Shown piece after piece: positions 1-64,000 of a stretch of 64,000 nt of DNA (positions within the stretch are counted from its first letter, which is position 1; each line of letters starts with the position of its first letter). Under the pieces are notes generated by a model, which searched no databases, was not told the origin of the DNA, and saw only the letters and a list, made by a program, of their open reading frames with translations. The DNA comes from Mariniblastus sp. (GTDB lineage: Bacteria > Planctomycetota > Planctomycetia > Pirellulales > Pirellulaceae), in contig JAQXDZ010000008.1 of NCBI GenBank assembly GCA_029251085.1, positions 1 to 64,000 of the forward strand. The letters are read 5' to 3'. Position numbers and translations under genes: made by a program.

Positions 1-151
1 GCTGCAAAATCATTCCCTCACTGAACACATTGGGTAGAACAATGTCAGCGGATGCGGTCGTTGGAATGCAGGTGCACGCTAATAGAAACACAGCGCAGGC
101 AAATTTGCCGATGCTTCTATTGTGAGAGACATTCAGGGGATTTTTATTCAT
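1..151 (-). CDS. Sialate O-acetylesterase-like protein, N-terminus only (cut by window edge)
   Basis: Only the first 50 codons lie in the window; the gene runs off the left edge. The start is an ATG at 151, preceded by a GGAAC element about seven bases upstream. The protein opens with a polar stretch, then a hydrophobic core (FACAVFLLACTC) and a TASA cleavage-type site near residue 35, so it is exported. The mature part begins DIVLPNVFSEGMILQ, which closely matches the opening strand of the sialate O-acetylesterase family (usual form LPxxFSDxMVLQR). Family enzymes remove acetyl groups from sialic acids or, in planctomycetes, probably from polysaccharides. The catalytic SGNH residues are outside the window, so activity cannot be judged. 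Confidence 0.75.
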   Translation of the reverse strand, partial: MNKNPLNVSHNRSIGKFACAVFLLACTCIPTTASADIVLPNVFSEGMILQ

Positions 152-213
152 CTTCGTTCCGTGGAAAAACGTTTGCCCAGCGGCGCCGGAGTTTAATGGT
201 ATGTAGACAAAAA

Positions 214-594
214 CTAGATGTTTTGAGCTGTGAGAAAATTGGATAAAAGCTCATAAGTTTTTGGTGTGTCAAGCGTTGCTTTCCCGAATCCTGGGTTCGC
301 ACCTGCAGCAACCGCAGCGTCCTGAGCTTCCTGGTAATCGGAAATGATCATCGCAGGTGTGCTCTCGGTCTGCGGATTGGATTTTAGCTCATGAAGGATG
401 GCCATTCCTTCAGACCGGTCCAGATCCATTAGTCGATTAATCAAGATTAGATCGTATGGTTGATCGAGAGCGCTCTGAATTGCGTCGTCGAATAAGTCAG
501 CTCGATGGATTTCAATGTTGTAAATTTTTGAGAGTACGAAACTGATCCGTTGGAAATCAAAATCGCATTGGCCAACAATGAGTAATTTTTGCAT
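214..594 (-). CDS. Degenerate response-regulator receiver domain protein
   Basis: A stand-alone protein of 126 residues with the length and alternating beta/alpha pattern of a CheY-like receiver and no output domain. The N-terminal strand is LLIVGQC, where normal receivers have an acidic pair (LIVDDD). The phosphoacceptor position after strand 3 reads LILINRLMD, with Asn53 in place of Asp. The switch residue region (MIISD) and the conserved lysine (GFGKATL) remain recognisable. Loss of the acidic pair and of the acceptor Asp suggests a pseudo-receiver that cannot be phosphorylated in the usual way. It lies downstream of the isomerase gene on the same strand with a 99-base gap, so shared transcription is possible but not shown. 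Confidence 0.75.
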   Translation of the reverse strand: MQKLLIVGQCDFDFQRISFVLSKIYNIEIHRADLFDDAIQSALDQPYDLILINRLMDLDRSEGMAILHELKSNPQTESTPAMIISDYQEAQDAAVAAGANPGFGKATLDTPKTYELLSNFLTAQNI

Positions 595-693
595 GAGCTT
601 GCCGATGTGTGGTCTGAGAAAAAAAGAGATTTGCCTGATGTGCGGCGGAGTGTACCAATTGGCACGGAGTCAATCGTGGTGGGTGACTCCAGC

Positions 694-1569
694 TCAAACT
701 GTGCAGATGGTAATTCCTTGTTTGAGCGACTCTAGCGGGTTGGAGCGTGAAGGTATAAATTCCTGCCCGACAAAGCCAGAGTAGCCGGTATCCCGAATTG
801 CCCGCATGATCGCAGGATAAAAAAGCTCCTGTGATTCGTCGATCTCATTTCGTCCGGGGACTCCACCAGTGTGGTAATGGCTAATGTAACGATGCGATTT
901 CGTAATGGTGCCAATGACATCGCCTTCCATGACTTGCATGTGATAGATGTCATAGAGCAGTTTGAAATTATCGCTCTCAATGAGATCGCATAATGCGATT
1001 CCCCAGGCACTGCGATCGCACATATAGTCTTCGTGGTCAATCTTGCTGTTCAGCAATTCCATTGTTAGCGTGACGCCCAGTTTTTCACAAAGCGGTAAGA
1101 TTCGTTTTAAGCCATCGGCGCAATGTTGAAGGCCTTCTTCGTCACTCATCCCGTCTCGATTGCCAGAAAAACAAATTACATTCTTGGCCCCTGCGTGAAA
1201 GGCGTCTGTGATTTGTTCACGATAGGCGGCTTCAAGAACGTCGTGGTATTGTGGGCGATTCCAAGCGAGAGGGATTCCACCAACCTCTTTCCCGTCAGCG
1301 GCCATGGCAGTCGGGAACGTGACCATCGCACATTGCATGTCAAACTGATGAAGGGTGCCAATTTGTTGCGGCGTCAGTAATTCAACCGATTGAAGTCCAA
1401 ATTGCTTTCCTTCACGGCAAAGATCTTCGAGCGGCAAGGAGTCATAGCACCATTGGCAAACCGAGTGGCGGATATAATTTGCATCGCCGGTACTCGCTGG
1501 TTCATCAGACTCTAATCTTGCAGCGATAGGTGAGATGAAACATTCCGCTGATTTTAATTCGTTATGCAT
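694..1569 (-). CDS. Hydroxypyruvate isomerase-like TIM-barrel protein
   Basis: A 291-residue protein of the xylose-isomerase-like TIM-barrel superfamily. Motifs fit the Hyi branch: MELLNSK in the middle, where Hyi proteins carry a catalytic and metal-binding Glu; DIYHMQ, with the metal-ligand Asp and His; GVPGRNEID, close to the usual PGRxExD; and FVGQEF near the end, supplying the last acidic ligand. Hyi enzymes interconvert hydroxypyruvate and tartronate semialdehyde, but members of this branch are often misassigned and may act on other small sugars. No signal peptide is visible, so it is cytosolic. It starts 32 bases after the rimK stop on the same strand, suggesting co-transcription, although no functional link to RimK is obvious. 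Confidence 0.85.
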   Translation of the reverse strand: MHNELKSAECFISPIAARLESDEPASTGDANYIRHSVCQWCYDSLPLEDLCREGKQFGLQSVELLTPQQIGTLHQFDMQCAMVTFPTAMAADGKEVGGIPLAWNRPQYHDVLEAAYREQITDAFHAGAKNVICFSGNRDGMSDEEGLQHCADGLKRILPLCEKLGVTLTMELLNSKIDHEDYMCDRSAWGIALCDLIESDNFKLLYDIYHMQVMEGDVIGTITKSHRYISHYHTGGVPGRNEIDESQELFYPAIMRAIRDTGYSGFVGQEFIPSRSNPLESLKQGITICTV

Positions 1570-1601
1570 GGCTCTATTTGGATCTCGAAATGAAGTTAGG
1601 G

Positions 1602-2801
1602 TCAGGGCGATTCCGATTGGGAATCGGGCGGAAGCTTTTGGAGCACCGGGCGGCGATTTCGTCGTGTTTTCTTTGGGACAAGTTCCCGCATGGATTCAAG
1701 CTTTCCAAAACAAAGGAGGCGATCCTCTGGTTCCAGCGTCCGATCCGATCTGGGGTTGGGAATAACCTTTCCGTCACGATACAGCGTCAGTGCATTAATG
1801 TCACGATCCTCGAAGCCCGAGGCATTGATTCCTTGACCAATATACTTAGAACCGTCAGGAATGTGTATTTCGGTAACTCCATAACCACGGCTGACGGTTA
1901 GTCGCTGTCTCAGGTCAATTTCGGGAAAGTCGACTTGCGCGGCGATATAGTCGATGATGGCGCCGGCGATGTCTAGCTGCAAGCAATTCTCGATCCCTTC
2001 GAGCCCCGGAGATGAATTGATCTCTAAGATCTGAGGCCCGTCGGCTCCTTCGAGCATGTCGACCCCAGCGACGCGGAGGCCAAGGATCTGGGTCGCACGG
2101 ACCGCCGTTTCGCAATAGTTTTCGTCGAGGATTACTCGTTCGGTTTTGGCGCCTCGGTGAACGTTACTTCTGAATTCTTGCCCCTGGGCAACCCGTCGCA
2201 TGGCTCCGATCACCTGATCGCCTACTACAAATGCACGAATGTCTCTTCCCTTGCTTTCGGAAACGAACTTTTGAATGAGGACGCTTTGCTTTTGGCTTTG
2301 TAACAGTTCAATGATACCCTCTGCTGATTGCTGGGTTTCTGCCAGGAGGACTCCAATTCCTTGCGTGCCTTCCAGGAGTTTAATAATAACGGGAGCTCCG
2401 CCAACCCTTTCGATCGCTGGGAGAACATCTTTTTTGTCTCGCACGAAAGTTGTTTCGGGGATACCAATTTGATGTCGGCTTAGAATTTGGAGGCATCTCA
2501 ATTTATCTCGAGAGTTTGTCACTCCAGCCGCGGTGTTGGTGCAGAAGATATCCATCTGTTCAAACTGACGCAGGACTGCTGTGCCAAAGTAGGTAATCGA
2601 GGCACCAATTCTCGGGAGTACAGCATCGTAATCAGGGATTGGTTTTTGACGATAAAAAAGACCTGGATTGCCTGCTGCGACGTCGATTGAAAACTTAAGC
2701 GTGTTGAGAACCTTGCAGGCATGCCCGCGATTGATTGCGGCCTCGACTAGCCGGCGGGTGGAATAGCAATTCGGACTGGTGGAAAGGATACCTAGTTTCA
2801 T
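1602..2801 (-). CDS. rimK: RimK-type ATP-grasp ligase with C-terminal TrkA-C domain
   Basis: The protein has 399 residues; classical RimK has about 300. Residues 1-95 form the RimK N-terminal domain (MKLGILSTSPNCYSTRRLVE). Residues 95-290 are the ATP-grasp core, with VIIKLLEGTQGIGV, LIQKFVSESKGRDIRAFVVG and the metal and nucleotide motif ILEINSSPGLEGIE. RimK adds glutamates to the C-terminus of ribosomal protein S6 or makes poly-glutamate. After a linker, residues about 300-375 resemble a TrkA-C/RCK-C regulatory domain (GYGVTEIHIPDGSKYIGQ, then LEPEDRLLCFG). A short basic, proline-containing tail ends the protein. The protease-like partner gene ends two bases upstream, so the two are surely co-transcribed. 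The RCK-C domain suggests control by a bound nucleotide or ion, which is inference. Confidence 0.9.
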   Translation of the reverse strand: MKLGILSTSPNCYSTRRLVEAAINRGHACKVLNTLKFSIDVAAGNPGLFYRQKPIPDYDAVLPRIGASITYFGTAVLRQFEQMDIFCTNTAAGVTNSRDKLRCLQILSRHQIGIPETTFVRDKKDVLPAIERVGGAPVIIKLLEGTQGIGVLLAETQQSAEGIIELLQSQKQSVLIQKFVSESKGRDIRAFVVGDQVIGAMRRVAQGQEFRSNVHRGAKTERVILDENYCETAVRATQILGLRVAGVDMLEGADGPQILEINSSPGLEGIENCLQLDIAGAIIDYIAAQVDFPEIDLRQRLTVSRGYGVTEIHIPDGSKYIGQGINASGFEDRDINALTLYRDGKVIPNPRSDRTLEPEDRLLCFGKLESMRELVPKKTRRNRRPVLQKLPPDSQSESP

Positions 2802-2803
2802 AG

Positions 2804-3271
2804 TTAGCTCTTATTAGTTTTCTTTTTTCGTTTGGGCTTGCCACCATAGAATGATCGTCCTGCATCGACGATGAATTTTCCGCGAAATGCCTCTCGCCCC
2901 AGTAACATCCGAAATCCCATTTCTGAGCGATTTGCGAGCGTCAATTCAACTGGCCAAACTTCACCAAGTAAAGATACCGCGCTTGAAATCACTGGACGAT
3001 TCGTTGTTTTTCCCGACGAGCTTCTTACCATTCGAAATTCTTCGATTTTTGCTTGTACTGAAACGAACCGTTCGGGGAACCGATGATACGGGTGTATTTT
3101 GAATCGAGCGTATGGAAGTCCATCCAGTTCGAATTCCTCTACTTCCGTTGCGTGCAGCGATGAGGAGCGCGCTCCGGTATCGACTTTTGCTTTAATTCGT
3201 TTGATTCCGAGGTCTGGTAGGCCGACCCATTCGCGCCAGCCAATAATCGGTAAATTGGTTTGATGGTTCAC
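2804..3271 (-). CDS. RimK-associated retropepsin-like protease (RimB / PF05618 type)
   Basis: A 155-residue cytosolic protein of the family formerly called ATP-dependent zinc protease (DUF785). It opens with IIGWREWVGLPDLGIKRIKAK and has the aspartic-protease-like signature VDTGARSSSLHA, with Asp31 as the likely catalytic residue. The C-terminal part (LLGREAFRGKFIVDAGRSFY) is also typical. In other bacteria this family is encoded beside rimK and trims the glutamates that RimK adds to S6. Here it is the first gene of the pair, ending two bases before the rimK start. It ends in a lysine-rich tail (KPKRKKKTNKS). It is divergent from the sugar-nucleotide gene at 3533; the 260 bases between them must hold both promoters. 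Confidence 0.88.
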   Translation of the reverse strand: MNHQTNLPIIGWREWVGLPDLGIKRIKAKVDTGARSSSLHATEVEEFELDGLPYARFKIHPYHRFPERFVSVQAKIEEFRMVRSSSGKTTNRPVISSAVSLLGEVWPVELTLANRSEMGFRMLLGREAFRGKFIVDAGRSFYGGKPKRKKKTNKS

Positions 3272-3532
3272 GTTAATTCAGTTTCTTCAGGTGCATTAAT
3301 AAGCTGCTTAAATACTAGTCTTTTTTATGTTTTTTTCGACCATCATTTGCGGATTTCATCAATCTGACTCACGGAATTTTTAACAAATTTCAGGTTTAAT
3401 AATAAAATGAGGGGGTCTGATTCACAACGCTCCGGAATGGTAAACTGGCGGCGGAAAGATGGTGTGCCGGTTTCGTGGCGTCCGCTTCGCTGAGGGGGTG
3501 GTAGTGTCGGTTTTATTTGAAGGCAAGTGAAA

Positions 3533-4501
3533 ATGATCAAGCGGATTTTAATTGCTGGTGGCGCTGGGTTTTTAGGATCTCATTTGTGTGAGCGTCTGGT
3601 AGAAGACGGGCACGATGTCATTTGCCTCGATAATTTTTTTACAAGCCAAAAATCCAATGTTGCTCATTTATTGAATCGGGCTAATTTCGAGCTCATTCGT
3701 CACGACGTAGTGGATCCAATTCTGTTGGAGGTCGATGAGATTTACAATCTTGCATGCCCTGCCGCGCCGGGGCACTATCAATACAACCCGATTAAGACGA
3801 TGAAGATATCGATCCTCGGTTCGATTAATTTGCTTGGGATGGCAAAGCGGTGCAACGCAAAAATTTTCCAGGCTTCGACGAGTGAAGTTTATGGTGATCC
3901 AGAAGTTCATCCGCAGCCTGAATCCTATCGAGGATGCGTAAACCCGATTGGTTTGCGAGCTTGTTATGATGAAGGGAAACGAGCAGCGGAAACACTTTTC
4001 TTTGATTATCATCGAATGAATAAGACGAACATTCGAGTCGCTAGAATCTTTAATACATACGGACCACGAATGCATCCCTTCGACGGTCGCGTGGTAAGCA
4101 ACTTTATCAGACAGGCGTTAAGCGGTCAGGATATCACGATTTTTGGAGATGGAAGTCAAACTCGTTCCTTCTGTTATCGGGACGACCTGGTCGAAGGCTT
4201 CATTCGCCTAATGGAAGCGCCTAATGAAGTTGTAGGTCCAATCAATCTTGGTAATCCAGGCGAGTACACCATTAAGCAATTGGCTGAACTCACAATCGAA
4301 ATGGTCGGCAACGACAATAAGATTATTTATGAACCGCTTCCACCGGACGATCCGACTCGGCGGCAACCCGACATCACGTTGGCTCGTAAATATCTAGATT
4401 GGGAACCCACCGTTTCGCTGCGGGACGGTCTGTCCAAGACCATCGAGTGGTTCAAGACGATTAATGCTGACGACTACCGACCGCCAACTCCTAACTTTTG
4501 A
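3533..4501 (+). CDS. UDP-glucuronate decarboxylase (UDP-xylose synthase)
   Basis: A 322-residue short-chain dehydrogenase/reductase of the UXS branch. It has the NAD-binding GGAGFLGS motif at residues 9-16, the catalytic serine region [16 protein letters not shown], and the YxxxK pair Tyr145/Lys149 within ACYDEGKR. The stretches [20 protein letters not shown] and [16 protein letters not shown] are near-diagnostic for UXS. The enzyme oxidises and decarboxylates UDP-glucuronate to UDP-xylose, a precursor for cell-surface glycans. A GTG at 3527 is possible, but the ATG at 3533 has AAGG about nine bases upstream and is preferred. One oddity is [11 protein letters not shown], where most homologues have PASPxHYxxNP. 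It is followed after 69 bases by the propeller gene. Confidence 0.93.
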
Positions 4502-4570
4502 TTTGCTTGGATGGTTGGCGTTGCAATCGCTTGGTTTCACTTTTAAACAAAAATAATTAGAGGATCGACG

Positions 4571-5923
4571 ATGTTAAATCAGTGGGATCGAGTCCAACTC
4601 TCAGGAGTTTTTAATTCTGCAATTCTGAAGATTGTTTGCTTCGCTGGTTTGACCTTATTGGCAGGATATTTATCTGCTGATGACTGGACTCAATGGCGGG
4701 GGAACAACCGCGATGGAGTGTGGCATGAAACTGGTGTGATTACTTCGTTTGAAAAATCAGACTTAGAGCCTCGCTGGCGGAGGCCAATTGGTACAGGGTA
4801 TTCCAGTCCGACTGTTGCTAAAGGCAAGGTTCTGTTGATGGACTTTGATGAAGCCAAGCAAGATGAATCGGTCCGATGTTTTGACGTAAAAACTGGAGAT
4901 GCGCTTTGGAGTCACACTTACCATTCTGAATACCGAATCAGTTATACCGCTGGTCCCAGATCTGCCGTCACAATTGTTGGAGATCGAGCATTTTGTCTAG
5001 GTGCGATGGGGCGATTACATTGCCTCAATCTTAATGACGGGACTGTCTTGTGGGAGAAAGATCTGGACAGCATCTACCAGGTCTCTGCTGACCGCCGAAT
5101 GCCAATTTGGGGGATCGCTTCGAGTCCCATTGCCGTTGGGAAAAATTTGATCATTCAACTTGGAGCAAAAGAGGCCTCAGTCGTGGCCTTTAATCAAGAG
5201 ACGGGTGACGAGGTTTGGCGGTCGTTGAAAGATCGCGGGCAATACTCCTCGCCGGTGCTCGTCAAGCAAAATGGGACGGATGTTTTGGTTTGCTGGACGG
5301 GAGATGGGGTTGCCGGCTTGAACCCGGGCACTGGGGTTCCTTATTGGCAACATCCGTTCAAACCGACGCGAATGCCGATTGGAGTGGCGACTCCGGTCGT
5401 CAATGGAAATAAAATTTTCCTGACTTCTTTTTATGACGGGGCAATGATGCTTGAGATGTCAGAGACATCGATGGAAGTGAAGCAACTGTGGCATTTGATT
5501 GGCCCCAACGAGAGGAAAACTGCAGCTCTGCATTCGATTATCAGTACGCCAATCTGGATGGGTGACTACATCTACGGTGTGGATAGTTATGGCGAGCTTC
5601 GCTGTCTTAGAGCCAGCGATGGGGAGCGGGTTTGGGAGGACTTAACTGCGGTGGAACGTCAGCGTTGGGCGACGATTCATTTTGTTGCCAATGGTTCCAA
5701 TACTTGGATGCTTAATGAGCAGGGCGAGCTGATGATTGGAAAACTTACGCGAGATGGGCTTGAAGTCACTTCACGTGAAACCATTCTGACGCCAGATCAA
5801 ATGAGAACTCCTAACCGGAAAGGCGGGGTGTGTTGGTCTCATCCGGCGTTTGCAAATCGATGCGTTTTTCTTCGCAATGATCGTGAGTTGATTTGTATTG
5901 ACCTTGCTGCTCAAAAAAAGTAG
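4571..5923 (+). CDS. Exported PQQ-like beta-propeller repeat protein
   Basis: A 450-residue protein with an N-terminal hydrophobic segment (ILKIVCFAGLTLLAGYLSAD) that acts as a signal peptide. The mature start is DDWTQWRGNNRDGVW, a hallmark of planctomycete PQQ-like repeat proteins. Blades are marked by repeated motifs such as VRCFDVKTGDALWSH, LHCLNLNDGTVLWEKD and VVAFNQETGDEVWRS, the Trp-docking pattern of BamB and quinoprotein propellers. No heme motif is present and no PQQ ligand set is obvious, so this is probably a non-enzymatic or BamB-like propeller rather than an alcohol dehydrogenase. An AGAGGA ribosome site sits five bases before the ATG. The substrate is unknown. Confidence 0.88.
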   Translation: MLNQWDRVQLSGVFNSAILKIVCFAGLTLLAGYLSADDWTQWRGNNRDGVWHETGVITSFEKSDLEPRWRRPIGTGYSSPTVAKGKVLLMDFDEAKQDESVRCFDVKTGDALWSHTYHSEYRISYTAGPRSAVTIVGDRAFCLGAMGRLHCLNLNDGTVLWEKDLDSIYQVSADRRMPIWGIASSPIAVGKNLIIQLGAKEASVVAFNQETGDEVWRSLKDRGQYSSPVLVKQNGTDVLVCWTGDGVAGLNPGTGVPYWQHPFKPTRMPIGVATPVVNGNKIFLTSFYDGAMMLEMSETSMEVKQLWHLIGPNERKTAALHSIISTPIWMGDYIYGVDSYGELRCLRASDGERVWEDLTAVERQRWATIHFVANGSNTWMLNEQGELMIGKLTRDGLEVTSRETILTPDQMRTPNRKGGVCWSHPAFANRCVFLRNDRELICIDLAAQKK

Positions 5924-5964
5924 CCGGTTGAGTTTGCGAATAGGTACTAATAAAGGAGTTGGGT

Positions 5965-7134
5965 TTGCCGGATCAATCGACTGTTTATGACTGCATCGTA
6001 GTTGGCTATGGCGGTGTAGGTAGTGCGTCACTGATGGCGGCTGCCAAAAAAGGGTGGAATGTACTGGGTATAGATCGGTTCGGTCCGGCTCATGATCGTG
6101 GCAGCTCTCACGGGCAGACCCGTATTATCCGCCGCGCTTATTTTGAGCACCCTAACTACGTCCCTTTGGCAAATCGGGCCTTCGAGATGTGGGACGATCT
6201 CAACAAGCGTCATCGCACGTCGCCTGATAAGAAGGAACTGCTGACTCAGACGGGTTTGCTTCAGATGGGTCGTAAAGATAGTGAGCTAATTCAGGGAGTG
6301 GTTGCCAGTGCTCAGGCTCATGATTTGAAGATTGAGCATTTTACGCCGGATGAAATTCGCCAGCGATTGCCGTTGTTTAAAATTCCCGATCATTTTGTCG
6401 GCGTCTTTGAACCTGGCGCAGCTTTTCTGAGGGTGGAGCTTTGTGTGGCGGCAATGATTCAGCAGGCCGTCAAGAGCGGAGCTGAGCTAAAATCAAATCA
6501 CTGCGTCGAACAGTGGGATGTTGACGAACAGGGGCTGGTAACGGTGAAAACTGACCGTGGGATATATCGAGCTCGACGGCTCGTGATTGCGGCCGGAGGT
6601 TGGAGTGAGCCGTTGCTAGGTGATTTAGATTTGGGGCTTCAGCTTCTTCATAAACAACAACAGTGGTTTCAGTTGGATCGCGTTGACCAAAAATTGGAAA
6701 GTCAGTTCCCATGTTTTCTGCTTGAGGAGGATAACGGCGACTGTTTTTATGGTTTTCCCGAAATTGACTATTTGGGGATGAAGGTTTGCGAGCACACGGG
6801 TGGAGTCCCAGTAAATTGCCCGGCTGATGTCGATCGAGGATTGGATGAGGCTCAATTAATGCGGACTCGCCAGTTCATGAGGGATCATTGTAATTATGGT
6901 AAAAGCCGATTGGTGCACCATAGTGCCTGCGTTTATACAATGTCTCCTGACGGTCATTTTTTCGTTGATCGATATCCTGGTTTTTCCAATGTCGTATTCG
7001 CAGCAGGTCTGTCCGGCCATGGATTTAAATTTGCCCCTGTGTTGGGGAGTTATCTCGTCGATTTGCTGGAAGGGAATCAAACGTCCGAATTTGATTTTCT
7101 GAAGATTGGGGACCGTGCCAGCAAAGGTGGCTAG
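5965..7134 (+). CDS. Monomeric sarcosine oxidase / N-methyl amino acid oxidase-like flavoenzyme
   Basis: A flavin-dependent amine oxidase of about 389 residues. The FAD-binding GxGxxG appears as VVGYGGVGSASL near the N-terminus. GSSHGQTRIIRRAYFEH is the strongly conserved MSOX/SolA signature. Near the C-terminus, SACVYTMSPDGHFFVD holds the cysteine that in MSOX binds FAD covalently, followed by AAGLSGHGFKFAPVLG. Family members oxidise N-methyl or secondary amino acids such as sarcosine, pipecolate or N-methyltryptophan to imines with release of peroxide. There is no ATG; the TTG at 5965 sits six bases after AAAGGAG and is preferred over the TTG at 5959, which touches it. The exact substrate cannot be read from sequence. 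Confidence 0.87.
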   Translation: MPDQSTVYDCIVVGYGGVGSASLMAAAKKGWNVLGIDRFGPAHDRGSSHGQTRIIRRAYFEHPNYVPLANRAFEMWDDLNKRHRTSPDKKELLTQTGLLQMGRKDSELIQGVVASAQAHDLKIEHFTPDEIRQRLPLFKIPDHFVGVFEPGAAFLRVELCVAAMIQQAVKSGAELKSNHCVEQWDVDEQGLVTVKTDRGIYRARRLVIAAGGWSEPLLGDLDLGLQLLHKQQQWFQLDRVDQKLESQFPCFLLEEDNGDCFYGFPEIDYLGMKVCEHTGGVPVNCPADVDRGLDEAQLMRTRQFMRDHCNYGKSRLVHHSACVYTMSPDGHFFVDRYPGFSNVVFAAGLSGHGFKFAPVLGSYLVDLLEGNQTSEFDFLKIGDRASKGG

Positions 7135-7291
7135 GTTTTGGGATTTGTTGAATTGAAGAGCGCGAGTAGTATCATGCCAATGGTTCGGAGCCGAGAGTAA
7201 GCATCGTTTGTTGTTTTGAATTCATGTCGTCCGAATTTTATTTCGGGTTGGCGAGTCAATAGAATTTACTAGATTCAGGATTGGGGTTTTC

Positions 7292-8683
7292 GTGTCGAAG
7301 GATCGGAATGTCGATGTAGTGGTGATTGGCTCGGGCCCCGGTGGAGAGGGGGCTGCGATGCAGCTTGCCAAAGCTGGAAAGCGTGTTCTGTTGGTCGAGC
7401 GATACGACCGGATTGGTGGCGGTTGTACTCACTGGGGGACGATACCGAGTAAGGCTTTGCGGTATTCTATTAACCGTTTGACTGAGGCGCTCAACAATCC
7501 GCTGTTCCAAGAGTGTGGGGTCAATGTAAAACCGAGTGTTGCGGAGTTAACGCGGGCTGCGAAGGAAGTGATTTCAAGCCAGGAAACGATGCGCCGCAAC
7601 TTCTACACTCGCAATGACGTTGAAGTGGCATTTGGACATGCTCGATTTGAGGATGCCAATACGATTTCGATCAACGAGGAAGATCGGGTCACTACTAAGA
7701 ATGTCGTGATTGCCGTTGGCTCACGCCCCTATCATCCCGAGGGAGTTGATTTCTCTCATCCCCGGATTTTTGACAGTGACACCATACTTAAGTTGGATCA
7801 TAAACCGCATTCCATTACAGTTTTGGGCGCCGGTGTGATCGGCTGTGAATACGCTTCAATGTTTCGCAACCTGTCAATCAAAATAAATCTCGTAAATAGT
7901 CGCAGTGAATTACTTGATTTCCTGGATGATGAAATCAGTGATGCCTTGAGTTATCACATGCGTGAACATGGTGTCGTCATTCGTCACAACGAGAGTTTCG
8001 AAAAAATTGAAGCGTTGGACGATGGAGTGATTGCTCACATGAAGAGCGGAAAGCACTTCAAAACCGATATTCTGTTGTGGGCTACAGGCAGAACCGGTAA
8101 CACTCAGGATTTGGGATTAGAAAAGATAGGTCTGGTGGCTGACAGTCGCGGCTATCTTGAGGTCGATGATTGTTTTCAAACGGCTTGTGAAAATGTATTT
8201 GCCGTTGGAGATGTTATCGGATTTCCTTCGCTCGCCAGTGCGGCTTACACTCAAGGTCGAGCAGCTGGAATGCGAATTCTTGGGACGGACGAAGCTCAGT
8301 GTAAGTTGGCGAGTGAGATTCCGTCGGGAATTTATACGAGTCCCGAAATTAGTTGCATTGGGAAAACAGAAAAAGAGTTGACGGAAGAAAAAGTGCCTTA
8401 TGAAATTGGAGTCGCTAATTTTAAGAGTTTAGCGCGTGCTCAAATTTTAAATCAGCGAGTTGGGATGCTGAAGCTGCTGTTCAACCGAGATACCCTCGAA
8501 ATTCTTGGGATTCACTGTTTTGGAGCAAGCGCTTCCGAGATTATTCATATCGGTCAGGCAATTATGAATCAGAAAGATGGCGCTAATACAATTAAGTATT
8601 TTACTGAAACGACATTCAATTACCCAACGATGGCGGAAGCCTATCGCGTTGCAGCGCTCAATGGATTGAATCGATTGTTTTGA
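7292..8683 (+). CDS. sthA: Soluble NAD(P) transhydrogenase
   Basis: A 463-residue flavoprotein of the disulfide reductase family. [20 protein letters not shown] is the FAD motif. The active-site stretch [17 protein letters not shown] is diagnostic for SthA: one cysteine is kept (Cys45) while the second redox cysteine of lipoamide dehydrogenases is replaced by Thr. A second Rossmann motif ([15 protein letters not shown]) binds NAD(P), and the dimerisation domain ends with [19 protein letters not shown]. The enzyme transfers hydride between NADPH and NAD in the cytosol. Translation starts at a GTG. It is the last gene of the plus-strand run, and a bidirectional-looking hairpin separates it from the convergent gene at 8756. 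Confidence 0.93.
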
Positions 8684-8703
8684 GGATTGGGTGTTTCGAA
8701 CGT

Positions 8704-8733
8704 AAAAAAGCCTCTCATGAATCGAGAGGCTTT
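8704..8733 (-). terminator. Intrinsic terminator for the minus-strand genes upstream (coordinates above)
   Basis: Ten-base inverted repeat AAAGCCTCTC / GAGAGGCTTT at 8707-8716 and 8724-8733 with a seven-base loop. Read on the minus strand the stem is followed by a run of T (six A on the plus strand from 8704), so it fits termination of the transcript ending at 8756. On the plus strand the T-run is short, but the stem could also stop sthA transcription. Confidence 0.8.
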
Positions 8734-8755
8734 GGCTTGTTGTGCGGTAGTCTTT

Positions 8756-9304
8756 TTATTTAGTTGGCGCTGTGAAATCTGTTTCTTTTCGCAACCTAAG
8801 TTTGGAATGTGAAGCCCGGATGATTGGTGGTAAGGGCTGGATTTTTCTTTTTATTGTCGCTGGCTCAATGACCGTTGTAGTTTTATCGGCGTTCGATGCA
8901 GGTTCGCTAGTTTTCGCGACGGACCACTTGTAAGAACAAGTTGGGCATTCGTAAGTTTCTTTCTTCAACACCTTAATTGTTTTCGACTTGGAAGTTGTCG
9001 GTGGGTCGCATTTGTTCCAAGGCATGCGGACCGCAGGAACGCAGATGACCTTTTCCTCAACCTTGAAGCAGGTCTTTTTTTCTGTGGATGGTTTGATCTC
9101 CAACAAGCAGTCTTCACAGGCACATTCTGGACAAGCGACGCGAGAGGATTTTCGTAATCCAATTCTTTTGAGCCGACAGTTCGCATCATCACATCCACAG
9201 TCGCTCGCGGTTGGCTCAACCTCTTGAGCGGTGCTTAGGTTTGTGCCAAGAATTACAGTGGCTGTGATTGCCAAACCAATGCAAAATTTGATTCCGTATG
9301 TCAT
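8756..9304 (-). CDS. Exported Cys-rich protein of unknown function
   Basis: I do not recognise a family. The preferred ATG at 9304 gives 182 residues starting MTYGIKFCIGLAITATVILG, a clear signal peptide ending near STAQ. A longer frame to 9364 exists but would put 20 polar residues before the signal. The mature protein has clustered cysteines (DCGCDDANC, CPECACEDC and CPTC), suggesting metal binding or disulfides, followed by a basic, Ser/Thr-rich C-terminal tail (KSKTIKVLKKET, RKIQPLPPIIRASHSKLRLR). It follows the porin gene on the same strand by about 60 bases, so the two may be co-transcribed and end at the terminator at 8704. A similar Cys-rich exported protein lies at 40397-41074. Confidence 0.7.
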   Translation of the reverse strand: MTYGIKFCIGLAITATVILGTNLSTAQEVEPTASDCGCDDANCRLKRIGLRKSSRVACPECACEDCLLEIKPSTEKKTCFKVEEKVICVPAVRMPWNKCDPPTTSKSKTIKVLKKETYECPTCSYKWSVAKTSEPASNADKTTTVIEPATIKRKIQPLPPIIRASHSKLRLRKETDFTAPTK

Positions 9305-9364
9305 TTTGTTCACTTGCGTCTTGTGAGGGATAAAACAGTTGGGTCGCACACTCGAAATTGTCAA

Positions 9365-10900
9365 TTAAAAATCGACCATCAGTCGGATACCAGCAATCTG
9401 GTAGTTCCCTTGTCCTGCTGCTTGAGCACCGGAGTGAATGTCGCCGAGGATGTAGTTGAACTGCATCCGAGCGTGAGAATTCCAGTACCAATTCATGCCA
9501 AAAGTATACGAATCAGCGTTGCCTCCGAGAACGTTGTCGTCATTGAGATCTGCGTGGGAATATCTGAACGCGACTTCCCAGGCACCCATACCTTTTTGGC
9601 GGCAGCCATCACAATCTCGCACCATAAAGAAATTTTCAAATGGCTTTAACCGTCCGAGCGTGCCAGTTTTACGATCCCAAGGGTGATGCTCTCCAGTTAG
9701 GATATAAGCAACCTGAGTGTAGAGACCATTGAATGTCACGTTCGGGCCAAATGCCGGGCGTCGTTCAACCTTGGTTTGAAGGTACTCAGATGTCCAACTG
9801 AAGGCGCCAATATTGACAACCGATTCCACTCCAAAGACGGAGTTTCTGTCGGCGCCCGCGATTCTATCTGTGTTCAGCCAGCGACTATTGGTGCGTGCTT
9901 CTGGGCGTGTGCGATAACGGGCCTGATTGTTGGTAGGCGAGTTGCCATCGGGAACCCCAAACGAGGTGCTGGCTGCGAGATGAATATAGCCGCGTCCTCC
10001 CGAGGCTTCGTCGTACCAAGCGGTTCTGGCTAATCTGCTCGCAAATTCTGGTTGGTAGTGATCACCTATATAACCGGATTTGCTCTGCGTCAATTCTTGG
10101 TTCCAGACTCCGAATCGCCAGTTCCATCCCAAATCATCGGAGTAGCCGTTACTTGAGATTCCCATTCTTCGAGCATCCTGATTAATTGCTTCGATGATGA
10201 AGGGGCGTTCAATGAAAATGTTGTATCGGCTGCTGTTCAAATGGTCTAATCCGTAAGGCCGCTTTTGATTTCCAATTAAAACAGTTCTGAATAAGGGCAG
10301 GTCTTTGAAGCCAATAAAAGCATCGCGGTAAGAAGTTGCCACGCCTCCCGCAAATTCCCATTCGAATTTGTAGAGCATGTTGTCATTAAGATCCCCCGAG
10401 ACTCCAAGCCGCATTCGGCGAAAATTAAAACGGTCCTGTGGATTGCCACCGGCTTCCAGTGGGAACAGTGTCTCGTCAACATTTGGGAATGCCCAATAGT
10501 CGGTATGAATGCGACCGAAGAGTTTGAGTTTCGGGCTCTTGTGGCCATGAACTACATACCCTGGGGCGGCTGATTCTAATTTGTCGATCGAGTTCTCTTG
10601 AGCACTAAGTGCATCCTCAAAAAAGGAGAGACGCTTTCCCAGGGTGCTCTGATCATCCGGCGTCGACGGGCCAGTTTTTAATTTGTTGGCGACGTCGACT
10701 TCAAGCTCTCTCAGGCGCGCTTCGAGTATTGCAATTTTCTTGGTTGCTTCGTCCTCTTCTTGGCTAACGAAGCTGTAGGCGGCACTCGAAGTTGTAAGTC
10801 CTGAGGTGGCGGTTTGCTGGACTGGAACGGTCTGCCCAATCGCAAAGTTGAAAAACCCGCTGACCACCAAAAGTGTTGAGATTGAGAATTTCGCTAGCAT
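9365..10900 (-). CDS. OprO/OprP-type outer-membrane porin
   Basis: An outer-membrane protein of 511 residues from the ATG at 10900 (GGAAC upstream; a TTG at 10921 is less likely). It has a signal peptide (FSISTLLVVSGFFNFAIGQ) and a helical, coiled-coil stretch around residues 45-110 (IAILEARLRELEVDVANKL, then LSFFEDALSAQENSIDKLE) that may form a stalk or bind the cell wall. The rest is a barrel with the OprO/P hallmarks RFNFRRMRLGVSGDL, DAFIGFKDLPLFRTVLIGNQ and a C-terminal strand ending in Phe (IRLMVDF). The family forms trimeric anion or phosphate channels, but planctomycete members need not be phosphate-selective. The gene is probably monocistronic with the Cys-rich gene downstream as a possible partner. 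Confidence 0.88.
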   Translation of the reverse strand: MLAKFSISTLLVVSGFFNFAIGQTVPVQQTATSGLTTSSAAYSFVSQEEDEATKKIAILEARLRELEVDVANKLKTGPSTPDDQSTLGKRLSFFEDALSAQENSIDKLESAAPGYVVHGHKSPKLKLFGRIHTDYWAFPNVDETLFPLEAGGNPQDRFNFRRMRLGVSGDLNDNMLYKFEWEFAGGVATSYRDAFIGFKDLPLFRTVLIGNQKRPYGLDHLNSSRYNIFIERPFIIEAINQDARRMGISSNGYSDDLGWNWRFGVWNQELTQSKSGYIGDHYQPEFASRLARTAWYDEASGGRGYIHLAASTSFGVPDGNSPTNNQARYRTRPEARTNSRWLNTDRIAGADRNSVFGVESVVNIGAFSWTSEYLQTKVERRPAFGPNVTFNGLYTQVAYILTGEHHPWDRKTGTLGRLKPFENFFMVRDCDGCRQKGMGAWEVAFRYSHADLNDDNVLGGNADSYTFGMNWYWNSHARMQFNYILGDIHSGAQAAGQGNYQIAGIRLMVDF

Positions 10901-11165
10901 CAGTCTTGTTCCGTCAAGCAAAGGTCTTGTTGAATACCTAGTTAATCGGAATGACGTTCAATAATTACGTAGACATAATTACCAGCAAAATCGAATTAAT
11001 CCAAATCTTAACGTAAGTTCCCCAACTCCTCCTCGACATAATCGTTACAGCTTGCCTAGCTTTCGTAACGGTCAAACCACCGGCGTTCCTCTGCGGACTG
11101 CTTGGAAATTAGTTGGTTCCGTAGATGTGAAACCAATCCTTGATTCTAGCCCCGCTTTAGCGGTG

Positions 11166-12044
11166 TTACGTATCGCGAAGGATCTCTGCGGTACGCTGAG
11201 CGATCAGTTCAATCGATTGTTTTGAAAGGTGGAGGCCACCTTGAGTGGAGGCTTCGGAAGCAGAAGGAAGTTGAGAAGGATTGGCCGCGCTTGGGTGACT
11301 GGCAAATGCAGTTTGTTCTATTTCAGATTGTGCCCAAGACGATTTAAACGAAGCGAAGTCAGCAATATTTTCTTTTGCATCATTTGACTCCGAGCGGGGA
11401 TCAGAAAATCCCCAGTCCTTTCTCATCGCGAGTAACTCGCGACCTTTTTGAAGGGGCAGATATTTAATACCGCCCAGTTGTTTGGCAAGAATCAGGATTC
11501 GGCAATAGGCATCCAGTATTTCCGTGAGCCAGTACGCAGTCTCAAGATCCGATTCGTAACTGACCGTGCCATGGTTTGCTAAGACGATAATGTTTGTTCT
11601 GTCAACAAACGGAAGAATCGTATCGGCAAAATTTTGACTGCCGGGAGTTTCATAAGCGGAAATTGGAATCTCGCCCAGGAAAATATCCGGCTCGGGGAGA
11701 ACGCAATTGGGAATAGGTTCGTGGGCGACTGCGAATGCGGTTGCATGAGGCGGGTGGCAATGGACGATGCTGTTAATATCGTCTCGGTGTTTGTAGATTT
11801 CGATGTGGAGCAAAACTTCACTGGTTCGTTTGAGTTTGCCGTCGATTTGTTGCCCGGACATGTCAACGGTGCAAATGTCATCAGGAGTCATGAAGCCTTT
11901 GCAGTGCCGAGTCGGAGTGCATAAGACCCGATCTTCATCGATTCGAATTGAGATGTTTCCTTCATTGGCCGCTGCAAAGCCTTTGGCATAGATGCGTTTG
12001 CCAATGTCACAAATGAGTTGCTTTTTTGCTTCAATATCAATCAT
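11166..12044 (-). CDS. Class II aldolase (L-fuculose-phosphate aldolase-like) with C-terminal extension
   Basis: A 292-residue protein whose first 215 residues are a class II aldolase/adducin domain. The zinc ligands of FucA are visible: His95 and His97 in VHCHPPHA and His158 in LANHGT. The catalytic Glu aligns with Glu76 in SEVLLHIEIYK, and NEGNISIR is the phosphate-binding loop. Such enzymes cleave deoxysugar phosphates, e.g. fuculose-1-phosphate, to dihydroxyacetone phosphate and an aldehyde. Residues 215-292 form an extension absent from FucA that is rich in Ser/Ala and ends in a helix (LSKQSIELIAQRTAEILRD); its role is unknown. The gene stands apart from its neighbours, so its substrate cannot be inferred from context. 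Confidence 0.87.
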   Translation of the reverse strand: MIDIEAKKQLICDIGKRIYAKGFAAANEGNISIRIDEDRVLCTPTRHCKGFMTPDDICTVDMSGQQIDGKLKRTSEVLLHIEIYKHRDDINSIVHCHPPHATAFAVAHEPIPNCVLPEPDIFLGEIPISAYETPGSQNFADTILPFVDRTNIIVLANHGTVSYESDLETAYWLTEILDAYCRILILAKQLGGIKYLPLQKGRELLAMRKDWGFSDPRSESNDAKENIADFASFKSSWAQSEIEQTAFASHPSAANPSQLPSASEASTQGGLHLSKQSIELIAQRTAEILRDT

Positions 12045-12135
12045 TAGAAGTCGTGGCCTATTGTGGAAGGGAAATTGAGCTTAGGTGAGGCAGTTAAAGC
12101 CCAGGTGCGAGCGTTAAGTTGAAATTGAATGGGAG

Positions 12136-12762
12136 TTAACGTTTCGAGATTTCGACACAACGATCTTTAATCACAACGTTGCCTTCGAGAATCGCGTTGA
12201 TGACTGCTGGATACACTTGGCATTCTTTTTCAAAAATCCGCTTGGCCAGTGTTTTGGCAGTATCTGTCGTTTCGACCGGGACTGTTTCCTGTGCGATAAT
12301 TGGGCCGTGATCGTACTGGTCGTCAACATAATGAACACTGCAACCGCTCAGCTTGCACCCGTAGTCGATCACAGCTTGGTGAACCTTTTGTCCGTAAAAT
12401 CCTTTGCCGCAAAAGGCAGGGATTAAACTCGGATGAATATTGATGACTCGATTTTCGTAGGCGGGGGGGATGGCTAACCGACGAAGGAATCCACCCATCA
12501 CGACCAAATCGATATTCGCGGATTGGATCGCTGAAAAAATTGCATCGCTGAAATCCGTAACGTTGTCGAATTCTTTGTGGCTGACAACCAGATGAGGGAT
12601 GTCAGCTTCGGAAGCGTACGCCAACCCGTCCGCAACCGGATTGTTTGAGATCACCAATTCAATTTGTGCGTTGAGCTTTTGCTCATGCCGCCAATGAATT
12701 AAGTTCTTCAGGGTCGTTCCGCCGCCGGAAATTAACACTGCAATTTTATTGCCATCAGGCAT
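12136..12762 (-). CDS. purN: Phosphoribosylglycinamide formyltransferase
   Basis: A 208-residue cytosolic enzyme of purine synthesis that formylates glycinamide ribonucleotide using 10-formyl-tetrahydrofolate. It begins [17 protein letters not shown], the phosphate-binding loop. The catalytic Asn108 and His110 are in [18 protein letters not shown], and Asp151 in [10 protein letters not shown] completes the triad. The ATG at 12762 overlaps the end of ileS in the arrangement ATGCCTGA, so the start lies inside the ileS stop region and translation is probably coupled. The upstream TTG gives only one extra residue and is not needed. Pairing purN with ileS is not a usual operon, but the overlap leaves little doubt that they share a transcript here. 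Confidence 0.93.
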
Positions 12763-15700
12763 CAACGTCCTCCGTCACCTTGATGAAAATTTGTAGTTGG
12801 CCATCGCCAACGTTGCACTCTTTTGCATCAGCTACATCTGACGGTTCTTCAATGCCCAGACGAGTGGCGAGTGTCTCGCCTTTCAGATACGCGGTGTTTT
12901 CTAAAATTGCCTGTTTCAGATCCTCTGAGTCGGTGACGAGATTCAATTCGATGCGATCGGATCGTTCGAGATCGAGTTCCTTACGTCGATCCTGAACAAG
13001 ACGATTGACATCCCGAGCGAGTCCTGAGCGGATTAACTCCGGTGTTAATTCTGTGGCAAGGACGATTACGGCTTGAGGCCCCTGTGCCGCTGCCCAGCCG
13101 TCATTTGCCTGAAGTCGGACTTCAACATCGTCTTGATCGAGTGCGATCACTTGATCTTCAATGGTGAGTGAGGACTGCTGTGTCTGGGTCAGTTCAGCGA
13201 GCATGGCTGCTCCGTCCGCTGCCTGAAATGCCGCTTTGAGCTTAGGCATTAATTTGCCAACGCGTGGCCCAAGGCGTTTGAAATTTGGAACGACTTGGTA
13301 GGTGACGAATTCACCTGCATCGGTCGTATAGGTCACCTGATTAACATTGAGCTCTGTTTTCAGCAGTTCGTCGTGCGTCTCAAGCCACGCTTGGTCGTGG
13401 GGTTCATTGAGGACGACCGTTACCCCTGAGAGTGGTTGCCGTACTTTTAGTTGAGCACTCATTCGAGCAGAGAGACCCGATGAGGCAATTTCACGAAGCA
13501 GTCCCATTCGACGAGATAGATCTTCATCAATCATCGATGGGTCAGGTGTTGGGAAGTCACACAGATGAACGCTCTCAATGGCACGCCCCTCAAACACACT
13601 GCTAAGGTTTTGCCAAATGGTTTCAGCCATGAATGGAACAAATGGTGCGACCATTTTCGCGGTGGTCGTTAGGCACTCGTAGAGCGTCCAGTAGGCGTCA
13701 AGTTTCTCGGGAGCCGATTTGTCTTTGGACCAAAATCGATCCCGGCTTCGTCGGACGTACCAATTGCTCAGGGCGTCAACAAAAGCGGTAATCTGGGTGC
13801 AGGCTCGGTAGTTGTCATACTGGTCCATGGACTCAATGACGACTGACAGAGTGCGGTGGAGTTCGCTTAAAATCCAACGATCCAGTTCGCTGCGTTGGTC
13901 AACTGGTCGATAGCCTTGGCCATCGGAGAAGTTGTCTGCTGCTAGTTGGCCGGGATTGGTGAGTGAAGCCGGTGAGAATCCGTCGAGATTGGCGTACTGG
14001 ATGAAAAATCCGTTGTAGACGTTCCAGAGTCTCAATAAGAACTCGGGGATGCTCTCTTTGATCTGTCGTTCACTATATTGGATGGAAGTCCACGGTGGTT
14101 GTTTCGCAAAGAAATACCAGCGTAATGCATCGGCTCCGTACTGGTCGAAAATTTCCTGGGGTGCCCGATAGTTGCGTAAACTCTTGGACATCTTTCCGAC
14201 GGTTTGCGTTGTTTTTGTCGGCGCTGCTTTTGCCTCTTCGGGTGTAAGGTAAATGTTTTTCTCTTTGTCCTGCCACCATTCCGAAAGCATCAAACCAAGC
14301 ACGATGCAGTTCTTGAAGGGGTGTGGATAAGGAATTGCCTTGTGCGTCTCCGACGTTTGGTCACCGAAGAGTAACGTGCTGATTGCCAATTGACTGTAGA
14401 ACCAGCCGCGAGTTTGATCGAGGGCTTCGCTAATGAAGTCCGCTGGAAACTGGGATTCGAATTTTTCTTTTCCTTGATGCGGATAGCCCCACTGAGCGAA
14501 CGGCATTGCTCCACTGTCGTACCAGCAATCGATCACTTCCGGAACGCGATGCATTCGCGCCCCTTCTTCGAACGGCGAGTCATAGGAAATGTGGTCGATA
14601 TAGGGTTTGTGAACTTTGAGGTCGTCGGGGAGTTCTGGATTGGCTGCTTTGGCTGCTTCCCAGACCTCCATTCCGGTTGCTCCCGGTTTTAATGTCAGCT
14701 CGTCCCAACTGCCGACCGCTTCAAATTTTCCAGTGCTTTCGCACGTCCAGATTGGCAGTGGGGTTCCCCAGTATCGTTCTCTTGAAAGTGCCCAGTCGAC
14801 ATTTGACTCGAGGAAATTACCGAATCTTCCGTCCTTAATGTGTTCGGGTTGCCAGTTGATCTCACGATTGTTTGCGAGCATCTGATCTTTAAATTGTGTC
14901 GTCCGGATAAACCAGCTTTCCCGAGGGTACTGAATCAGCGGGTCATCATCGGCTCTCCAACAGAAGGGGTACTCGTGTTGGTACTGTTCTTGGTGGTAGA
15001 GCTTGCCGTTGTCTTTGACATGGCGGGTGATGGGTTTGTCTGCGTCTTTGACCCATTGTCCCTCGTAATCTGGTGCTTCGTCGGTGAACTTTCCGTTGGG
15101 GCCAACGGCGCAAATCATTTTGGGCCCCTGCCCCGGCTTGTAGCGAGCCTGTTCGGCAACGAGCAGTTCGTAATCGACTTCACCGAAGGCTGGAGCTTCG
15201 TGAACCGCACCACTTCCACTATCCGTTGTCACGAAGTTCGCAGCGGTCACGCGCCATGCGAGATGTTCTTCTGTTCCGTCTAGTAGTTCGCCGGTGAGGT
15301 CAGCTTGAGTTTTGTAATAGTAATCGAATGGGGGGACGTAGCGTTCTCCGACGAGGTCCGATCCCATCTCGACTGATTTGACTTCGAGTTCACGTTTAAC
15401 TTTCAAGCTCATCTTCTCGACGAGGTCTTTTGCAAACACGATATTTTGATCCAGCTCCGCGTCGTACACCGTAACGTATTCGATTTTCTCGTTAACTGCG
15501 GCAAATTGGTTACTTGGTAAAGTCCAGGGAGTTGTCGTCCAGACGAGTAAGCTCGTATTCTCGCGATTGACTAATGGGAACAGCACATAAACCGAAGGGT
15601 CCATGACGGTTTTGTAACCCTGGCCGACTTCACCACTGCTGAGTGCGGTTCCACCTTGTGCCCACCACCAGATTATTTTGTGGCCTTTGTACAGCAAGTT

Positions 15701-16234
15701 CCGGTCAAACAGGTTTTTGAGTGACCACCAAACGGACTCGACGTAACTTTGATGGTAGGTAACGTAAGCGTCATCCAGTTTTACCCAGAACCCAAGCCGC
15801 TCAGTGAGTTTTTCCCAATCCTGCATGTACTGCCAAACTGATTGCTGGCATTTCTGGATAAAAGGTTCGACTCCGAACTCTTCAATCTCTTCTTTAGAAT
15901 GGATTCCCATTTCTTTACAGACTTCGACTTCGACGGGAAGCCCGTGTGTATCCCACCCGGCTTTTCGTTCGCAGTAAAAGCCACGCATCGTTTTGTAACG
16001 GGGAAACAGGTCTTTGATCGCTCTGGTTAGGCAATGACCGGGATGTGGTTTTCCGTTGGCAGTCGGCGGACCTTCGTAAAACACATAACGTGGTCCATCT
16101 GTCCGCTGTGCGAGAGATTTGTCATAGATTTCGCTCTCACGCCAAAAGTCTAAAATTGCCTCTTCTTGTTTGGGAAAACTAGGTTTGTTTTCGAAGGGGC
16201 GGAACATGCTGGAATCCTTCAGCGGAGTAGACAT
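12755..16234 (-). CDS. ileS: Isoleucyl-tRNA synthetase, eukaryote-like (IleRS2) type
   Basis: A 1159-residue class I synthetase that charges tRNA-Ile. The HIGH motif is HPGH at residues 64-67 in [12 protein letters not shown], and [10 protein letters not shown] is the KMSKS loop at about residue 681. An editing (CP1) domain lies between them, with [16 protein letters not shown] and the [17 protein letters not shown] stretch. The sequence style (PHPGH rather than [23 protein letters not shown], and a C-terminus without the four-Cys zinc finger) matches the eukaryote-like IleRS2 group, which in other bacteria is associated with mupirocin tolerance. That property is inferred, not shown. The gene overlaps purN at its 3' end. 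The 334 bases upstream show no T-box features that I can identify. Confidence 0.95.
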
Positions 16235-16568
16235 ATCTCAAAGCTCGCGAGCGTATAAACAGTTCAACATTGAAAATAAAACGCGAATTCGATGGCAAGT
16301 TTTCTCAGAACGAGATTTCAAAAAAATATCGTTTTTGCCGAAGTTCCGCGCAAGATAGTATCCCCAAAGAAACGTCGTATGTAAATGACGGACTCTGCCA
16401 AAGCGAGTCGGGATAGACTGGTAAATTCAACGATCATGGAGAGGAATCTAATATTAGACCCAATCCCAGCAGCTTAATCGGACGCTTGGCCCGATCTGGT
16501 GTTTGGCAGGCCACGATTGACCCGCCCCGCAAGAAGTGGCTTTCTTAGATTCGTACCGCGAAACTAGG
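16235..16568. other. Gene-free stretch upstream of ileS
   Basis: About 330 bases between the ileS start and the end of the acidic-protein gene. It must carry the ileS leader. The only structure I see is a 12-base perfect palindrome, TCTAATATTAGA, at 16447-16458, which could be an operator or chance. Frames here are shadows without protein-like composition. Confidence 0.5.
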
Positions 16569-16901
16569 TTAACGCTTCTTTTTACCGGTGTCTTTTTTGC
16601 TTTCCGCCGATTTTTTCGGAGGAGTCGCCGCTGGATTGGTAAGGTGACCAAATTCTTTGTCGAATTCGGTGCCGTACTGATCATCTGCAAGATCGTATTC
16701 GCCTTTGATTTCTTCTTCGAAATCGTCATCGAAATCTTCATCAAAGTCGTCTTCGTCGATCTCATCAATGATTTCGATTTCGAGATTATCAATTGGCTCG
16801 GCGGAAACATCCTCAATTGAATCGTCAACCGCTTCGTCTTCGGAAGTGGTTTGATCGTCGCCCGGAGCGTCCAGTGGATCTACAAGATCGTCGTCTACCA
16901 T
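16569..16901 (-). CDS. Highly acidic low-complexity protein with basic tail
   Basis: A 110-residue protein that I do not recognise as a named family. Residues 1-75 are extremely rich in Asp and Glu (for example DEIDEDDFDEDFDDDFEEEI), and the last 20 residues are basic (PPKKSAESKKDTGKKKR). A short less-biased segment, EYDLADDQYGTEFDKEFGHL, lies between. The strong charge separation suggests an intrinsically disordered protein that binds a basic partner or nucleic-acid-binding complex, which is inference. The plus strand over the same bases has only phenylalanine-rich shadow frames. The start is an ATG with a weak purine-rich upstream region. It is transcribed toward ileS with a 334-base gap, so co-transcription is uncertain. 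Confidence 0.65.
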   Translation of the reverse strand: MVDDDLVDPLDAPGDDQTTSEDEAVDDSIEDVSAEPIDNLEIEIIDEIDEDDFDEDFDDDFEEEIKGEYDLADDQYGTEFDKEFGHLTNPAATPPKKSAESKKDTGKKKR

Positions 16902-17677
16902 TTTTTCTCTGCCTCGTTGTCATGTGAAATTGAAACTCGCTCAATTTCAGATCAATTATCACCGTTACTCATCGAATCGATAACGAAATCGACTGATTGC
17001 GTATCGCTAAAGGGTATGTAGACACGGACGGATGTCAACCGACATCGGGGAATGTTCGCAAAAATAGTCGAACAACCGGCGAGATTTGAGTTTTTGAGCT
17101 ATTTGAGCCTTGGATATCTGGAAGACAGGCACTGCTTTAACCATCCCATTGTCGCTACTGATTCAATTGGTATGAGGCGACTTAAGTGGCACCAGTCTGG
17201 AGGATCGTTGATTAGTAATCTCAGGTCAGAATACGAGAATGGTGGATGCTTCAGCGGAAACACTAAGTGACCCCAGAGAGCATCGATTGAGGCTATAAGT
17301 CGTCGTTTGACAGGAAGATTGTGTACCTAACGAAAAACAGGGCCAGTAATCATTACTGGCCCTGTCCAACACGGGGTGAGAAAGTCGTTATGGTGTGACT
17401 TCCCGCCACGCAAAACGATAGGCCGGGTTTAAGGGGGAGTGAAACGCAATTCGTTTTATGCACTCTAACTTTGATAAAATAGAACGGTTAAACCGATTTT
17501 AATGAAAACTCAGATTTCAGTTGGTTTGCGATCTTAAGGTGGCGCGAGCGGAAAGCAAAAATGGGTTTGTCGACCAAATGCTGAAACTGCAACTGGAAGT
17601 CAAGGCTGACAAGAGTCGGGGTTTGTAATCGAAATTGAGCATCGGGAATGTCAGTGAATTAAAACATGCCCAGTCAA
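16902..17677. other. Long intergenic region between the acidic-protein gene and argJ
   Basis: About 776 bases without a convincing gene. A 72-codon plus-strand frame at 17052 has no family resemblance. The region holds a strong terminator-like palindrome at 17333-17365 on the minus strand and a short palindrome CGGTTAAACCG at 17485-17495. The 160 bases between them could be an argJ 3' leader or a small RNA. Confidence 0.5.
17333..17365 (-). terminator. Strong palindromic intrinsic terminator (minus strand)
   Basis: A near-perfect palindrome: ACAGGGCCAGTAAT at 17337-17350, one central base, and ATTACTGGCCCTGT at 17352-17365, giving 14-base arms. On the minus strand the stem is followed by T residues (AAAA at 17333-17336 on the plus strand), as expected for Rho-independent termination. 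It lies 310 bases beyond the argJ stop, unusually far for that operon. Confidence 0.7.
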
Positions 17678-18871
17678 CTAAGTTGTGTATTCTGAATTAA
17701 ACCGAACGTATTCCTGGGTAAGGTCGCTGGTCCAGTGCCGTGCGGAACCCGGACCGCTGCCAATGGTCAATTCGATCAGAGTTTCAAATTGATCATTTAA
17801 AGCTTGGCTGACTTGTTTTTCATCGAAATGGACGGGCTGCCCATTGTCAAAAACAAGAAAGCCATTGAGTTTGAGGCTGGTCATCGAAACGTCCATTTCG
17901 GCCCCCGCGTAACCAGCGGCGGAGACAATACGTCCCCAGTTGGGGTCGGAGCCAGTGATTGCTGTTTTCACGAGTGCACTGGCCGCAACAGTTCGAGCCA
18001 CACTATCGGCTTGTTGATCGTTGGTCGCCCCGTGTATGTCGATGGTAATTAAGTGACTCGCCCCTTCGCCATCGGCTGGAATCTGTTTTGCAAGTTGAAT
18101 GCAATTTTCAGTGACGGCTTTCTCAAATTCCTGAAGCGACTCCTCAGACTCGACCTCAATTTCAGAATTTCCATTGCAGATCATCACCAAAGCATCATTA
18201 GTACTGGTGTGCCCTTCCACGCTGATTCGATTGAACGATTGCTCAACGGCACGATTTAAAATTTGCTGAGCACTATCGGAGCTGATCTTTGCGTCTGAGA
18301 TAATAATGGCAAGCATCGTTGCCATTTTCGGACCGATCATTCCGGCTCCCTTGGCCATTCCCGCAATGTTGATGTCTCCAGATTTTGTTGACACTACCGA
18401 CTCAATTGTTTTGGGACCTTTGTCTGTCGTCAGGATTGCCATGGTCGCACGTTCAAAATGATCTTGAGACCCGCCTTGTTCAGAGATGGCTTGTGCGATT
18501 CCGTTGGTCGTCTCCTGCATGGGAAGGTGTTGACCGATCACACCCGTGGAAAGAACCAGCACTTGATTTTCGTCCGCACCTAAATGTTTGGCCGCGATCG
18601 CCGCGATGGTTTGGTTGTCGTCGATTCCTCGCTGCCCCGTACACGCGTTGGCATTGCCTGAGTTGATGACGAGCGCTCTAAAACCTTCGGTAGGTGTTCG
18701 TTGCTGGTTCCATTCAATGCTTGCCGCTCTGACGATATTCTGGGTATAAACTCCTGCCGCGACGCAGGGGGTTTGCGAGGAAACAACCGCAAGGTCCAGT
18801 TTACCCGACGGCTTAATGCCGCAGGCAATGCCAGTGAATTCAAAGCCGCCGGGAAGTCCCATCTCAATCAT
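17678..18871 (-). CDS. argJ: Bifunctional ornithine acetyltransferase / N-acetylglutamate synthase
   Basis: A 397-residue ArgJ. The autocleavage site is in GAGMIGPKMATMLA: Thr185 would become the N-terminal nucleophile of the beta chain after cleavage between Ala184 and Thr185. Other family stretches are VINSGNANACTG and STGVIG, the oxyanion-hole region, and the C-terminal GSDPNWGRIVSAAGYAG. It transfers the acetyl group from N-acetylornithine to glutamate, closing the cyclic arginine pathway, and may also use acetyl-CoA. It lies 106 bases downstream of argC on the same strand, the common argC-argJ order, although the gap leaves room for a separate promoter. The start MIEMGLPGGF gives normal family length. 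Confidence 0.95.
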   Translation of the reverse strand: MIEMGLPGGFEFTGIACGIKPSGKLDLAVVSSQTPCVAAGVYTQNIVRAASIEWNQQRTPTEGFRALVINSGNANACTGQRGIDDNQTIAAIAAKHLGADENQVLVLSTGVIGQHLPMQETTNGIAQAISEQGGSQDHFERATMAILTTDKGPKTIESVVSTKSGDINIAGMAKGAGMIGPKMATMLAIIISDAKISSDSAQQILNRAVEQSFNRISVEGHTSTNDALVMICNGNSEIEVESEESLQEFEKAVTENCIQLAKQIPADGEGASHLITIDIHGATNDQQADSVARTVAASALVKTAITGSDPNWGRIVSAAGYAGAEMDVSMTSLKLNGFLVFDNGQPVHFDEKQVSQALNDQFETLIELTIGSGPGSARHWTSDLTQEYVRFNSEYTT

Positions 18872-18977
18872 CCGAGTTAGTAGTGTTCTAATTGATTAGT
18901 AGTTTGTTTAGCTGGCCGGTGACGATGAGAAGGCAAGTCCCTAGCGACGTCATGACTTTGAGCGAAACAACGTGGGG

Positions 18978-19988
18978 TTAAATGAGTCCGGTTGTCTCGG
19001 GAAGTCCCAGCATAATATTGAAATTTTGAACCGCAGCTCCTGAGGCTCCTTTAATAAGGTTGTCGAGGACGCTTACGATCACCGCAAATTCTCCGCACTG
19101 TGAAATTGAAATGTCGCAGTAATTCGTATGCGTGACGTCTTTCGTTTTGGGTAGCGTATCACTTATTCGTACAAACGTTTCATCACGATAAAAATCGTTT
19201 AGCTGGTCTTGAAGGGCACTCGCATTGACTCCCTGTTTAGGGGTTACGTAAATCGTTGAGAGGATGCCACGATCCATGGGAATTAAATGCGGAGTGAACG
19301 TTGCAGAAATTTCCTGGTTGCAAACACGGGCGATAATTTGATTGATTTCAGGCATGTGTCGATGCTTGCCAACACCGTAGGCAGCGACCGACTCGTTGCA
19401 TTCGGGATAGTGAAATTTAAGATTTGGTTTTCGCCCTGCTCCCGAAACACCTGTTTTGGAATCAATGATAACCGGGGTCGATTCGATCAGGCTTTGACTT
19501 AACAGCGGCACTAGAGGAAGTAACGCGGAGCTTGGAAAGCAACCGGGATTCGCGACCAGTTCGGCGTTCTGAATGTCAGAACGAAATAGTTCTGGAATTC
19601 CATAAGGAACGGAGCCGACGCGATTTGCATCTGGGTGCTCGACTTCGTACCACTTTTCAAAAGTGGTAGTGTCATTTAGTCGATAGTCGGCGCTGAAATC
19701 AACTACTTTGATTCCACGTTCGAGGAGTTGTTTGACGATTTGCGCCGAGGCCGCATGCGGAAGACAACAGAACGCAAAATCAACCTGTTCGGCAAACGAT
19801 TCGATTTCAAAGATAGAGAAATTCAGTTCTAGCCGTTCACGGATCTGTGGGTGCACTTCCGAAAGTGGCGGACAGGACTCATCTCTCGATGTTAATTTCG
19901 TAATGCAAACATCGGGATGGCGCAGCAGGATTTTGATGAGTTCCAATGCGGTGTATCCGGTGCCGCCTACAATTCCGACTCTTATCAT
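18978..19988 (-). CDS. argC: N-acetyl-gamma-glutamyl-phosphate reductase
   Basis: From the ATG at 19988 the protein has 336 residues and starts MIRVGIVGGTGYTALELIKI, the NADP-binding loop of ArgC. The frame is open for 32 further codons upstream, but these do not look like ArgC. The catalytic cysteine is Cys150 in ELVANPGCFPSSALL. HRHMPEINQII and the TPHLIPMDRGI stretch are also typical; they include the conserved His residues of the active site. The enzyme reduces N-acetylglutamyl phosphate to the semialdehyde, the third step of arginine synthesis. It is followed by argJ on the same strand. Confidence 0.95.
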   Translation of the reverse strand: MIRVGIVGGTGYTALELIKILLRHPDVCITKLTSRDESCPPLSEVHPQIRERLELNFSIFEIESFAEQVDFAFCCLPHAASAQIVKQLLERGIKVVDFSADYRLNDTTTFEKWYEVEHPDANRVGSVPYGIPELFRSDIQNAELVANPGCFPSSALLPLVPLLSQSLIESTPVIIDSKTGVSGAGRKPNLKFHYPECNESVAAYGVGKHRHMPEINQIIARVCNQEISATFTPHLIPMDRGILSTIYVTPKQGVNASALQDQLNDFYRDETFVRISDTLPKTKDVTHTNYCDISISQCGEFAVIVSVLDNLIKGASGAAVQNFNIMLGLPETTGLI

Positions 19989-20217
19989 CGTGCTCAGTTT
20001 CTTGATTTCTGTTGAGGTATCAGATTCTGATTTTATCGGATAGAGAGTTGAAAGAACATCAGGGAGATCTTGAAGGCCGGCCAAAGTAAATTATCGTCAC
20101 CCACCGTTAGTTTGCGGGTGGTAGAGCATTTATGCGGCGGGTCATCCCGTGATCATCCAGACCGCTTCGATAACACGTGATGAGTGCACTGAAGGTCAGT
20201 AAAATACTGAGTCCCGA

Positions 20218-22884
20218 TTATTTTTCGGGTTGCGGGAGTTTAGGATCAGTTACTGCGAGCGGGATCTGATAATTTCCGAGTTTGGCGTAAATACGGACGG
20301 TAATTGGCTGTTCAATCACTTTCGGTATGGTCTGGCGGTATTCGCTGAGTTTTTGGTTGGTCTGGTTGTGTTTCTGATAGGTCGTTGCGAGATTTTTTCT
20401 TTGGGCTTCAAAATTGGGGCCAGGGTTCGCACTGCTGTATGCTTGCAGTATTCCTTGAGATTGTCTTCTCATGTTATCCAAATTAGCCGCGAGACTTTCG
20501 AGCATTTTGGGCGACTGAACGGGTTGGATCTTGCCGTTGAAATCCCTCATTACCAAATTACTTTTAAGGGTCAATTTTGAGCGAAGATCGCCTTCAACTC
20601 GAATCCACATGAAGCCAGTCTTATCACTTCGCTTTAACCAGACTGTGGCAGGCATGTTCTTTTCAATTCGAGAATTGGGGATGGCTGTTTCCACGCCTTT
20701 AATGCGTAGCGGGAGAACGTCGACAACGATCGTCTCGGGTGCAGGCATGGCAGGAATCAATAGTTCCAACTCATTCGAAAATGATTCCTTGTCGAGACGC
20801 AGGTCGCGGATTTTCATTGGAGTTCGGAGAAAAACGATGGTTCCCTGGTCTTCCGGAAGTTTTAATTTCAACAAACAATTTCGCAGGTTACTCGCTAATT
20901 TGGCTGCAGTTTTGTCGGTGGTGGCTTCAGCAAGCCATTGAAACAAAAATGCATTTTCCGACTTTCGGAACGTTGCGATTGGTAACGGTCGCTGCTTAGC
21001 ACTTTTACGAACCGTTACATTCCATTTCTGCTTATCGTCTTTGGATCGCTCAAGTTCAAAAACGGGTTTGCCACGGGCGACCCCTTCCTCACAGATGATT
21101 TCAACCCCAAGCAAGTACTGTCGTTTAATGACAAGATCAGCAAGTTTTTTCTCTTTTGTATTTTCGATCGGCGGTAAACTGAACCGCTCTGGGAAATTAG
21201 CAAATGGAGTTTTTGCTGCTTCTGGCTGAGCGGGTTTGGTCGTTGCGACACTTGGTGGCGATTTTTTTATCGGAGACGTATCCCCAATGATTGTTTTGGA
21301 CTGTTGAATCCAAAGTCGATATTCGCTTAGATCCTTTGCCGGATTCCGGCCACCTTTTTGAAGTGCCAGTTGAATGTCTGCCGGACTCATTTTTGCCATC
21401 TGATCAATGGTCGAGACGTTGCCCTTGTTAAGGACGCCTTGCGTTTTTTCCGCGATTCCTTTGATGACGGTTAAGTCGGTTCTCGGCGCCGGTTTTACGG
21501 CTTTCGGTGGAGTTGATTTAGCGGGAGGTTTCGTTTTGCCGGGGGGGGTAGGTGGTTCGGATTTCGGCGCGGGTTTTGTTGGTCGAGGATTCGTTTCTTG
21601 CGAGTTTCCTGATTTGTTCGATTTCTTTTTATCGAGGTTGTCTAGAAATTTTTCCATTTCTTCATCGGTCGGCGGACCAGTCTTTTTCTCGTCAGTACCT
21701 TCCGGGGAGGTGGACTCAAGAGGCGACTGGACTGGCAGCAACAAGCTGTCTTTTTGGGCGGTAACTACCGTGCCTGATGTCGTGGAATTCAGGGCGGCGA
21801 TAACGCCGAAAACTGAACCGACGATTAAAAACAGGGCGATAACCCCGGATGTCGCGATGACTGCGACCGGATTGTCCCGCCAAAGGCGAGATAGCCCGCT
21901 CAGTTCTTGGGGAACTGGAGGGACTTCAATATTCGTTTCTGGTTCAGTTTCTTTTCTCTTGCGTGGAGTAAGTGACGTGCTTGCAACAGGATGGTCAAAC
22001 CCGCCAAAATCCATGGGTTCTGGAGCAGCATTCATTTGAATGAAGCTTAGCAGCGAGGCTGAAATGTTTTTTACCGACTCAGGAGGAGCATCGTGTAGCT
22101 CTGACAGCAGGCCGGAGAGCTCAACGCCCAAATCAGATTCCTCCAGATTTGATTCTTTAAGCAGCGACTGACCAATCGTTGCCATGGCGGTAAAATCCTG
22201 CGCTACCGTTGATTGTTCTTTGGTGCCAGAGAGTTGTCGTCGCAGAGGGGATAGTGGAAGGTTTTGGATTTTCAGATTTTGCTGGGCATCGAGAATCAAA
22301 TCCGCTCGGCCGATCCATCCATGTATGACCTCTAATTGATGGGCGTGTTGCAGGCCATCAATCGCTTGTTGAATTATTTTCGCAATAAGTACTTCGTCAA
22401 ACTCGATGGATGTCGATTGGTCCAGTGTCTGGCCTTCGATATGTTCGGTAACGAGGAAGTACCTTCCGCCTTCTTGGTCAATGTCGAAAACATGGGTCAG
22501 ATTGGGGTGGTCTAATTGAGCGGCCAGGCTGGCTTTTTGGATAAATCGATCGCAATTTTTTTGGTCTTCCGTGAGTGCCGCGGGAAGAATTTGAATATCG
22601 ACTTTTCGCGCCAACGAGGTATGGATCGCCAGCAAGCGATCGCCTAATTCATCTCGCTGAATGCGCTCGAGAAGTCGGTAACTGCCGACGTCCAACCTCG
22701 TCCTGCCGGTCATTAGGAACTTGGCTTGCCAGGTCGTGATTAATTCTTCACGGATTAACAGTTGGGCGACAGCTTCGGGTGTCTCAGTGGTGTTGTTGCT
22801 AAGCAGCTCTTCGAGTTGGCTTGATTCGACGATCCCGCTTTGTTTTAGTCCTTTAATGAAGTCATTTTTTGTGATCTTCGACAT
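20218..22884 (-). CDS. Membrane-anchored pseudokinase with C-terminal HhH-like and periplasmic region
   Basis: The ATG at 22884 gives 888 residues. Residues 65-285 have the two-lobe layout of a Hanks-type Ser/Thr kinase, but the catalytic motifs are gone. The strand-3 lysine position reads VDIQIL instead of VAIKxL, the catalytic loop reads VIHGWIGRADLIL instead of HRDLKPxNIL, and the DFG region reads KIQNLPLSP. It is therefore a pseudokinase. A transmembrane helix lies at about 339-365 (VAVIATSGVIALFLIVGSVF), then a Pro/Lys-rich linker. Residues about 468-530 resemble a helix-hairpin-helix module of the DUF4332 sort (LTVIKGIAEKTQGVLNKG). A 350-residue C-terminal region of unknown fold is predicted to be outside the membrane. 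Function is unknown; a sensing or scaffold role is inference. Confidence 0.8.
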   Translation of the reverse strand: MSKITKNDFIKGLKQSGIVESSQLEELLSNNTTETPEAVAQLLIREELITTWQAKFLMTGRTRLDVGSYRLLERIQRDELGDRLLAIHTSLARKVDIQILPAALTEDQKNCDRFIQKASLAAQLDHPNLTHVFDIDQEGGRYFLVTEHIEGQTLDQSTSIEFDEVLIAKIIQQAIDGLQHAHQLEVIHGWIGRADLILDAQQNLKIQNLPLSPLRRQLSGTKEQSTVAQDFTAMATIGQSLLKESNLEESDLGVELSGLLSELHDAPPESVKNISASLLSFIQMNAAPEPMDFGGFDHPVASTSLTPRKRKETEPETNIEVPPVPQELSGLSRLWRDNPVAVIATSGVIALFLIVGSVFGVIAALNSTTSGTVVTAQKDSLLLPVQSPLESTSPEGTDEKKTGPPTDEEMEKFLDNLDKKKSNKSGNSQETNPRPTKPAPKSEPPTPPGKTKPPAKSTPPKAVKPAPRTDLTVIKGIAEKTQGVLNKGNVSTIDQMAKMSPADIQLALQKGGRNPAKDLSEYRLWIQQSKTIIGDTSPIKKSPPSVATTKPAQPEAAKTPFANFPERFSLPPIENTKEKKLADLVIKRQYLLGVEIICEEGVARGKPVFELERSKDDKQKWNVTVRKSAKQRPLPIATFRKSENAFLFQWLAEATTDKTAAKLASNLRNCLLKLKLPEDQGTIVFLRTPMKIRDLRLDKESFSNELELLIPAMPAPETIVVDVLPLRIKGVETAIPNSRIEKNMPATVWLKRSDKTGFMWIRVEGDLRSKLTLKSNLVMRDFNGKIQPVQSPKMLESLAANLDNMRRQSQGILQAYSSANPGPNFEAQRKNLATTYQKHNQTNQKLSEYRQTIPKVIEQPITVRIYAKLGNYQIPLAVTDPKLPQPEK

Positions 22885-23183
22885 AACGCTACCAAGAAGG
22901 GGATTTTCTGTGTCCAACAACGTTATTCTTGCACTCGGTTAGGGCAACTTCAACCATTGAATTGAGATTGCAGCGGAATCATGAGTGGATTTTTCCGTTT
23001 AGCCGGTTTAAGCGTGAAAATACGTTTCAGACCCCCCAAAGCCCGTCGGTCTTCGGTTCTACCCGAGTCTTGAACTAAACGTTAATCGCAACGGCGGTTG
23101 TTGGGGATGGAAGGTTGGAAGTAGATCGTTGACGGGTAGGTCGTCTTGAAGCCTATTCACAGAGCCCGTTTCTTTTTTCGCAC

Positions 23184-24332
23184 CTATTTCAAATTTAGAA
23201 GCTGCCGGTAATACCGGTCGATATTCTGGACACAGCTTTCCACTGAAAAATTTGCCATCGCCATAGATCTCAATTGCCTGCTGAGGGAATTTAATTTTTG
23301 TGTTGAATTCGACAGCTCGATGACTTTTTTCGCGATCTCAATTGGACTCTCTGGAGAAACCAACAAATCGTTGAATTCTGGGGACGAAAGTATCTCTGAT
23401 GTTCCACCAACGTTCGTGGCAATCATTGGGAGACCACTGGCGGCTGATTCGAGAAGGACGCGTCCCAAAGGTTCCTGGCGAGCGGGATGGATCAAGATGG
23501 TTGACTCCCGCATCAATTTGGGAATGTCATCACGAATGCCTAGCCAGGATACCTGGCTGCCGAACGGAGAATTGTCGACTTGTTGGATTAGTCTATTCTC
23601 GTATTCGATTGCTTCTTGTTTTTGAGAGTAGCGTTGGCCGACAATGGCGAGTTTGGCGGTAGGTATTTCTGGAGCAATTTTAAAAAATGCGTCGAGTAGG
23701 GAATCGACTCCTTTACGAATGCCAATTTGCCCTACGAATAATAATCTTGGGTGGGAGCCTGTTAGCGTAGAGGTTGCCGTTCCAGATGTCGACGAAGTGC
23801 ATTCGTCAGGGAAGAACGTTTTGCTATCAACGCCATTGTGGACAACGGAAGTGCGGGATGCATCAAGTCCCTGTTCGCAGTGCCACTGCTTTGTTGCCTG
23901 GGACACGGCGATAAGCCGGTCGATCTGATTGATGTCGGCTACCGCCTTCTTGCTTAGCTTTAAAATGTCGCGCAGGTAACCAAGGCTGGGAATGCCAAGC
24001 GATCGGCAGACCGGTCCGCAGATGCGACTGGTTGAAAGGCTGTTGCAATGAACAAGGTCGCAAGCTGTGCTGGTCGCGAGTGCTGAAAATTCTTCGCGAA
24101 TTTCTATCTGTGATTTCTTGACACCCTCTGCGTTGTGCATGCAGAAGTCAACCACTTCGACCTTGCATGCGCGTAATCGATTCGCGAAAGGTGACTCTTG
24201 GGGGACTGCCGCGAGGAAGTTCCATCCGTTTTGCCGCAAGCCGTCGACGAGGGTAAGGAATGAGTTCTCGCCGCCATTAACTGATCCGTACTCGCTGGCA
24301 ACAAGAATCTTGTTTTTCAAAATTTCACCCAA
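23184..24332 (-). CDS. GT4-family glycosyltransferase
   Basis: A protein of about 382 residues with the GT-B fold of glycosyltransferase family 4. The N-terminal domain begins KILVASEYGSVNGGENSFL. The C-terminal domain has LLFVGQIGIRKGVDSLLDAF, which binds the nucleotide sugar, and the retaining-enzyme E-x7-E motif in QEPLGRVLLESAASGLP, followed by MIATNVGGTSEIL. Such enzymes transfer sugars onto polysaccharides or lipids at the cytosolic face. No ATG is available: TTG at 24332 is the longest start, while a TTG four codons in (24320) follows GGGTGA closely and may be the true start. It stands alone between the kinase and korB, and the acceptor is unknown. Confidence 0.85.
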   Translation of the reverse strand: MGEILKNKILVASEYGSVNGGENSFLTLVDGLRQNGWNFLAAVPQESPFANRLRACKVEVVDFCMHNAEGVKKSQIEIREEFSALATSTACDLVHCNSLSTSRICGPVCRSLGIPSLGYLRDILKLSKKAVADINQIDRLIAVSQATKQWHCEQGLDASRTSVVHNGVDSKTFFPDECTSSTSGTATSTLTGSHPRLLFVGQIGIRKGVDSLLDAFFKIAPEIPTAKLAIVGQRYSQKQEAIEYENRLIQQVDNSPFGSQVSWLGIRDDIPKLMRESTILIHPARQEPLGRVLLESAASGLPMIATNVGGTSEILSSPEFNDLLVSPESPIEIAKKVIELSNSTQKLNSLSRQLRSMAMANFSVESCVQNIDRYYRQLLNLK

Positions 24333-24406
24333 GATTCAATGTTGGAGGCTGGTCGAGCCAGTTCTCGGGCCAGTTCAGTAGGCTTCAATCGACGCCCATC
24401 TGGACT

Positions 24407-24448
24407 TTTGCAGAAATAGGTTTGCAAAAATAGGTTTGCAGAAATCGG
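24407..24448. repeat. Three tandem copies of a 14-base unit
   Basis: TTTGCAGAAATAGG (24407-24420), TTTGCAAAAATAGG (24421-24434) and TTTGCAGAAATCGG (24435-24448), followed by a decayed fourth start TTAGCAAAACC. It lies in the gap between the GT4 gene and korB. The cause is probably replication slippage; no function is evident. Confidence 0.85.
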
Positions 24449-24484
24449 TTAGCAAAACCAGTGGTGCCAGTGAGTCAGTCGAAT

Positions 24485-24514
24485 CACCCTTGCTTTAATC
24501 ACCCGCGCTTTAAT
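24485..24514. repeat. Two tandem copies of a 15-base unit across the korB stop
   Basis: CACCCTTGCTTTAAT (24485-24499) and CACCCGCGCTTTAAT (24500-24514). The second copy contains the korB stop codon at 24510-24512, so the repeat looks like a small duplication of the gene's 3' end. Confidence 0.75.
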
Positions 24515-25520
24515 CAACCTGCCAAGTGTCACCGGAGTGGAACAAGTTTTGTAGCTCCCCTGCCCCTTTTTCCGACACAGCCTCTTCGACTTGCGAATTG
24601 ATCATGTCGTCGTAAGTTGGTCGGTCGACATCTCGGAAAACGCCGATTGGTTCCGGGAATTCCGGGTGTCGCATGCGGCTCAGTAAGAAGGCAAGCTGGG
24701 AATTCGGAGCTTTCTCGTCGTGAAACAGAAGGTCGTCCTGAGCTACATTGGCAAGGTCTACAATTTCGGGATTAAATCCATTGAGTTGAATCCCTTTGGT
24801 GCCACCCGCATAAATTAGTGGCTTGCCGTGCTCGAGCAGAAGCGTCGTTTCTGCTTTTGTGTTCTTGTTTTTTGCATAGTCCCAGATGCCATCATTAAAG
24901 ACATTGCAGTTTTGGTAAACTTCTAAAAAAGAGGTTCCTTTATGAGCGGCCGCACGTTTCATCATGGCCACGAGATGTTTGATATTGGTGTCGATAGACC
25001 GGGCAACGAAGCTGGCTTCTGCAGCAATGGCGACGGAGATTGGGTTCAAGGGGTGGTCGATCGAGCCGCGGGGCGTGCTTTTGGTAACCGAACCGACTTT
25101 TGAAGTTGGCGAGTATTGACCTTTGGTTAGTCCATAAATCGCGTTGTTGAAAAGGATAATATTTACATCGACATTTCGTCGCACGATATGCATGAAATGA
25201 TTACCGCCAATGCTCAAGGCATCGCCGTCACCGGTGATTACCCAGATGTCTAGTTCTGGGCGGGTTGATTTGAGGCCGGTTGCGAAGGCGGGGGCACGAC
25301 CATGAATGCTGTGCATGCCGTAGGTGTTCATATAATACGGGAATCGGCTGGAGCATCCGATCCCAGAAATGAAGACGGTGTTTTCTCGGGTGGAACCAAG
25401 TTCAGGAAGCACTTTTTTCATTTGAGCGAGGATGGAATAGTCGCCACATCCGGGGCACCATCGCACGTCTTGATCTGAAGCAAAGTCAGCAGGTTTCAGG
25501 ACAGGTAGTTCAGTACTCAT
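24510..25520 (-). CDS. korB: 2-oxoacid:ferredoxin oxidoreductase, beta subunit
   Basis: A 336-residue thiamine-diphosphate-binding subunit. WCPGCGDYSIL near the N-terminus has Cys22 and Cys25, which help hold an iron-sulfur cluster. WVITGDGDALSIGGNHFMH is the ThDP/Mg motif, with NNAIYGLTKGQYSPTS typical of the KorB group. With the alpha subunit upstream it oxidatively decarboxylates 2-oxoglutarate or a similar 2-oxoacid to the acyl-CoA while reducing ferredoxin. The two genes are 61 bases apart on the same strand. The extended C-terminus, including LLFHDEKAPNSQLAFLLSRM, is normal for the long KorB type found in aerobic bacteria. Substrate preference (2-oxoglutarate versus others) is inferred from family resemblance. 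Confidence 0.92.
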   Translation of the reverse strand: MSTELPVLKPADFASDQDVRWCPGCGDYSILAQMKKVLPELGSTRENTVFISGIGCSSRFPYYMNTYGMHSIHGRAPAFATGLKSTRPELDIWVITGDGDALSIGGNHFMHIVRRNVDVNIILFNNAIYGLTKGQYSPTSKVGSVTKSTPRGSIDHPLNPISVAIAAEASFVARSIDTNIKHLVAMMKRAAAHKGTSFLEVYQNCNVFNDGIWDYAKNKNTKAETTLLLEHGKPLIYAGGTKGIQLNGFNPEIVDLANVAQDDLLFHDEKAPNSQLAFLLSRMRHPEFPEPIGVFRDVDRPTYDDMINSQVEEAVSEKGAGELQNLFHSGDTWQVD

Positions 25521-25581
25521 ATTTCAATACTTTGAATTGGAATTAAGGATTGAGGGTTAGAAGGTGATCAGCAGTTGGGGA

Positions 25582-27456
25582 TTAGCTGACGCCCTCGCGT
25601 GTGGCAGCTTTTATGCCGTCGATGATTTCATTGACGACAAAGGGTTTGCCTTGGATTTTATTGATGCCGACAACATCCACAAGAAATTGCTGACGGATCA
25701 GTGCCGACATTTGTCCCGTATTTAGTTCGGGAACGACGATATGATCGTATTGCCGAATCAAAGATTCCAGATTGCGTGGGAAGGGGTTGATCCAGCGGAG
25801 GTGGACGTGTCCAACGTTCATGCCTTCGGCGACGCAGGTTTGTACGGCGGTGTGGCAGGCACCGTAGGTTCCGCCCCAACTGATGACGAGCGTACCGTTG
25901 TCACTGCCTTCGAGTTCAGCTTCTTCTACGAATTCAGCAACCAGCTCAACTTTTTTCGCGCGGGTTTCAACCATGTACTGATGATTTGCTGGGTCGTAGC
26001 TCACATTGCCGGTACCATCCTGTTTCTCGAGACCACCCACGCGGTGCATAAGATCGGGAGTGCCGGGTAAAGCCCATGGACGCGCTAAATTTTCGTCGCG
26101 TTTATAAGGTAAGAACTCATCATCCCCGTTCAATTCGGTGGGATGGCAAACTTCGATTTTCGGAAGTGTGTCGATTTCTGGAATCTTCCAGGGTTCTGCT
26201 CCATTAGCGATGTATCCATCGGAGAGAATCACAACGGGCGTCATATAACGTGTGGCGACTTGCCAGGCTTCAATTGCAGCCTGAAAGCAGTCACTTGGAC
26301 TCCGGGCAGCGATGATTGGTAATGGGGATTCGCCGTTTCGGCCGTACATCGCCATCATTAAATCAGACTGTTCCGTTTTGGTTGGCAGTCCGGTACTCGG
26401 TCCGCCCCGCTGGACGTCGATAATAATCATCGGAAGTTCGAGGATCAATCCAAGCCCCATCCCTTCGCCTTTGAGTGCGATTCCGGGACCGCTACTGGTG
26501 GTGACAGCCATGCTTCCGCCGAAGGCCGCCCCGACGGCCGAGCAGACGGCGGCAATCTCGTCTTCGGCTTGGAACGTTCTTACACCGAAGTGTTTATGTT
26601 TACTTAATTCGTGCAGGATATCGCTGGCGGGTGTGATCGGGTAAGAGCCAAGAAAGAGTTCTTTCCCACTCAATTTGGATGCCGCAATCAAGCCCCATGC
26701 GAGCGCCTGATTGCCCATGACATTTCGGTACGTGCCGGGTTTTAATTCGGCTTTCGGGACTTGGTAGGTAGAAGCAAAATCTTCGGTGGTTTCCCCGTAA
26801 TGCCAGCCAGCTTTGAGGGCTAGACGGTTGGCCTCGGCGATTTCTGGTTTAGAGGAGAATTTGTTTTCGATGAAACGCAGCGTCGGTTCTACGTCACGAC
26901 CGTAAAGCCAGAACACCAAGCCCATCGCAAAGAAGTTTTTGCAGCGATCAGCCAATTTTACGGAGAGGCCAGTCGGTTCAACGGCTCCGCGGGTCAGCGT
27001 TGTCATTGGGACTCGGATCGTTCGGTAGTTCTTAATGGTACCGTCTTCGAGTGGATTTTCTGCCAGTTTGGCAAGCTTCAGATCTTTGGCGTCAAAACTA
27101 TCCGAGTTGACGATCAAAATTCCTGTCCCTTTCAGGTCGGAGAGATTGGTGACTAAAGCCGCAGGGTTCATGCAGACAAGGGCATCAAGCCCATCGCCGG
27201 GAGTAAAGATTTCTTCGGCAGAAAACTGAACCTGAAAACCGCTGACACCAGCCCGCGTTCCTCGCGGAGCCCGGATTTCTGCTGGAAAGTCTGGAAACGT
27301 TGCGACATCGTTGCCCGACAAAGCGGAGGTGTTGGTGAGTTGGGTTCCCAGCAGTTGCATGCCGTCGCCAGAGTCACCGGCGAGGCGGACGGTTACACCG
27401 GACACGGATTCAGAAGGTTTTTGCGTGGGTGGAAACTGTTCGTTGGCACTAATCAT
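25582..27456 (-). CDS. korA: 2-oxoacid:ferredoxin oxidoreductase, fused gamma-alpha subunit
   Basis: From the ATG at 27456 the protein has 624 residues; the frame extends 23 codons further, but that part is not family-like. Residues 20-200 are the gamma domain (VRLAGDSGDGMQLLGTQL, ATFPDFPAEIRAPRGTRAGV). Residues from about 225 are the alpha (pyrimidine-binding) domain, with GNQALAWGLIAASKLSGKEL, YPITPASDILHEL and TTSSGPGIALKGEGMGLGL. A C-terminal domain carries the typical WGGTYGACHTAV loop. This fused layout is the KorA type of oxygen-tolerant 2-oxoglutarate:ferredoxin oxidoreductases. It pairs with korB downstream. The promoter lies in the 360-base divergent region shared with ndk. Confidence 0.92.
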   Translation of the reverse strand: MISANEQFPPTQKPSESVSGVTVRLAGDSGDGMQLLGTQLTNTSALSGNDVATFPDFPAEIRAPRGTRAGVSGFQVQFSAEEIFTPGDGLDALVCMNPAALVTNLSDLKGTGILIVNSDSFDAKDLKLAKLAENPLEDGTIKNYRTIRVPMTTLTRGAVEPTGLSVKLADRCKNFFAMGLVFWLYGRDVEPTLRFIENKFSSKPEIAEANRLALKAGWHYGETTEDFASTYQVPKAELKPGTYRNVMGNQALAWGLIAASKLSGKELFLGSYPITPASDILHELSKHKHFGVRTFQAEDEIAAVCSAVGAAFGGSMAVTTSSGPGIALKGEGMGLGLILELPMIIIDVQRGGPSTGLPTKTEQSDLMMAMYGRNGESPLPIIAARSPSDCFQAAIEAWQVATRYMTPVVILSDGYIANGAEPWKIPEIDTLPKIEVCHPTELNGDDEFLPYKRDENLARPWALPGTPDLMHRVGGLEKQDGTGNVSYDPANHQYMVETRAKKVELVAEFVEEAELEGSDNGTLVISWGGTYGACHTAVQTCVAEGMNVGHVHLRWINPFPRNLESLIRQYDHIVVPELNTGQMSALIRQQFLVDVVGINKIQGKPFVVNEIIDGIKAATREGVS

Positions 27457-27815
27457 TCGAAACTCGTAACAAACTCGGACGGTAGTCGGATCGTGCGGCA
27501 AAATCACGTTTGACTTTGGCACCACAATTGTGTCGTTTTTTATCGATAACAGTACTTAAAATGTACCAGTCGATCGGGGTCCTGACGACATCGCCCCGGT
27601 GGATGTACGTATTCACCAATTTAGAACGAGGCGAAGGGGGCGTTCTCCGCTCCTTTTCGGTCCTCGTTCAAATAGTGAACAGATAAAGTTTCCCAGATAT
27701 GACCGGTTTTCGAAAGGGGAAAACATCTGTTAGAATCCGCCTCGCGGCCGCTTTTTGGCAATTAATTCCGCCACCAATACATTCACAAACACTTAACCGA
27801 GGTTAATCTACTGCG

Positions 27816-28274
27816 ATGGAAAGATCACTCGTATTACTCAAGCCCGACTGCGTTCAACGGCGTCTCGTGGGCACCATTATTTCCCGATTTGAGGAAAAGG
27901 CCATCAACATCATTGCAATGAAGTTGATCCAGGTGACCCCTGAACTGTCCAAGCAGCACTACGCTGAGCATGTAGAAAAGCCTTTTTATCCTGGTCTTGA
28001 GGAATTTATTACCGGTGCCCCAGTGGTGGCAATGGTGGTTGAAGGCCTCGAAGTTATCCGAGTGGTGCGTGACATGCTTGGGGCAACTAACGGGTTGAAA
28101 GCGGCCTCTGGCACGATTCGTGGTGATTTTAGTAGCAGTCGCCAAATGAATCTGGTGCACGCCTCGGATGGTCCGGAAGCATCGGCACGAGAGATTAGTC
28201 TCTATTTTGGTGACGACGAGATCTGTGAGTACACACCAACGCTGACACCGTGGTTAAAGGCTGGTGACGAATAG
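27816..28274 (+). CDS. ndk: Nucleoside diphosphate kinase
   Basis: A 152-residue cytosolic enzyme of standard family length that moves the terminal phosphate between nucleotides. It opens MERSLVLLKPD, where Lys9 contacts phosphate. The phosphorylated histidine is His115 in MNLVHASDGPEASAREI; the usual form is NxxHGSD, so Gly is replaced by Ala here, a mild change. GTIRGDFS is the nucleotide-binding stretch. It is a single gene with its own terminator right after the stop. Confidence 0.95.
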   Translation: MERSLVLLKPDCVQRRLVGTIISRFEEKAINIIAMKLIQVTPELSKQHYAEHVEKPFYPGLEEFITGAPVVAMVVEGLEVIRVVRDMLGATNGLKAASGTIRGDFSSSRQMNLVHASDGPEASAREISLYFGDDEICEYTPTLTPWLKAGDE

Positions 28275-28302
28275 TCGCTGTAGCCAACGACGAGAACATT
28301 GA

Positions 28303-28330
28303 AACCCGCAGTTTAAACTGCGGGTTTTTT
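28303..28330 (+). terminator. Intrinsic terminator of ndk
   Basis: Perfect inverted repeat AACCCGCAGTTTAAACTGCGGGTT followed directly by a run of T on the plus strand. It begins 28 bases after the ndk stop codon. Confidence 0.92.
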
Positions 28331-28584
28331 TGTACTCGTACTTACATACCGTTCACCATTGTTAAATCTGCCAAATTTCATTGTCGCGTAATTGGCTCCA
28401 GTTGTCGCTTTGAGGCGCAAATCTTGAAAACACGCAATGGAACTGTGGGGTTATCGGCGATTCGTGCCTTCGCAGGTCAATGCAACGGTGATGAACGAAT
28501 GGGGAACTGAGTAGTTCATTCAATTTTGAATGAACTCACTTTGGTTTATTTGACCTTCTCGGTCGTGGTCGATAGTCTGAAGGC

Positions 28585-31251
28585 ATGAATGTACGCAATG
28601 GAATCTTAAACGTTGGACTTGGTTTCGCCTTTTTTAGTTTTGCTTTTCTGGGGTGTACTGGGAGCACTGAGCCAGTCAAGAAATCCGACACTCCCCCCAA
28701 GGTTGTGGATAACGTATCTCTCTCGCCAGAACAGGTGAGCATTCAGGGGATTACAGATTCTGAGACTTTAATCCAGTCTTTATCTGCGAAGAAAAGCATG
28801 CTCGGGCGATCCCTGATTAATTCAGACGTTGATACGTCTGCATTTGTGGTTGAAGCGGTGCAGTGTCTTGGCCTGAAGGATGTAAATTTTCAAGATTTAC
28901 TAAAAGAGTCTGCAGCTGACATTTCCAAATCACCTCTCGCTGGGCAGGGGCTGGCGTCAGAAATTTTATGGCCAATTTCTGAGGAGCAGCAATCGTTGAG
29001 TCTTCGGGAAATTTGGCGACCTCTGTTACGCCAAGATAAATTCGAAAACGCCCAGTTCGGAGTGCTGTCGGGATCCGTGTTGCCCAACGGCGATTTCGAA
29101 ATGGCGACGAAGTTTGAAGGACGAATTCGCACTACTGATGGCTCGCTTTTGGGTGTGATTGGTTATCAGACTTTGGTGTGGCATCGCTCTGACGTCGACG
29201 ACTGGAAGATAGCTGAGTGGAACCAAGAGAAATTGAAAGTTATTAATTCGATTTCACCTTTGTTTGAAGACGTTACCAGTAAGGCGATTACGGATCCCGA
29301 AACGTTTAAAAAGCTGTCGACCGCTTCGCATGAACAATTAATTATCCAGCGGTGTGATGAGTTGGAGGAATCCGTGCGTCTAGCCGATGCGTCTGGCGGG
29401 CAATCTCAAAAGCAAAAAGAGGAGATGGTCGCAAATTTCGCGGCGCGTCCGGACTTTAAAGGCTGTAATGACTGGACTTCAGTGGGGCAATATCCCGCAG
29501 TCAGTTCTGTTGATTTCAATCAAGACGGTTTCGATGATTTGTTCGTGACTGATCGGTGGCAACCGCCGCAAATGCTACGAAGTAACGGTGACGGTACGTT
29601 TACCGATGTGACCAGCGAGGTTGGGCTTGAAATAGACGAGATGGTGACTTGTGGTTATTTCTTTGATTATGACAACGACGGCGACGCTGATCTGATCCTC
29701 GGCCTGTCGCTTGTACCAAGCTTGTTTTATGAAAATGACGGTGGGAAATTTATTCCTCATGCCGAAATAAATGAAGTTTTAAAGAACGCCCGTTGTGTAA
29801 ACGCGATATCCGTAGCTGATATAAATCGTGATGGTTTATTGGATTTGTACTTGAGCACTTACGCGACCGGAACTGGGCCAATTGAAGATTGGATTGGGTT
29901 CATTACCACGGAAAAAGAGCAACTGAAAACGCGTTTGAAGATTGAACGGGCTGACAAGTTTGTGGATCGGGGTGGACCGCCCAACATCTTACTAATGAAT
30001 CGCGGTGGAAATTTTGAGTGGTCAAAGATCTCGGATGAGCTGAAGCAATATCGGGGGTCCTATCAAAGTTCTTGGGTGGATTACGACAGCGACGGAGATC
30101 CGGATCTCTATGTTTGTAATGACTTTGCCCCTGATGTGTTTTTGAGAAATGATACTACGCAAGGAAGTTTCAAACCCGAGTTTGTGGATGTCACCCAAGA
30201 CATCATACCAACGATGGATATGGGGTTTGGGATGGGGTGTTCGTGGGGAGATTTTAATAATGATGGCGACCTTGATTTGTACGTCTCGAACATGTATTCG
30301 AAGGCGGGCAATCGAATCGTTGATCAAATTGAAGGTTCGGACCCGAGGCTCAAGGTGTCGGCTCACGGTAATTTTTTGTTCGAGAACGAGGGCGGTAAAT
30401 TTCGGCAAATTGCCGGGCCTGGTGAAGGTCAGCAGCATGTCGCTCGGGTAGGTTGGTCATTCGGCGGGCAATTCGCTGATTTTGACAATGATGGTGAACT
30501 TGATCTCTACGTGCCCAGCGGGTGCTATTCAGCGCCTACCGAGGTGAAAACCAAGATCGATTTGTGAAGTTGTCTATGGCGCGAGGCAGTTCGCTTCGGT
30601 GTGGGACGTGAATCTGAATTTTCGATGGCTGAGCAATGGGGGTCGTTGGAGTCGACTCGGACGATCTTTTTTGAGTGGACGGATAAGCCTCCAGAGGGCG
30701 AGCGGCACCTCAATAGTAATTCGTTAAGTGGTAAGGAACGAAACCGGATTTTTTTCCAAAGAGACGGTAATTATCAAGATCTCTCACTTGTTTCGGGGGC
30801 GGATTTTCTCTCGGACGGTCGAAGTTTTGTTCTGTTTGATTACGACCGCGACGGCTGGCTTGATCTTGGTGTCGCCAGTTCGAACCATCCTAGGTTTAGA
30901 ATCGTAAGGAATAAGATTGGAGATCTGGCCAAGATCGACAATCAGTTTCTCGAAATCTCGCTCGTCGGTGGGCAAACCTCAGCGGTGCCCAGCGGCGAGT
31001 GGAGTTCGCGAGACGCTTTTGGCGCGACGGTGAAAGTGACGACGGCGGGAACTGAGCGGCTGTTCCAGCTTTCATGTGGCGAAGGGCTTTCGGGGGTCAA
31101 CGCTCAGAGAATTCATGTTGGGTTGGGGAGCCTGAAGTCAGTTGACCGAATCGAAGTTTTGTGGCCCAGCGGAAAAGTTTCTGTTCTTGAGAATGTTGCT
31201 GCCGGAAAACGGATTACGATTTTTGAGAACCCCGAGATGTCCACAGACTAA
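28585..31251 (+). CDS. CRTAC1-like FG-GAP/UnbV lipoprotein with in-frame UGA (candidate selenoprotein), copy 1
   Basis: The frame runs from ATG 28585 to a TAA at 31251 with one internal TGA at 30565-30567 (codon 661 of 888). It begins with a lipoprotein signal (FFSFAFLGC). Residues 35-260 form an unassigned N-terminal domain (ITDSETLIQSLSAKKS, then LREIWRPLLRQ). Next come FG-GAP/VCBS repeats with calcium-type loops (FDYDNDGDADLIL, DINRDGLLDLYLS, DFNNDGDLDLYVS). After the TGA the protein continues SCLWREAVRFG and ends with an ASPIC/UnbV domain (GEGLSGVNAQRIHVGLG, VLWPSGKV). Copy 2 downstream has the same TGA and the same continuation, so a sequencing error or recent pseudogene is unlikely. If UGA is selenocysteine, the site reads U-S-C. 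Without read-through the product ends at IDL. Function is unknown; it would sit in the outer or inner membrane, facing the periplasm or outside. Confidence 0.85.
30565..30598 (+). promoter_or_regulatory. In-frame UGA with downstream stem-loop (bacterial SECIS-like candidate), copy 1
   Basis: The TGA at 30565-30567 is followed after 14 bases by the stem CGAGGC (30582-30587), loop AGTTC, stem GCTTCG (30593-30598), six pairs with one G-U. The apical loop starts 20 bases after the TGA and has GU near its start, within the loose rules for bacterial SECIS elements. The stem is short and its function is inferred. Confidence 0.5.
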
Positions 31252-31548
31252 CCGGGGTCGGTCGTGTGTTTTGGCAGTTGAACCAGTTTTGCCGTTCGTC
31301 ACTGAAATCGCTATTTCTGACGACTGGAGTACTTAGATTAATCTGGTTCAGGCTAGGTCGTTATCGGTGGTGCCCTAATCGTTCACTGAATTACAACATG
31401 CAAAAAAGTTGGCGTTCGAGCATTAGTCCGGTTAGCGTAAGATAAGACAAACAAGAAAGCATTGGTTTGGCATATTGGCAAATTGTCAAAACTCAGTGGT
31501 AATCACGGCGGTGTTGCACGCGGCCAACATCATCGTAAGGCTGGAAAT
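31252..31548. other. Gap between the two CRTAC1-like genes
   Basis: About 297 bases with no convincing gene, hairpin terminator or repeat that I can see. Copy 2 has its own possible ribosome site, AAGGCTGGA, just before the ATG at 31549. The gap could contain a promoter for copy 2. Confidence 0.45.
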
Positions 31549-34161
31549 ATGATATTTAAATTTGGTTATTTCTCTCTGTTGGCCTGTGCTACGACTGTTT
31601 TGATGGTGGGGTGCCGAGATGCTCCGTCGCCTCCAAAACAAGCGAAACGTGCTGTGGTCGACGAGCCAGAACTATCGAACGAGCAACTTCGAATTCGAGG
31701 AATTACCGACTCTGAGACAGTAATTCAGGGGCTCTCGGGCAAGAAGAGCATTCTGACAACCGCCCTCAAGGACGCTCAGATTGACCTCGCTGCTGTAGTG
31801 TCGGGAAAGATCAAATACGTTGGTATCGCAGACCAGACAATCGACTCGTTGTTATCTTCGGCAGAGGGGAATTCGCAAGGTTCACTCGCGACTTTTATGT
31901 ATTGGCCAATTAACCCGGAAGTTGAGTTGATTGAGTTTGCTGAAGTCTGGGCGCCGTTGCTCAAGAATGGACGTTTTGACGACACACAGCTGGGTGTTCT
32001 CAAAGGCTCGTTTAACGAGTCTGGTGTGTTCGAGATGGAGACAAAATTTGAAGGTCGGATGCTGCGAAACGGTGAGCCTCTAGGAGTCCGTGCCTATCAG
32101 ACCCTTGGGTGGCAGGAGGTTGCGGAAAACGATTGGAAACTGGTTTCTTGGAAGCAAAAAAAGTTTACCGTCATCAATTCGCCAGGGAATTTATTCGAGG
32201 AAGTTACCGCGGATTTAATTCCTGATGTTGAGACTTTGAACGCAGTCTCGACAGCAACCCACGAAGACTTAATTATCACTCGTTGCGGCGAGATGGAAAT
32301 TGTTCGTTCGCTTGAAAACGGCAAGATGGTAGAAGCACAGGCAATCAAGGAAGCCAGAGACGAATTCAAAGGCTGTAATGATTGGGGTTCAGTCGGGCAG
32401 TATCCTTCAGTCAGCGTCGTCGATTTCGATAACGATGGGTATGAGGACCTATTCATGACGGATCGTTGGCAGTCCGTTCAATTACTTCGAAATCAAGGCG
32501 ATGAGACCTTTGTCGATGTTACGAAATCGGTAGGCATCGATGTGCCAGAAATGGCGACTTGCGGATATTTCTTTGATTTTGACAACGACGGTGACTCTGA
32601 TTTGCTGATTGGCATGTCGATGGTTCCAAGTCAGTTTTTTGAAAATGTTGGCGGGAAGTTTAAGCCACATGAGGCGATTAATGAAGTGCTCCGGGAAACC
32701 CGTTTTGTTAATGCAATCTCTGTTGCAGATTTAAATCGAGACGGGCTTGAGGATCTCTATTTGAGTACCTATGCCACTGGAACTGGGCCAATTGATGATT
32801 GGATTGGATTTGTTACGCGGGAAAAGGAGCAGCTCAAAACTCGTTTGAAAATTCTTGGAAACGATAAGTTTGTCGATCGCGGGGGGCCGCCAAATATTTT
32901 GCTGATGAATCGTGGAGAGAGTTTTGAGTGGGTGAAGATGGACGACGGGTTAAAACAGTATCGGAATTCCTACCAAACGTCGTGGAATGATTATGACACC
33001 GATGGCGACCTCGATCTTTATATCTGTAATGACTTTGCCCCCGATGTTTTTCTTCGAAATGATACCGAGCGAGGTAGTTACAAGCCGGTATTTACGGACG
33101 TCACTTCGGACGTCATTCCCACCATGGATATGGGTTTTGGAATGGGTTGTTCATGGGGCGATTATGATAACGACGGTGACTTAGATCTTTATGTATCCAA
33201 TATGTATTCAAAGGCCGGTAATCGGATTGTCGATCAGGTTAAGGGCGCAGATCCACGATTAAAAGTTGCCGCTCACGGAAACTTTCTGTTCGAGAATCAA
33301 GAGGGAGTTTTTAAGCAGGTGGCGGGAGATGAGGAGGGAGAACAGCATGTCGCCCGAGTCGGATGGTCCTACGGTGGTCAGTTTGCCGATTTCGATAACG
33401 ACGGGAATTTGGATATTTACGTGCCAAGCGGATGCTACTCTGCCCCCGAGGAAGTGAAAACAAAGATTGATTTGTGAAGTTGTCTTTGGCGTGAAGCGGT
33501 TCGCTTCGGAGAGGGTCGGGGACAAGAGTTTTCAAATGCGAAAGAGTGGGGGCCGTTGGAGGAAATGCGAACCATTTATTTTGAGTGGATTGATGATCCG
33601 CAACCTGGCGAGCGGTACCTGAATAGCAACTCTCTTAGTGGCGGAGAGAGAAACCGAATTTTCTTTCGCCGCGATGGTAATTACAAAGACTACTCGCTCG
33701 TCTCTGGTGCCGATTTTCGAGAAGACGGTCGTGGGTTCGTTTTGTTAGATTTCGATAAAGACGGTTGGCTCGATCTTGGTGTGACCAGTCCAAATCATCC
33801 GCGGTTTAGGATGGTTCGCAATACGATTGGTGACCGAGGTCTTAAAGCTAATTACGTCGAAATTGAACTGGTGGGTGGGCAAACAACTGCTGTTGCCAGT
33901 GAGCAATGGAGTCCGCGAGATGCTTATGGAGCGACGGTTGCGGTTTGGCAAAATGGTGAGAAGCAAAAGCGGATGTTTCATCTATCCTGTGGCGAAGGTT
34001 TGTCAGGTGTAAATTCTAAGAGCATTCATGTCGGTATGGGCGACACGGAGAAAATCGACAAACTCGAGGTGACTTGGCCTAGCGGGAAAAAAACGACTAG
34101 AGAAAATGTGGACACCGGCCAGCGAATCAAAATATTTGAAAATCCCGCATCCGACAATTAA
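31549..34161 (+). CDS. CRTAC1-like FG-GAP/UnbV lipoprotein with in-frame UGA (candidate selenoprotein), copy 2
   Basis: Tandem paralogue of the preceding gene. The ATG at 31549 is preferred over upstream starts because it follows AAGGCTGGA and is directly followed by a lipoprotein signal (LACATTVLMVGC). The frame runs to a TAA at 34161 with one internal TGA at 33475-33477 (codon 643 of 870). Domain order matches copy 1: N-terminal domain (ITDSETVIQGLSGKKS), FG-GAP repeats (FDFDNDGDSDLLIG, DYDNDGDLDLYVS), then after the TGA SCLWREAVRFGEGR and a UnbV domain (GEGLSGVNSKSIHVGMG, VTWPSGKK). The two copies are similar on both sides of the TGA, and the stretch YSAPxEVKTKIDL-x-SCLWREAVRFG is the best conserved of all. 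Changes here are synonymous only. Possible redox residues nearby are the Cys of SGCYSAP and the U-S-C pair. Partner proteins and substrate are unknown. Confidence 0.85.
33475..33508 (+). promoter_or_regulatory. In-frame UGA with downstream stem-loop (bacterial SECIS-like candidate), copy 2
   Basis: The TGA at 33475-33477 is followed after 14 bases by the stem TGAAGC (33492-33497), loop GGTTC, stem GCTTCG (33503-33508); the first and last loop bases can also pair, leaving a GTT loop. Compared with copy 1, two stem positions changed (C-G to U-G, G-U to A-U) and pairing is kept. Position and loop match copy 1 exactly. Confidence 0.5.
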
Positions 34162-34309
34162 GTGTGAGATCTAATTACTCGGCCGCAGTTCTTGTTAACT
34201 CAAGCGGATTCGCGTCGGGCTTGCCCTGCTGCGAGGTTTTGAGAGAATGTTAACGCGGTTCCCTAGCACCGTTTTTATTTCCTCACACAACTCAACTCTG
34301 TATCAAAAA

Positions 34310-35161
34310 ATGCAATTCACCAAAATGCACGGCGCAGGAAACGATTATGTTTATATCGATTGTTTCCAAGAGCCAACCCCGGCAGATCCAGCGGCGTTGG
34401 CGGTTTCGGTAGCCGACCGCCATAAGGGAATCGGTTCCGATGGTTTGATTTTAATTTGTCCATCGGAAGTGGCGGATGCGGAAATGCGGATGTTCAATGC
34501 CGATGGAAGCGAATCAGCCATGTGCGGAAATGGGATTCGATGCGTCGCTAAATACGTATTCGATCATGAAATCTGCCAGAAAAGCCACATGACAATCCAA
34601 ACGGGGGCTGGCATCTTGGCATTGGATGTAGAGCATGAAAACGGTAAAGTTCAACAAGTCCGAGTGGATATGGGGGAGCCTATTCTGCTAGCGGCAGAGA
34701 TCCCGACTACACTTGCTGGGAATCCTGAAGTTAATCATCATGTGATTAACGTGCCGCTGTCGGTGGGTGGCCACGAATTTGCAGTCAATTGTGTTTCAAT
34801 GGGCAATCCTCATTGTGTTATTTTTGTTGACAAAGCGACCGATGATCTAGTTCTGAGAATTGGCTCGCAAATAGAAAGTGACGCGAGGTTTCCTGAAAGA
34901 GTCAACGTAGAGTTTGTCGAAATCGTATCGCCAACGGAAGTTCGTCAGCGAACTTGGGAGCGAGGTTCGGGGGAGACGATGGCTTGCGGGACGGGTGCGA
35001 GTGCAGTGTGTGTCGCGGGAGTATTGTCGGGAAAAACGGAGCGAAAAATAACCAATCATTTACTCGGTGGAACGTTGTTGATCGAGTGGGATGAATCGAC
35101 AAATCATGTGTTCATGACAGGGCCGGCGACGGAAGTGTTTCGTGGTGTTTGGGATGATTGA
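34310..35161 (+). CDS. dapF: Diaminopimelate epimerase
   Basis: From the ATG at 34310 the protein has 283 residues, the family norm; the open frame starts 21 codons earlier, but that part is not DapF-like. It opens [17 protein letters not shown]. The two catalytic cysteines are in [11 protein letters not shown] (first half) and [11 protein letters not shown] (second half), so the pseudo-symmetric active site is intact. The enzyme converts LL- to meso-diaminopimelate for lysine and peptidoglycan synthesis. In planctomycetes this supports a diaminopimelate-containing cell wall. The next gene follows after 164 bases, so it may be separately transcribed. Confidence 0.95.
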
Positions 35162-35186
35162 AAAATAGATTGTCGAGTATTTTTCA
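35159..35186 (+). terminator. AT-rich stem-loop overlapping the dapF stop
   Basis: Inverted repeat TGAAAAATA (35159-35167) and TATTTTTCA (35178-35186) with a ten-base loop. The left arm contains the TGA stop. The stem is weak in GC and has no clean T-run after it, so it may be a weak terminator or mRNA end structure. Confidence 0.35.
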
Positions 35187-35325
35187 AAGATAAATTTATT
35201 TAATGAGCCAGATTTGGTTTGGGCAATTAGCGTTAGCCAATGAGATATTTGATTCGTGATGGACGAACGGATTAGTTGCTTATTGAGTTTTGTGTTTGTT
35301 TGATTAGTAAGGATGCTAAAGCGAC

Positions 35326-36141
35326 GTGTCAGATGCAACGTTAGGTCAACGAATCACCGGTCATATTAACGCGCTGTTAATGCCGCGTGCGCTAGACCTC
35401 ATTAATTTTCGAATTCGCTATTATGATAAAACGGTAGATCCCGTTCGTTCGGAGTACAACGAACACGTGATTTTCTCGTTTTGGCACGAGTACATTGTTG
35501 TGATTCTTCCTCGGTGGGGGCACACGCCTTTAACAGTTCTTTGTTCGCAACATCGCGACGGCGAATTGGTCAACCAAACAGCTGAGTCTTTAGGTTTGAA
35601 CATTGTACGAGGCAGCACCAGTCGCGGCGGCGCCGCTGCCATTCGCGCAATGAAAACGAATTCAAAGTTTTCCAGTATTGCGATGACCCCTGACGGTCCC
35701 CGCGGACCACGCCGCGAGATGGCGATGGGGCCTGTCTACTTAGCTTCGCTGCTCGGCATGCCCTTGGTTCCGGTGGGTGTCGGAATCAGTAATCCCTATC
35801 GTTTGTCGACCTGGGATAAGTTCGCCATTCCTCGACCGCTGTCCCGCGTGCGTGTGATTTTTGGTCCGAAGATTCGCGTGCCAAGAAAAGCTCGTAGGGA
35901 AACATTGGATGCTTTTCGGTTGGGTGCTCAAGGATTAATGAATGATCTTACCGATGAGGCTCAGCATTGGGCGGACTCAAAACAGAAGATGATCGGAGAG
36001 CAACGTTTCACGCGGGATCGGCGTTCGAATCGAGTTGTGTTCGAAAGGCCTCTTATTACGCCGTCGAAATTAAAGCTTGTCAAAGCTCCGGTGCCTGAAA
36101 CTGTGCTCGTTGATCGCCATCCTAATCGACGCGTCGGTTGA
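35326..36141 (+). CDS. DUF374-type lysophospholipid/Kdo-lipid acyltransferase-like protein
   Basis: A 271-residue protein resembling DUF374 (PF04028), a relative of LpxL-type acyltransferases. FSFWHEYIVVIL holds the WH that replaces the HX4D motif in this family. LCSQHRDGELVNQTAESLG and IVRGSTSRGGAAAIRAM follow, then MTPDGPRGPRREMAMGPVYLA, the DGPRGP signature. These proteins are thought to acylate lipid A precursors or Kdo-containing lipids at the inner face of the inner membrane; the substrate here is inferred only. Translation starts at GTG 35326, with AAGGA somewhat far upstream. A 60-residue basic C-terminal tail (KLKLVKAPVPETV) exceeds the core domain. The next gene is convergent. Confidence 0.82.
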   Translation: MSDATLGQRITGHINALLMPRALDLINFRIRYYDKTVDPVRSEYNEHVIFSFWHEYIVVILPRWGHTPLTVLCSQHRDGELVNQTAESLGLNIVRGSTSRGGAAAIRAMKTNSKFSSIAMTPDGPRGPRREMAMGPVYLASLLGMPLVPVGVGISNPYRLSTWDKFAIPRPLSRVRVIFGPKIRVPRKARRETLDAFRLGAQGLMNDLTDEAQHWADSKQKMIGEQRFTRDRRSNRVVFERPLITPSKLKLVKAPVPETVLVDRHPNRRVG

Positions 36142-36156
36142 ACTTAAACTGATCGT

Positions 36157-37368
36157 TTAGTCCGGCGTCTCTTCTGTTTTCTCAGTCCAGGTCTCTCTTG
36201 CGCGGGTGTTGAGCCAGTACTGACGTATTTGCATTTTTATTTGGTCTCCCGCGATTCGTTTGGAAACACGGGTTCCGTTCCAGCGGTTGGAAGCTTCCGA
36301 GACTTCGATTGGAAGCCCACGTGATCTATTGAATTTCTGTTGAGCTGCAACTGCCACGGCGAATTCAAATCTTGCCTGAGGGTAAACTGGAACTGCCAGT
36401 GTTTGGTTTGACCATTTCTCAAAGTTGCTCCAGAGCTCATTGTCATCTAGCGGACTGTCAAGTTTGGCGCGGCTGCATCGCGGAGCATAAACTTGCCACG
36501 CAGGCCAATGGTCACAAATCCCCCAAGGTTGAGTTAGGGGGAAGACTACGACACCCAGCGTGATTAAGTAGCCGAGAGAGTCTGTCAGAGGTGGGCTTTG
36601 AGCGGCTTGGGGAATCGATTTTGGCTGTCGATAAAAGATCCAGATGATTTGAAAGATGAAGAATAGATTCCAGATTAAGACGCCGGATCCACTCACATCT
36701 TTAAACAATAATAATATTAAGGCTGCGTGCATTGTTACAGCACCGGCCATCGCCAAACTTCGAGTCTTGGGAATTAGCAATCCAATGCCAATCAGAATTT
36801 CGGTAAATGGGAGACAAAGAACAGCGATGTTTTTTGCTTGGGTTGGCCAGTTTTCAGTTGTAAATCCAAGAAGGCCAACGAGAGCCGAGAGCATTTGATC
36901 CCCAACGGTATGGACAAACTGGTAATCCAGTTTGCTTACTCCCGAAAAAATATAAATACTGACCGTGATGATTTGGATTCGGCGAATCGCGTTTGATTTT
37001 GCAGAGGTGGAAATGATGATTGCGACGATCACCATTTGGTAGGCCCATGGTTGGAGGCGATGCTGATCCAAGAGGATCAGTGCCGTGGTGGATGCGGCGA
37101 ATAAAAACAGCCCGCCAGTTAGTGTTCTGCCTTCTTTGGCAAGCAAGCAAACCACAAGAGCAGCCAAAGACAATCCAAGGCAAAGCCAATCGACCCAAGT
37201 AGGCGTTGTGATTAGGGACGCCAGAAACGGGATTTGCGGGAAAATATTTTGAGGCGTCCACAACTTCCAAGAGGATGCAAACAACAAAATCGCGAATCCT
37301 GCCAATCCACGCGTGTAACCGCGCAGAGAGGCAGGGGCATTCTCAGATTGTTTGGGTGGTGATGTCAA
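36157..37368 (-). CDS. Polytopic membrane protein (DoxX/HTTM-like), function unknown
   Basis: A 403-residue integral membrane protein with about eight hydrophobic segments, for example GLAGFAILLFASSWKLW, LCLGLSLAALVVCLLA, MVIVAIIISTSAK, VLCLPFTEILIGIGLLIP and AGAVTMHAALILLLF, and a soluble C-terminal third of about 130 residues. The arrangement with TEILIGIGLLIP and a His-containing helix recalls the DoxX/MauE/HTTM superfamily. I cannot assign a substrate. It starts 16 bases after the stop of the Tat-exported TIM-barrel gene on the same strand, so the two are likely one operon, with the TIM-barrel gene first. Confidence 0.7.
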   Translation of the reverse strand: MTSPPKQSENAPASLRGYTRGLAGFAILLFASSWKLWTPQNIFPQIPFLASLITTPTWVDWLCLGLSLAALVVCLLAKEGRTLTGGLFLFAASTTALILLDQHRLQPWAYQMVIVAIIISTSAKSNAIRRIQIITVSIYIFSGVSKLDYQFVHTVGDQMLSALVGLLGFTTENWPTQAKNIAVLCLPFTEILIGIGLLIPKTRSLAMAGAVTMHAALILLLFKDVSGSGVLIWNLFFIFQIIWIFYRQPKSIPQAAQSPPLTDSLGYLITLGVVVFPLTQPWGICDHWPAWQVYAPRCSRAKLDSPLDDNELWSNFEKWSNQTLAVPVYPQARFEFAVAVAAQQKFNRSRGLPIEVSEASNRWNGTRVSKRIAGDQIKMQIRQYWLNTRARETWTEKTEETPD

Positions 37369-37384
37369 AAAGTTTTCTCAAGCC

Positions 37385-38290
37385 TTATAGCGTATTGAGG
37401 TGGTCAATACTTTGCCCGATACTGACGATCGGATTAGGAGATTGATCCTGTTCAACGTGGCATTGCTCGACACCAATTTTTTCGGAGACGGCCATGACTT
37501 CAGCCATGTTAATACTGCCATTGCCCAGTTCTTTGAAAGCTTCGTGTGGAACTTGGCCTTCATCAAAACAGGTTTTCGAACCAGTCTTGAGATCTTTCAG
37601 GTGGACTTGGGACACGCGTCCATTGAGTCTGTTAAGCGTCTCGATAGGATCCCAGCCTCCAATTTTTGCCCAAAAAACGTCAAGTTCAAATTTGCAATGA
37701 TTTTTGTCAAACTCCTCGATCAGCAAGTCAAATCCGGTTTTTCCATTTTCGAGTGGAGCGAATTCAAAAGAGTGATTGTGGTAACACAGCTGAATGCCGG
37801 ATTTGGCACATTTTTCTCCGAATTGATTTGAAGTTTCTGCATAACGTTTGAATTGGTCCGCCGTCTGACGATTGGGTTTATTGATATATCCAAACACTAG
37901 ATGCTTGAGATTAGCCTTCTGAGCTTGCTCGAGTATTTTGTCGAGCGACGGCACTCCTTTGGCATCCGGAGTGCAGACCGCTTGCCAATTGAGGAAACTA
38001 GAAGTTACAGCCAAGCCTAGGTCTTTGCAGATTGGAAGGAGTTCAGCGGCGTCGTTGGTGTCGCCGAGTTCCACTTGATAGTAGCCGGCATCTGAGATCG
38101 ATTTAAGCGTTTTTTGTTTGTCCTCCTGCATCTGGTTTCGAACAGTCCATAATTGCAGGCCAATTGTCTTCTTGTACTTGCTGTTGTCAGGAAGAGAATG
38201 AGGGAATGCCATGATAGAGTTTGTAAGTGAGGATGCGATTGCGACGGAAGCGATGCCGGAAGTTGATTTTAAAAAGGTACGTCGTTTCAT
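37385..38290 (-). CDS. Tat-exported sugar phosphate isomerase/epimerase-like TIM-barrel protein
   Basis: The ATG at 38290 gives 301 residues beginning MKRRTFLKSTSGIASVAIAS, a twin-arginine signal peptide, so the folded protein is exported. An upstream in-frame start adds six residues before the RR motif and is less likely. The mature part has the AP-endonuclease-2/xylose-isomerase-like TIM barrel: IGLQLWTVRNQM, GYYQVELGD, LCYHNHSFEF with the metal-site His pair, FELDVFWAKIGG, VHLKDLK and the final Glu in VEQDQS. Planctomycete relatives are numerous and mostly uncharacterised, and their substrates are unknown. The downstream membrane protein gene is 16 bases away, and the immunity-like gene lies 60 bases upstream. 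Confidence 0.85.
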   Translation of the reverse strand: MKRRTFLKSTSGIASVAIASSLTNSIMAFPHSLPDNSKYKKTIGLQLWTVRNQMQEDKQKTLKSISDAGYYQVELGDTNDAAELLPICKDLGLAVTSSFLNWQAVCTPDAKGVPSLDKILEQAQKANLKHLVFGYINKPNRQTADQFKRYAETSNQFGEKCAKSGIQLCYHNHSFEFAPLENGKTGFDLLIEEFDKNHCKFELDVFWAKIGGWDPIETLNRLNGRVSQVHLKDLKTGSKTCFDEGQVPHEAFKELGNGSINMAEVMAVSEKIGVEQCHVEQDQSPNPIVSIGQSIDHLNTL

Positions 38291-38350
38291 GGGTTCAAAG
38301 CTCTCCAAGGTTGAGGATGCGTTGGGTTATTGAGGGTGGGTTAAGATTTT

Positions 38351-38554
38351 TTAGTAGCTGAGCGCGAGGTCAACAATTTGTTCGGCTGTCATTGCTTTCC
38401 CGCTGGGCGGATTGAAAATTAGCTCACTGACATTGGGGTGCGGTACATTTTGTTCAAGACGACTAAGCAATGCGTCCACATCGACGATGCACCCGCTGGT
38501 CGTCATGATGTGATCCACTAAACGGATTAGCTCTTCTCGGTTGAGTTTTGTCAT
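38351..38554 (-). CDS. Small protein resembling colicin/pyocin DNase immunity proteins
   Basis: A 67-residue protein. The pattern MTKLNREELIRLVDHIM, then a short acidic helix, VPHPNVSELIFNP and a final helix (TAEQIVDLAL) matches the four-helix Im fold (PF01320), where the canonical core is HPxxSDLIYYP. Here the Asp of that motif is Glu and the two tyrosines are Phe and Asn, so it would not bind a classical E-colicin nuclease in the same way. No nuclease toxin gene is next to it. Similar orphan proteins occur in many bacteria and may have other roles. Assignment rests on pattern similarity only. Confidence 0.6.
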   Translation of the reverse strand: MTKLNREELIRLVDHIMTTSGCIVDVDALLSRLEQNVPHPNVSELIFNPPSGKAMTAEQIVDLALSY

Positions 38555-38575
38555 AACTGTAAGATAGGCATTGGA

Positions 38576-38827
38576 TCAATTTTTGCAAACGGACTCGGTG
38601 ACGAATGTTTTCACAAAACGATCACCCGTGAGTTGGCATGCCGTATAAAACCATGGAGGACGATCTTGGCGGATTGTTGGCGTGATCTGTTTCACTTTCA
38701 TCGTTGGGGCGTGGGACGCGTTGCCACCGGAAATCTCGATGTTTTGTTTCAGATCTAAATTTGCGGGGTTAAATGCCGTTTTGCAGCGATCCTTTGGTTG
38801 CGAATCCGCCGTTGTTTGCTCCTGCAC
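38576..38827 (-). CDS. Small hypothetical protein, uncertain
   Basis: An 83-codon frame from a GTG at 38827, ending 22 bases before the immunity-like gene on the same strand. It has no recognisable family. The C-terminal half (RQDRPPWFYTACQLTGDRFV) looks protein-like, and there are three cysteines. There is no clear ribosome site at the GTG, and an ATG 42 codons in would leave a 41-residue product. It could be a real partner of the small gene downstream or a chance frame. Confidence 0.3.
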   Translation of the reverse strand: MQEQTTADSQPKDRCKTAFNPANLDLKQNIEISGGNASHAPTMKVKQITPTIRQDRPPWFYTACQLTGDRFVKTFVTESVCKN

Positions 38828-39100
38828 ATTAATTCGAATTTATTCTTGCAAGAACGATTATTTGTTGGGTATACTTCGGCCATAGGGATTTGTTAGCCGC
38901 TTGCAGCCTTTATCTGCTAAAGAGCCTTCAACCTCACCAACTGCAATTGCACTAGGGTGGGACGCACTCTGCCTTCGGGCAGTTCTTTGCAGGTTTTGCA
39001 ATCGCTAACTCTCTCTGTTTTACCTCCGCCGTTTTGACGTAATTTTTTATGCGCGAAATTGGTGGTTGCGATTTCTATTTTTGAGTAGGGTTAACATAGC
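38828..39100. other. Leader region of the transsulfuration gene
   Basis: About 270 bases upstream of the gene at 39101. It contains a short hairpin CTGCC-TTCG-GGCAG at 38969-38982 with a stable UUCG loop, followed by TTCTTT. I looked for SAM riboswitch consensus and did not find it. The hairpin could be a leader structure or a weak terminator. Confidence 0.4.
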
Positions 39101-40327
39101 GTGTCAAGCAAGCAAAGCAGAGCAATAAATTTTGATCCAGTGGACGGTCGCGCGGTTGGGGTTTCGACGTTGTCGGTGCACGCCGGCGAGCAACGACAAA
39201 AGGTGGCCAATTCGATTACCGATCCCGTTGTTTTGGCGTCGACCTTTACGTTTACTGACACTCAGAGCATTATCAATTTCATCGAAAACGACGAGGACCG
39301 TGGCGAGTATGGTCGGTACGGCGTTCCCGGCGAACAGGTCGTTGAGAGGAAATTGGCAGCTCTGGAAAACGCGGAGGAAGGGATTCTGTTTTCTAGTGGA
39401 ATGGCTGCCCTCGTTGGTTTGTTCAACGCAAAATTGAGTTCCGGCGATGAGATCATATTTTTTGATGAGTGTTACCATCGCTCGAGAGAATATTGCAAAA
39501 AACACCTCTCCCGATTTGGAATTGTCACCCGTCAGGTAAAGACTGGCGATTATGCCGCAATGGAATCCGCGATAAATTCCAAAACCAAATTGTTGGTAAG
39601 TGAGTCTCCGACGAACCCACATTTGAGTATTCTTGATCTCGAGCGTTTCGCTGGAATTGGAGAAAAGTATCAAGTCGAAACATTGATTGATGCAACGCTT
39701 GCAACTCCCTTTAATGTGCGGCCCATCAATTTTGGAGTTGATTATGTTGTGCACTCGGCCACTAAGTATTTGGGTGGGCACAATGATCTGTTGGCTGGAA
39801 TTGTCTTGGGTTGCTCGGAAAAACTGGCCGATATTCGCGCTTTGCGTGGTGTGACGGGCTCGGTTAATTCGCCACACAACTGTTACCTTCTCGAGCGAGG
39901 ATTGAAAACGTTTGAACTTAGGATGCAGCGTCACAATGAGAATGGGCAGTGCGTGGCGGAGTTTCTCGAAAGCCACCCGCGGGTCTCTCGCGTACTCTAT
40001 CCAGGCCTTCCCTCGCATCGAGATTATCAAATAGCCAAAGAGACGATGCGTGGATTCGGGGGTCTGGTAACGTTCGAAGTCGCAGATGCGGATTGGAAAG
40101 AGACGTCAAAAGTTGTTGACCGCGCGAAGTTAGCGAGGATTGCTCCAAGCCTTGGAGGGGTCGAATCCCTAATTGAGCAACCGCTGGTGATGAGCTATTG
40201 GGGATATGGCCCCGAAGAGAGAAAGTCGTTTGGGATTTCCGACAATATGATCCGGCTCGCATGCGGCATTGAAAATAGCAGCGACATTATTGAAGACCTC
40301 CAGCAGGCGTTAGCATTCGATGGCTAA
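39101..40327 (+). CDS. Cystathionine gamma-synthase / O-acylhomoserine sulfhydrylase-type PLP enzyme
   Basis: A 408-residue PLP enzyme of the Cys/Met metabolism family. It has LSVHAGEQRQKVANSITDPV at the start, YGRYGVPGEQVVERKLAALE, LFSSGMAALVG, and the PLP lysine, about Lys222, in SATKYLGGHND. The C-terminal RIAPSLGGVESLIEQP is also conserved. These enzymes join cysteine or sulfide to activated homoserine in methionine synthesis, or run related eliminations; the sequence style (FENDEDRGEYGRY-like, YGVPGEQVVE) is closer to plant-type cystathionine gamma-synthases than to E. coli MetB. The exact reaction cannot be told apart from sequence. Start is GTG 39101, with AGTAGGG some 12 bases upstream. 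It is monocistronic. Confidence 0.88.
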   Translation: MSSKQSRAINFDPVDGRAVGVSTLSVHAGEQRQKVANSITDPVVLASTFTFTDTQSIINFIENDEDRGEYGRYGVPGEQVVERKLAALENAEEGILFSSGMAALVGLFNAKLSSGDEIIFFDECYHRSREYCKKHLSRFGIVTRQVKTGDYAAMESAINSKTKLLVSESPTNPHLSILDLERFAGIGEKYQVETLIDATLATPFNVRPINFGVDYVVHSATKYLGGHNDLLAGIVLGCSEKLADIRALRGVTGSVNSPHNCYLLERGLKTFELRMQRHNENGQCVAEFLESHPRVSRVLYPGLPSHRDYQIAKETMRGFGGLVTFEVADADWKETSKVVDRAKLARIAPSLGGVESLIEQPLVMSYWGYGPEERKSFGISDNMIRLACGIENSSDIIEDLQQALAFDG

Positions 40328-40396
40328 TTAACCGCTGGAGTGGCCGAGGTGCCAGTCTCTCAATTTGAATTTCCAGGTGGCCTTTTGTTCCGCTTG

Positions 40397-41074
40397 TTAA
40401 TTGTTGGCGGAGGTGATTGGTGGCTTGCGGTATTGAATTAAACCAAACTTCTTGCCATGGTTTGTTACCTCAGCTTTGGCAGGGACGATGGGGCGTCGCG
40501 ATGACTGGATGGTGGAAACGTTGCGGATGGCGGCGGTGTTCGAAAGTGGCGTCGCTGGTTTAGCGTTGTCGACGGTGGGAGTTACAATGGGCGGAGTGTT
40601 GCTGGCACAGCTTTGGCAAGATGGTTGACTGCACTGGTTGCCGCCGCCGTTAACCGAGGATGCACACCCGCCGATGTCACCGTTTTTCCTCGCTTTGTGG
40701 CAATCGGCACAAGTACAGCCAAGGTCACAGCAAGAGCCGTCTCTCACCCGTTGCTTGACTTCTGCAATGTCTTGTTTAATCGAATTCCAGATACCTGTTC
40801 TGGTCGGAAGAGCTTTCTCTGTGATTGGCTTCCAGCAAATGTACGGGGAGTAGCGTTTTGCCTGTTCGCCGTCGCAGTTAAAGAAGAGGCCGGTGTTCCC
40901 CGTCTGGATGTTGAACAGTTTTCCGCGGGTCCACGGGTCACTTGGTTTGTAGAATTCCGTCGGAGCGCAATTCTCGTTTTGGTAGATGACCTGTTGAGCG
41001 TTTGCATCCGTTGCGATGCAAAAATAACCGGAAAATAGGGTGGTCAGAAAAATGAGGGTGGATGAAAAACGCAC
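40397..41074 (-). CDS. Exported Cys-rich protein of unknown function
   Basis: No family recognised. The best start is a GTG at 41074 with GGAGAG five bases upstream, giving about 225 residues and placing the signal peptide (STLIFLTTLFSGYFC, cleavage near ANAQQ) at the very N-terminus; a longer frame exists to 41122. The mature protein has a segment with Cys/Trp pattern (ENCAPTEFYKPSDPWTRGK, LFFNCDGEQ, YICWKPITEK), then a cysteine cluster (CCDLGCTCADCHKARKNGDIGGC) and a second one (QCSQPSCQSC), then a basic tail. The clusters could bind metal. It resembles the exported Cys-rich protein at 8756-9304 in design, not in alignable sequence. Confidence 0.65.
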   Translation of the reverse strand: MRFSSTLIFLTTLFSGYFCIATDANAQQVIYQNENCAPTEFYKPSDPWTRGKLFNIQTGNTGLFFNCDGEQAKRYSPYICWKPITEKALPTRTGIWNSIKQDIAEVKQRVRDGSCCDLGCTCADCHKARKNGDIGGCASSVNGGGNQCSQPSCQSCASNTPPIVTPTVDNAKPATPLSNTAAIRNVSTIQSSRRPIVPAKAEVTNHGKKFGLIQYRKPPITSANN

Positions 41075-41564
41075 ATTGCTCTCCTGATAATTAGCGGTCA
41101 ATATTAGTTTCGACCAATACAACCCGAGAATGCCTTGTTTTTGTCAGTGTTAAAAAAGTTTCGCCAATGGGCAAGGTCGACGATCTGGCTCTAGTCGGTA
41201 CAAAGCGTACAAATTACCGAATGAATACGGCAATCGCGTGAAGGTGTGGCTGGATCGCAAGCCTGGCGTCGTCCGAATAAAGGCGAATCAGTGAGTTTAA
41301 AACGACTCGTTTTCGTTCGTTTTGGCAAAATTGGCGGTTTTTGTGCACGTTACAGAGGGTAGATCGATGCGGTTAAAACAGGGTCGAGAGGCAATTTCAG
41401 GTTCTTCTGTGATTTCATCACTGGGCGGGAATCGGATTTTGTGGGTTGGCGGGCGAGAGTTGTAGGCATGGAATGGCCGATGCTTTTGTAAGCTGCCTTT
41501 AATCAACTCGCATCGCGGTTTAAAATGTTGAGCACACCCCGAGTTTCAGGCTTGAAAGTGACCC
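41075..41564. other. Divergent intergenic region
   Basis: About 490 bases between the Cys-rich gene (minus) and mqnA (plus). It must carry both promoters. I see no convincing gene, repeat or hairpin; frames here have no protein-like features. Confidence 0.45.
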
Positions 41565-42365
41565 ATGGGTCGACCCAAAATTGGCGCGGTTTCCTACTTA
41601 AACACCAAACCCCTGGTAGCCGGGCTCAAGGACCAGCATGATTTTGAGGTCATTTTTGATCTGCCAAGCCGGCTTGCGGACCGCCTATCAGCCCGACATT
41701 TCGACGCGGCTCTGATTCCAGTCGTGGAAGCTGTCAGTAATCCAGACTACGTGATTGTTTCCGATGCCTGTATTGCCTGTCGGGGGCCGGTTTGGAGTGT
41801 AAAGCTTATGAGTCGCGTTCCGGCCGAAAAGATTAAGACACTTGCCTTGGATGAGGGTTCGCGAACGAGTCGCGCACTGACCCGTGTATTTTTAGATAAA
41901 AAATTTGGGGTGACACCAAACTGTCACTCTCTTGCGATTCATGATGATTGGCGAAAGACATCTGCTGATGCGGCGTTGATCATTGGTGATCGGGCGATGA
42001 ATGCTACGGACGAGAATTTCCCTTATGTTTGGGATCTTGGAGAAGCATGGAATCAGTGGTCCGGGCGGCCCTTTGTGTTTGCTGTGTGGGCAGCGTGGGC
42101 CGATGCCGACCTCGATCGACTCGACCGAGTTTTGTCGGAATCTCGTGATTTTGGATTGAATTCCATCGAATCAATTTCTCGCGCGTACCATGGCGAGTAT
42201 GCTTTGCAGGAACAGGAATGCGTTCAGTACCTGCAGGATTATTTACATTTTCATTTAGGAGTGGACGAGAAAGCGGGAATGGATCAATTCTTTCGTCATG
42301 CTTCTGAGCTTCAACTGATACCACAATCTTACCAATTACAATTTCATGATTGCCAAACTGCTTGA
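41565..42365 (+). CDS. mqnA: Chorismate dehydratase (futalosine pathway)
   Basis: A 266-residue MqnA, which turns chorismate into 3-[(1-carboxyvinyl)oxy]benzoate, the first step of the futalosine route to menaquinone. It opens KIGAVSYLNTKPLVAGL, the family hallmark, and has FDAALIPVVEA, LALDEGSRTSRAL and ADAALIIGDRAM, which together line the periplasmic-binding-protein-like cleft. No signal peptide is present, so it is cytosolic. It overlaps mqnC by 20 bases, so translation is probably coupled and the two steps act in one pathway. Confidence 0.93.
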   Translation: MGRPKIGAVSYLNTKPLVAGLKDQHDFEVIFDLPSRLADRLSARHFDAALIPVVEAVSNPDYVIVSDACIACRGPVWSVKLMSRVPAEKIKTLALDEGSRTSRALTRVFLDKKFGVTPNCHSLAIHDDWRKTSADAALIIGDRAMNATDENFPYVWDLGEAWNQWSGRPFVFAVWAAWADADLDRLDRVLSESRDFGLNSIESISRAYHGEYALQEQECVQYLQDYLHFHLGVDEKAGMDQFFRHASELQLIPQSYQLQFHDCQTA

Positions 42366-43497
42366 AAAATCTGTTGCCGGAGAGCGGCTGACTCCCGAAG
42401 AGGGACTCGCATTGACCGAGTGTAATGATCTGGCATTGCTGGGCTCTGCAGCTAATGCAGTCACACGGCGTCTGCATCCCGAGTCTTATCGCACCTACAA
42501 CATCGATCGAAATATCAACTACACGAATGTTTGCACTGCGGTTTGCAATTTCTGCGCATTTTATCGCGGCCCCAAGGATCCTGAGGGTTACGTGCTGGAT
42601 CGTGCGGAGTTGCTTGAAAAAATCCGAGAGACTGTAGCCCTTGGTGGCGATCAAATTTTGTTGCAGGGTGGTTTGCATCCCAAGTACAAATTGGATTGGT
42701 ACGAGGAGATGCTCTCGGACATTAAATCTCACTTCCCTCAGTTAAACATTCACGGATTTAGTCCGCCAGAAATTTACCATTTTACCAAGGTAAATAATTG
42801 TTCTCTGGAAGAGGTTCTGACGCGGCTTAAGGCGGCGGGGCTGGGAAGTTTACCCGGAGGCGGCGCTGAGATCCTGGTAGACCGTGTCCGCGACGCGATC
42901 ACTCGTGGAAAAGTCAATTCTGATAATTGGCTCGATGTAATGCGTGTCTGGCACCAACTTGGTGGCAAGAGTAGCGCCACGATGATGTTTGGACACGTGG
43001 AGACGAAGCAGGAGCGTATTGAGCATCTCGATCGATTGCGACAACTGCAAGACGAGACCGGTGGTTTTAAAGCGTTTATCTGCTGGACTTTTCAGCCGGA
43101 CAATACGCAAATGTCAGACGTTAAACCGCTGGGGGCATTTGAGTATTTAAAAATGCAAGCCATCGCGCGTTTGTACCTCGACAATATTCCTAATATCCAA
43201 TCCAGTTGGGTCACCCAGGGTTTAAAGATCGGACAACTCGCGTTGGTCTACGGAGCCAACGACATGGGTAGTTTGATGATTGAAGAGAACGTAGTTGCAG
43301 AGGCGGGGACAGTTCATTACTTGTCACTTGAGCAAATGCGAGAGGCAATTTCTACACTTGGATTTACACCACGGCAACGCAACGTCCATTACGAATTGTT
43401 TGATGAGGCCTATGAATCGAAGGCTGTAAAGGCAAATCAACTGTGGATGCAGGAAAAGCAGGATGCGAGTGATGGAGAGGTGTATCAACTCGCCTAA
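42346..43497 (+). CDS. mqnC: Cyclic dehypoxanthinyl futalosine synthase, radical SAM
   Basis: A 383-residue radical SAM enzyme. The cluster ligands are Cys63, Cys67 and Cys70 in NVCTAVCNFCAFYRG, the CX3CX2C motif, and LLQGGLHPKYKLDWYEEM is typical of the MqnC/MqnE/CofH group. SLPGGGAEILVDRVRD and MMFGHVET are further conserved stretches. It cyclises dehypoxanthine futalosine in menaquinone synthesis. MqnE is a close relative; the Gly-rich stretch and pairing with mqnA fit MqnC better. The start ATG lies inside the end of mqnA. The pathway's other genes (mqnB, mqnD, mqnE) are not in this window. Confidence 0.9.
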   Translation: MIAKLLEKSVAGERLTPEEGLALTECNDLALLGSAANAVTRRLHPESYRTYNIDRNINYTNVCTAVCNFCAFYRGPKDPEGYVLDRAELLEKIRETVALGGDQILLQGGLHPKYKLDWYEEMLSDIKSHFPQLNIHGFSPPEIYHFTKVNNCSLEEVLTRLKAAGLGSLPGGGAEILVDRVRDAITRGKVNSDNWLDVMRVWHQLGGKSSATMMFGHVETKQERIEHLDRLRQLQDETGGFKAFICWTFQPDNTQMSDVKPLGAFEYLKMQAIARLYLDNIPNIQSSWVTQGLKIGQLALVYGANDMGSLMIEENVVAEAGTVHYLSLEQMREAISTLGFTPRQRNVHYELFDEAYESKAVKANQLWMQEKQDASDGEVYQLA

Positions 43498-43581
43498 TTG
43501 GCCTCCGACGTTTGATGGCAATTGCATGCTTAGCCGTCTAAGATGTTAGTTTCCTCAATCAGGTTCAATTGGAGGCAACTA

Positions 43582-44334
43582 ATGTCGAATCTCAATCGTC
43601 GGACTTTTAACCAAGGTGTGCTTGGTTCCACATTGACGTTTTCGCTCCTGGAGTCTCTGTTTTGCCGCGGCGTTTTCTCGGACGAGATCAAACCGCTTGC
43701 CGCGGCTTGGTTGGCGGAACTCAATACTCTCGGAAACGATATCAAGAATCGCAAATTGACTCAGGTCGAGTGGCAAGAACAAGTCGAAAAATTGATGGCG
43801 AAAGTCAATTTGACGGATTTGATGAAATTCGTTGACTTTGAGAAGTTAACCAAAAACCTCCCTCTCAGTGGCCGCGGCGAGCGTGCCGTAAGCAAGCGAT
43901 TTCCTGAAGTCGAAGGCTTGCCAACGAAGCTTGTTTTCGGCCATCAGATTTTTGCGTTGAAAAAGAATCGTTCGGTTGCACCTCATGGCCATTACAACAT
44001 GGCGACCGCTTTTCTCGTGCTTAAAGGTGATTGCCACGGTCGACATTACGATCGGGTTGAGGATGGCGAAGACTTCATGATCATCAAGCCGACTCTTGAT
44101 CAAAAATTCGGGGTGGGCGATTACTCTACTGTGTCCGACTACCGGGATAACATTCATTGGTTCAAAGCTAGTTCACAGAGTGCCTATATATTTAACATCC
44201 ATGTACTCAACGTGGATGCCGACAAAACAAAGCGAGGGCGGGTTTATGTCGATCCGTTTGGTGAGTCATTGGCGCATGGTTACATCAAAGCGAAAGTGCT
44301 GAGTAAAAAGCAGGCTTATGACCAATTTGGTTAA
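43582..44334 (+). CDS. Tat-exported cupin-like protein, function unknown
   Basis: The ATG at 43582, with GGAGG about seven bases upstream, gives 250 residues; the open frame begins 13 codons earlier. It starts MSNLNRRTFNQGVLGSTLTF, a twin-arginine signal peptide. A helical stretch (LNTLGNDIKNRKLTQVEWQE) leads into a region with a cupin-like metal pattern, APHGHYNMATAFLVLKGDCHGRHYDR, and a later HWFKASSQSAYIFNIHVLN. The spaced His residues suggest a metal-binding beta-barrel like cysteine-dioxygenase-type cupins, but I cannot assign an activity. It stands just upstream of the sulfatase gene, 128 bases away. Confidence 0.65.
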   Translation: MSNLNRRTFNQGVLGSTLTFSLLESLFCRGVFSDEIKPLAAAWLAELNTLGNDIKNRKLTQVEWQEQVEKLMAKVNLTDLMKFVDFEKLTKNLPLSGRGERAVSKRFPEVEGLPTKLVFGHQIFALKKNRSVAPHGHYNMATAFLVLKGDCHGRHYDRVEDGEDFMIIKPTLDQKFGVGDYSTVSDYRDNIHWFKASSQSAYIFNIHVLNVDADKTKRGRVYVDPFGESLAHGYIKAKVLSKKQAYDQFG

Positions 44335-44462
44335 GATGTCCGTGTGGATTAGATCGGCTAATCCTGAGTGTTGAATTTGAACGTCCACGGCAACGAAGGC
44401 AGTGGAGATTTGAGTAAAGTTTGCAGCGATATTTATTTGTATTTCATTTGATGGAACACACC

Positions 44463-46187
44463 ATGATTAAAGTTTTTAGTTTGGCGGTTACCTTGTTGGT
44501 TTTGATGTCAGGACCGATGTTTGCTCAGCGTCCAAATATTATTTTGATTTTATCGGACGATATGGGGTATTCCGATATTGGATGTTACGGCAGCGAAATT
44601 AAGACACCGGTACTCGACGGATTAGCGAGGAATGGGTTGAGGTTTACGCAGTTTTATAATACCGGTCGATGTTGTCCGACGCGGGCATCTTTGTTGACTG
44701 GGTTGTATCCGCATCAGGCAGGCATTGGCCATATGGTTGCCGACCGTGGTGTGGAAGGATATCGGGGCGAACTTAACGATTCGTGTGCCACGATCGCCGA
44801 GGTGTTGCAACCGGAGGGATATGCGACGTACTGCGTTGGGAAATGGCATGTTACCGGGAAAACATTTCCTAAAGCGGAGGCGGACAAATTTAACTGGCCA
44901 TTACAGCGCGGATTCGATCGATATTATGGGATCATCAATGGTGCATCGAGCCTGTGGGATCCCAATTCGCTAACACGTGATAACGACCCAATTACGATTC
45001 GAAATGATGATGATTATCAGCCCACAGAGCCTTATCATTTTACAGATGCGGTGAGTGACAACGCCGTGAAATTTATCAATGAGCATCCGGATGACAAGCC
45101 GTTTTTTATGTACGTCGCCTACACTGCGGCCCACTGGCCAATGCACGCTCGAGTGCGTGATATTGAAAAATACGAGGGAGTTTATGACGGTGGTTATCAG
45201 GGAATTCGGCAAGCTCGCTATGAGAAAATGAAAGCGTTAGGAGTTATCTCCAAAAAGGCTGAATTGTCACCCATGATCGGGGAGTGGGCGAATGTAGAAG
45301 ACCAAGAATGGGAGGCCGCCTGCATGGAAGTCTACGCAGCAATGGTCGATCAAATGGATCAGGGGATCGGAAGAATCGTAGAAGCTCTGCGTCAAGAAGG
45401 GCAGCTAGACAATACCCTGGTCATGTTTATGCAAGATAATGGCGGATGTGCCGAAGCTGGAGGAAGGAAGACTTCCGGAGAGCGAAAGATGCGGGCTGCC
45501 ACACCAACGTTGCCAGTCATTTCTGATGATTTGCAGCACTATCAATCGTCAGCTCCTTCACAAACACGAGATGGCTATCCGGTACGACGTGGTCACGTCA
45601 TGCCGGGGCCTGCTGACACTTATATTGGTTACGGCCGTAATTGGGCAAATGTTTCCAATACCCCGTTTCGCGAGTACAAACATTACGTCCATGAGGGTGG
45701 TATTTCTACTCCGTTGGTCGTGCATTGGCCGATGGGGTTTCAGTCCAAAGACGAGCTGCGATCCGAGCCATCCCACTTGGTTGATTTGATGGCGACTTGT
45801 TTAGATGTGGCAAATGTAGCGTATCCAAAACAACGTGGAGACGTTGTTCTAACTCCGCTTGAAGGGGCAAGCTTGCAGCCCGTGTTTCAAGGACAGCAAC
45901 TTGATCGCAAAATGCTTTTTTTCGAACACGAAGGAAATCGTGCTCTGAGAATGGGGGATTGGAAATTAGTAGCCAAGGGGCGGCACGGTCAAGATGATGT
46001 TAAATGGGAGTTATTCAACATCAGTAACGATCGAAGTGAGTTGCATGATCTGTCTGCCGTCGAGTCGGAGCGATTTAAAAGCATGCAAAGTTTGTGGAAG
46101 GAGAAAGCGACCTCAGTCCAAGCACTGCCGTGGCCTCAATCGAAGAAGGCGAAATCAAATCCCAAGAAAACGAGGCAAAAAAAGTGA
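44463..46187 (+). CDS. Secreted type I sulfatase (arylsulfatase A-like), copy 1
   Basis: From the ATG at 44463 the protein has 574 residues and starts with a signal peptide (SLAVTLLVLMSGPMFAQ). The mature start RPNIILILSDDMGYSDIG has the calcium-binding Asp pair. The formylglycine site is Cys70 in GRCCPTRASLLTG, fitting CxPxR with Cys as the x; this must be converted by a formylglycine-generating enzyme not in this window. VGKWH and the FMQDNGG region supply other active-site residues. It is somewhat longer than many family members and ends in a Lys-rich tail (KKAKSNPKKTRQKK). The substrate is a sulfate ester of unknown nature; the context suggests polysaccharides. Confidence 0.93.
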   Translation: MIKVFSLAVTLLVLMSGPMFAQRPNIILILSDDMGYSDIGCYGSEIKTPVLDGLARNGLRFTQFYNTGRCCPTRASLLTGLYPHQAGIGHMVADRGVEGYRGELNDSCATIAEVLQPEGYATYCVGKWHVTGKTFPKAEADKFNWPLQRGFDRYYGIINGASSLWDPNSLTRDNDPITIRNDDDYQPTEPYHFTDAVSDNAVKFINEHPDDKPFFMYVAYTAAHWPMHARVRDIEKYEGVYDGGYQGIRQARYEKMKALGVISKKAELSPMIGEWANVEDQEWEAACMEVYAAMVDQMDQGIGRIVEALRQEGQLDNTLVMFMQDNGGCAEAGGRKTSGERKMRAATPTLPVISDDLQHYQSSAPSQTRDGYPVRRGHVMPGPADTYIGYGRNWANVSNTPFREYKHYVHEGGISTPLVVHWPMGFQSKDELRSEPSHLVDLMATCLDVANVAYPKQRGDVVLTPLEGASLQPVFQGQQLDRKMLFFEHEGNRALRMGDWKLVAKGRHGQDDVKWELFNISNDRSELHDLSAVESERFKSMQSLWKEKATSVQALPWPQSKKAKSNPKKTRQKK

Positions 46188-46224
46188 GCCAACCGGAGAG
46201 GCCAACGGGTGTGGCGGTGGTCCA

Positions 46225-47601
46225 CTAACGCTCATTGGTTGGGGTTGGTTTTTTTTCAAATGCCTTAGTTTCAATTTTCTTCAGAAGTGATTTCAGCTGT
46301 TGGATAGTTTTTGGGTGTTCAGCCGCTAAGTTCTTGGATTCGGCAGGATCGCTTTCAAGATCGTAAAGTTCCTCGACCAATTCTCGGTTTGTGTCTTTGG
46401 CATATCCTGGGACATTGTGTCTGGCCTTGAGGTATTTCCATTTACCCTTTCGGATTCCGTTCCCTTGGTAATAAAAGGTATCTCTCGCTCCTGTTTTACT
46501 TTCTCCGAGGATTAGTTGAGTTTGGTCGACTCCGTCAATGATTCGGTCGGCTGGAATTGAAAACTTGCTAAGGTTGGCGAACGTTGGCAGGAAATCAATC
46601 GTTGCCAGTATCGCATCGGAAGTTTGATTGGCGGGGACTTTTCCCGGCCATCGAATAATACATGGGGCTCGCGAACCGGCTTCGTAGCAAGATCCTTTGC
46701 CGTCTCGTAATCCTGTTGATTCTCCCCAGAAAATTGCCCCTTCTGGGTGTCCCTTTTTTTTGTTCGTGTAAGCAGGTTGGTTCCAAGGACCATTGTCGCT
46801 GGTGTAAATCACGATGGTATTTTCGTCCAGCCCAAGTTGCCGCAATGTGTCGAGTAATCGTCCAGTGTGAAAATCAAACTCCTCGACGACATCGCCGTAA
46901 AGTCCACCAGCGGATTGATTTTTAAATTTTGGTGATGCATCGATGATGGTGTGCATCATCGTGTGGGCGAGGTAGAGCAAGAAGGGTTTTTCGGGATCCC
47001 TCTGTTGCGATAGAAAGTGAATTGCTTTGTCAGTGTATTGTTCCGTCAAACTCCCCATGTCACGAGTCTGTCCAGCGAGTTCATTGTTTTCGTGAAACTT
47101 GACCAGTCCGTTGTCGTTTGCACCGAGTGTTCCAAAAAAGTAGTCAAAACCTTGTGCGTTAGGCATTCGATCCAGGATTGGTTTTCTATTTGATACATCC
47201 CATTTGCCGATGCAGGCCGTTTGATATCCTGTTTGTTGGAGTAGCTCAGCGAATGTTACTTCCTTTGCCGGCATCCCCCAGCCTTGACTCCGAAACGGGT
47301 AGCGGCCAGTCAACAAAGCGGAGCGAGAAGGCCCGCAGACGTGCTGAGCGTAGAACTGTGTGAATCTTGTTCCCTCTTTGGCGAGCTGGTCCAAGCGTGG
47401 GGTTAAGTTGGTTGAGGAGCCATAGCAACCGAGGTCGCTGACCCCTTGATCGTCAGTGAAAATGATCAAGATATTGGGTCGCGGCTCATTTCCGCTTAGT
47501 TGATTAGGCGCGTAAAATACGACCAATCCGAGGACTGCCAGCGCGGCGACGGTTTTAAGTACCTTGAAAACGTACTGGATGGATTTTGGGGTCTTATTCA
47601 T
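46225..47601 (-). CDS. Secreted or membrane-anchored type I sulfatase, copy 2
   Basis: A 458-residue sulfatase. The N-terminus has an uncleaved-looking hydrophobic segment (VAALAVLGLVVFYAP), so it may be an anchor or a signal. RPNILIIFTDDQGVSDLG carries the metal Asp pair, and Cys89 in VCGPSRSALLTGRYP is the formylglycine site. VIYTSDNGPWNQ provides further metal ligands. Its ATG overlaps the stop of the sulfatase at 47594 (ATGAATAA), so the two are translated as a coupled pair on the minus strand, this one second. It is convergent to copy 1. Confidence 0.92.
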   Translation of the reverse strand: MNKTPKSIQYVFKVLKTVAALAVLGLVVFYAPNQLSGNEPRPNILIIFTDDQGVSDLGCYGSSTNLTPRLDQLAKEGTRFTQFYAQHVCGPSRSALLTGRYPFRSQGWGMPAKEVTFAELLQQTGYQTACIGKWDVSNRKPILDRMPNAQGFDYFFGTLGANDNGLVKFHENNELAGQTRDMGSLTEQYTDKAIHFLSQQRDPEKPFLLYLAHTMMHTIIDASPKFKNQSAGGLYGDVVEEFDFHTGRLLDTLRQLGLDENTIVIYTSDNGPWNQPAYTNKKKGHPEGAIFWGESTGLRDGKGSCYEAGSRAPCIIRWPGKVPANQTSDAILATIDFLPTFANLSKFSIPADRIIDGVDQTQLILGESKTGARDTFYYQGNGIRKGKWKYLKARHNVPGYAKDTNRELVEELYDLESDPAESKNLAAEHPKTIQQLKSLLKKIETKAFEKKPTPTNER

Positions 47602-49234
47602 TCGTTGAATTATCCCATAGTTGATTTCTTAATTTTAGTAATTCAGGGTATTGGTCGTCTCGGTCGTCATATTCGATTTTTAAATCCAGCAATCGTTGTT
47701 TCATCCGACGGATTTCCGAAGCGTATTCATTTTTGCCATAGACGTTGTTGGTTTCGTTGGGGTCCTGTTGGAGATCATAAAATTCCCAGCCTGCAGTTGA
47801 GGGCGGGAAATTGCCTCCGCCGAGTTTAGCGTCTAACGGCAGTCCATGGAAAAAAACAAGTTTGTAACGACTGTCTCTCACGCCATAGTGCCCGGGGATT
47901 TGGTGGTGAGCGAGGTGCATCCAGTAGCGATAGTAGACTGCATCCCTCCAGGATGCCGGAGGCGTTCCTTCGAGAATCGGTTTCAAACTCAAGCCTTGCA
48001 TCTGCGAAATTTCAGGTGCATCGGTAACCTCCGCGTAGTCTAGAAGAGTCTGGGCGAAATCTAAGTTGGAACAGAGATGTTTTTGGTCAGCTGTTCCAGG
48101 TTGAATTCGATTGGGAAAACTGGCGAGAAATGGCATTTTAAAACATTCTTCGTAAATCCAGCGTTTATCGAAATAGTCATGCTCTCCGAGGAACATACCT
48201 TGGTCGGATGTGTAAACAACGAGGGTGTTTTCTGCGAGTCCGTTGTCGTCTAGATAATCAAGGACGCGGCCAACGTTTTCATCCACTGCTTTGACGCAGG
48301 CGAGGTACTGATGGAGGTACTTTTGGTAGGCGGCTTGTCCTCTTTCTTTGTCAGTCATGCCGGCCATTTCAACGGGACCGCCGTACCAGTCCGGTTTTTG
48401 GACATCGCCGACCATGGACCGTCGATCTTTTAAGCGATTGGTGATTGACGTTCCCATATCGATCGTGGCGGGCGAACGATGGGAGAAATCTTCCCAGAGC
48501 GAATCGGGTTCGGGAATGACAACGTTTTTAAGGTAGTCTTGATGACGGTCGGCGGGCTCCCATTTTCCGTGAGGAGCTTTATGGTGCAGCATCAGGAAGA
48601 ATGGTTTTGAAGTGTCTCGCTGGTCTAGCCATTGGGTTGCGTAATCGGTAATTAAGTCGGTGTAATAGCCCTTGGTTCTCTTGAGTTTCCTGACTTTCGT
48701 GGTGTAGGCGGTTCCGTCGGTGGAAGCGATGAAAAATGGGTCGTGGTATTTGCCCTGCCCCGGCCCGATTTTCCAGTAATCGAAACCCCACGGAGCGGAA
48801 CGCAGATGCCATTTGCCAATTAAAGCAGTTTGGTAGCCGGATCGTTGAAGGATGCTGGCGACATTCGGAGTGCCTGATTCGGGACCAGGGAACGCGTCAA
48901 TAAGGGTCTTCACCCCATTTTTGTGGGAGTGCTGACCAGAAAGAATCACAGCGCGGCTGGGCGTGCAAATTGAATTAGTAACAAAGCAACGATCTAATCG
49001 AATACCGCTGGCTGCAATTCGATCGATGTTGGGAGTCGGAGCGATGCCCGCGAGTCGGCCACCGTAGGTGCTGATTGCATTACAGGCATGGTCATCCGAC
49101 ATGATAAAGACGATGTTGGGTCTTGCATCGCGTTGGTGAACCGCTGTTTTTTCTTCCGCTTGACTAACTCTGCCGGAAACGCAGGAGAAGCAAGTTCCTA
49201 TTAAGATTCCAGAGACGAATCGGCAAATGTTCAT
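47594..49234 (-). CDS. Secreted type I sulfatase, copy 3
   Basis: From the ATG at 49234, with GGGAGA nine bases upstream, the protein has 546 residues. It starts with a signal peptide (FVSGILIGTCFSCVSG). RPNIVFIMSDDHACNAIS has the metal Asp pair plus a His typical of the iduronate/heparan-type branch, and Cys90 in ICTPSRAVILSGQHSH is the formylglycine site. Further marks are LIGKWHL, MLHHKAPHGKWEP and VVYTSDQGMFLGEHDYFDKRW. The last two resemble sulfatases acting on uronic-acid or fucan-type glycans; this is inference. It is the first gene of the minus-strand pair with copy 2. The divergent gene at 49350 is only 115 bases away. Confidence 0.93.
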   Translation of the reverse strand: MNICRFVSGILIGTCFSCVSGRVSQAEEKTAVHQRDARPNIVFIMSDDHACNAISTYGGRLAGIAPTPNIDRIAASGIRLDRCFVTNSICTPSRAVILSGQHSHKNGVKTLIDAFPGPESGTPNVASILQRSGYQTALIGKWHLRSAPWGFDYWKIGPGQGKYHDPFFIASTDGTAYTTKVRKLKRTKGYYTDLITDYATQWLDQRDTSKPFFLMLHHKAPHGKWEPADRHQDYLKNVVIPEPDSLWEDFSHRSPATIDMGTSITNRLKDRRSMVGDVQKPDWYGGPVEMAGMTDKERGQAAYQKYLHQYLACVKAVDENVGRVLDYLDDNGLAENTLVVYTSDQGMFLGEHDYFDKRWIYEECFKMPFLASFPNRIQPGTADQKHLCSNLDFAQTLLDYAEVTDAPEISQMQGLSLKPILEGTPPASWRDAVYYRYWMHLAHHQIPGHYGVRDSRYKLVFFHGLPLDAKLGGGNFPPSTAGWEFYDLQQDPNETNNVYGKNEYASEIRRMKQRLLDLKIEYDDRDDQYPELLKLRNQLWDNSTNE

Positions 49235-49349
49235 TTTGTCTTCTCCCACATCGTATTTTTTTTTACCCAAGAGTCTGTATCCGATATATTGTCATAAGCG
49301 ACTAACAACCGGCTTGGTTGGTCCACAGTTTCATTCTAGCGGGAATACC

Positions 49350-52300
49350 ATGTATTACAGTCCCAGAGCTCGTTTAATTTTTCGGATTCGAAATTCGTTT
49401 TTTCTCTTTTGGGCAGTCCTGTTTTGTTTGTCGGCATCCGTTCAGGCTCAAAAGGCGACTGATGCTTCGAAGTCGATCAATTCTAAATGGTTGAATTCCA
49501 AACCGGTTGCTCAATGGATCTGGAGTAAATCCCCATCGACCAATCAAAAATTATGGTTTCGAAGATCATTTGATTTGGATTCAACACCCAAGTTCGCGAC
49601 ATTGTATGCGACGTGTGACAATCAAATGGCGATGTGGATCAATGGAAAGAAAGTTGGCGCGAGTAGCGCGTGGGAATCACCGCTTAAATTAAACGTCGCT
49701 CCTTTTTTGGTAAAAGGGAAAAACGTGATTGCAATTGAAGGAACCAATGAAGGCGGAGTTGCTGGGATTGTCCTCAAGCTTGATGTGACCCAAGATGGCA
49801 AAGGTGGTCAGCCTGCCAAATTAAAAGCCTTGGCCACTATCGTATCAGATGTTGTGTCATGGAAGTACAGTGAGGAAAAAGTACCGTCCTGGGAGACCGT
49901 TGATTTCAATGATGCGGCATGGAAGAAACCAGTTAAAATCGGCACGCTCGGAGGAGGCCCTTGGAATATTCCTGGGCTTCGTTCTGCGACCCCGGTTGTC
50001 CAATTGAATTCAGAGAATATCACGGCACCCGAGGGGTTTGTCGTTGAACCTGTGTACACCGTTCCCAAAGAACAGGGAAGTTGGGTTTCGATGGCAACTG
50101 ACCCGCAAGGAAGGATTTATGCATCTGACCAAGGTGGTGCGGGTTTGTATCGGATGACGGTTAAAGAGAGTGGCCCTCCGATCGTTGAAAAGGTATCGGT
50201 CGATTCATTAGGAAAACTGTCGGGGGCGCAGGGATTGCTTTGGGCGTTTGATAGTCTTTGGTTTCATCGTAATGGGGGCCATCTTTATCGTCTTACCGAT
50301 TCAAACGGAGACGATAAATTGGATTCAATGGCAGAAATTCCCAGTACAACGGGCGGTGGCGAACATGGAAACCATGCTTTGATTCTCACCGAGGATGAAA
50401 AAGGTATTTTTGTCGATAGTGGTAATCACTCGAAACTGGCAGCCCATACGGCATCACGGGTTCAAAGTTGGGCTGAGGATCTGCTTTTGCCGCGGATGCC
50501 AGATTCGAATGGACATGCCAACGGAATCATGGCACCGGGTGGATGGGTGACTCGACTTGATCCTGAGACGAATGAACAAGTGGTGCATGCGATTGGGTTT
50601 CGAAATCAGTATGACATCGCATTAAATCAGGCTGGGGATTTGTTTACTTATGATGCGGATATGGAGTGGGATTTAGGTTCTCCATGGTATCGGCCAACTC
50701 GAATTTGCCATGTCGTTAGTGGAGCTGATTTTGGTTGGCGGCACGGTTCTGGAAAGTGGCCAGCCTATTATGAAGATAGCCTCCCTGCGGTTGTCGACAT
50801 TGGACCGGGGTCTCCGACTGGCGTCGTCTCCGGCGCTGGATTGAAATTTCCAACCCGATATCAAAGTGGACTGTTTGCCTTGGATTGGACATTCGGTACG
50901 ATCTACTCAATCGATCTAAAATCGGTAGGAGCCGGTTATGCCGGAACAGCCGATCCATTTGTTTACAGTTCTCCACTGCCAGTAACGGATGCGATTGTTG
51001 GTCATGATGGGGCGTTGTATTTTGCCGTCGGTGGACGAGGCGCTCAAGCGGCTGTGTTTCGAGTTCGCTATGTTGGTGATGAGTCCTGCGCTCCGCCGGC
51101 TAAACCAAGTTTAACCGAGGCTCAATTGCGACGCCGGACGCTTGAGAAATACCATGGCGTTACCAATGCAAAGGCTGTAGATGACGCATGGTCAGAGCTT
51201 TCAAGTGAAGATCGGTTTCTTCGTCACGCTGCTCGCGTGGCGATTGAAAGTCAACCGGTCGAGCAATGGGCGAATCGCGTGTTAGCGGAATCGAACCCAC
51301 AAGCAAGGATTACAGGTGCGGTCGCCCTTGCACGAATGGGAGATTCGGCGCATCAACAATCGCTGTTTGATTCGCTAACAAGTCTCAACCCTGAAGATTT
51401 ATCGGAGTCACAGCTTCTGGGGTTATTGCGTGCTTATTCGCTTGGCATGATCCGACTGGGGGATTTAACGAAAAAACAGAGGACGGTTTTGACTAAAGAA
51501 CTAGATCCGTTGTTTCCGCACGCCTCGCCCGATGTGAACACCGAACTCATCCGTGTGCTGACCTTTCTAAGAAGCGAGACGGTAGCGAAAAAAGCGATGG
51601 AGTTAATTAAGAATCGGAATTCACCGGAAACGCCAAAGTGGTCGGAATTAATCTCGAGAAACAGACAGTATGGCGGATCAATCGAGCGAATGTTGGGTAA
51701 TCATCCACCCACTCGCGAGATTGGATACGCATTCATGCTACGTAATCTTCGTGAAGGTTGGTCGCTGGATTCACGACGCGAATATTTTGAATTCCTGAAC
51801 GCCGCAGCAAAGACAGCAGGTGGAAATTCGTTTTCCAAATATTTAACGCGAATACGAGACGAGGCACTTACCAATTGTACGAACGCGGAGCGGGAGGCGC
51901 TTGAATCGATTACTGGTGAAGACTTTAATCCAGTTCCCGATTTCGAATACGCGGCGCCTGTTGGTCCCGGGGAAAAATGGACGGTCGAAACCGTATCAAA
52001 GCAGGTCAAAAATAAGTCTAATTTTGAGCGTGGACGTTCATTGTTTTTCGGTGCTGGCTGTGCTCAGTGCCATCGGGTACGTGGACTCGGTGGAAGCGTA
52101 GGCCCTGACCTCACGAGTGTTCCTAATAAATTTGATCGCAATTATGTGATTGAGACGATCATTCATCCAAGCCGCAATATTTCTGATCAGTACAGTTCGT
52201 CGCTGGTCGTCTTGGTGGACGGGCGTCTGATTGAGGGAATCGTAACCGAGCAAGACGGGGGTAAAGTGGCGATTTATCCCGGGACGGTGGGTGCGGATCC

Positions 52301-52460
52301 AATTGTTGTTGCGAAAGATGAGGTCGATGAAATTCGCCCGTCAAAGGTATCTCAAATGCCAGAAAATCTGTTGGATAAATTGAATGCCCAAGAGCTCAAT
52401 GATTTGATGGGCTATTTGATGACGGGTGGCGATGCCAAGCACCGGCAATTTAAAAAATAG
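49350..52460 (+). CDS. Large exported PVC-type propeller, HEAT and cytochrome c protein
   Basis: From the ATG at 49350, 1036 residues with a signal peptide (FFLFWAVLFCLSASVQAQ). Residues about 50-160 look like a galactose-binding-type sandwich (WIWSKSPSTNQKLWFRRSF, MWINGKKVG). Residues about 225-590 form a beta-propeller typical of planctomycete putative membrane-bound dehydrogenases (FVVEPVYTVPKEQGSWVSMA, HANGIMAPGGW, IGFRNQYDIALN). A helical-repeat region follows, then a cytochrome c domain with heme motif Cys904-A-Q-Cys907-His908, GAGCAQCHRVRGLGGSVGPDL. Such proteins belong to PVC-type cytochromes of uncertain substrate. The gene lies divergent to the sulfatase pair and just before the glycosidases, so a role in sugar oxidation at the envelope is plausible. 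Confidence 0.88.
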   Translation: MYYSPRARLIFRIRNSFFLFWAVLFCLSASVQAQKATDASKSINSKWLNSKPVAQWIWSKSPSTNQKLWFRRSFDLDSTPKFATLYATCDNQMAMWINGKKVGASSAWESPLKLNVAPFLVKGKNVIAIEGTNEGGVAGIVLKLDVTQDGKGGQPAKLKALATIVSDVVSWKYSEEKVPSWETVDFNDAAWKKPVKIGTLGGGPWNIPGLRSATPVVQLNSENITAPEGFVVEPVYTVPKEQGSWVSMATDPQGRIYASDQGGAGLYRMTVKESGPPIVEKVSVDSLGKLSGAQGLLWAFDSLWFHRNGGHLYRLTDSNGDDKLDSMAEIPSTTGGGEHGNHALILTEDEKGIFVDSGNHSKLAAHTASRVQSWAEDLLLPRMPDSNGHANGIMAPGGWVTRLDPETNEQVVHAIGFRNQYDIALNQAGDLFTYDADMEWDLGSPWYRPTRICHVVSGADFGWRHGSGKWPAYYEDSLPAVVDIGPGSPTGVVSGAGLKFPTRYQSGLFALDWTFGTIYSIDLKSVGAGYAGTADPFVYSSPLPVTDAIVGHDGALYFAVGGRGAQAAVFRVRYVGDESCAPPAKPSLTEAQLRRRTLEKYHGVTNAKAVDDAWSELSSEDRFLRHAARVAIESQPVEQWANRVLAESNPQARITGAVALARMGDSAHQQSLFDSLTSLNPEDLSESQLLGLLRAYSLGMIRLGDLTKKQRTVLTKELDPLFPHASPDVNTELIRVLTFLRSETVAKKAMELIKNRNSPETPKWSELISRNRQYGGSIERMLGNHPPTREIGYAFMLRNLREGWSLDSRREYFEFLNAAAKTAGGNSFSKYLTRIRDEALTNCTNAEREALESITGEDFNPVPDFEYAAPVGPGEKWTVETVSKQVKNKSNFERGRSLFFGAGCAQCHRVRGLGGSVGPDLTSVPNKFDRNYVIETIIHPSRNISDQYSSSLVVLVDGRLIEGIVTEQDGGKVAIYPGTVGADPIVVAKDEVDEIRPSKVSQMPENLLDKLNAQELNDLMGYLMTGGDAKHRQFKK

Positions 52461-52550
52461 AGGCAAGCAGCGAATTGGGGAGACTATCAATGTCGACAGT
52501 GGGAAACATATTTGGCAACGCACCGCGTAAGCCAATGTGTCCCTGTTGGG

Positions 52551-52859
52551 TTATTTGCTAATTTTTCTAATCCACCACCGCAGGCCAACGAAAAGGAATC
52601 TCCAGTCTTTGAAAAACTCTGGAGGTTTTCCTTCGAATGCATGACCAATGAATTGGAAAACCCATCCGGCTACAAATAGGGTGACTCCCGCGTACAAACA
52701 CCAGAGCCAGAAAAAACCAAATGGCATCAGTAGTAATCCGATGACAATGGTTGGAATCCCAATCGTGTGGCAAACCTGATTTATGCCATTTTGGTGGCTC
52801 AATGCGTATTCATCGACCCAGTCATCGACGTCTCTTCCAAATAATTTTTTGTTACCCAT
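52551..52859 (-). CDS. Mpo1/DUF962-like small membrane protein
   Basis: A 102-residue protein with two or more hydrophobic helices (TIGIPTIVIGLLLMPFGFFW, LYAGVTLFVAGWVFQFIGH). The family marks are SHQNGINQVCHTIGIP (first His cluster) and FIGHAFEGKPPEFFKDWRF (second), the His residues of the DUF962/Mpo1 group. The yeast relative Mpo1 is an iron-dependent dioxygenase in 2-hydroxy fatty acid alpha-oxidation. The bacterial function is unknown, and inference from Mpo1 is cautious. It stands alone between the propeller and GH10 genes. Confidence 0.85.
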   Translation of the reverse strand: MGNKKLFGRDVDDWVDEYALSHQNGINQVCHTIGIPTIVIGLLLMPFGFFWLWCLYAGVTLFVAGWVFQFIGHAFEGKPPEFFKDWRFLFVGLRWWIRKISK

Positions 52860-53176
52860 GTTGAACAGTCTATCGTTGTGGCTTCATTCCGCAAACGAAA
52901 TCGCCAAGCGAAGCTCTCGAGTTTTGACCTATCAGCCTTAAACGCTTTGTTTTTGGGACGACTGATTGGGCGATCGAGGGGAGTTCTTGGTTCAAGGCGG
53001 AACGAAAACAAAGGTAAGAGGATAAAGCGAAGTTCACGAGAAAGGAATCAAGGAGGGTTGGTCGTTTTTTTAAATCATTGGGAATAGAAGGCGTCGTTGG
53101 TTATCCTTTAGTGACCGCTCGGTTCATTTTTTTATGAGTGAAGACGCTCGCAACTCCCTCCCCGGTTGATACGCTA
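52860..53176. other. Divergent promoter region before the GH10 gene
   Basis: About 317 bases between the Mpo1-like gene (minus) and the GH10 gene (plus). Nothing gene-like or repetitive is visible apart from purine-rich stretches such as GGAATCAAGGAGGG near 53045. Shadow frames overlap the Mpo1-like gene. Confidence 0.45.
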
Positions 53177-54640
53177 ATGATGTCGAAACAAAAACTAGCT
53201 TGCAAACTGCTCTGTTGGTTGCTTGTTGCTAATGCAGGAATTAGCGGCGAACTTTTTGGGCAGGATCTTTCCCACCGAAAATCTGATCTCACACTGACCG
53301 TCCAGGACGCTTTTGGGAATCCGCTTGGGGATGCGATTGTTGACATCCGCATGAAAAAGCATGCCTTCAAATTTGGCACTCAAGTAAGGGATCGTTTTTT
53401 TTCAATTAGCGAAACTGAATTTCATTCGCTCAACGAGACTCAGAAACAAAATCTACTTCCAAATTTGACTGATTTGGGGCAATCACGTTACACGCCTGAT
53501 TGGCAGGATGCCGTAAATTATCGGCAGGCTGTTTTGTCAAATTTTAATCACGTTGTCCCAACGGTTGGATTGCAGTGGGTTGCGTTTGAAAATAGTGGTC
53601 CGGCAATTCCAGACCGTGCGATTTCACTTGCACAGGGAAATGGTTTATCTGTGACGGGGGCGTCGGTTGTTTGGCAGCGCGATCGCTGGCCGACTCCAGT
53701 TGAATTTCGCCCGGAGTCATCGTTTGACGTGCAGGACTTTCACGATCGCTTGATGGAAGACCGTCTCGGTATTGACGGAATCATGGGAAGGTATAGTGAA
53801 TCGGGTGAGGGGCCTGCAATTACGGACTGGAAAGTACTCAACGAGCCGATTCATGAAAGCTATTACGCTGATACTTTTGTCGAAGCTGGAATTTATGACA
53901 ATGAGGTTGAGGCGCTGGCAGACTACTTCGTACGAGCAGATAGTATCCGCCCTGATTCGGTACTTTCGATCAATGAATTTAATATTTTAAATTCTGGTAG
54001 TGATAACGCTGTCATTGAATATCGAGACCTTGTCAATGATCTACTCGCTGCGGGAGCGCCGATCGATCGGATTGGCGTTCAAGCGCACATGTCACGCAAC
54101 GACGTTTCTAAAGCGGATATTGTCCGTCGGTTGAATATTCTCGCGGAGACTGGCTTGGGTATCGAAATTACAGAATTTGACTCGCGGGATGACGCAGATC
54201 AATTGACTCCACAGGAACAAGAGCAAGTCTTTCGGGATATGTTGGAGGCCTCATTTGAAAGCCAGTCTGTCGACGGGTTTATCATGTGGGGCGTTTGGGA
54301 TCCCGGCCATTGGCGTGGAAACGCTCCTCTTTACGATGAAGACTGGAACGTGAAAGAGGAGGCAGCTCCATGGTTTGATTTGGTAAAGGGAGATTGGATG
54401 ACCGAATTGGATGGAATCAGTTTGGATAGCAATGGACAGTGGACTGCGGCGGATGGAGTGTTTAGCGGATTGTATGATTTTACCGTGACCGTCAACGGAG
54501 AATCGAGATTATTTAGCGGTTACGATCTCGGAAGCGATGGGAGCTTTATTCTCGCTGTTCCCGAACCGGGAGGCGTTCTGTTTTTGCTCGGTATCGCCGT
54601 TTTAGGAATTGGGCGGCGTCACCGTAGACTGCCCGTTTGA
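53177..54640 (+). CDS. Secreted GH10 endo-beta-1,4-xylanase-like protein with PEP-CTERM signal
   Basis: From ATG 53177 (a second ATG follows at once) about 487 residues. A signal peptide (LACKLLCWLLVANAGISG) precedes a 40-residue beta-rich module (LTLTVQDAFGNPLGDAIVDI) that often opens planctomycete GH10 proteins, then the GH10 barrel. The acid/base Glu223 is in DWKVLNEPIHES and the nucleophile Glu333 in LGIEITEFDSRDD. RIGVQAHM and FIMWGVWDPGHW are also typical. The C-terminus is a PEP-CTERM tag: VPEPGG, a hydrophobic helix (VLFLLGIAVLGIG), then RRHRR, which targets the protein for sorting to the envelope by an exosortase not in this window. Substrate: xylan or related beta-glycan, inferred from family. 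Confidence 0.9.
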   Translation: MMSKQKLACKLLCWLLVANAGISGELFGQDLSHRKSDLTLTVQDAFGNPLGDAIVDIRMKKHAFKFGTQVRDRFFSISETEFHSLNETQKQNLLPNLTDLGQSRYTPDWQDAVNYRQAVLSNFNHVVPTVGLQWVAFENSGPAIPDRAISLAQGNGLSVTGASVVWQRDRWPTPVEFRPESSFDVQDFHDRLMEDRLGIDGIMGRYSESGEGPAITDWKVLNEPIHESYYADTFVEAGIYDNEVEALADYFVRADSIRPDSVLSINEFNILNSGSDNAVIEYRDLVNDLLAAGAPIDRIGVQAHMSRNDVSKADIVRRLNILAETGLGIEITEFDSRDDADQLTPQEQEQVFRDMLEASFESQSVDGFIMWGVWDPGHWRGNAPLYDEDWNVKEEAAPWFDLVKGDWMTELDGISLDSNGQWTAADGVFSGLYDFTVTVNGESRLFSGYDLGSDGSFILAVPEPGGVLFLLGIAVLGIGRRHRRLPV

Positions 54641-54936
54641 CACACTGTCGGGGTATTTGAGAATTTCAAATTCTTGGGAAATCCGCGACGCTTTCTTGTC
54701 TGATCTCTTTGCGGTGCTAACCAGCAAGCTTGCGAGACCACTATTTTTTGAGAGTTCGAGGTTGAGAAATTCGGGTGGGTGCAGCGCCGTACCTGAGCCT
54801 TTGAAAAGATGCCGTTTCTCGGCGAATTACCAATTAATTAAGCAAAACAGGCTCGGATCATTGCAATTTTGGCCGGTCTTCGGTAATTTGTGAAAGCGTT
54901 TTCAAGAATGTTCCGCACCGCTCAATCTGGATTGAC
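54641..54936. other. Gap between the GH10 and GH16 genes
   Basis: About 296 bases without a convincing gene or terminator. A 94-codon frame across the GH10 end has no family-like composition. It probably contains the GH16 promoter. Confidence 0.4.
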
Positions 54937-56199
54937 ATGAATTTAATTTACCTTCCGACTCTCGTTTTATTGGGGGCAGTGATCGGCTGCTCAAATCAAG
55001 CCAACATGCAAGCAAATAATCAGCCGATGCCTTCGGACAATGTACGGGTTTTTCAAGCGGAAGATCTTACTGGTTCGAGTAAGGAATTTAAAACGGAAGC
55101 TGGTGACACGAGTGTCGTCAATATGAATGAACCAGGTTGGTTATCATTTGATATGGACTTCGGTGTTGCCGCACGTTACCGGGTTCAGGTTTTTGCTCAG
55201 GCTGCCGCTGACGCTCAAGTGTGGGTCGAAGACTACGTCGATAACACCGACGGTCGAACCTACAACGTTACCGGTAGCATCCCTGTTACTCCCACGGATG
55301 AGGTTTCTGAATTCTTCATTGAGGGAAGCCCTTTCAACAAAGGGCCACACAAAATGAAATTTCATGTTTCAAACGGGAGTGTATCGGTCGACCGAGTCGT
55401 ATTTACCCCGATGGTAGAGCACCAGATTACGCCAGAGAGTCTAACTCAGAAGATGGATGGAGATGAGTGGAAGTTAGCTTGGTCTGATGAATTTGATGAA
55501 GACGAAGTTGACGATGCGAAATGGACTTACGACGTAGGAAACTGGGGCTGGGGAAATAATGAACTTCAGTATTACACGGTTAAGCGTAAGGAGAATGCCA
55601 GACTTGAGGATGGCAATTTAGTGATCGAGGCTCGTAAAAACGATGATGGCAAAAGCTGGACTTCTGCCCGCCTGACCACACGAGGTAAGGTAAGTTTTCT
55701 CTATGGGAAAATTGAGATGCGGGCTCAAGTTCCTCGCGAACGCGGAAACTGGGCAGCCGGATGGACTCTCGGCGATACTTATCGCGATGAGATTAGCTGG
55801 CCCTACTGCGGCGAAATCGACATTCTTGAATCAGTTGGTTTTGAAGTCAATGATGAGACTGGAGATGGAATCGCCCATGCAACGGTTCACACGCCGGCGT
55901 ATTACTTTAAAATCAACAATCAGATCAGTAGCACAAAAAACATTCCTAATATGGCCGGTGAATTTCACACCTATGCGGTTGAATGGACGCCAACTGAAGT
56001 CAGAGGCTACGTCGATGGTGAACAGTATTACGTTTACGACAAGACCGCTAATGACAAGGAATGGCCATTTAACAAGGCTCAAAACCTGATTCTTAATCTA
56101 GCGATGGGTGGAGGATGGGGCGGTGCCAAAGGGCTGGACGAGTCGATCACTTCACAGAAGTTCATCATTGATTACGTTCGAGTCTACAGCAAAGAGTAA
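54937..56199 (+). CDS. GH16 beta-glucanase-like lipoprotein with N-terminal carbohydrate-binding-like module
   Basis: A 420-residue lipoprotein: the signal ends in LLGAVIGC with the lipidated Cys at residue 18. Residues about 35-155 look like a beta-sandwich of the CBM6-like kind (FQAEDLTGSSKEFKTEAGDT, VSVDRVVFTPM). Residues 175-420 are a GH16 domain: WKLAWSDEFDEDEVDDAKWT, NNELQYYT, FLYGKIEMRAQVPRERGNWA, and the catalytic Glu293-I-Asp295-I-L-Glu298 in CGEIDILESVG. A final stretch (NLILNLAMGGGWGG) is conserved. The enzyme cuts beta-1,3 or mixed beta-glucans such as laminarin, a storage polymer of algae, by family analogy. Confidence 0.92.
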   Translation: MNLIYLPTLVLLGAVIGCSNQANMQANNQPMPSDNVRVFQAEDLTGSSKEFKTEAGDTSVVNMNEPGWLSFDMDFGVAARYRVQVFAQAAADAQVWVEDYVDNTDGRTYNVTGSIPVTPTDEVSEFFIEGSPFNKGPHKMKFHVSNGSVSVDRVVFTPMVEHQITPESLTQKMDGDEWKLAWSDEFDEDEVDDAKWTYDVGNWGWGNNELQYYTVKRKENARLEDGNLVIEARKNDDGKSWTSARLTTRGKVSFLYGKIEMRAQVPRERGNWAAGWTLGDTYRDEISWPYCGEIDILESVGFEVNDETGDGIAHATVHTPAYYFKINNQISSTKNIPNMAGEFHTYAVEWTPTEVRGYVDGEQYYVYDKTANDKEWPFNKAQNLILNLAMGGGWGGAKGLDESITSQKFIIDYVRVYSKE

Positions 56200-56317
56200 A
56201 TGTAAGTTGGGGTTCTCAGGAACGACTTTGGCTTGACTGTTTTCAGGCCAGAGTCTGCTTGGACTGATCGTGAATCTCTAAAACTATCAAGGTGCTTATT
56301 TGAAAGTTGGAAGTCCC

Positions 56318-57493
56318 GTGAAAGTGTTGGTCCAGTTGATGACGTTGATGGTTCTATTCTGTTTAGTTCTCGGCGAACCCGCGACACTGAGAGGTGTTCA
56401 GCAAACTCCGATTTCCGACCGTATCTTAGTTTCTAATTCCCGCACGAGTCTCGGTACGCAGAAAAATTTAACGGCTTCTGTTCGTGTCGGCGATTTGAAT
56501 GCAGACGGGAATATCGATGTTGTCGTTGCCAACGGTAGACATTGGCCGCAGCAGAATCTCATTTTCCTGAATCAGGGAAATGCTCGTTTTAATCAAGTCT
56601 GGTCGCTGGGGGCCAATCAATCGACATCTTACGCTTCAGAGATCGCGGATATGGATGGTGATGGTGATCTCGATGTCGTTGTTGGAAACGATATGGCGCC
56701 GAATTTACTCTTTCTGAATAACGGGCGTGCTGAGTTCCAGAAGGGTGTGCCGTTCGGGACCGTCTCGAGTGTGCGAAGTCTGACCTTGAGTGACCTGGAT
56801 AGCGATGGTGATGTCGATGTTTTGGTGACTTGCCGTGGTCGCCAAAATTACTTTTGTTTAAATGATGGTAAAGCGAATTTGGGAACTCCCAAGCCGTTTG
56901 GCGAGCAGAGTGATTCGACGATCGATGTTGTCGTCGCGGATTTGAATCGTGATGGTTTCAATGATCTCATACTTGCTAATCGTGACCATCAGCAGAATTT
57001 CGTTTTACTAAACGATGGGAAACTTGGGTTCGATCAGAAGATCCCGTTTGGAACCGGAACGGACGAAACGCGTTCGGTTGCGGTGGGCGATCTTAACGGT
57101 GACGGCCATCTCGATCTGGCACTTGCGAACATTGGTGAGCCGAATCAGATTTTATTTGGAAATGGTAAGGGAGGTTTTGGCGATTCGAAATTGTTAAGCG
57201 AATCCCGCAACAGTTCCTACGCGGTTGCTCTCGCTGATATGAATCAGGATAAAGTGCCGGATTTAGTTTTTGCCAACGTCGGCCAAGCCAATACCATGTA
57301 TTTGAATCAAGGTGACGGAAAACGTTACGCAATCTCTCAATTTGGTTTACCAGAGGCGAGAACATACGGGCTGGTAGTGGAAGATTTTAACGGGGATTCC
57401 TATCCGGATGTTTTGACCGCCAATTCAGACGCATTGAACTGGGTCTATCTGAATCGGCCCTTGAATCGCGCTAAACGCAAGATTAAAGAGTGA
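56318..57493 (+). CDS. Exported FG-GAP/VCBS repeat protein
   Basis: A protein of about 391 residues from the GTG at 56318 (GGA seven bases upstream); a TTG at 56300 is an alternative. It has a hydrophobic signal (LMTLMVLFCLVLGE) and a repeat region with at least six DxDxDG-like calcium loops: DLNADGNIDVVV, DMDGDGDLDVVV, DLDSDGDVDVLV, DLNRDGFNDLIL, DLNGDGHLDLAL and DFNGDSYPDVLT. This is a seven-blade-type beta-propeller of the integrin-alpha-like family. There is no UnbV domain or TGA here, unlike the CRTAC1-like pair. It ends in a basic tail (NRAKRKIKE). It lies after the GH16 gene; a role in binding at the cell surface is possible but not shown. Confidence 0.85.
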   Translation: MKVLVQLMTLMVLFCLVLGEPATLRGVQQTPISDRILVSNSRTSLGTQKNLTASVRVGDLNADGNIDVVVANGRHWPQQNLIFLNQGNARFNQVWSLGANQSTSYASEIADMDGDGDLDVVVGNDMAPNLLFLNNGRAEFQKGVPFGTVSSVRSLTLSDLDSDGDVDVLVTCRGRQNYFCLNDGKANLGTPKPFGEQSDSTIDVVVADLNRDGFNDLILANRDHQQNFVLLNDGKLGFDQKIPFGTGTDETRSVAVGDLNGDGHLDLALANIGEPNQILFGNGKGGFGDSKLLSESRNSSYAVALADMNQDKVPDLVFANVGQANTMYLNQGDGKRYAISQFGLPEARTYGLVVEDFNGDSYPDVLTANSDALNWVYLNRPLNRAKRKIKE

Positions 57494-57527
57494 AACCTCG
57501 ATAGGGATTCTGAGCTAATCTATTTGA

Positions 57528-57776
57528 TCAACCGGTGATGTCTAGCTGTGTCCCTGATTCAAGCGGGGCAGTTGGAGGAGCGTCGCGGGAAGCGGATTGG
57601 AATTCGTTTTTTCCATTTCCCTCCCGGTCGGTTGTTTCGAGAGTGTCCGAAATGGAGGGATTGTCAACCTTCAGCTCTTTGGGCGAATGTCGCTGTGCAT
57701 TGCGCGACCTTAGCGCTTGGTAGGCTAAGTTCATGTCAGTGCTTCCATTGATTCCAGAGGTTGCATCTGTTTTCAT
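57528..57776 (-). CDS. Small Ser/Asp-rich protein, uncertain
   Basis: An 82-residue frame from the ATG at 57776; a longer version to 57887 would overlap the AsmA-like gene. It is polar and low in hydrophobics (GSTDMNLAYQALRSRNAQR, then SDTLETTDREGNGKNEF), which suggests disorder. No family is recognised. It lies directly downstream of the AsmA-like gene on the same strand. Plus-strand frames over the same bases are equally long and do not resemble proteins. Confidence 0.35.
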   Translation of the reverse strand: MKTDATSGINGSTDMNLAYQALRSRNAQRHSPKELKVDNPSISDTLETTDREGNGKNEFQSASRDAPPTAPLESGTQLDITG

Positions 57777-57846
57777 GATTGGATCCGGTGAGTCGTTTGA
57801 GTGACTGGAGTTACTTAGATTCGACTCCAAAGCTTGCAATAATTTT

Positions 57847-60800
57847 TTAAGGTTTACGGCCCTGGCCGAGAGGACCGGCTTCACCAAGTTGGCTCAACCA
57901 GCGCTGTTTGGTTTTTGGGTTTTCGACAGTGCCTTTGACCTCAATTTGCAGGATGCGTTCACTGCTCTTGTGATAGAGTTTACTGAGAAGTGGGATATCA
58001 TATCTGTCGCGACCGAAGACCGAGTGAAATTTGAAGTCGAGGTCTTGGTCGAGATTCATATTTCCTTCGCCACTGAGAGAGATGGCATTGCCGGTAAATT
58101 TCATCTGGTCGAAGTTGATCTCATCACCCTGGACATCGAAACTGATATTAGCGGTATCAAAAGCGTGGTCATCTTGGAGATTGAGGATCGTTAACAGTCG
58201 CAAGAAGATTGGGAGTTCATAAATTTTTGCGTCATAGATTTGAATTGCTCCGCGACCTGCTTGAGACTGAATTCCTTCATAGTCCCCTTCGAGTTCAATT
58301 TGTGCGCGGCTTGTGCCAGTGATATTTTGAGCATCAGTCCCAAATTCTTTACAGGATTCCTTCAAGCAGCCGTTGGTTAATTCTGCATCGAGTCGGTAAC
58401 GATTCATTCCCGCTGTTTCCATTTCAGCATTAAATACAACTTCGCCTTTGTGCATTCTGCCTTTAATCGGCGGGTACCTTACCGGGCTATTTTCAGCACC
58501 GAGTCGAATGTTATTTTTATTGCCCGCTAAAATAACCTGGTCATCCAGCCAAATGGGTCCAGTAATTTCGGTGACTTGGTGGCCGTAGATTGAGATCGTA
58601 TCAAGATTGATTTTCCCACTGCATCGGGAAGAAACCTGATCGGAGATTCCACTCACAGTGACAAATCCATAGATGTTTTCGACCGGCATGCCGATCATCA
58701 TCCGGGCTCCACTAAAATCAAATCGAACGTCGGACCATGATAGTTTTGCCTGTAGAGGACCATTACCCAGAATGGTTGGTTGCCCCGGTTGATTTTGAAT
58801 TGGTTGGCGGCCCGCGCTCTCAACCTTTAAAGCGCCACTGACGCCAATGATTCCCTCAAATTCGAGTTGCCTAATTGCCGGCGCAATCTCTTTAGGAACA
58901 GCGTCAATAAGATCACCATCAACCTTTAGTGATGAGACTTCCATTTGATCAATGCTGATAAACCAGTCATTGTTCGTGTACGCACCGCTTCCTTCGCAGC
59001 TAAGTTTGGTGCGACCGTGATTCCCCTGAATATTGGTGAGTTTGACTTTGCCGTCTTTGACATTGACCTGTCCAGTAAGGTCGTTCACTTCGTAAGGAAA
59101 CCAAACGGGAAGAATTGATATTTGATTGGGATTGGGGCGAATGTTGCGGGCTCCCATCCTCGCTGTCATTGCCAAGTCAACCCCCGGTGCACCCGGTGGC
59201 ATGGTCATGTCTACTTTGAGTTGGTCGAGCGTGCCGCGAATGCGGAGGCTATCCCAGATTTCTCTAAGTTCACTTGAGAGAGAATATTTTAGCGTATCAT
59301 CGAGAGGAATTGATTCGCAAAGAAAGGTGACGTCGAGTCCTTCGTTGGGGTTCCAATAACCATCGCAGTTAACTCTTCCCTGATGGTTTTTTCCGGTAAG
59401 ATTGCGAAAGCGATAATCGTTGTTTTGAATTTGAATAAGGCCGTCAATTTCGTTAATCGGGTAATCAAAATTGTCGTGTCGGATTGAACAGTTTTTTAGG
59501 CGAACATCGAATTCGCGGTTCACGTCGCCGTTAGGAGAATTTTTAAAAACCCGTCCTGTGCCGCTGACTTGTCCTTGAATGCCAAACCGATTGATGACGG
59601 ATGCCATTTCAGGGTGTGCGTTGATGGCATCTCTCATCTTTTGGTCAATCGGCAAGGCGCCCGGAGCTGAGATATTGACTTCATAGGTCGGCGATTTGCC
59701 CACGCCGCGTGCGCTCCCCTTGAGCGTGATTAGATCGTCGCCGGAATTAGATTGAACGTAGAAGTCACATTTTTCATTGTTCAGGGTTACCTTCCCCCGG
59801 CAATTTGAAATTTCATAGGGAAGTTTAATGAATGAAAATGACATGTCCGTCAAATCAGCGTTTACTGATCGATTCAGCGAGTCGCCGTCGTATTCAAGTT
59901 CGAAGCCAATGTCACTGGTTCCCGAGGGGGAATACTCGTTACAAAATTTCGTGCAATATTCGGGGAACCATTTGATGAGTCGCTCTTGATTGCTGAAGTT
60001 GAAATTATCGAGACGTCCGTTCAGTTTGTATTGTTCGGGGGCCAGCACAAACCCGCGATGCCAATAGTCACACTTAAATTGCGCCTCGCCAAATCGGGCG
60101 GTCGCATTTTTTATAGAGAGAAATTCGTTGTCATGTCCGATGCTTGATTGAAATTCGAAGCTGCCATTTTGAATTGGAAAGGGAAGCCGATTATCGTCAA
60201 TTGTAAGTTGCTCAACCTGGGCGTCGATTTGGATTTCAGGAATTTCTTCGAGTGTTGCAAGTCCCTGTGCTTCGACCTTCAAGTTGATTTTTCCAGAGAC
60301 CGCTCGAAGCTCTTTCATTTGGTCTTGCATGTCTGCCGGTAATAACTTGATTAGGCCGCTGGAAAGCTGGGCGTTGGTGGCGCTCAGTTTCGCTTTCCAT
60401 TGCTTAGTGGGCGGGTGAAGGAATCCCTGGAAAGCTATTTTCGAAATTGCTTTGCTCTCAAATGCTCCATCAAACTGCTGGTACTTATTTCCTCCGTTTA
60501 GCCGCGGGCCAAGTCTGAAATTTACATTGGTGAGTGTGATAGGTGGATTGTTAACATTTTGCTCATCAACCATTCGAATTTCACAGTCTCGGAATTCAAT
60601 TTGAATTGGATTTTCTGAATCTGTTTTGGGGAGCGAGTCAATAATGTTGCTGAAATCCCATTCGCCATTTTGGTCGCGAACAAGTGTTATTTTAGCGCGT
60701 GTGATGTCGATCTTTTCGATCGGAAGATCTGAGGCAATTAGCTGCGCCATCGAGATCGGGGCATGTATAAATGCCTCGTAGATTTCCAGATGAGAATGCG

Positions 60801-61095
60801 GCTGAGAGGGAGCACCTGACGCTAGATTCAGGCTTACATAATTTAGCTGAAGTCCCCTGCCCTCGTGGAATCGAGCTTGCTCGAGGTTAAAGGTTAAGTC
60901 TGTACCCTGAAGGACTTCGCTGACTTTGTTTGATATTTGCTTCTGAAGCTGACTCTGGACAGTCTGTTTAAAGAGCATGAATGCCACGCCGCCCACCATC
61001 GCAAGGACCGCAAGGAGACGCAACAACCGTCCAAACGAGAACCTGTTCGCCGGGTGCCGCGATGTCGATCGAAATGTAGGTTGCTGAAATTGCAC
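57847..61095 (-). CDS. Large AsmA-like envelope protein
   Basis: A 1082-residue protein with a basic N-terminus, one transmembrane helix (LLRLLAVLAMVGGVAFMLF), and a long beta-rich region. AsmA-like traits are the repeated pattern of strands with polar and hydrophobic alternation (LQLNYVSLNLASGAPSQPHS, IEKIDITRAKITLVRDQNGE, IQIEFRDCEIRMV) and a C-terminal stretch, INFDQMKFTGNAISLSGEGN, then VKGTVENPKTKQRW, close to the end of AsmA and DUF3971 proteins. Proteins of this superfamily span the periplasm and may move lipids to the outer membrane. This one is longer than AsmA of E. coli (about 617) and nearer the YhdP size. Start is GTG 61095. The role here is inferred from family only. Confidence 0.8.
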   Translation of the reverse strand: MQFQQPTFRSTSRHPANRFSFGRLLRLLAVLAMVGGVAFMLFKQTVQSQLQKQISNKVSEVLQGTDLTFNLEQARFHEGRGLQLNYVSLNLASGAPSQPHSHLEIYEAFIHAPISMAQLIASDLPIEKIDITRAKITLVRDQNGEWDFSNIIDSLPKTDSENPIQIEFRDCEIRMVDEQNVNNPPITLTNVNFRLGPRLNGGNKYQQFDGAFESKAISKIAFQGFLHPPTKQWKAKLSATNAQLSSGLIKLLPADMQDQMKELRAVSGKINLKVEAQGLATLEEIPEIQIDAQVEQLTIDDNRLPFPIQNGSFEFQSSIGHDNEFLSIKNATARFGEAQFKCDYWHRGFVLAPEQYKLNGRLDNFNFSNQERLIKWFPEYCTKFCNEYSPSGTSDIGFELEYDGDSLNRSVNADLTDMSFSFIKLPYEISNCRGKVTLNNEKCDFYVQSNSGDDLITLKGSARGVGKSPTYEVNISAPGALPIDQKMRDAINAHPEMASVINRFGIQGQVSGTGRVFKNSPNGDVNREFDVRLKNCSIRHDNFDYPINEIDGLIQIQNNDYRFRNLTGKNHQGRVNCDGYWNPNEGLDVTFLCESIPLDDTLKYSLSSELREIWDSLRIRGTLDQLKVDMTMPPGAPGVDLAMTARMGARNIRPNPNQISILPVWFPYEVNDLTGQVNVKDGKVKLTNIQGNHGRTKLSCEGSGAYTNNDWFISIDQMEVSSLKVDGDLIDAVPKEIAPAIRQLEFEGIIGVSGALKVESAGRQPIQNQPGQPTILGNGPLQAKLSWSDVRFDFSGARMMIGMPVENIYGFVTVSGISDQVSSRCSGKINLDTISIYGHQVTEITGPIWLDDQVILAGNKNNIRLGAENSPVRYPPIKGRMHKGEVVFNAEMETAGMNRYRLDAELTNGCLKESCKEFGTDAQNITGTSRAQIELEGDYEGIQSQAGRGAIQIYDAKIYELPIFLRLLTILNLQDDHAFDTANISFDVQGDEINFDQMKFTGNAISLSGEGNMNLDQDLDFKFHSVFGRDRYDIPLLSKLYHKSSERILQIEVKGTVENPKTKQRWLSQLGEAGPLGQGRKP

Positions 61096-61190
61096 AAAAT
61101 TCTCATCAAGATTGGAATCAAGCCGAATGGTAGTGGTAGTCGGTAGATTTCAAAAGATGAGTTTTCGTTACTAGAGTCTGTGGGTGCGTA

Positions 61191-61219
61191 AAAAAAGGGA
61201 CTCCCGATGGAAGTCCCTT
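61191..61219 (-). terminator. Intrinsic terminator of the MFS gene
   Basis: Inverted repeat AAGGGACT (61195-61202) and AGTCCCTT (61212-61219) with a nine-base loop. On the minus strand the stem is followed by T residues (A-run from 61190 on the plus strand). A second hairpin, GCCTTCC-ATTG-GGAAGGC, lies at 61248-61265 between it and the MFS stop, without a T-run. Confidence 0.85.
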
Positions 61220-61287
61220 GATTGCGTTGTAAGTGCTAGCCCTTTTTGCCTTCCATTGGGAAGGCTTAGTAAGAGCACGACTGTTTC

Positions 61288-62841
61288 TTAGTGTCCATCG
61301 TTAAGGGATACAGGTTTGTATCCACCTTTCGACTTAAAGTAGAACCACATTGCAATGTAGCAAAGCAGCATAATCAATGGGAAGATTGTCATACTGGCAA
61401 GTGCTTTTTGTCCACTGCCAGATTTGGCGGCCTCAATTTTACTTTCCAGTCCCGGATCAGCCTTTTGAAGTTCTGCAATTTTAGTTTTATTTAGTGTCTG
61501 GTAAGAAATAATCTCGTAGATACTCTCGTCTGTCAAAAGTTCGTCTTCCTGCACTTCTGCTACCAGCGGTTTGACCGCCTGAATTTCCTTGTCAGCTTGA
61601 AGTGCTCCAATGTAAGGAAAACCGAGGGTACCGACTGCCAACATTCCGATTCCGGAAATTGCGTTAAGCGTTAAAGCACCACCGCGAGGGGTTTGCTCAG
61701 AAACAATTCCCAGCATGGTTGGCCAGAAAAAGGTTTTTCCAAGAGCATACAAAGTTGCCGCTGCAAAAATGACTGCAACACCCTGTGCGAAGGAAAGGAA
61801 CCACAGTCCTGCGATTGCCAGAACGCAACTCAGCATTAGCAGGCCAAGGGCGGAAAGGTTGTGGACGATTGGACCGGCAAAGAACCGCAATACCATCATA
61901 ATGAAAGATGTGTAAACCAAAATCCAGCCACCATCAAATTCGACGACGGATCCCATGATCCCTGAGATCCAACCATCGGTTCCGATTTCAGTCGTAGCCA
62001 AAGGCATCATGATGAGAATCAAGACGAACATCAGCGGACGTCCAAGGCTTTTGGTGTACAATCCGAAGGCGACCACCATGGCGACTCCGATTCCCATAAA
62101 GACCGTCTTGTTGCCTTCGGGGAAAAAGTCCATCAACTGAAGCGTTACTAGGAAGCCGACCACCGCTGCGCCGAGAATACCAAATTCAGAGAGCATGTCC
62201 TTGTAGCTTACACCTGCTGCGACACGTTCCTGTTGGGGGAACTCAACTTTGATTAGCATCAGGAAGTAGATGATTGCTGGAATTGCAATCGTGGCCAATT
62301 TGATAGTCCACGGAAGTCCTCCCATGAAGATGACTAGAATTCCGGCAATGACGAGTCCGCCTGGCCAGCCAGCATGTAGGATATTTAGCCATTTAGTTTT
62401 GTCTTTGTCAAACATGGTTGCAACGACGGGGTTGATAAACGCTTCCACCGTTCCGTTACCTAACGCGAGAATCAGACCGCCCCAGTAAATCAGAAACTTG
62501 GCTGTTTCGGCATCTGTTTCAATGATCGACAAAGCATAAACACCCATCACAGCCCAAGTGAATTGACAGGCGAAAGCGAACATCATTGAAAATTTGTAGC
62601 CCACCTTGTCGATGATGAGGCTGAAAATAATGATACTTAAAGCAAAGGGCCAGACTTGAATTCCCTTGAACGCACCGACTTGAGCGGGGTCGAGTTGGAG
62701 TGCGCCAACAATTGTGGGGTCATCTAATAAAAACATTCGGGTAATGAATCCGAATGCGGTGGTAATAAGTGCGATAAAACAGCCCCAGAACAAAAACATA
62801 TTTGTTTCGTTCTCAGCCTGACTCACAGTGGTGTCTGACAT
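61288..62841 (-). CDS. Major facilitator superfamily transporter
   Basis: A 517-residue inner-membrane protein with about twelve hydrophobic helices, such as MFLFWGCFIALITTAFGFI, FALSIIIFSLIIDKVGYKF (the loop-2 region with a conserved D-x-x-G), WLNILHAGWPGGLVIAGILV and LMLSCVLAIAGLWFLSF. A 60-residue acidic/polar insertion (EIQAVKPLVAEVQEDELLTD) lies between the last two helices, a feature not found in most MFS proteins. The layout recalls sugar or nucleoside transporters of the FucP/NarK-type branches in planctomycetes, but the substrate is unknown. Start is the ATG at 62841. It has its own terminator. Confidence 0.87.
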   Translation of the reverse strand: MSDTTVSQAENETNMFLFWGCFIALITTAFGFITRMFLLDDPTIVGALQLDPAQVGAFKGIQVWPFALSIIIFSLIIDKVGYKFSMMFAFACQFTWAVMGVYALSIIETDAETAKFLIYWGGLILALGNGTVEAFINPVVATMFDKDKTKWLNILHAGWPGGLVIAGILVIFMGGLPWTIKLATIAIPAIIYFLMLIKVEFPQQERVAAGVSYKDMLSEFGILGAAVVGFLVTLQLMDFFPEGNKTVFMGIGVAMVVAFGLYTKSLGRPLMFVLILIMMPLATTEIGTDGWISGIMGSVVEFDGGWILVYTSFIMMVLRFFAGPIVHNLSALGLLMLSCVLAIAGLWFLSFAQGVAVIFAAATLYALGKTFFWPTMLGIVSEQTPRGGALTLNAISGIGMLAVGTLGFPYIGALQADKEIQAVKPLVAEVQEDELLTDESIYEIISYQTLNKTKIAELQKADPGLESKIEAAKSGSGQKALASMTIFPLIMLLCYIAMWFYFKSKGGYKPVSLNDGH

Positions 62842-63095
62842 GCTTGGTTACCTATGAAATAGTTTAGTGGAAGTGGGCCACGCAAAACTCAATTGAATGA
62901 TCGATGCAAGAGTTGTTGATTCGCCCAGTGGTGATTTGACTTTAGCCGAACAGTATAACCATCAAAATTAACCATGGAAACCAAAAACATTCACCTTCCC
63001 AAGGATTGTTACCAAGGGCAGTTGAGTTTTTGGCACATTCGCCCCTATTTAACATCAACGGCTTGAAAAAAAGAGGTTGAGAGGCCCACGAACGC

Positions 63096-64000
63096 CTAGG
63101 TTGGCTCGTTTTGACGAGTAAAAATAGCTTTCGATTCCTTTTTTTCAAACCGGATGCTGCAAGGCAGGTTCAATATCTGATCTTGAGGCGTGAACAATGC
63201 TGTGGATATTTTGGACCACCAAGCCGAACTCATCGCTTGTCTGGGCCATTTTTTGCGAATCCAAAGTTCCCGCAACCAAGTGCGAATGATTAAATCGGAG
63301 TCCCGGGTTAGCGATTCACATTGGAGCACGATTTGATTAGTGGATTCCTGATCGATGATGCGATCTAGTTGTTGCGAAGCCTCAATCAAAAAGCCGTCCA
63401 GCTCTCGGGCCTGATTTCCCAGACGAGTGATTGACTCGGTCACTGCATCGCCGAATCGCTCCTTCAACACCGGTATCAGCTCGTTTCTTAAATAATTGCG
63501 AGTGTAATTTGAGTCGAGGTTTGATTGGTCTTCTTGTGTTTTTTGCCCAATTGCATTGAGGTATTGAACGATTTCATGGCGTGTCACGCCCAGTAAAGGC
63601 CGGACGATGGTCAGGGCGTCGCTGGCGAGTCGTTTCGAAGGGATTCCCGCGAGGCCGCTGATTCCAGTGCCTCGGAAAAAACGAAATAGAATCGTCTCCA
63701 CTTGATCGTCCAAGTTGTGCCCCATCACCAAGTAGCGTGCTCCAGATTCGTTTGCCATGGCGTGAAGCCGTTTGTATCGAAAGTTTCTCAGGTCTTCTTC
63801 GGAGTGGCCAATGATTTGGTTTTTTTCGGTTGAGCGTTCAATAAAAGCCAGATTAAGTTCAGCCGCAAGGTTGGCCACAAATTTGGCATCCCGATCTGAT
63901 TCAGGACCGCGTAGTCCGTGATTGACGTGAGCAATGACCAGAGATTCCTTCGCTGCCGAGGAGAATGATTCCGCGTTCGCCAGCAAGGCTCGTAAAACCG
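63096..64000 (-). CDS. tilS: tRNA(Ile)-lysidine synthase, N-terminus cut by window edge
   Basis: The frame is open to the right edge, so the first residues with the SGGxDS P-loop are outside the window; 300 codons are present. The visible part reads VLRALLANAES, then LVIAHVNHGLRGPESDRD, then RNFRYKRLHAMANESGARYL and VMGHNLDDQVETILFRFFRGTG, which is the TilS core with the conserved HxxDD-like loop and arginines. Near the C-terminus it has LIIRTWLRELW. TilS adds lysine to C34 of the tRNA that reads AUA, making lysidine and switching specificity to isoleucine. It is an essential enzyme. There is nothing unusual in the visible part. Confidence 0.9.
   Translation of the reverse strand, partial: VLRALLANAESFSSAAKESLVIAHVNHGLRGPESDRDAKFVANLAAELNLAFIERSTEKNQIIGHSEEDLRNFRYKRLHAMANESGARYLVMGHNLDDQVETILFRFFRGTGISGLAGIPSKRLASDALTIVRPLLGVTRHEIVQYLNAIGQKTQEDQSNLDSNYTRNYLRNELIPVLKERFGDAVTESITRLGNQARELDGFLIEASQQLDRIIDQESTNQIVLQCESLTRDSDLIIRTWLRELWIRKKWPRQAMSSAWWSKISTALFTPQDQILNLPCSIRFEKKESKAIFTRQNEPT

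Follow-up and report, generated by a model that had tools for sequence, protein, structure and literature searches.

Two neighbouring genes in the window (the whole 64,000-nucleotide stretch of Mariniblastus sp. DNA analysed here) encode CRTAC1-like proteins, and each is interrupted by a single in-frame TGA. The question raised by this locus is whether that codon ends translation or is decoded. The earlier note on this DNA inferred that UGA is read as selenocysteine (Sec), and this inference is supported by SelB, tRNA-Sec and a conserved, covarying SECIS-like hairpin. We assign a probability of roughly 0.93 to the reading of UGA as selenocysteine in both genes and in the family to which they belong, without any protein or selenium measurement. 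Computation shows a conserved, UGA-specific site, the decoding machinery, a hairpin and a confident fold across the UGA. The actual insertion of Sec is inferred from established knowledge, namely that SelB and Sec-tRNA decode UGA codons of the bacterial SECIS (bSECIS) type.

Two putative lipoprotein genes with an internal TGA

The features of the two genes, all on the forward strand, are as follows.

28585..31251 (+), copy 1, entire coding sequence of 888 residues, counting the proposed Sec661 at the UGA
28585..28656 (+), copy 1, signal peptide with a lipobox-like F-L-G-C end (Cys24), assigned by eye without a predictor
30565..30567 (+), copy 1, TGA, proposed Sec codon (Sec661)
30582..30598 (+), copy 1, proposed bacterial SECIS hairpin, stem CGAGGC/GCTTCG, loop AGTTC, 20 nt after the TGA
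31015..31218 (+), copy 1, UnbV_ASPIC domain, downstream of the TGA
31549..34161 (+), copy 2, entire coding sequence of 870 residues, counting the proposed Sec643 at the UGA
33475..33477 (+), copy 2, TGA, proposed Sec codon (Sec643)
33492..33508 (+), copy 2, proposed bacterial SECIS hairpin, stem TGAAGC/GCTTCG, loop GGTTC
33922..34128 (+), copy 2, UnbV_ASPIC domain

Copy 1 extends from an ATG at 28585 to a TAA ending at 31251, and the TGA at 30565-30567 is its sole interruption; mechanical ORF calling splits the gene there into products of 660 and 216 amino acids. Likewise, the frame of copy 2 (31549-34161) is broken only by the TGA at 33475-33477. FG-GAP repeats and UnbV_ASPIC exceed the Pfam cut-offs in both copies, and the latter domain, found past the TGA, scores 63.8 bits in copy 1 and 56.3 bits in copy 2 (cut-off 23.4), which bears out the claim that the frame continues beyond the TGA in both genes. 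The 19 codons flanking the TGA are, as had been described, identical in protein, and the eight that differ in DNA all do so synonymously. A signal peptide ending in L-G-C marks a lipoprotein, and export in this form is inferred from this rule. TGA was also said to serve as an ordinary stop nearby, and it does: the 38 other window ORFs that were checked end in TGA (11), TAA (19) or TAG (8). At gathering thresholds, Rfam has no match anywhere in the window. Another ORF, at 56300-57493 (+), has weak FG-GAP-like similarity to copy 1 (E 2.9e-4 over 56480-56827) and no internal TGA.

When the genome from which the window comes was searched with copy 1, seven full-length FG-GAP/UnbV (CRTAC1-like) paralogues were found, each having one internal TGA; besides the two window copies, contig C165 contributes two and C13 three. 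The earlier note placed the TGA at the same position in two copies; this observation was right, and upon alignment all seven TGAs fall in one column within the invariant context U-S-C-L-W-R, although the genes form a large family rather than a pair. The terminal stop is also TGA in four of the seven paralogues; thus, the same gene family uses UGA both ways. A PF07593 search of this genome detects nine UnbV domains, and two UnbV genes, encoding proteins of 861 and 506 amino acids, have no TGA. The 861-aa protein (contig C22, 4985-9022) has an N-terminal stretch that, judging from its motif (TGCVATCPK), resembles SCO1.

The UGA column, the hairpin and the decoding machinery

Homologues were sampled with profiles built from TGA-containing genes, and the best matches were listed, so these samples do not show how common TGA is across UnbV proteins in general. 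With all stops read through, the codon at the site is TGA in 135 of 163 distinct homologues and a sense codon in 28, and it is never TAA or TAG; elsewhere, only four stops occur in 89,110 homologue codons, two of them UGA. The same TGA column in 7/7 paralogues and in 135/163 homologues, without TAA or TAG, excludes chance. The 149 genomes of the same family gave matches at E <= 1e-60 in 33 cases, with no more than six candidates scored in any genome. TGA is present in every one of the 87 matches listed; it occurs once and is the only stop in 84, is joined by a TAA in two and occurs twice in one. A phylum-wide search of 392 genomes gave matches at 1e-40 in 166; among the 150 matches listed (more exist), 136 contain at least one TGA and 14 are stop-free. 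Distinct rows from named contigs that have TGA in this column come from Planctomycetota (13), Verrucomicrobiota (15), Myxococcota (4), Acidobacteriota (2) and Latescibacterota (1), together with two unclassified records. The occurrence of one UGA site in many related genes of several phyla suggests that a large family of selenium proteins has been missed. A single scan of viral contigs found no relative, and among 53 plasmid records none covered 80% of the query (identity 24-27% among the ten listed).

The number of UGA copies per genome varies. A genome of the same family, G004 (95% complete), has 61 matches at 1e-20, of which 24 are UnbV genes whose TGA at the site was confirmed one by one. 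Without codon-level checks, TGA is borne by 24 of the 32 matches listed in G063, some of them at contig ends, and by 15 of the 20 listed in G070; low copy numbers are found in G465 (5/5 matches) and G251 (2/3), two genomes that had been selected for high initial counts. One homologue, L201 (G168:C78:24011-25708), contains two in-frame TGAs in addition to the one at the site, located 21 and 25 codons further on; the three may represent several Sec residues or damage. Moreover, a metagenome-assembled record titled Akkermansia muciniphila (L063; label unverified) contains two UGA UnbV genes.

The sequence around the site follows the motif D-x-U-[S/T]-x-x-W-[R/S]. Cys at U+2 is restricted to some subfamilies; the residue is otherwise N, F, V, D, E, S, Q or others, so a U-x-C pair is not a shared mechanism. 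The U-S-C pair was therefore rejected as a general active site, and on this point the earlier note, which had proposed it, does not hold. Nor do the proteins fit the thiol-redox type with a UxxC, UxC or CxxU pair, as no conserved Cys adjoins the Sec.

According to the legend of Fig 2A in PMC13188914, a bSECIS has its loop 16-37 nt after the UGA, a G in the first two loop positions and an energy of at most -7.5. These rules were applied to 75 of 76 distinct sites; L090, a 63-residue match, was left out. Nucleotides 10-34 after the UGA reach p <= 0.05 against synonymous-codon shuffles at 56% of the 75 sites (mean z -1.85), whereas 1-9% do so at eight control offsets in the same genes. As one unbroken helix at -7.5 kcal/mol, the rules are met at 47/75 sites versus 0-9 at eleven control offsets. 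The commonest loop is GGUC starting 17 nt after the UGA (23/75), and GGUCG is found in 14 more. The sites fall into four classes of pairing register: A1 (36 rows), A2 (4, the class of the window), B (25) and C (10). Pair 14-24 of class B takes the forms A-U, C-G, G-C, U-A and G-U, and 23 of the 25 rows are paired there (20 at most in shuffles). Class A1 preserves pair 12-25 in 33/34 (31 at most in shuffles); in particular, three W-S-T-V-V-L rows have A-U at this pair, both encoded arginines having changed together, and in L034 only its first side has changed and the pair is lost. For class A2, a pairing sum of 44 fits better than one of 39. The codon of the loop valine is GTC in 61/67 cases, compared with a background of 36%. 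Thus, at the level of the family the hairpin fits the bSECIS model, covaries and outdoes synonymous shuffles at the UGA site only. The two window hairpins, CGAGGC-AGUUC-GCUUCG and UGAAGC-GGUUC-GCUUCG, have six pairs, lie 20 nt after the UGA and satisfy the rules for loop, stem and spacing, but as isolated helices they reach -6.7 kcal/mol rather than the published -7.5, and their whole-fold z values are -1.54 (copy 1) and -0.59 (copy 2). Taken alone, they are modest evidence.

As a check, the earlier note had named a search for selB, selC and selD, and SelB (367 bits, cut-off 242), tRNA-Sec (67.4 bits, anticodon TCA) and a protein with a SelD domain (TIGR00476, 255.5 bits, cut-off 125) are all present in the genome. 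The refuting condition named there, absence of selB and selC, is thus not fulfilled. The SelD domain forms the C-terminal portion of an oxidoreductase fusion of 738 aa (G000:C164:3027-3935; L028, L240), which also matches TIGR04369, fusion_not_SelD, below its cut-off (399.7 vs 700). This fusion is the only strong SelD match, and a role for it in making selenophosphate is merely putative. SelA was not located, only some ORFs near SelB, tRNA-Sec and SelD having been inspected. In a genome of the same genus, G134 (contig C118, L243), a tRNA-Sec gene (14380-14475) lies approx. 3.6 kb downstream of a UGA UnbV gene (8229-10808), whereas tRNA-Sec and the UGA UnbV genes are on separate contigs in the genome of the window.

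Across the family, SelB exceeds the cut-off in 76 of 149 genomes, and it is found in 30/33 genomes with TGA-UnbV genes versus 46/116 others (Fisher p 8e-8). When completeness of at least 90% and contamination of no more than 5% are required, the figures are 20/20 and 32/87 (p 5e-8); the Fisher tests ignore the relatedness of the genomes. The three genomes that lack SelB (G034, G063 and G065) are 72-86% complete and all contain tRNA-Sec, so that SelB and/or tRNA-Sec accompany the TGA-UnbV genes in 33/33 family genomes. Six genomes with neither SelB nor TGA-UnbV genes were tested, and tRNA-Sec is absent from five of them and present in G002.

A putative route through the UGA and its rivals

If the UGA is read as Sec, these genes would represent an undescribed family of bacterial selenoproteins. 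SelB would deliver Sec-tRNA to the internal UGA, guided by the hairpin approx. 17-21 nt downstream, and translation would continue to yield a single exported lipoprotein in which an FG-GAP β-propeller is followed by the UnbV domain. The Sec residue is predicted to begin a short helix within a loop between propeller strands. An AlphaFold model of copy 1, built from a 38-row alignment with Cys in place of Sec, has a pLDDT of 89.0 and a pTM of 0.89; in this model, residue 661 opens helix 661-670, with strands on both sides. In the model of L096, which belongs to hairpin class B (pLDDT 86.0), the site residue 371 lies within helix 370-381. Judging from the copy 1 model, a product terminated at the UGA would be deprived of the strands after residue 696 and of UnbV.

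That the UGA is a true stop, in genes that are broken, wrongly assembled or encode two separate proteins, agrees with the two ORFs (660 and 216 aa) returned by ORF calling; this possibility is hardly credible given that the seven paralogues and 135 homologues have the same UGA with an intact frame afterwards, that a confident AlphaFold model spans the site and that the hairpin is under selection. The case that had been made against a pseudogene or assembly error is strengthened accordingly, and homologues that truly end at the TGA, which were to refute the selenocysteine reading, are not what is seen: the homologues run on past it.

Reading of the codon without selenium by a near-cognate tRNA (Trp, Cys or Arg), as a programmed leak yielding both a truncated and an extended product, would also explain why the frame is conserved beyond the UGA and would accommodate the non-Cys residues found at the site in some stop-free homologues. 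It is nevertheless quite improbable, as it assigns no role to the co-occurrence with SelB and tRNA-Sec or to a hairpin that obeys the SECIS rules at the right distance. Genome-wide reassignment of UGA to sense can be practically dismissed: its sole support is the in-frame UGA itself, while UGA ends 11/38 window ORFs and 4/7 paralogues and merely two further UGAs occur in the 89,110 homologue codons. Decoding as selenocysteine by SelB therefore remains the preferred reading.

Relation to known selenoproteins and possible chemistry

Copies 1 and 2 share their domains with CRTAC1/ASPIC-UnbV proteins (PF07593 with FG-GAP_3, PF13517). The best fold match is murine CRTAC1 (9etn_A; E 2.5e-25, TM 0.69 by target length), and there is a profile match at E 1.4e-10. 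They differ in carrying the UGA/Sec loop, which the two other UnbV genes of the genome, having no TGA, do not encode. To our knowledge, neither CRTAC1 nor UnbV proteins have been described as selenoproteins, and we know of no established biochemistry for UnbV proteins. Foldseek places an enzyme, aldos-2-ulose dehydratase (PDB 4a7y), at rank 14 (E 1.1e-6), but it is a poor global match (TM 0.28, 9% identity), and no selenium link is known to us for it.

With the SelB-read bacterial selenoproteins, 119 families of which are tabulated in PMC13188914, the UGA UnbV proteins have UGA, hairpin, SelB and tRNA-Sec in common. According to that paper, most characterized bacterial selenoproteins have a thioredoxin-like fold, in contrast to a propeller without a conserved UxxC, CxxU or UxC pair. 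Table 1 of the paper (May 2026), which includes families credited to Haft and Tolstoy 2025 (its reference 64), has no UnbV, FG-GAP or CRTAC1 entry, and no other FG-GAP propeller was recognized in it. Selenoproteins of planctomycetes as such are already known (PMC4807772), and the main text of that report on selenoprotein candidates from two planctomycetes contains no mention of UnbV or CRTAC. In the open-access literature, no CRTAC1, UnbV, FG-GAP, VCBS or Pirellulaceae protein of this selenoprotein kind was found among the papers listed, nor, among those listed for it, a comparable selenocysteine β-propeller. No NCBIfam 20.0 model scores above its cut-off; only weak matches below it were obtained, two in copy 1 and one in copy 2. 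As ORF calling cuts the genes at the UGA and no NCBIfam model matches, planctomycete, verrucomicrobial and other UnbV genes are probably often mis-annotated, though RefSeq and GenBank annotations were not consulted. We conclude that the UGA UnbV genes form a new selenoprotein family with unusual features and that the type of decoding itself is known.

The residues that replace Sec are among these features. All 14 stop-free matches listed in the phylum search have Glu (5), Ala (4), Asn (2), Arg (2) or Asp (1) at the site and keep S-x-x-W. Aligned homologues had also been suggested as a place to look for Cys or U, and six close homologues, spread over four genomes, do have Cys there (L197, L199, L234, L247, L248 and L249). 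It is thus the minority among close stop-free homologues, 6 versus 14 with Glu, Asp, Ala, Asn or Arg, which distinguishes the family from typical selenoproteins. A Bdellovibrionia protein has Ser, and in the remaining distant rows the position is gapped or filled by unrelated letters. A rough FastTree was built from 169 rows, without identical rows and rows covering <75% of the profile (alignment A3 also omits L061 and one L069 site because of length). On this tree, the non-Sec label needs at least nine changes, five of them forced by well-supported branches, and all 14 non-Cys stop-free rows have a Sec row among their four nearest.

Selenoproteins without Cys homologues may be filtered out by the deep-Sep method, as its own paper (PMC12013277) states. 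It can be inferred that Cys-homologue filters are the reason why the UGA UnbV family was missed, and the non-Cys replacements point to a blind spot in discovery methods that require such homologues. The largest total in the same source is at least 46 selenoprotein genes, from all families, in one bacterium; G004 alone has 24 verified UGA copies of a single family. It is conceivable, if rather doubtful, that Sec is here not merely a better cysteine but a residue of a surface propeller whose place is taken by Glu, Asp, Ala, Asn or Arg more frequently than by Cys, perhaps because it serves as a metal ligand or because the enzyme repeatedly turns into a non-catalytic binder. If so, with two dozen UGA genes of one family per genome, some Pirellulaceae-like planctomycetes would be among the most selenium-dependent bacteria.

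The Sec site offers UnbV proteins a testable active site. Besides Ca-type aspartates, the residues invariant in the 38 rows include M550, M570, S572, W624, D659, W665, S715 and E718; from the order of the repeats, without distances, several are inferred to sit in loops that surround the Sec loop on one face. A Sec at the start of a helix with Trp and Arg close in sequence is, we assume, reminiscent of peroxidases. Tentatively, and with less than even confidence, Sec may perform catalysis in a peroxidase- or reductase-like redox enzyme outside the cytoplasm, one that lacks a conserved neighbouring Cys and builds its site from conserved propeller loops. A role of Sec as a metal ligand is not excluded.

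The gene neighbourhood reveals no consistent partner; ten ORFs near the copies in this genome and in G134 belong to unrelated families or have no match. CRTAC1-family genes, which may or may not contain the UGA, adjoin hydrazine-synthase-like genes according to PMC12758564. Downstream of class C UGA UnbV genes, L091 (7212-8414) and L092 (9887-11050) encode proteins with seven CxxCH motifs, which are cytochrome c554/c7-like in Pfam, and L083 is flanked by a cytochrome c gene and a di-haem oxidoreductase-like gene. These haem-protein neighbours are only hints of redox chemistry.
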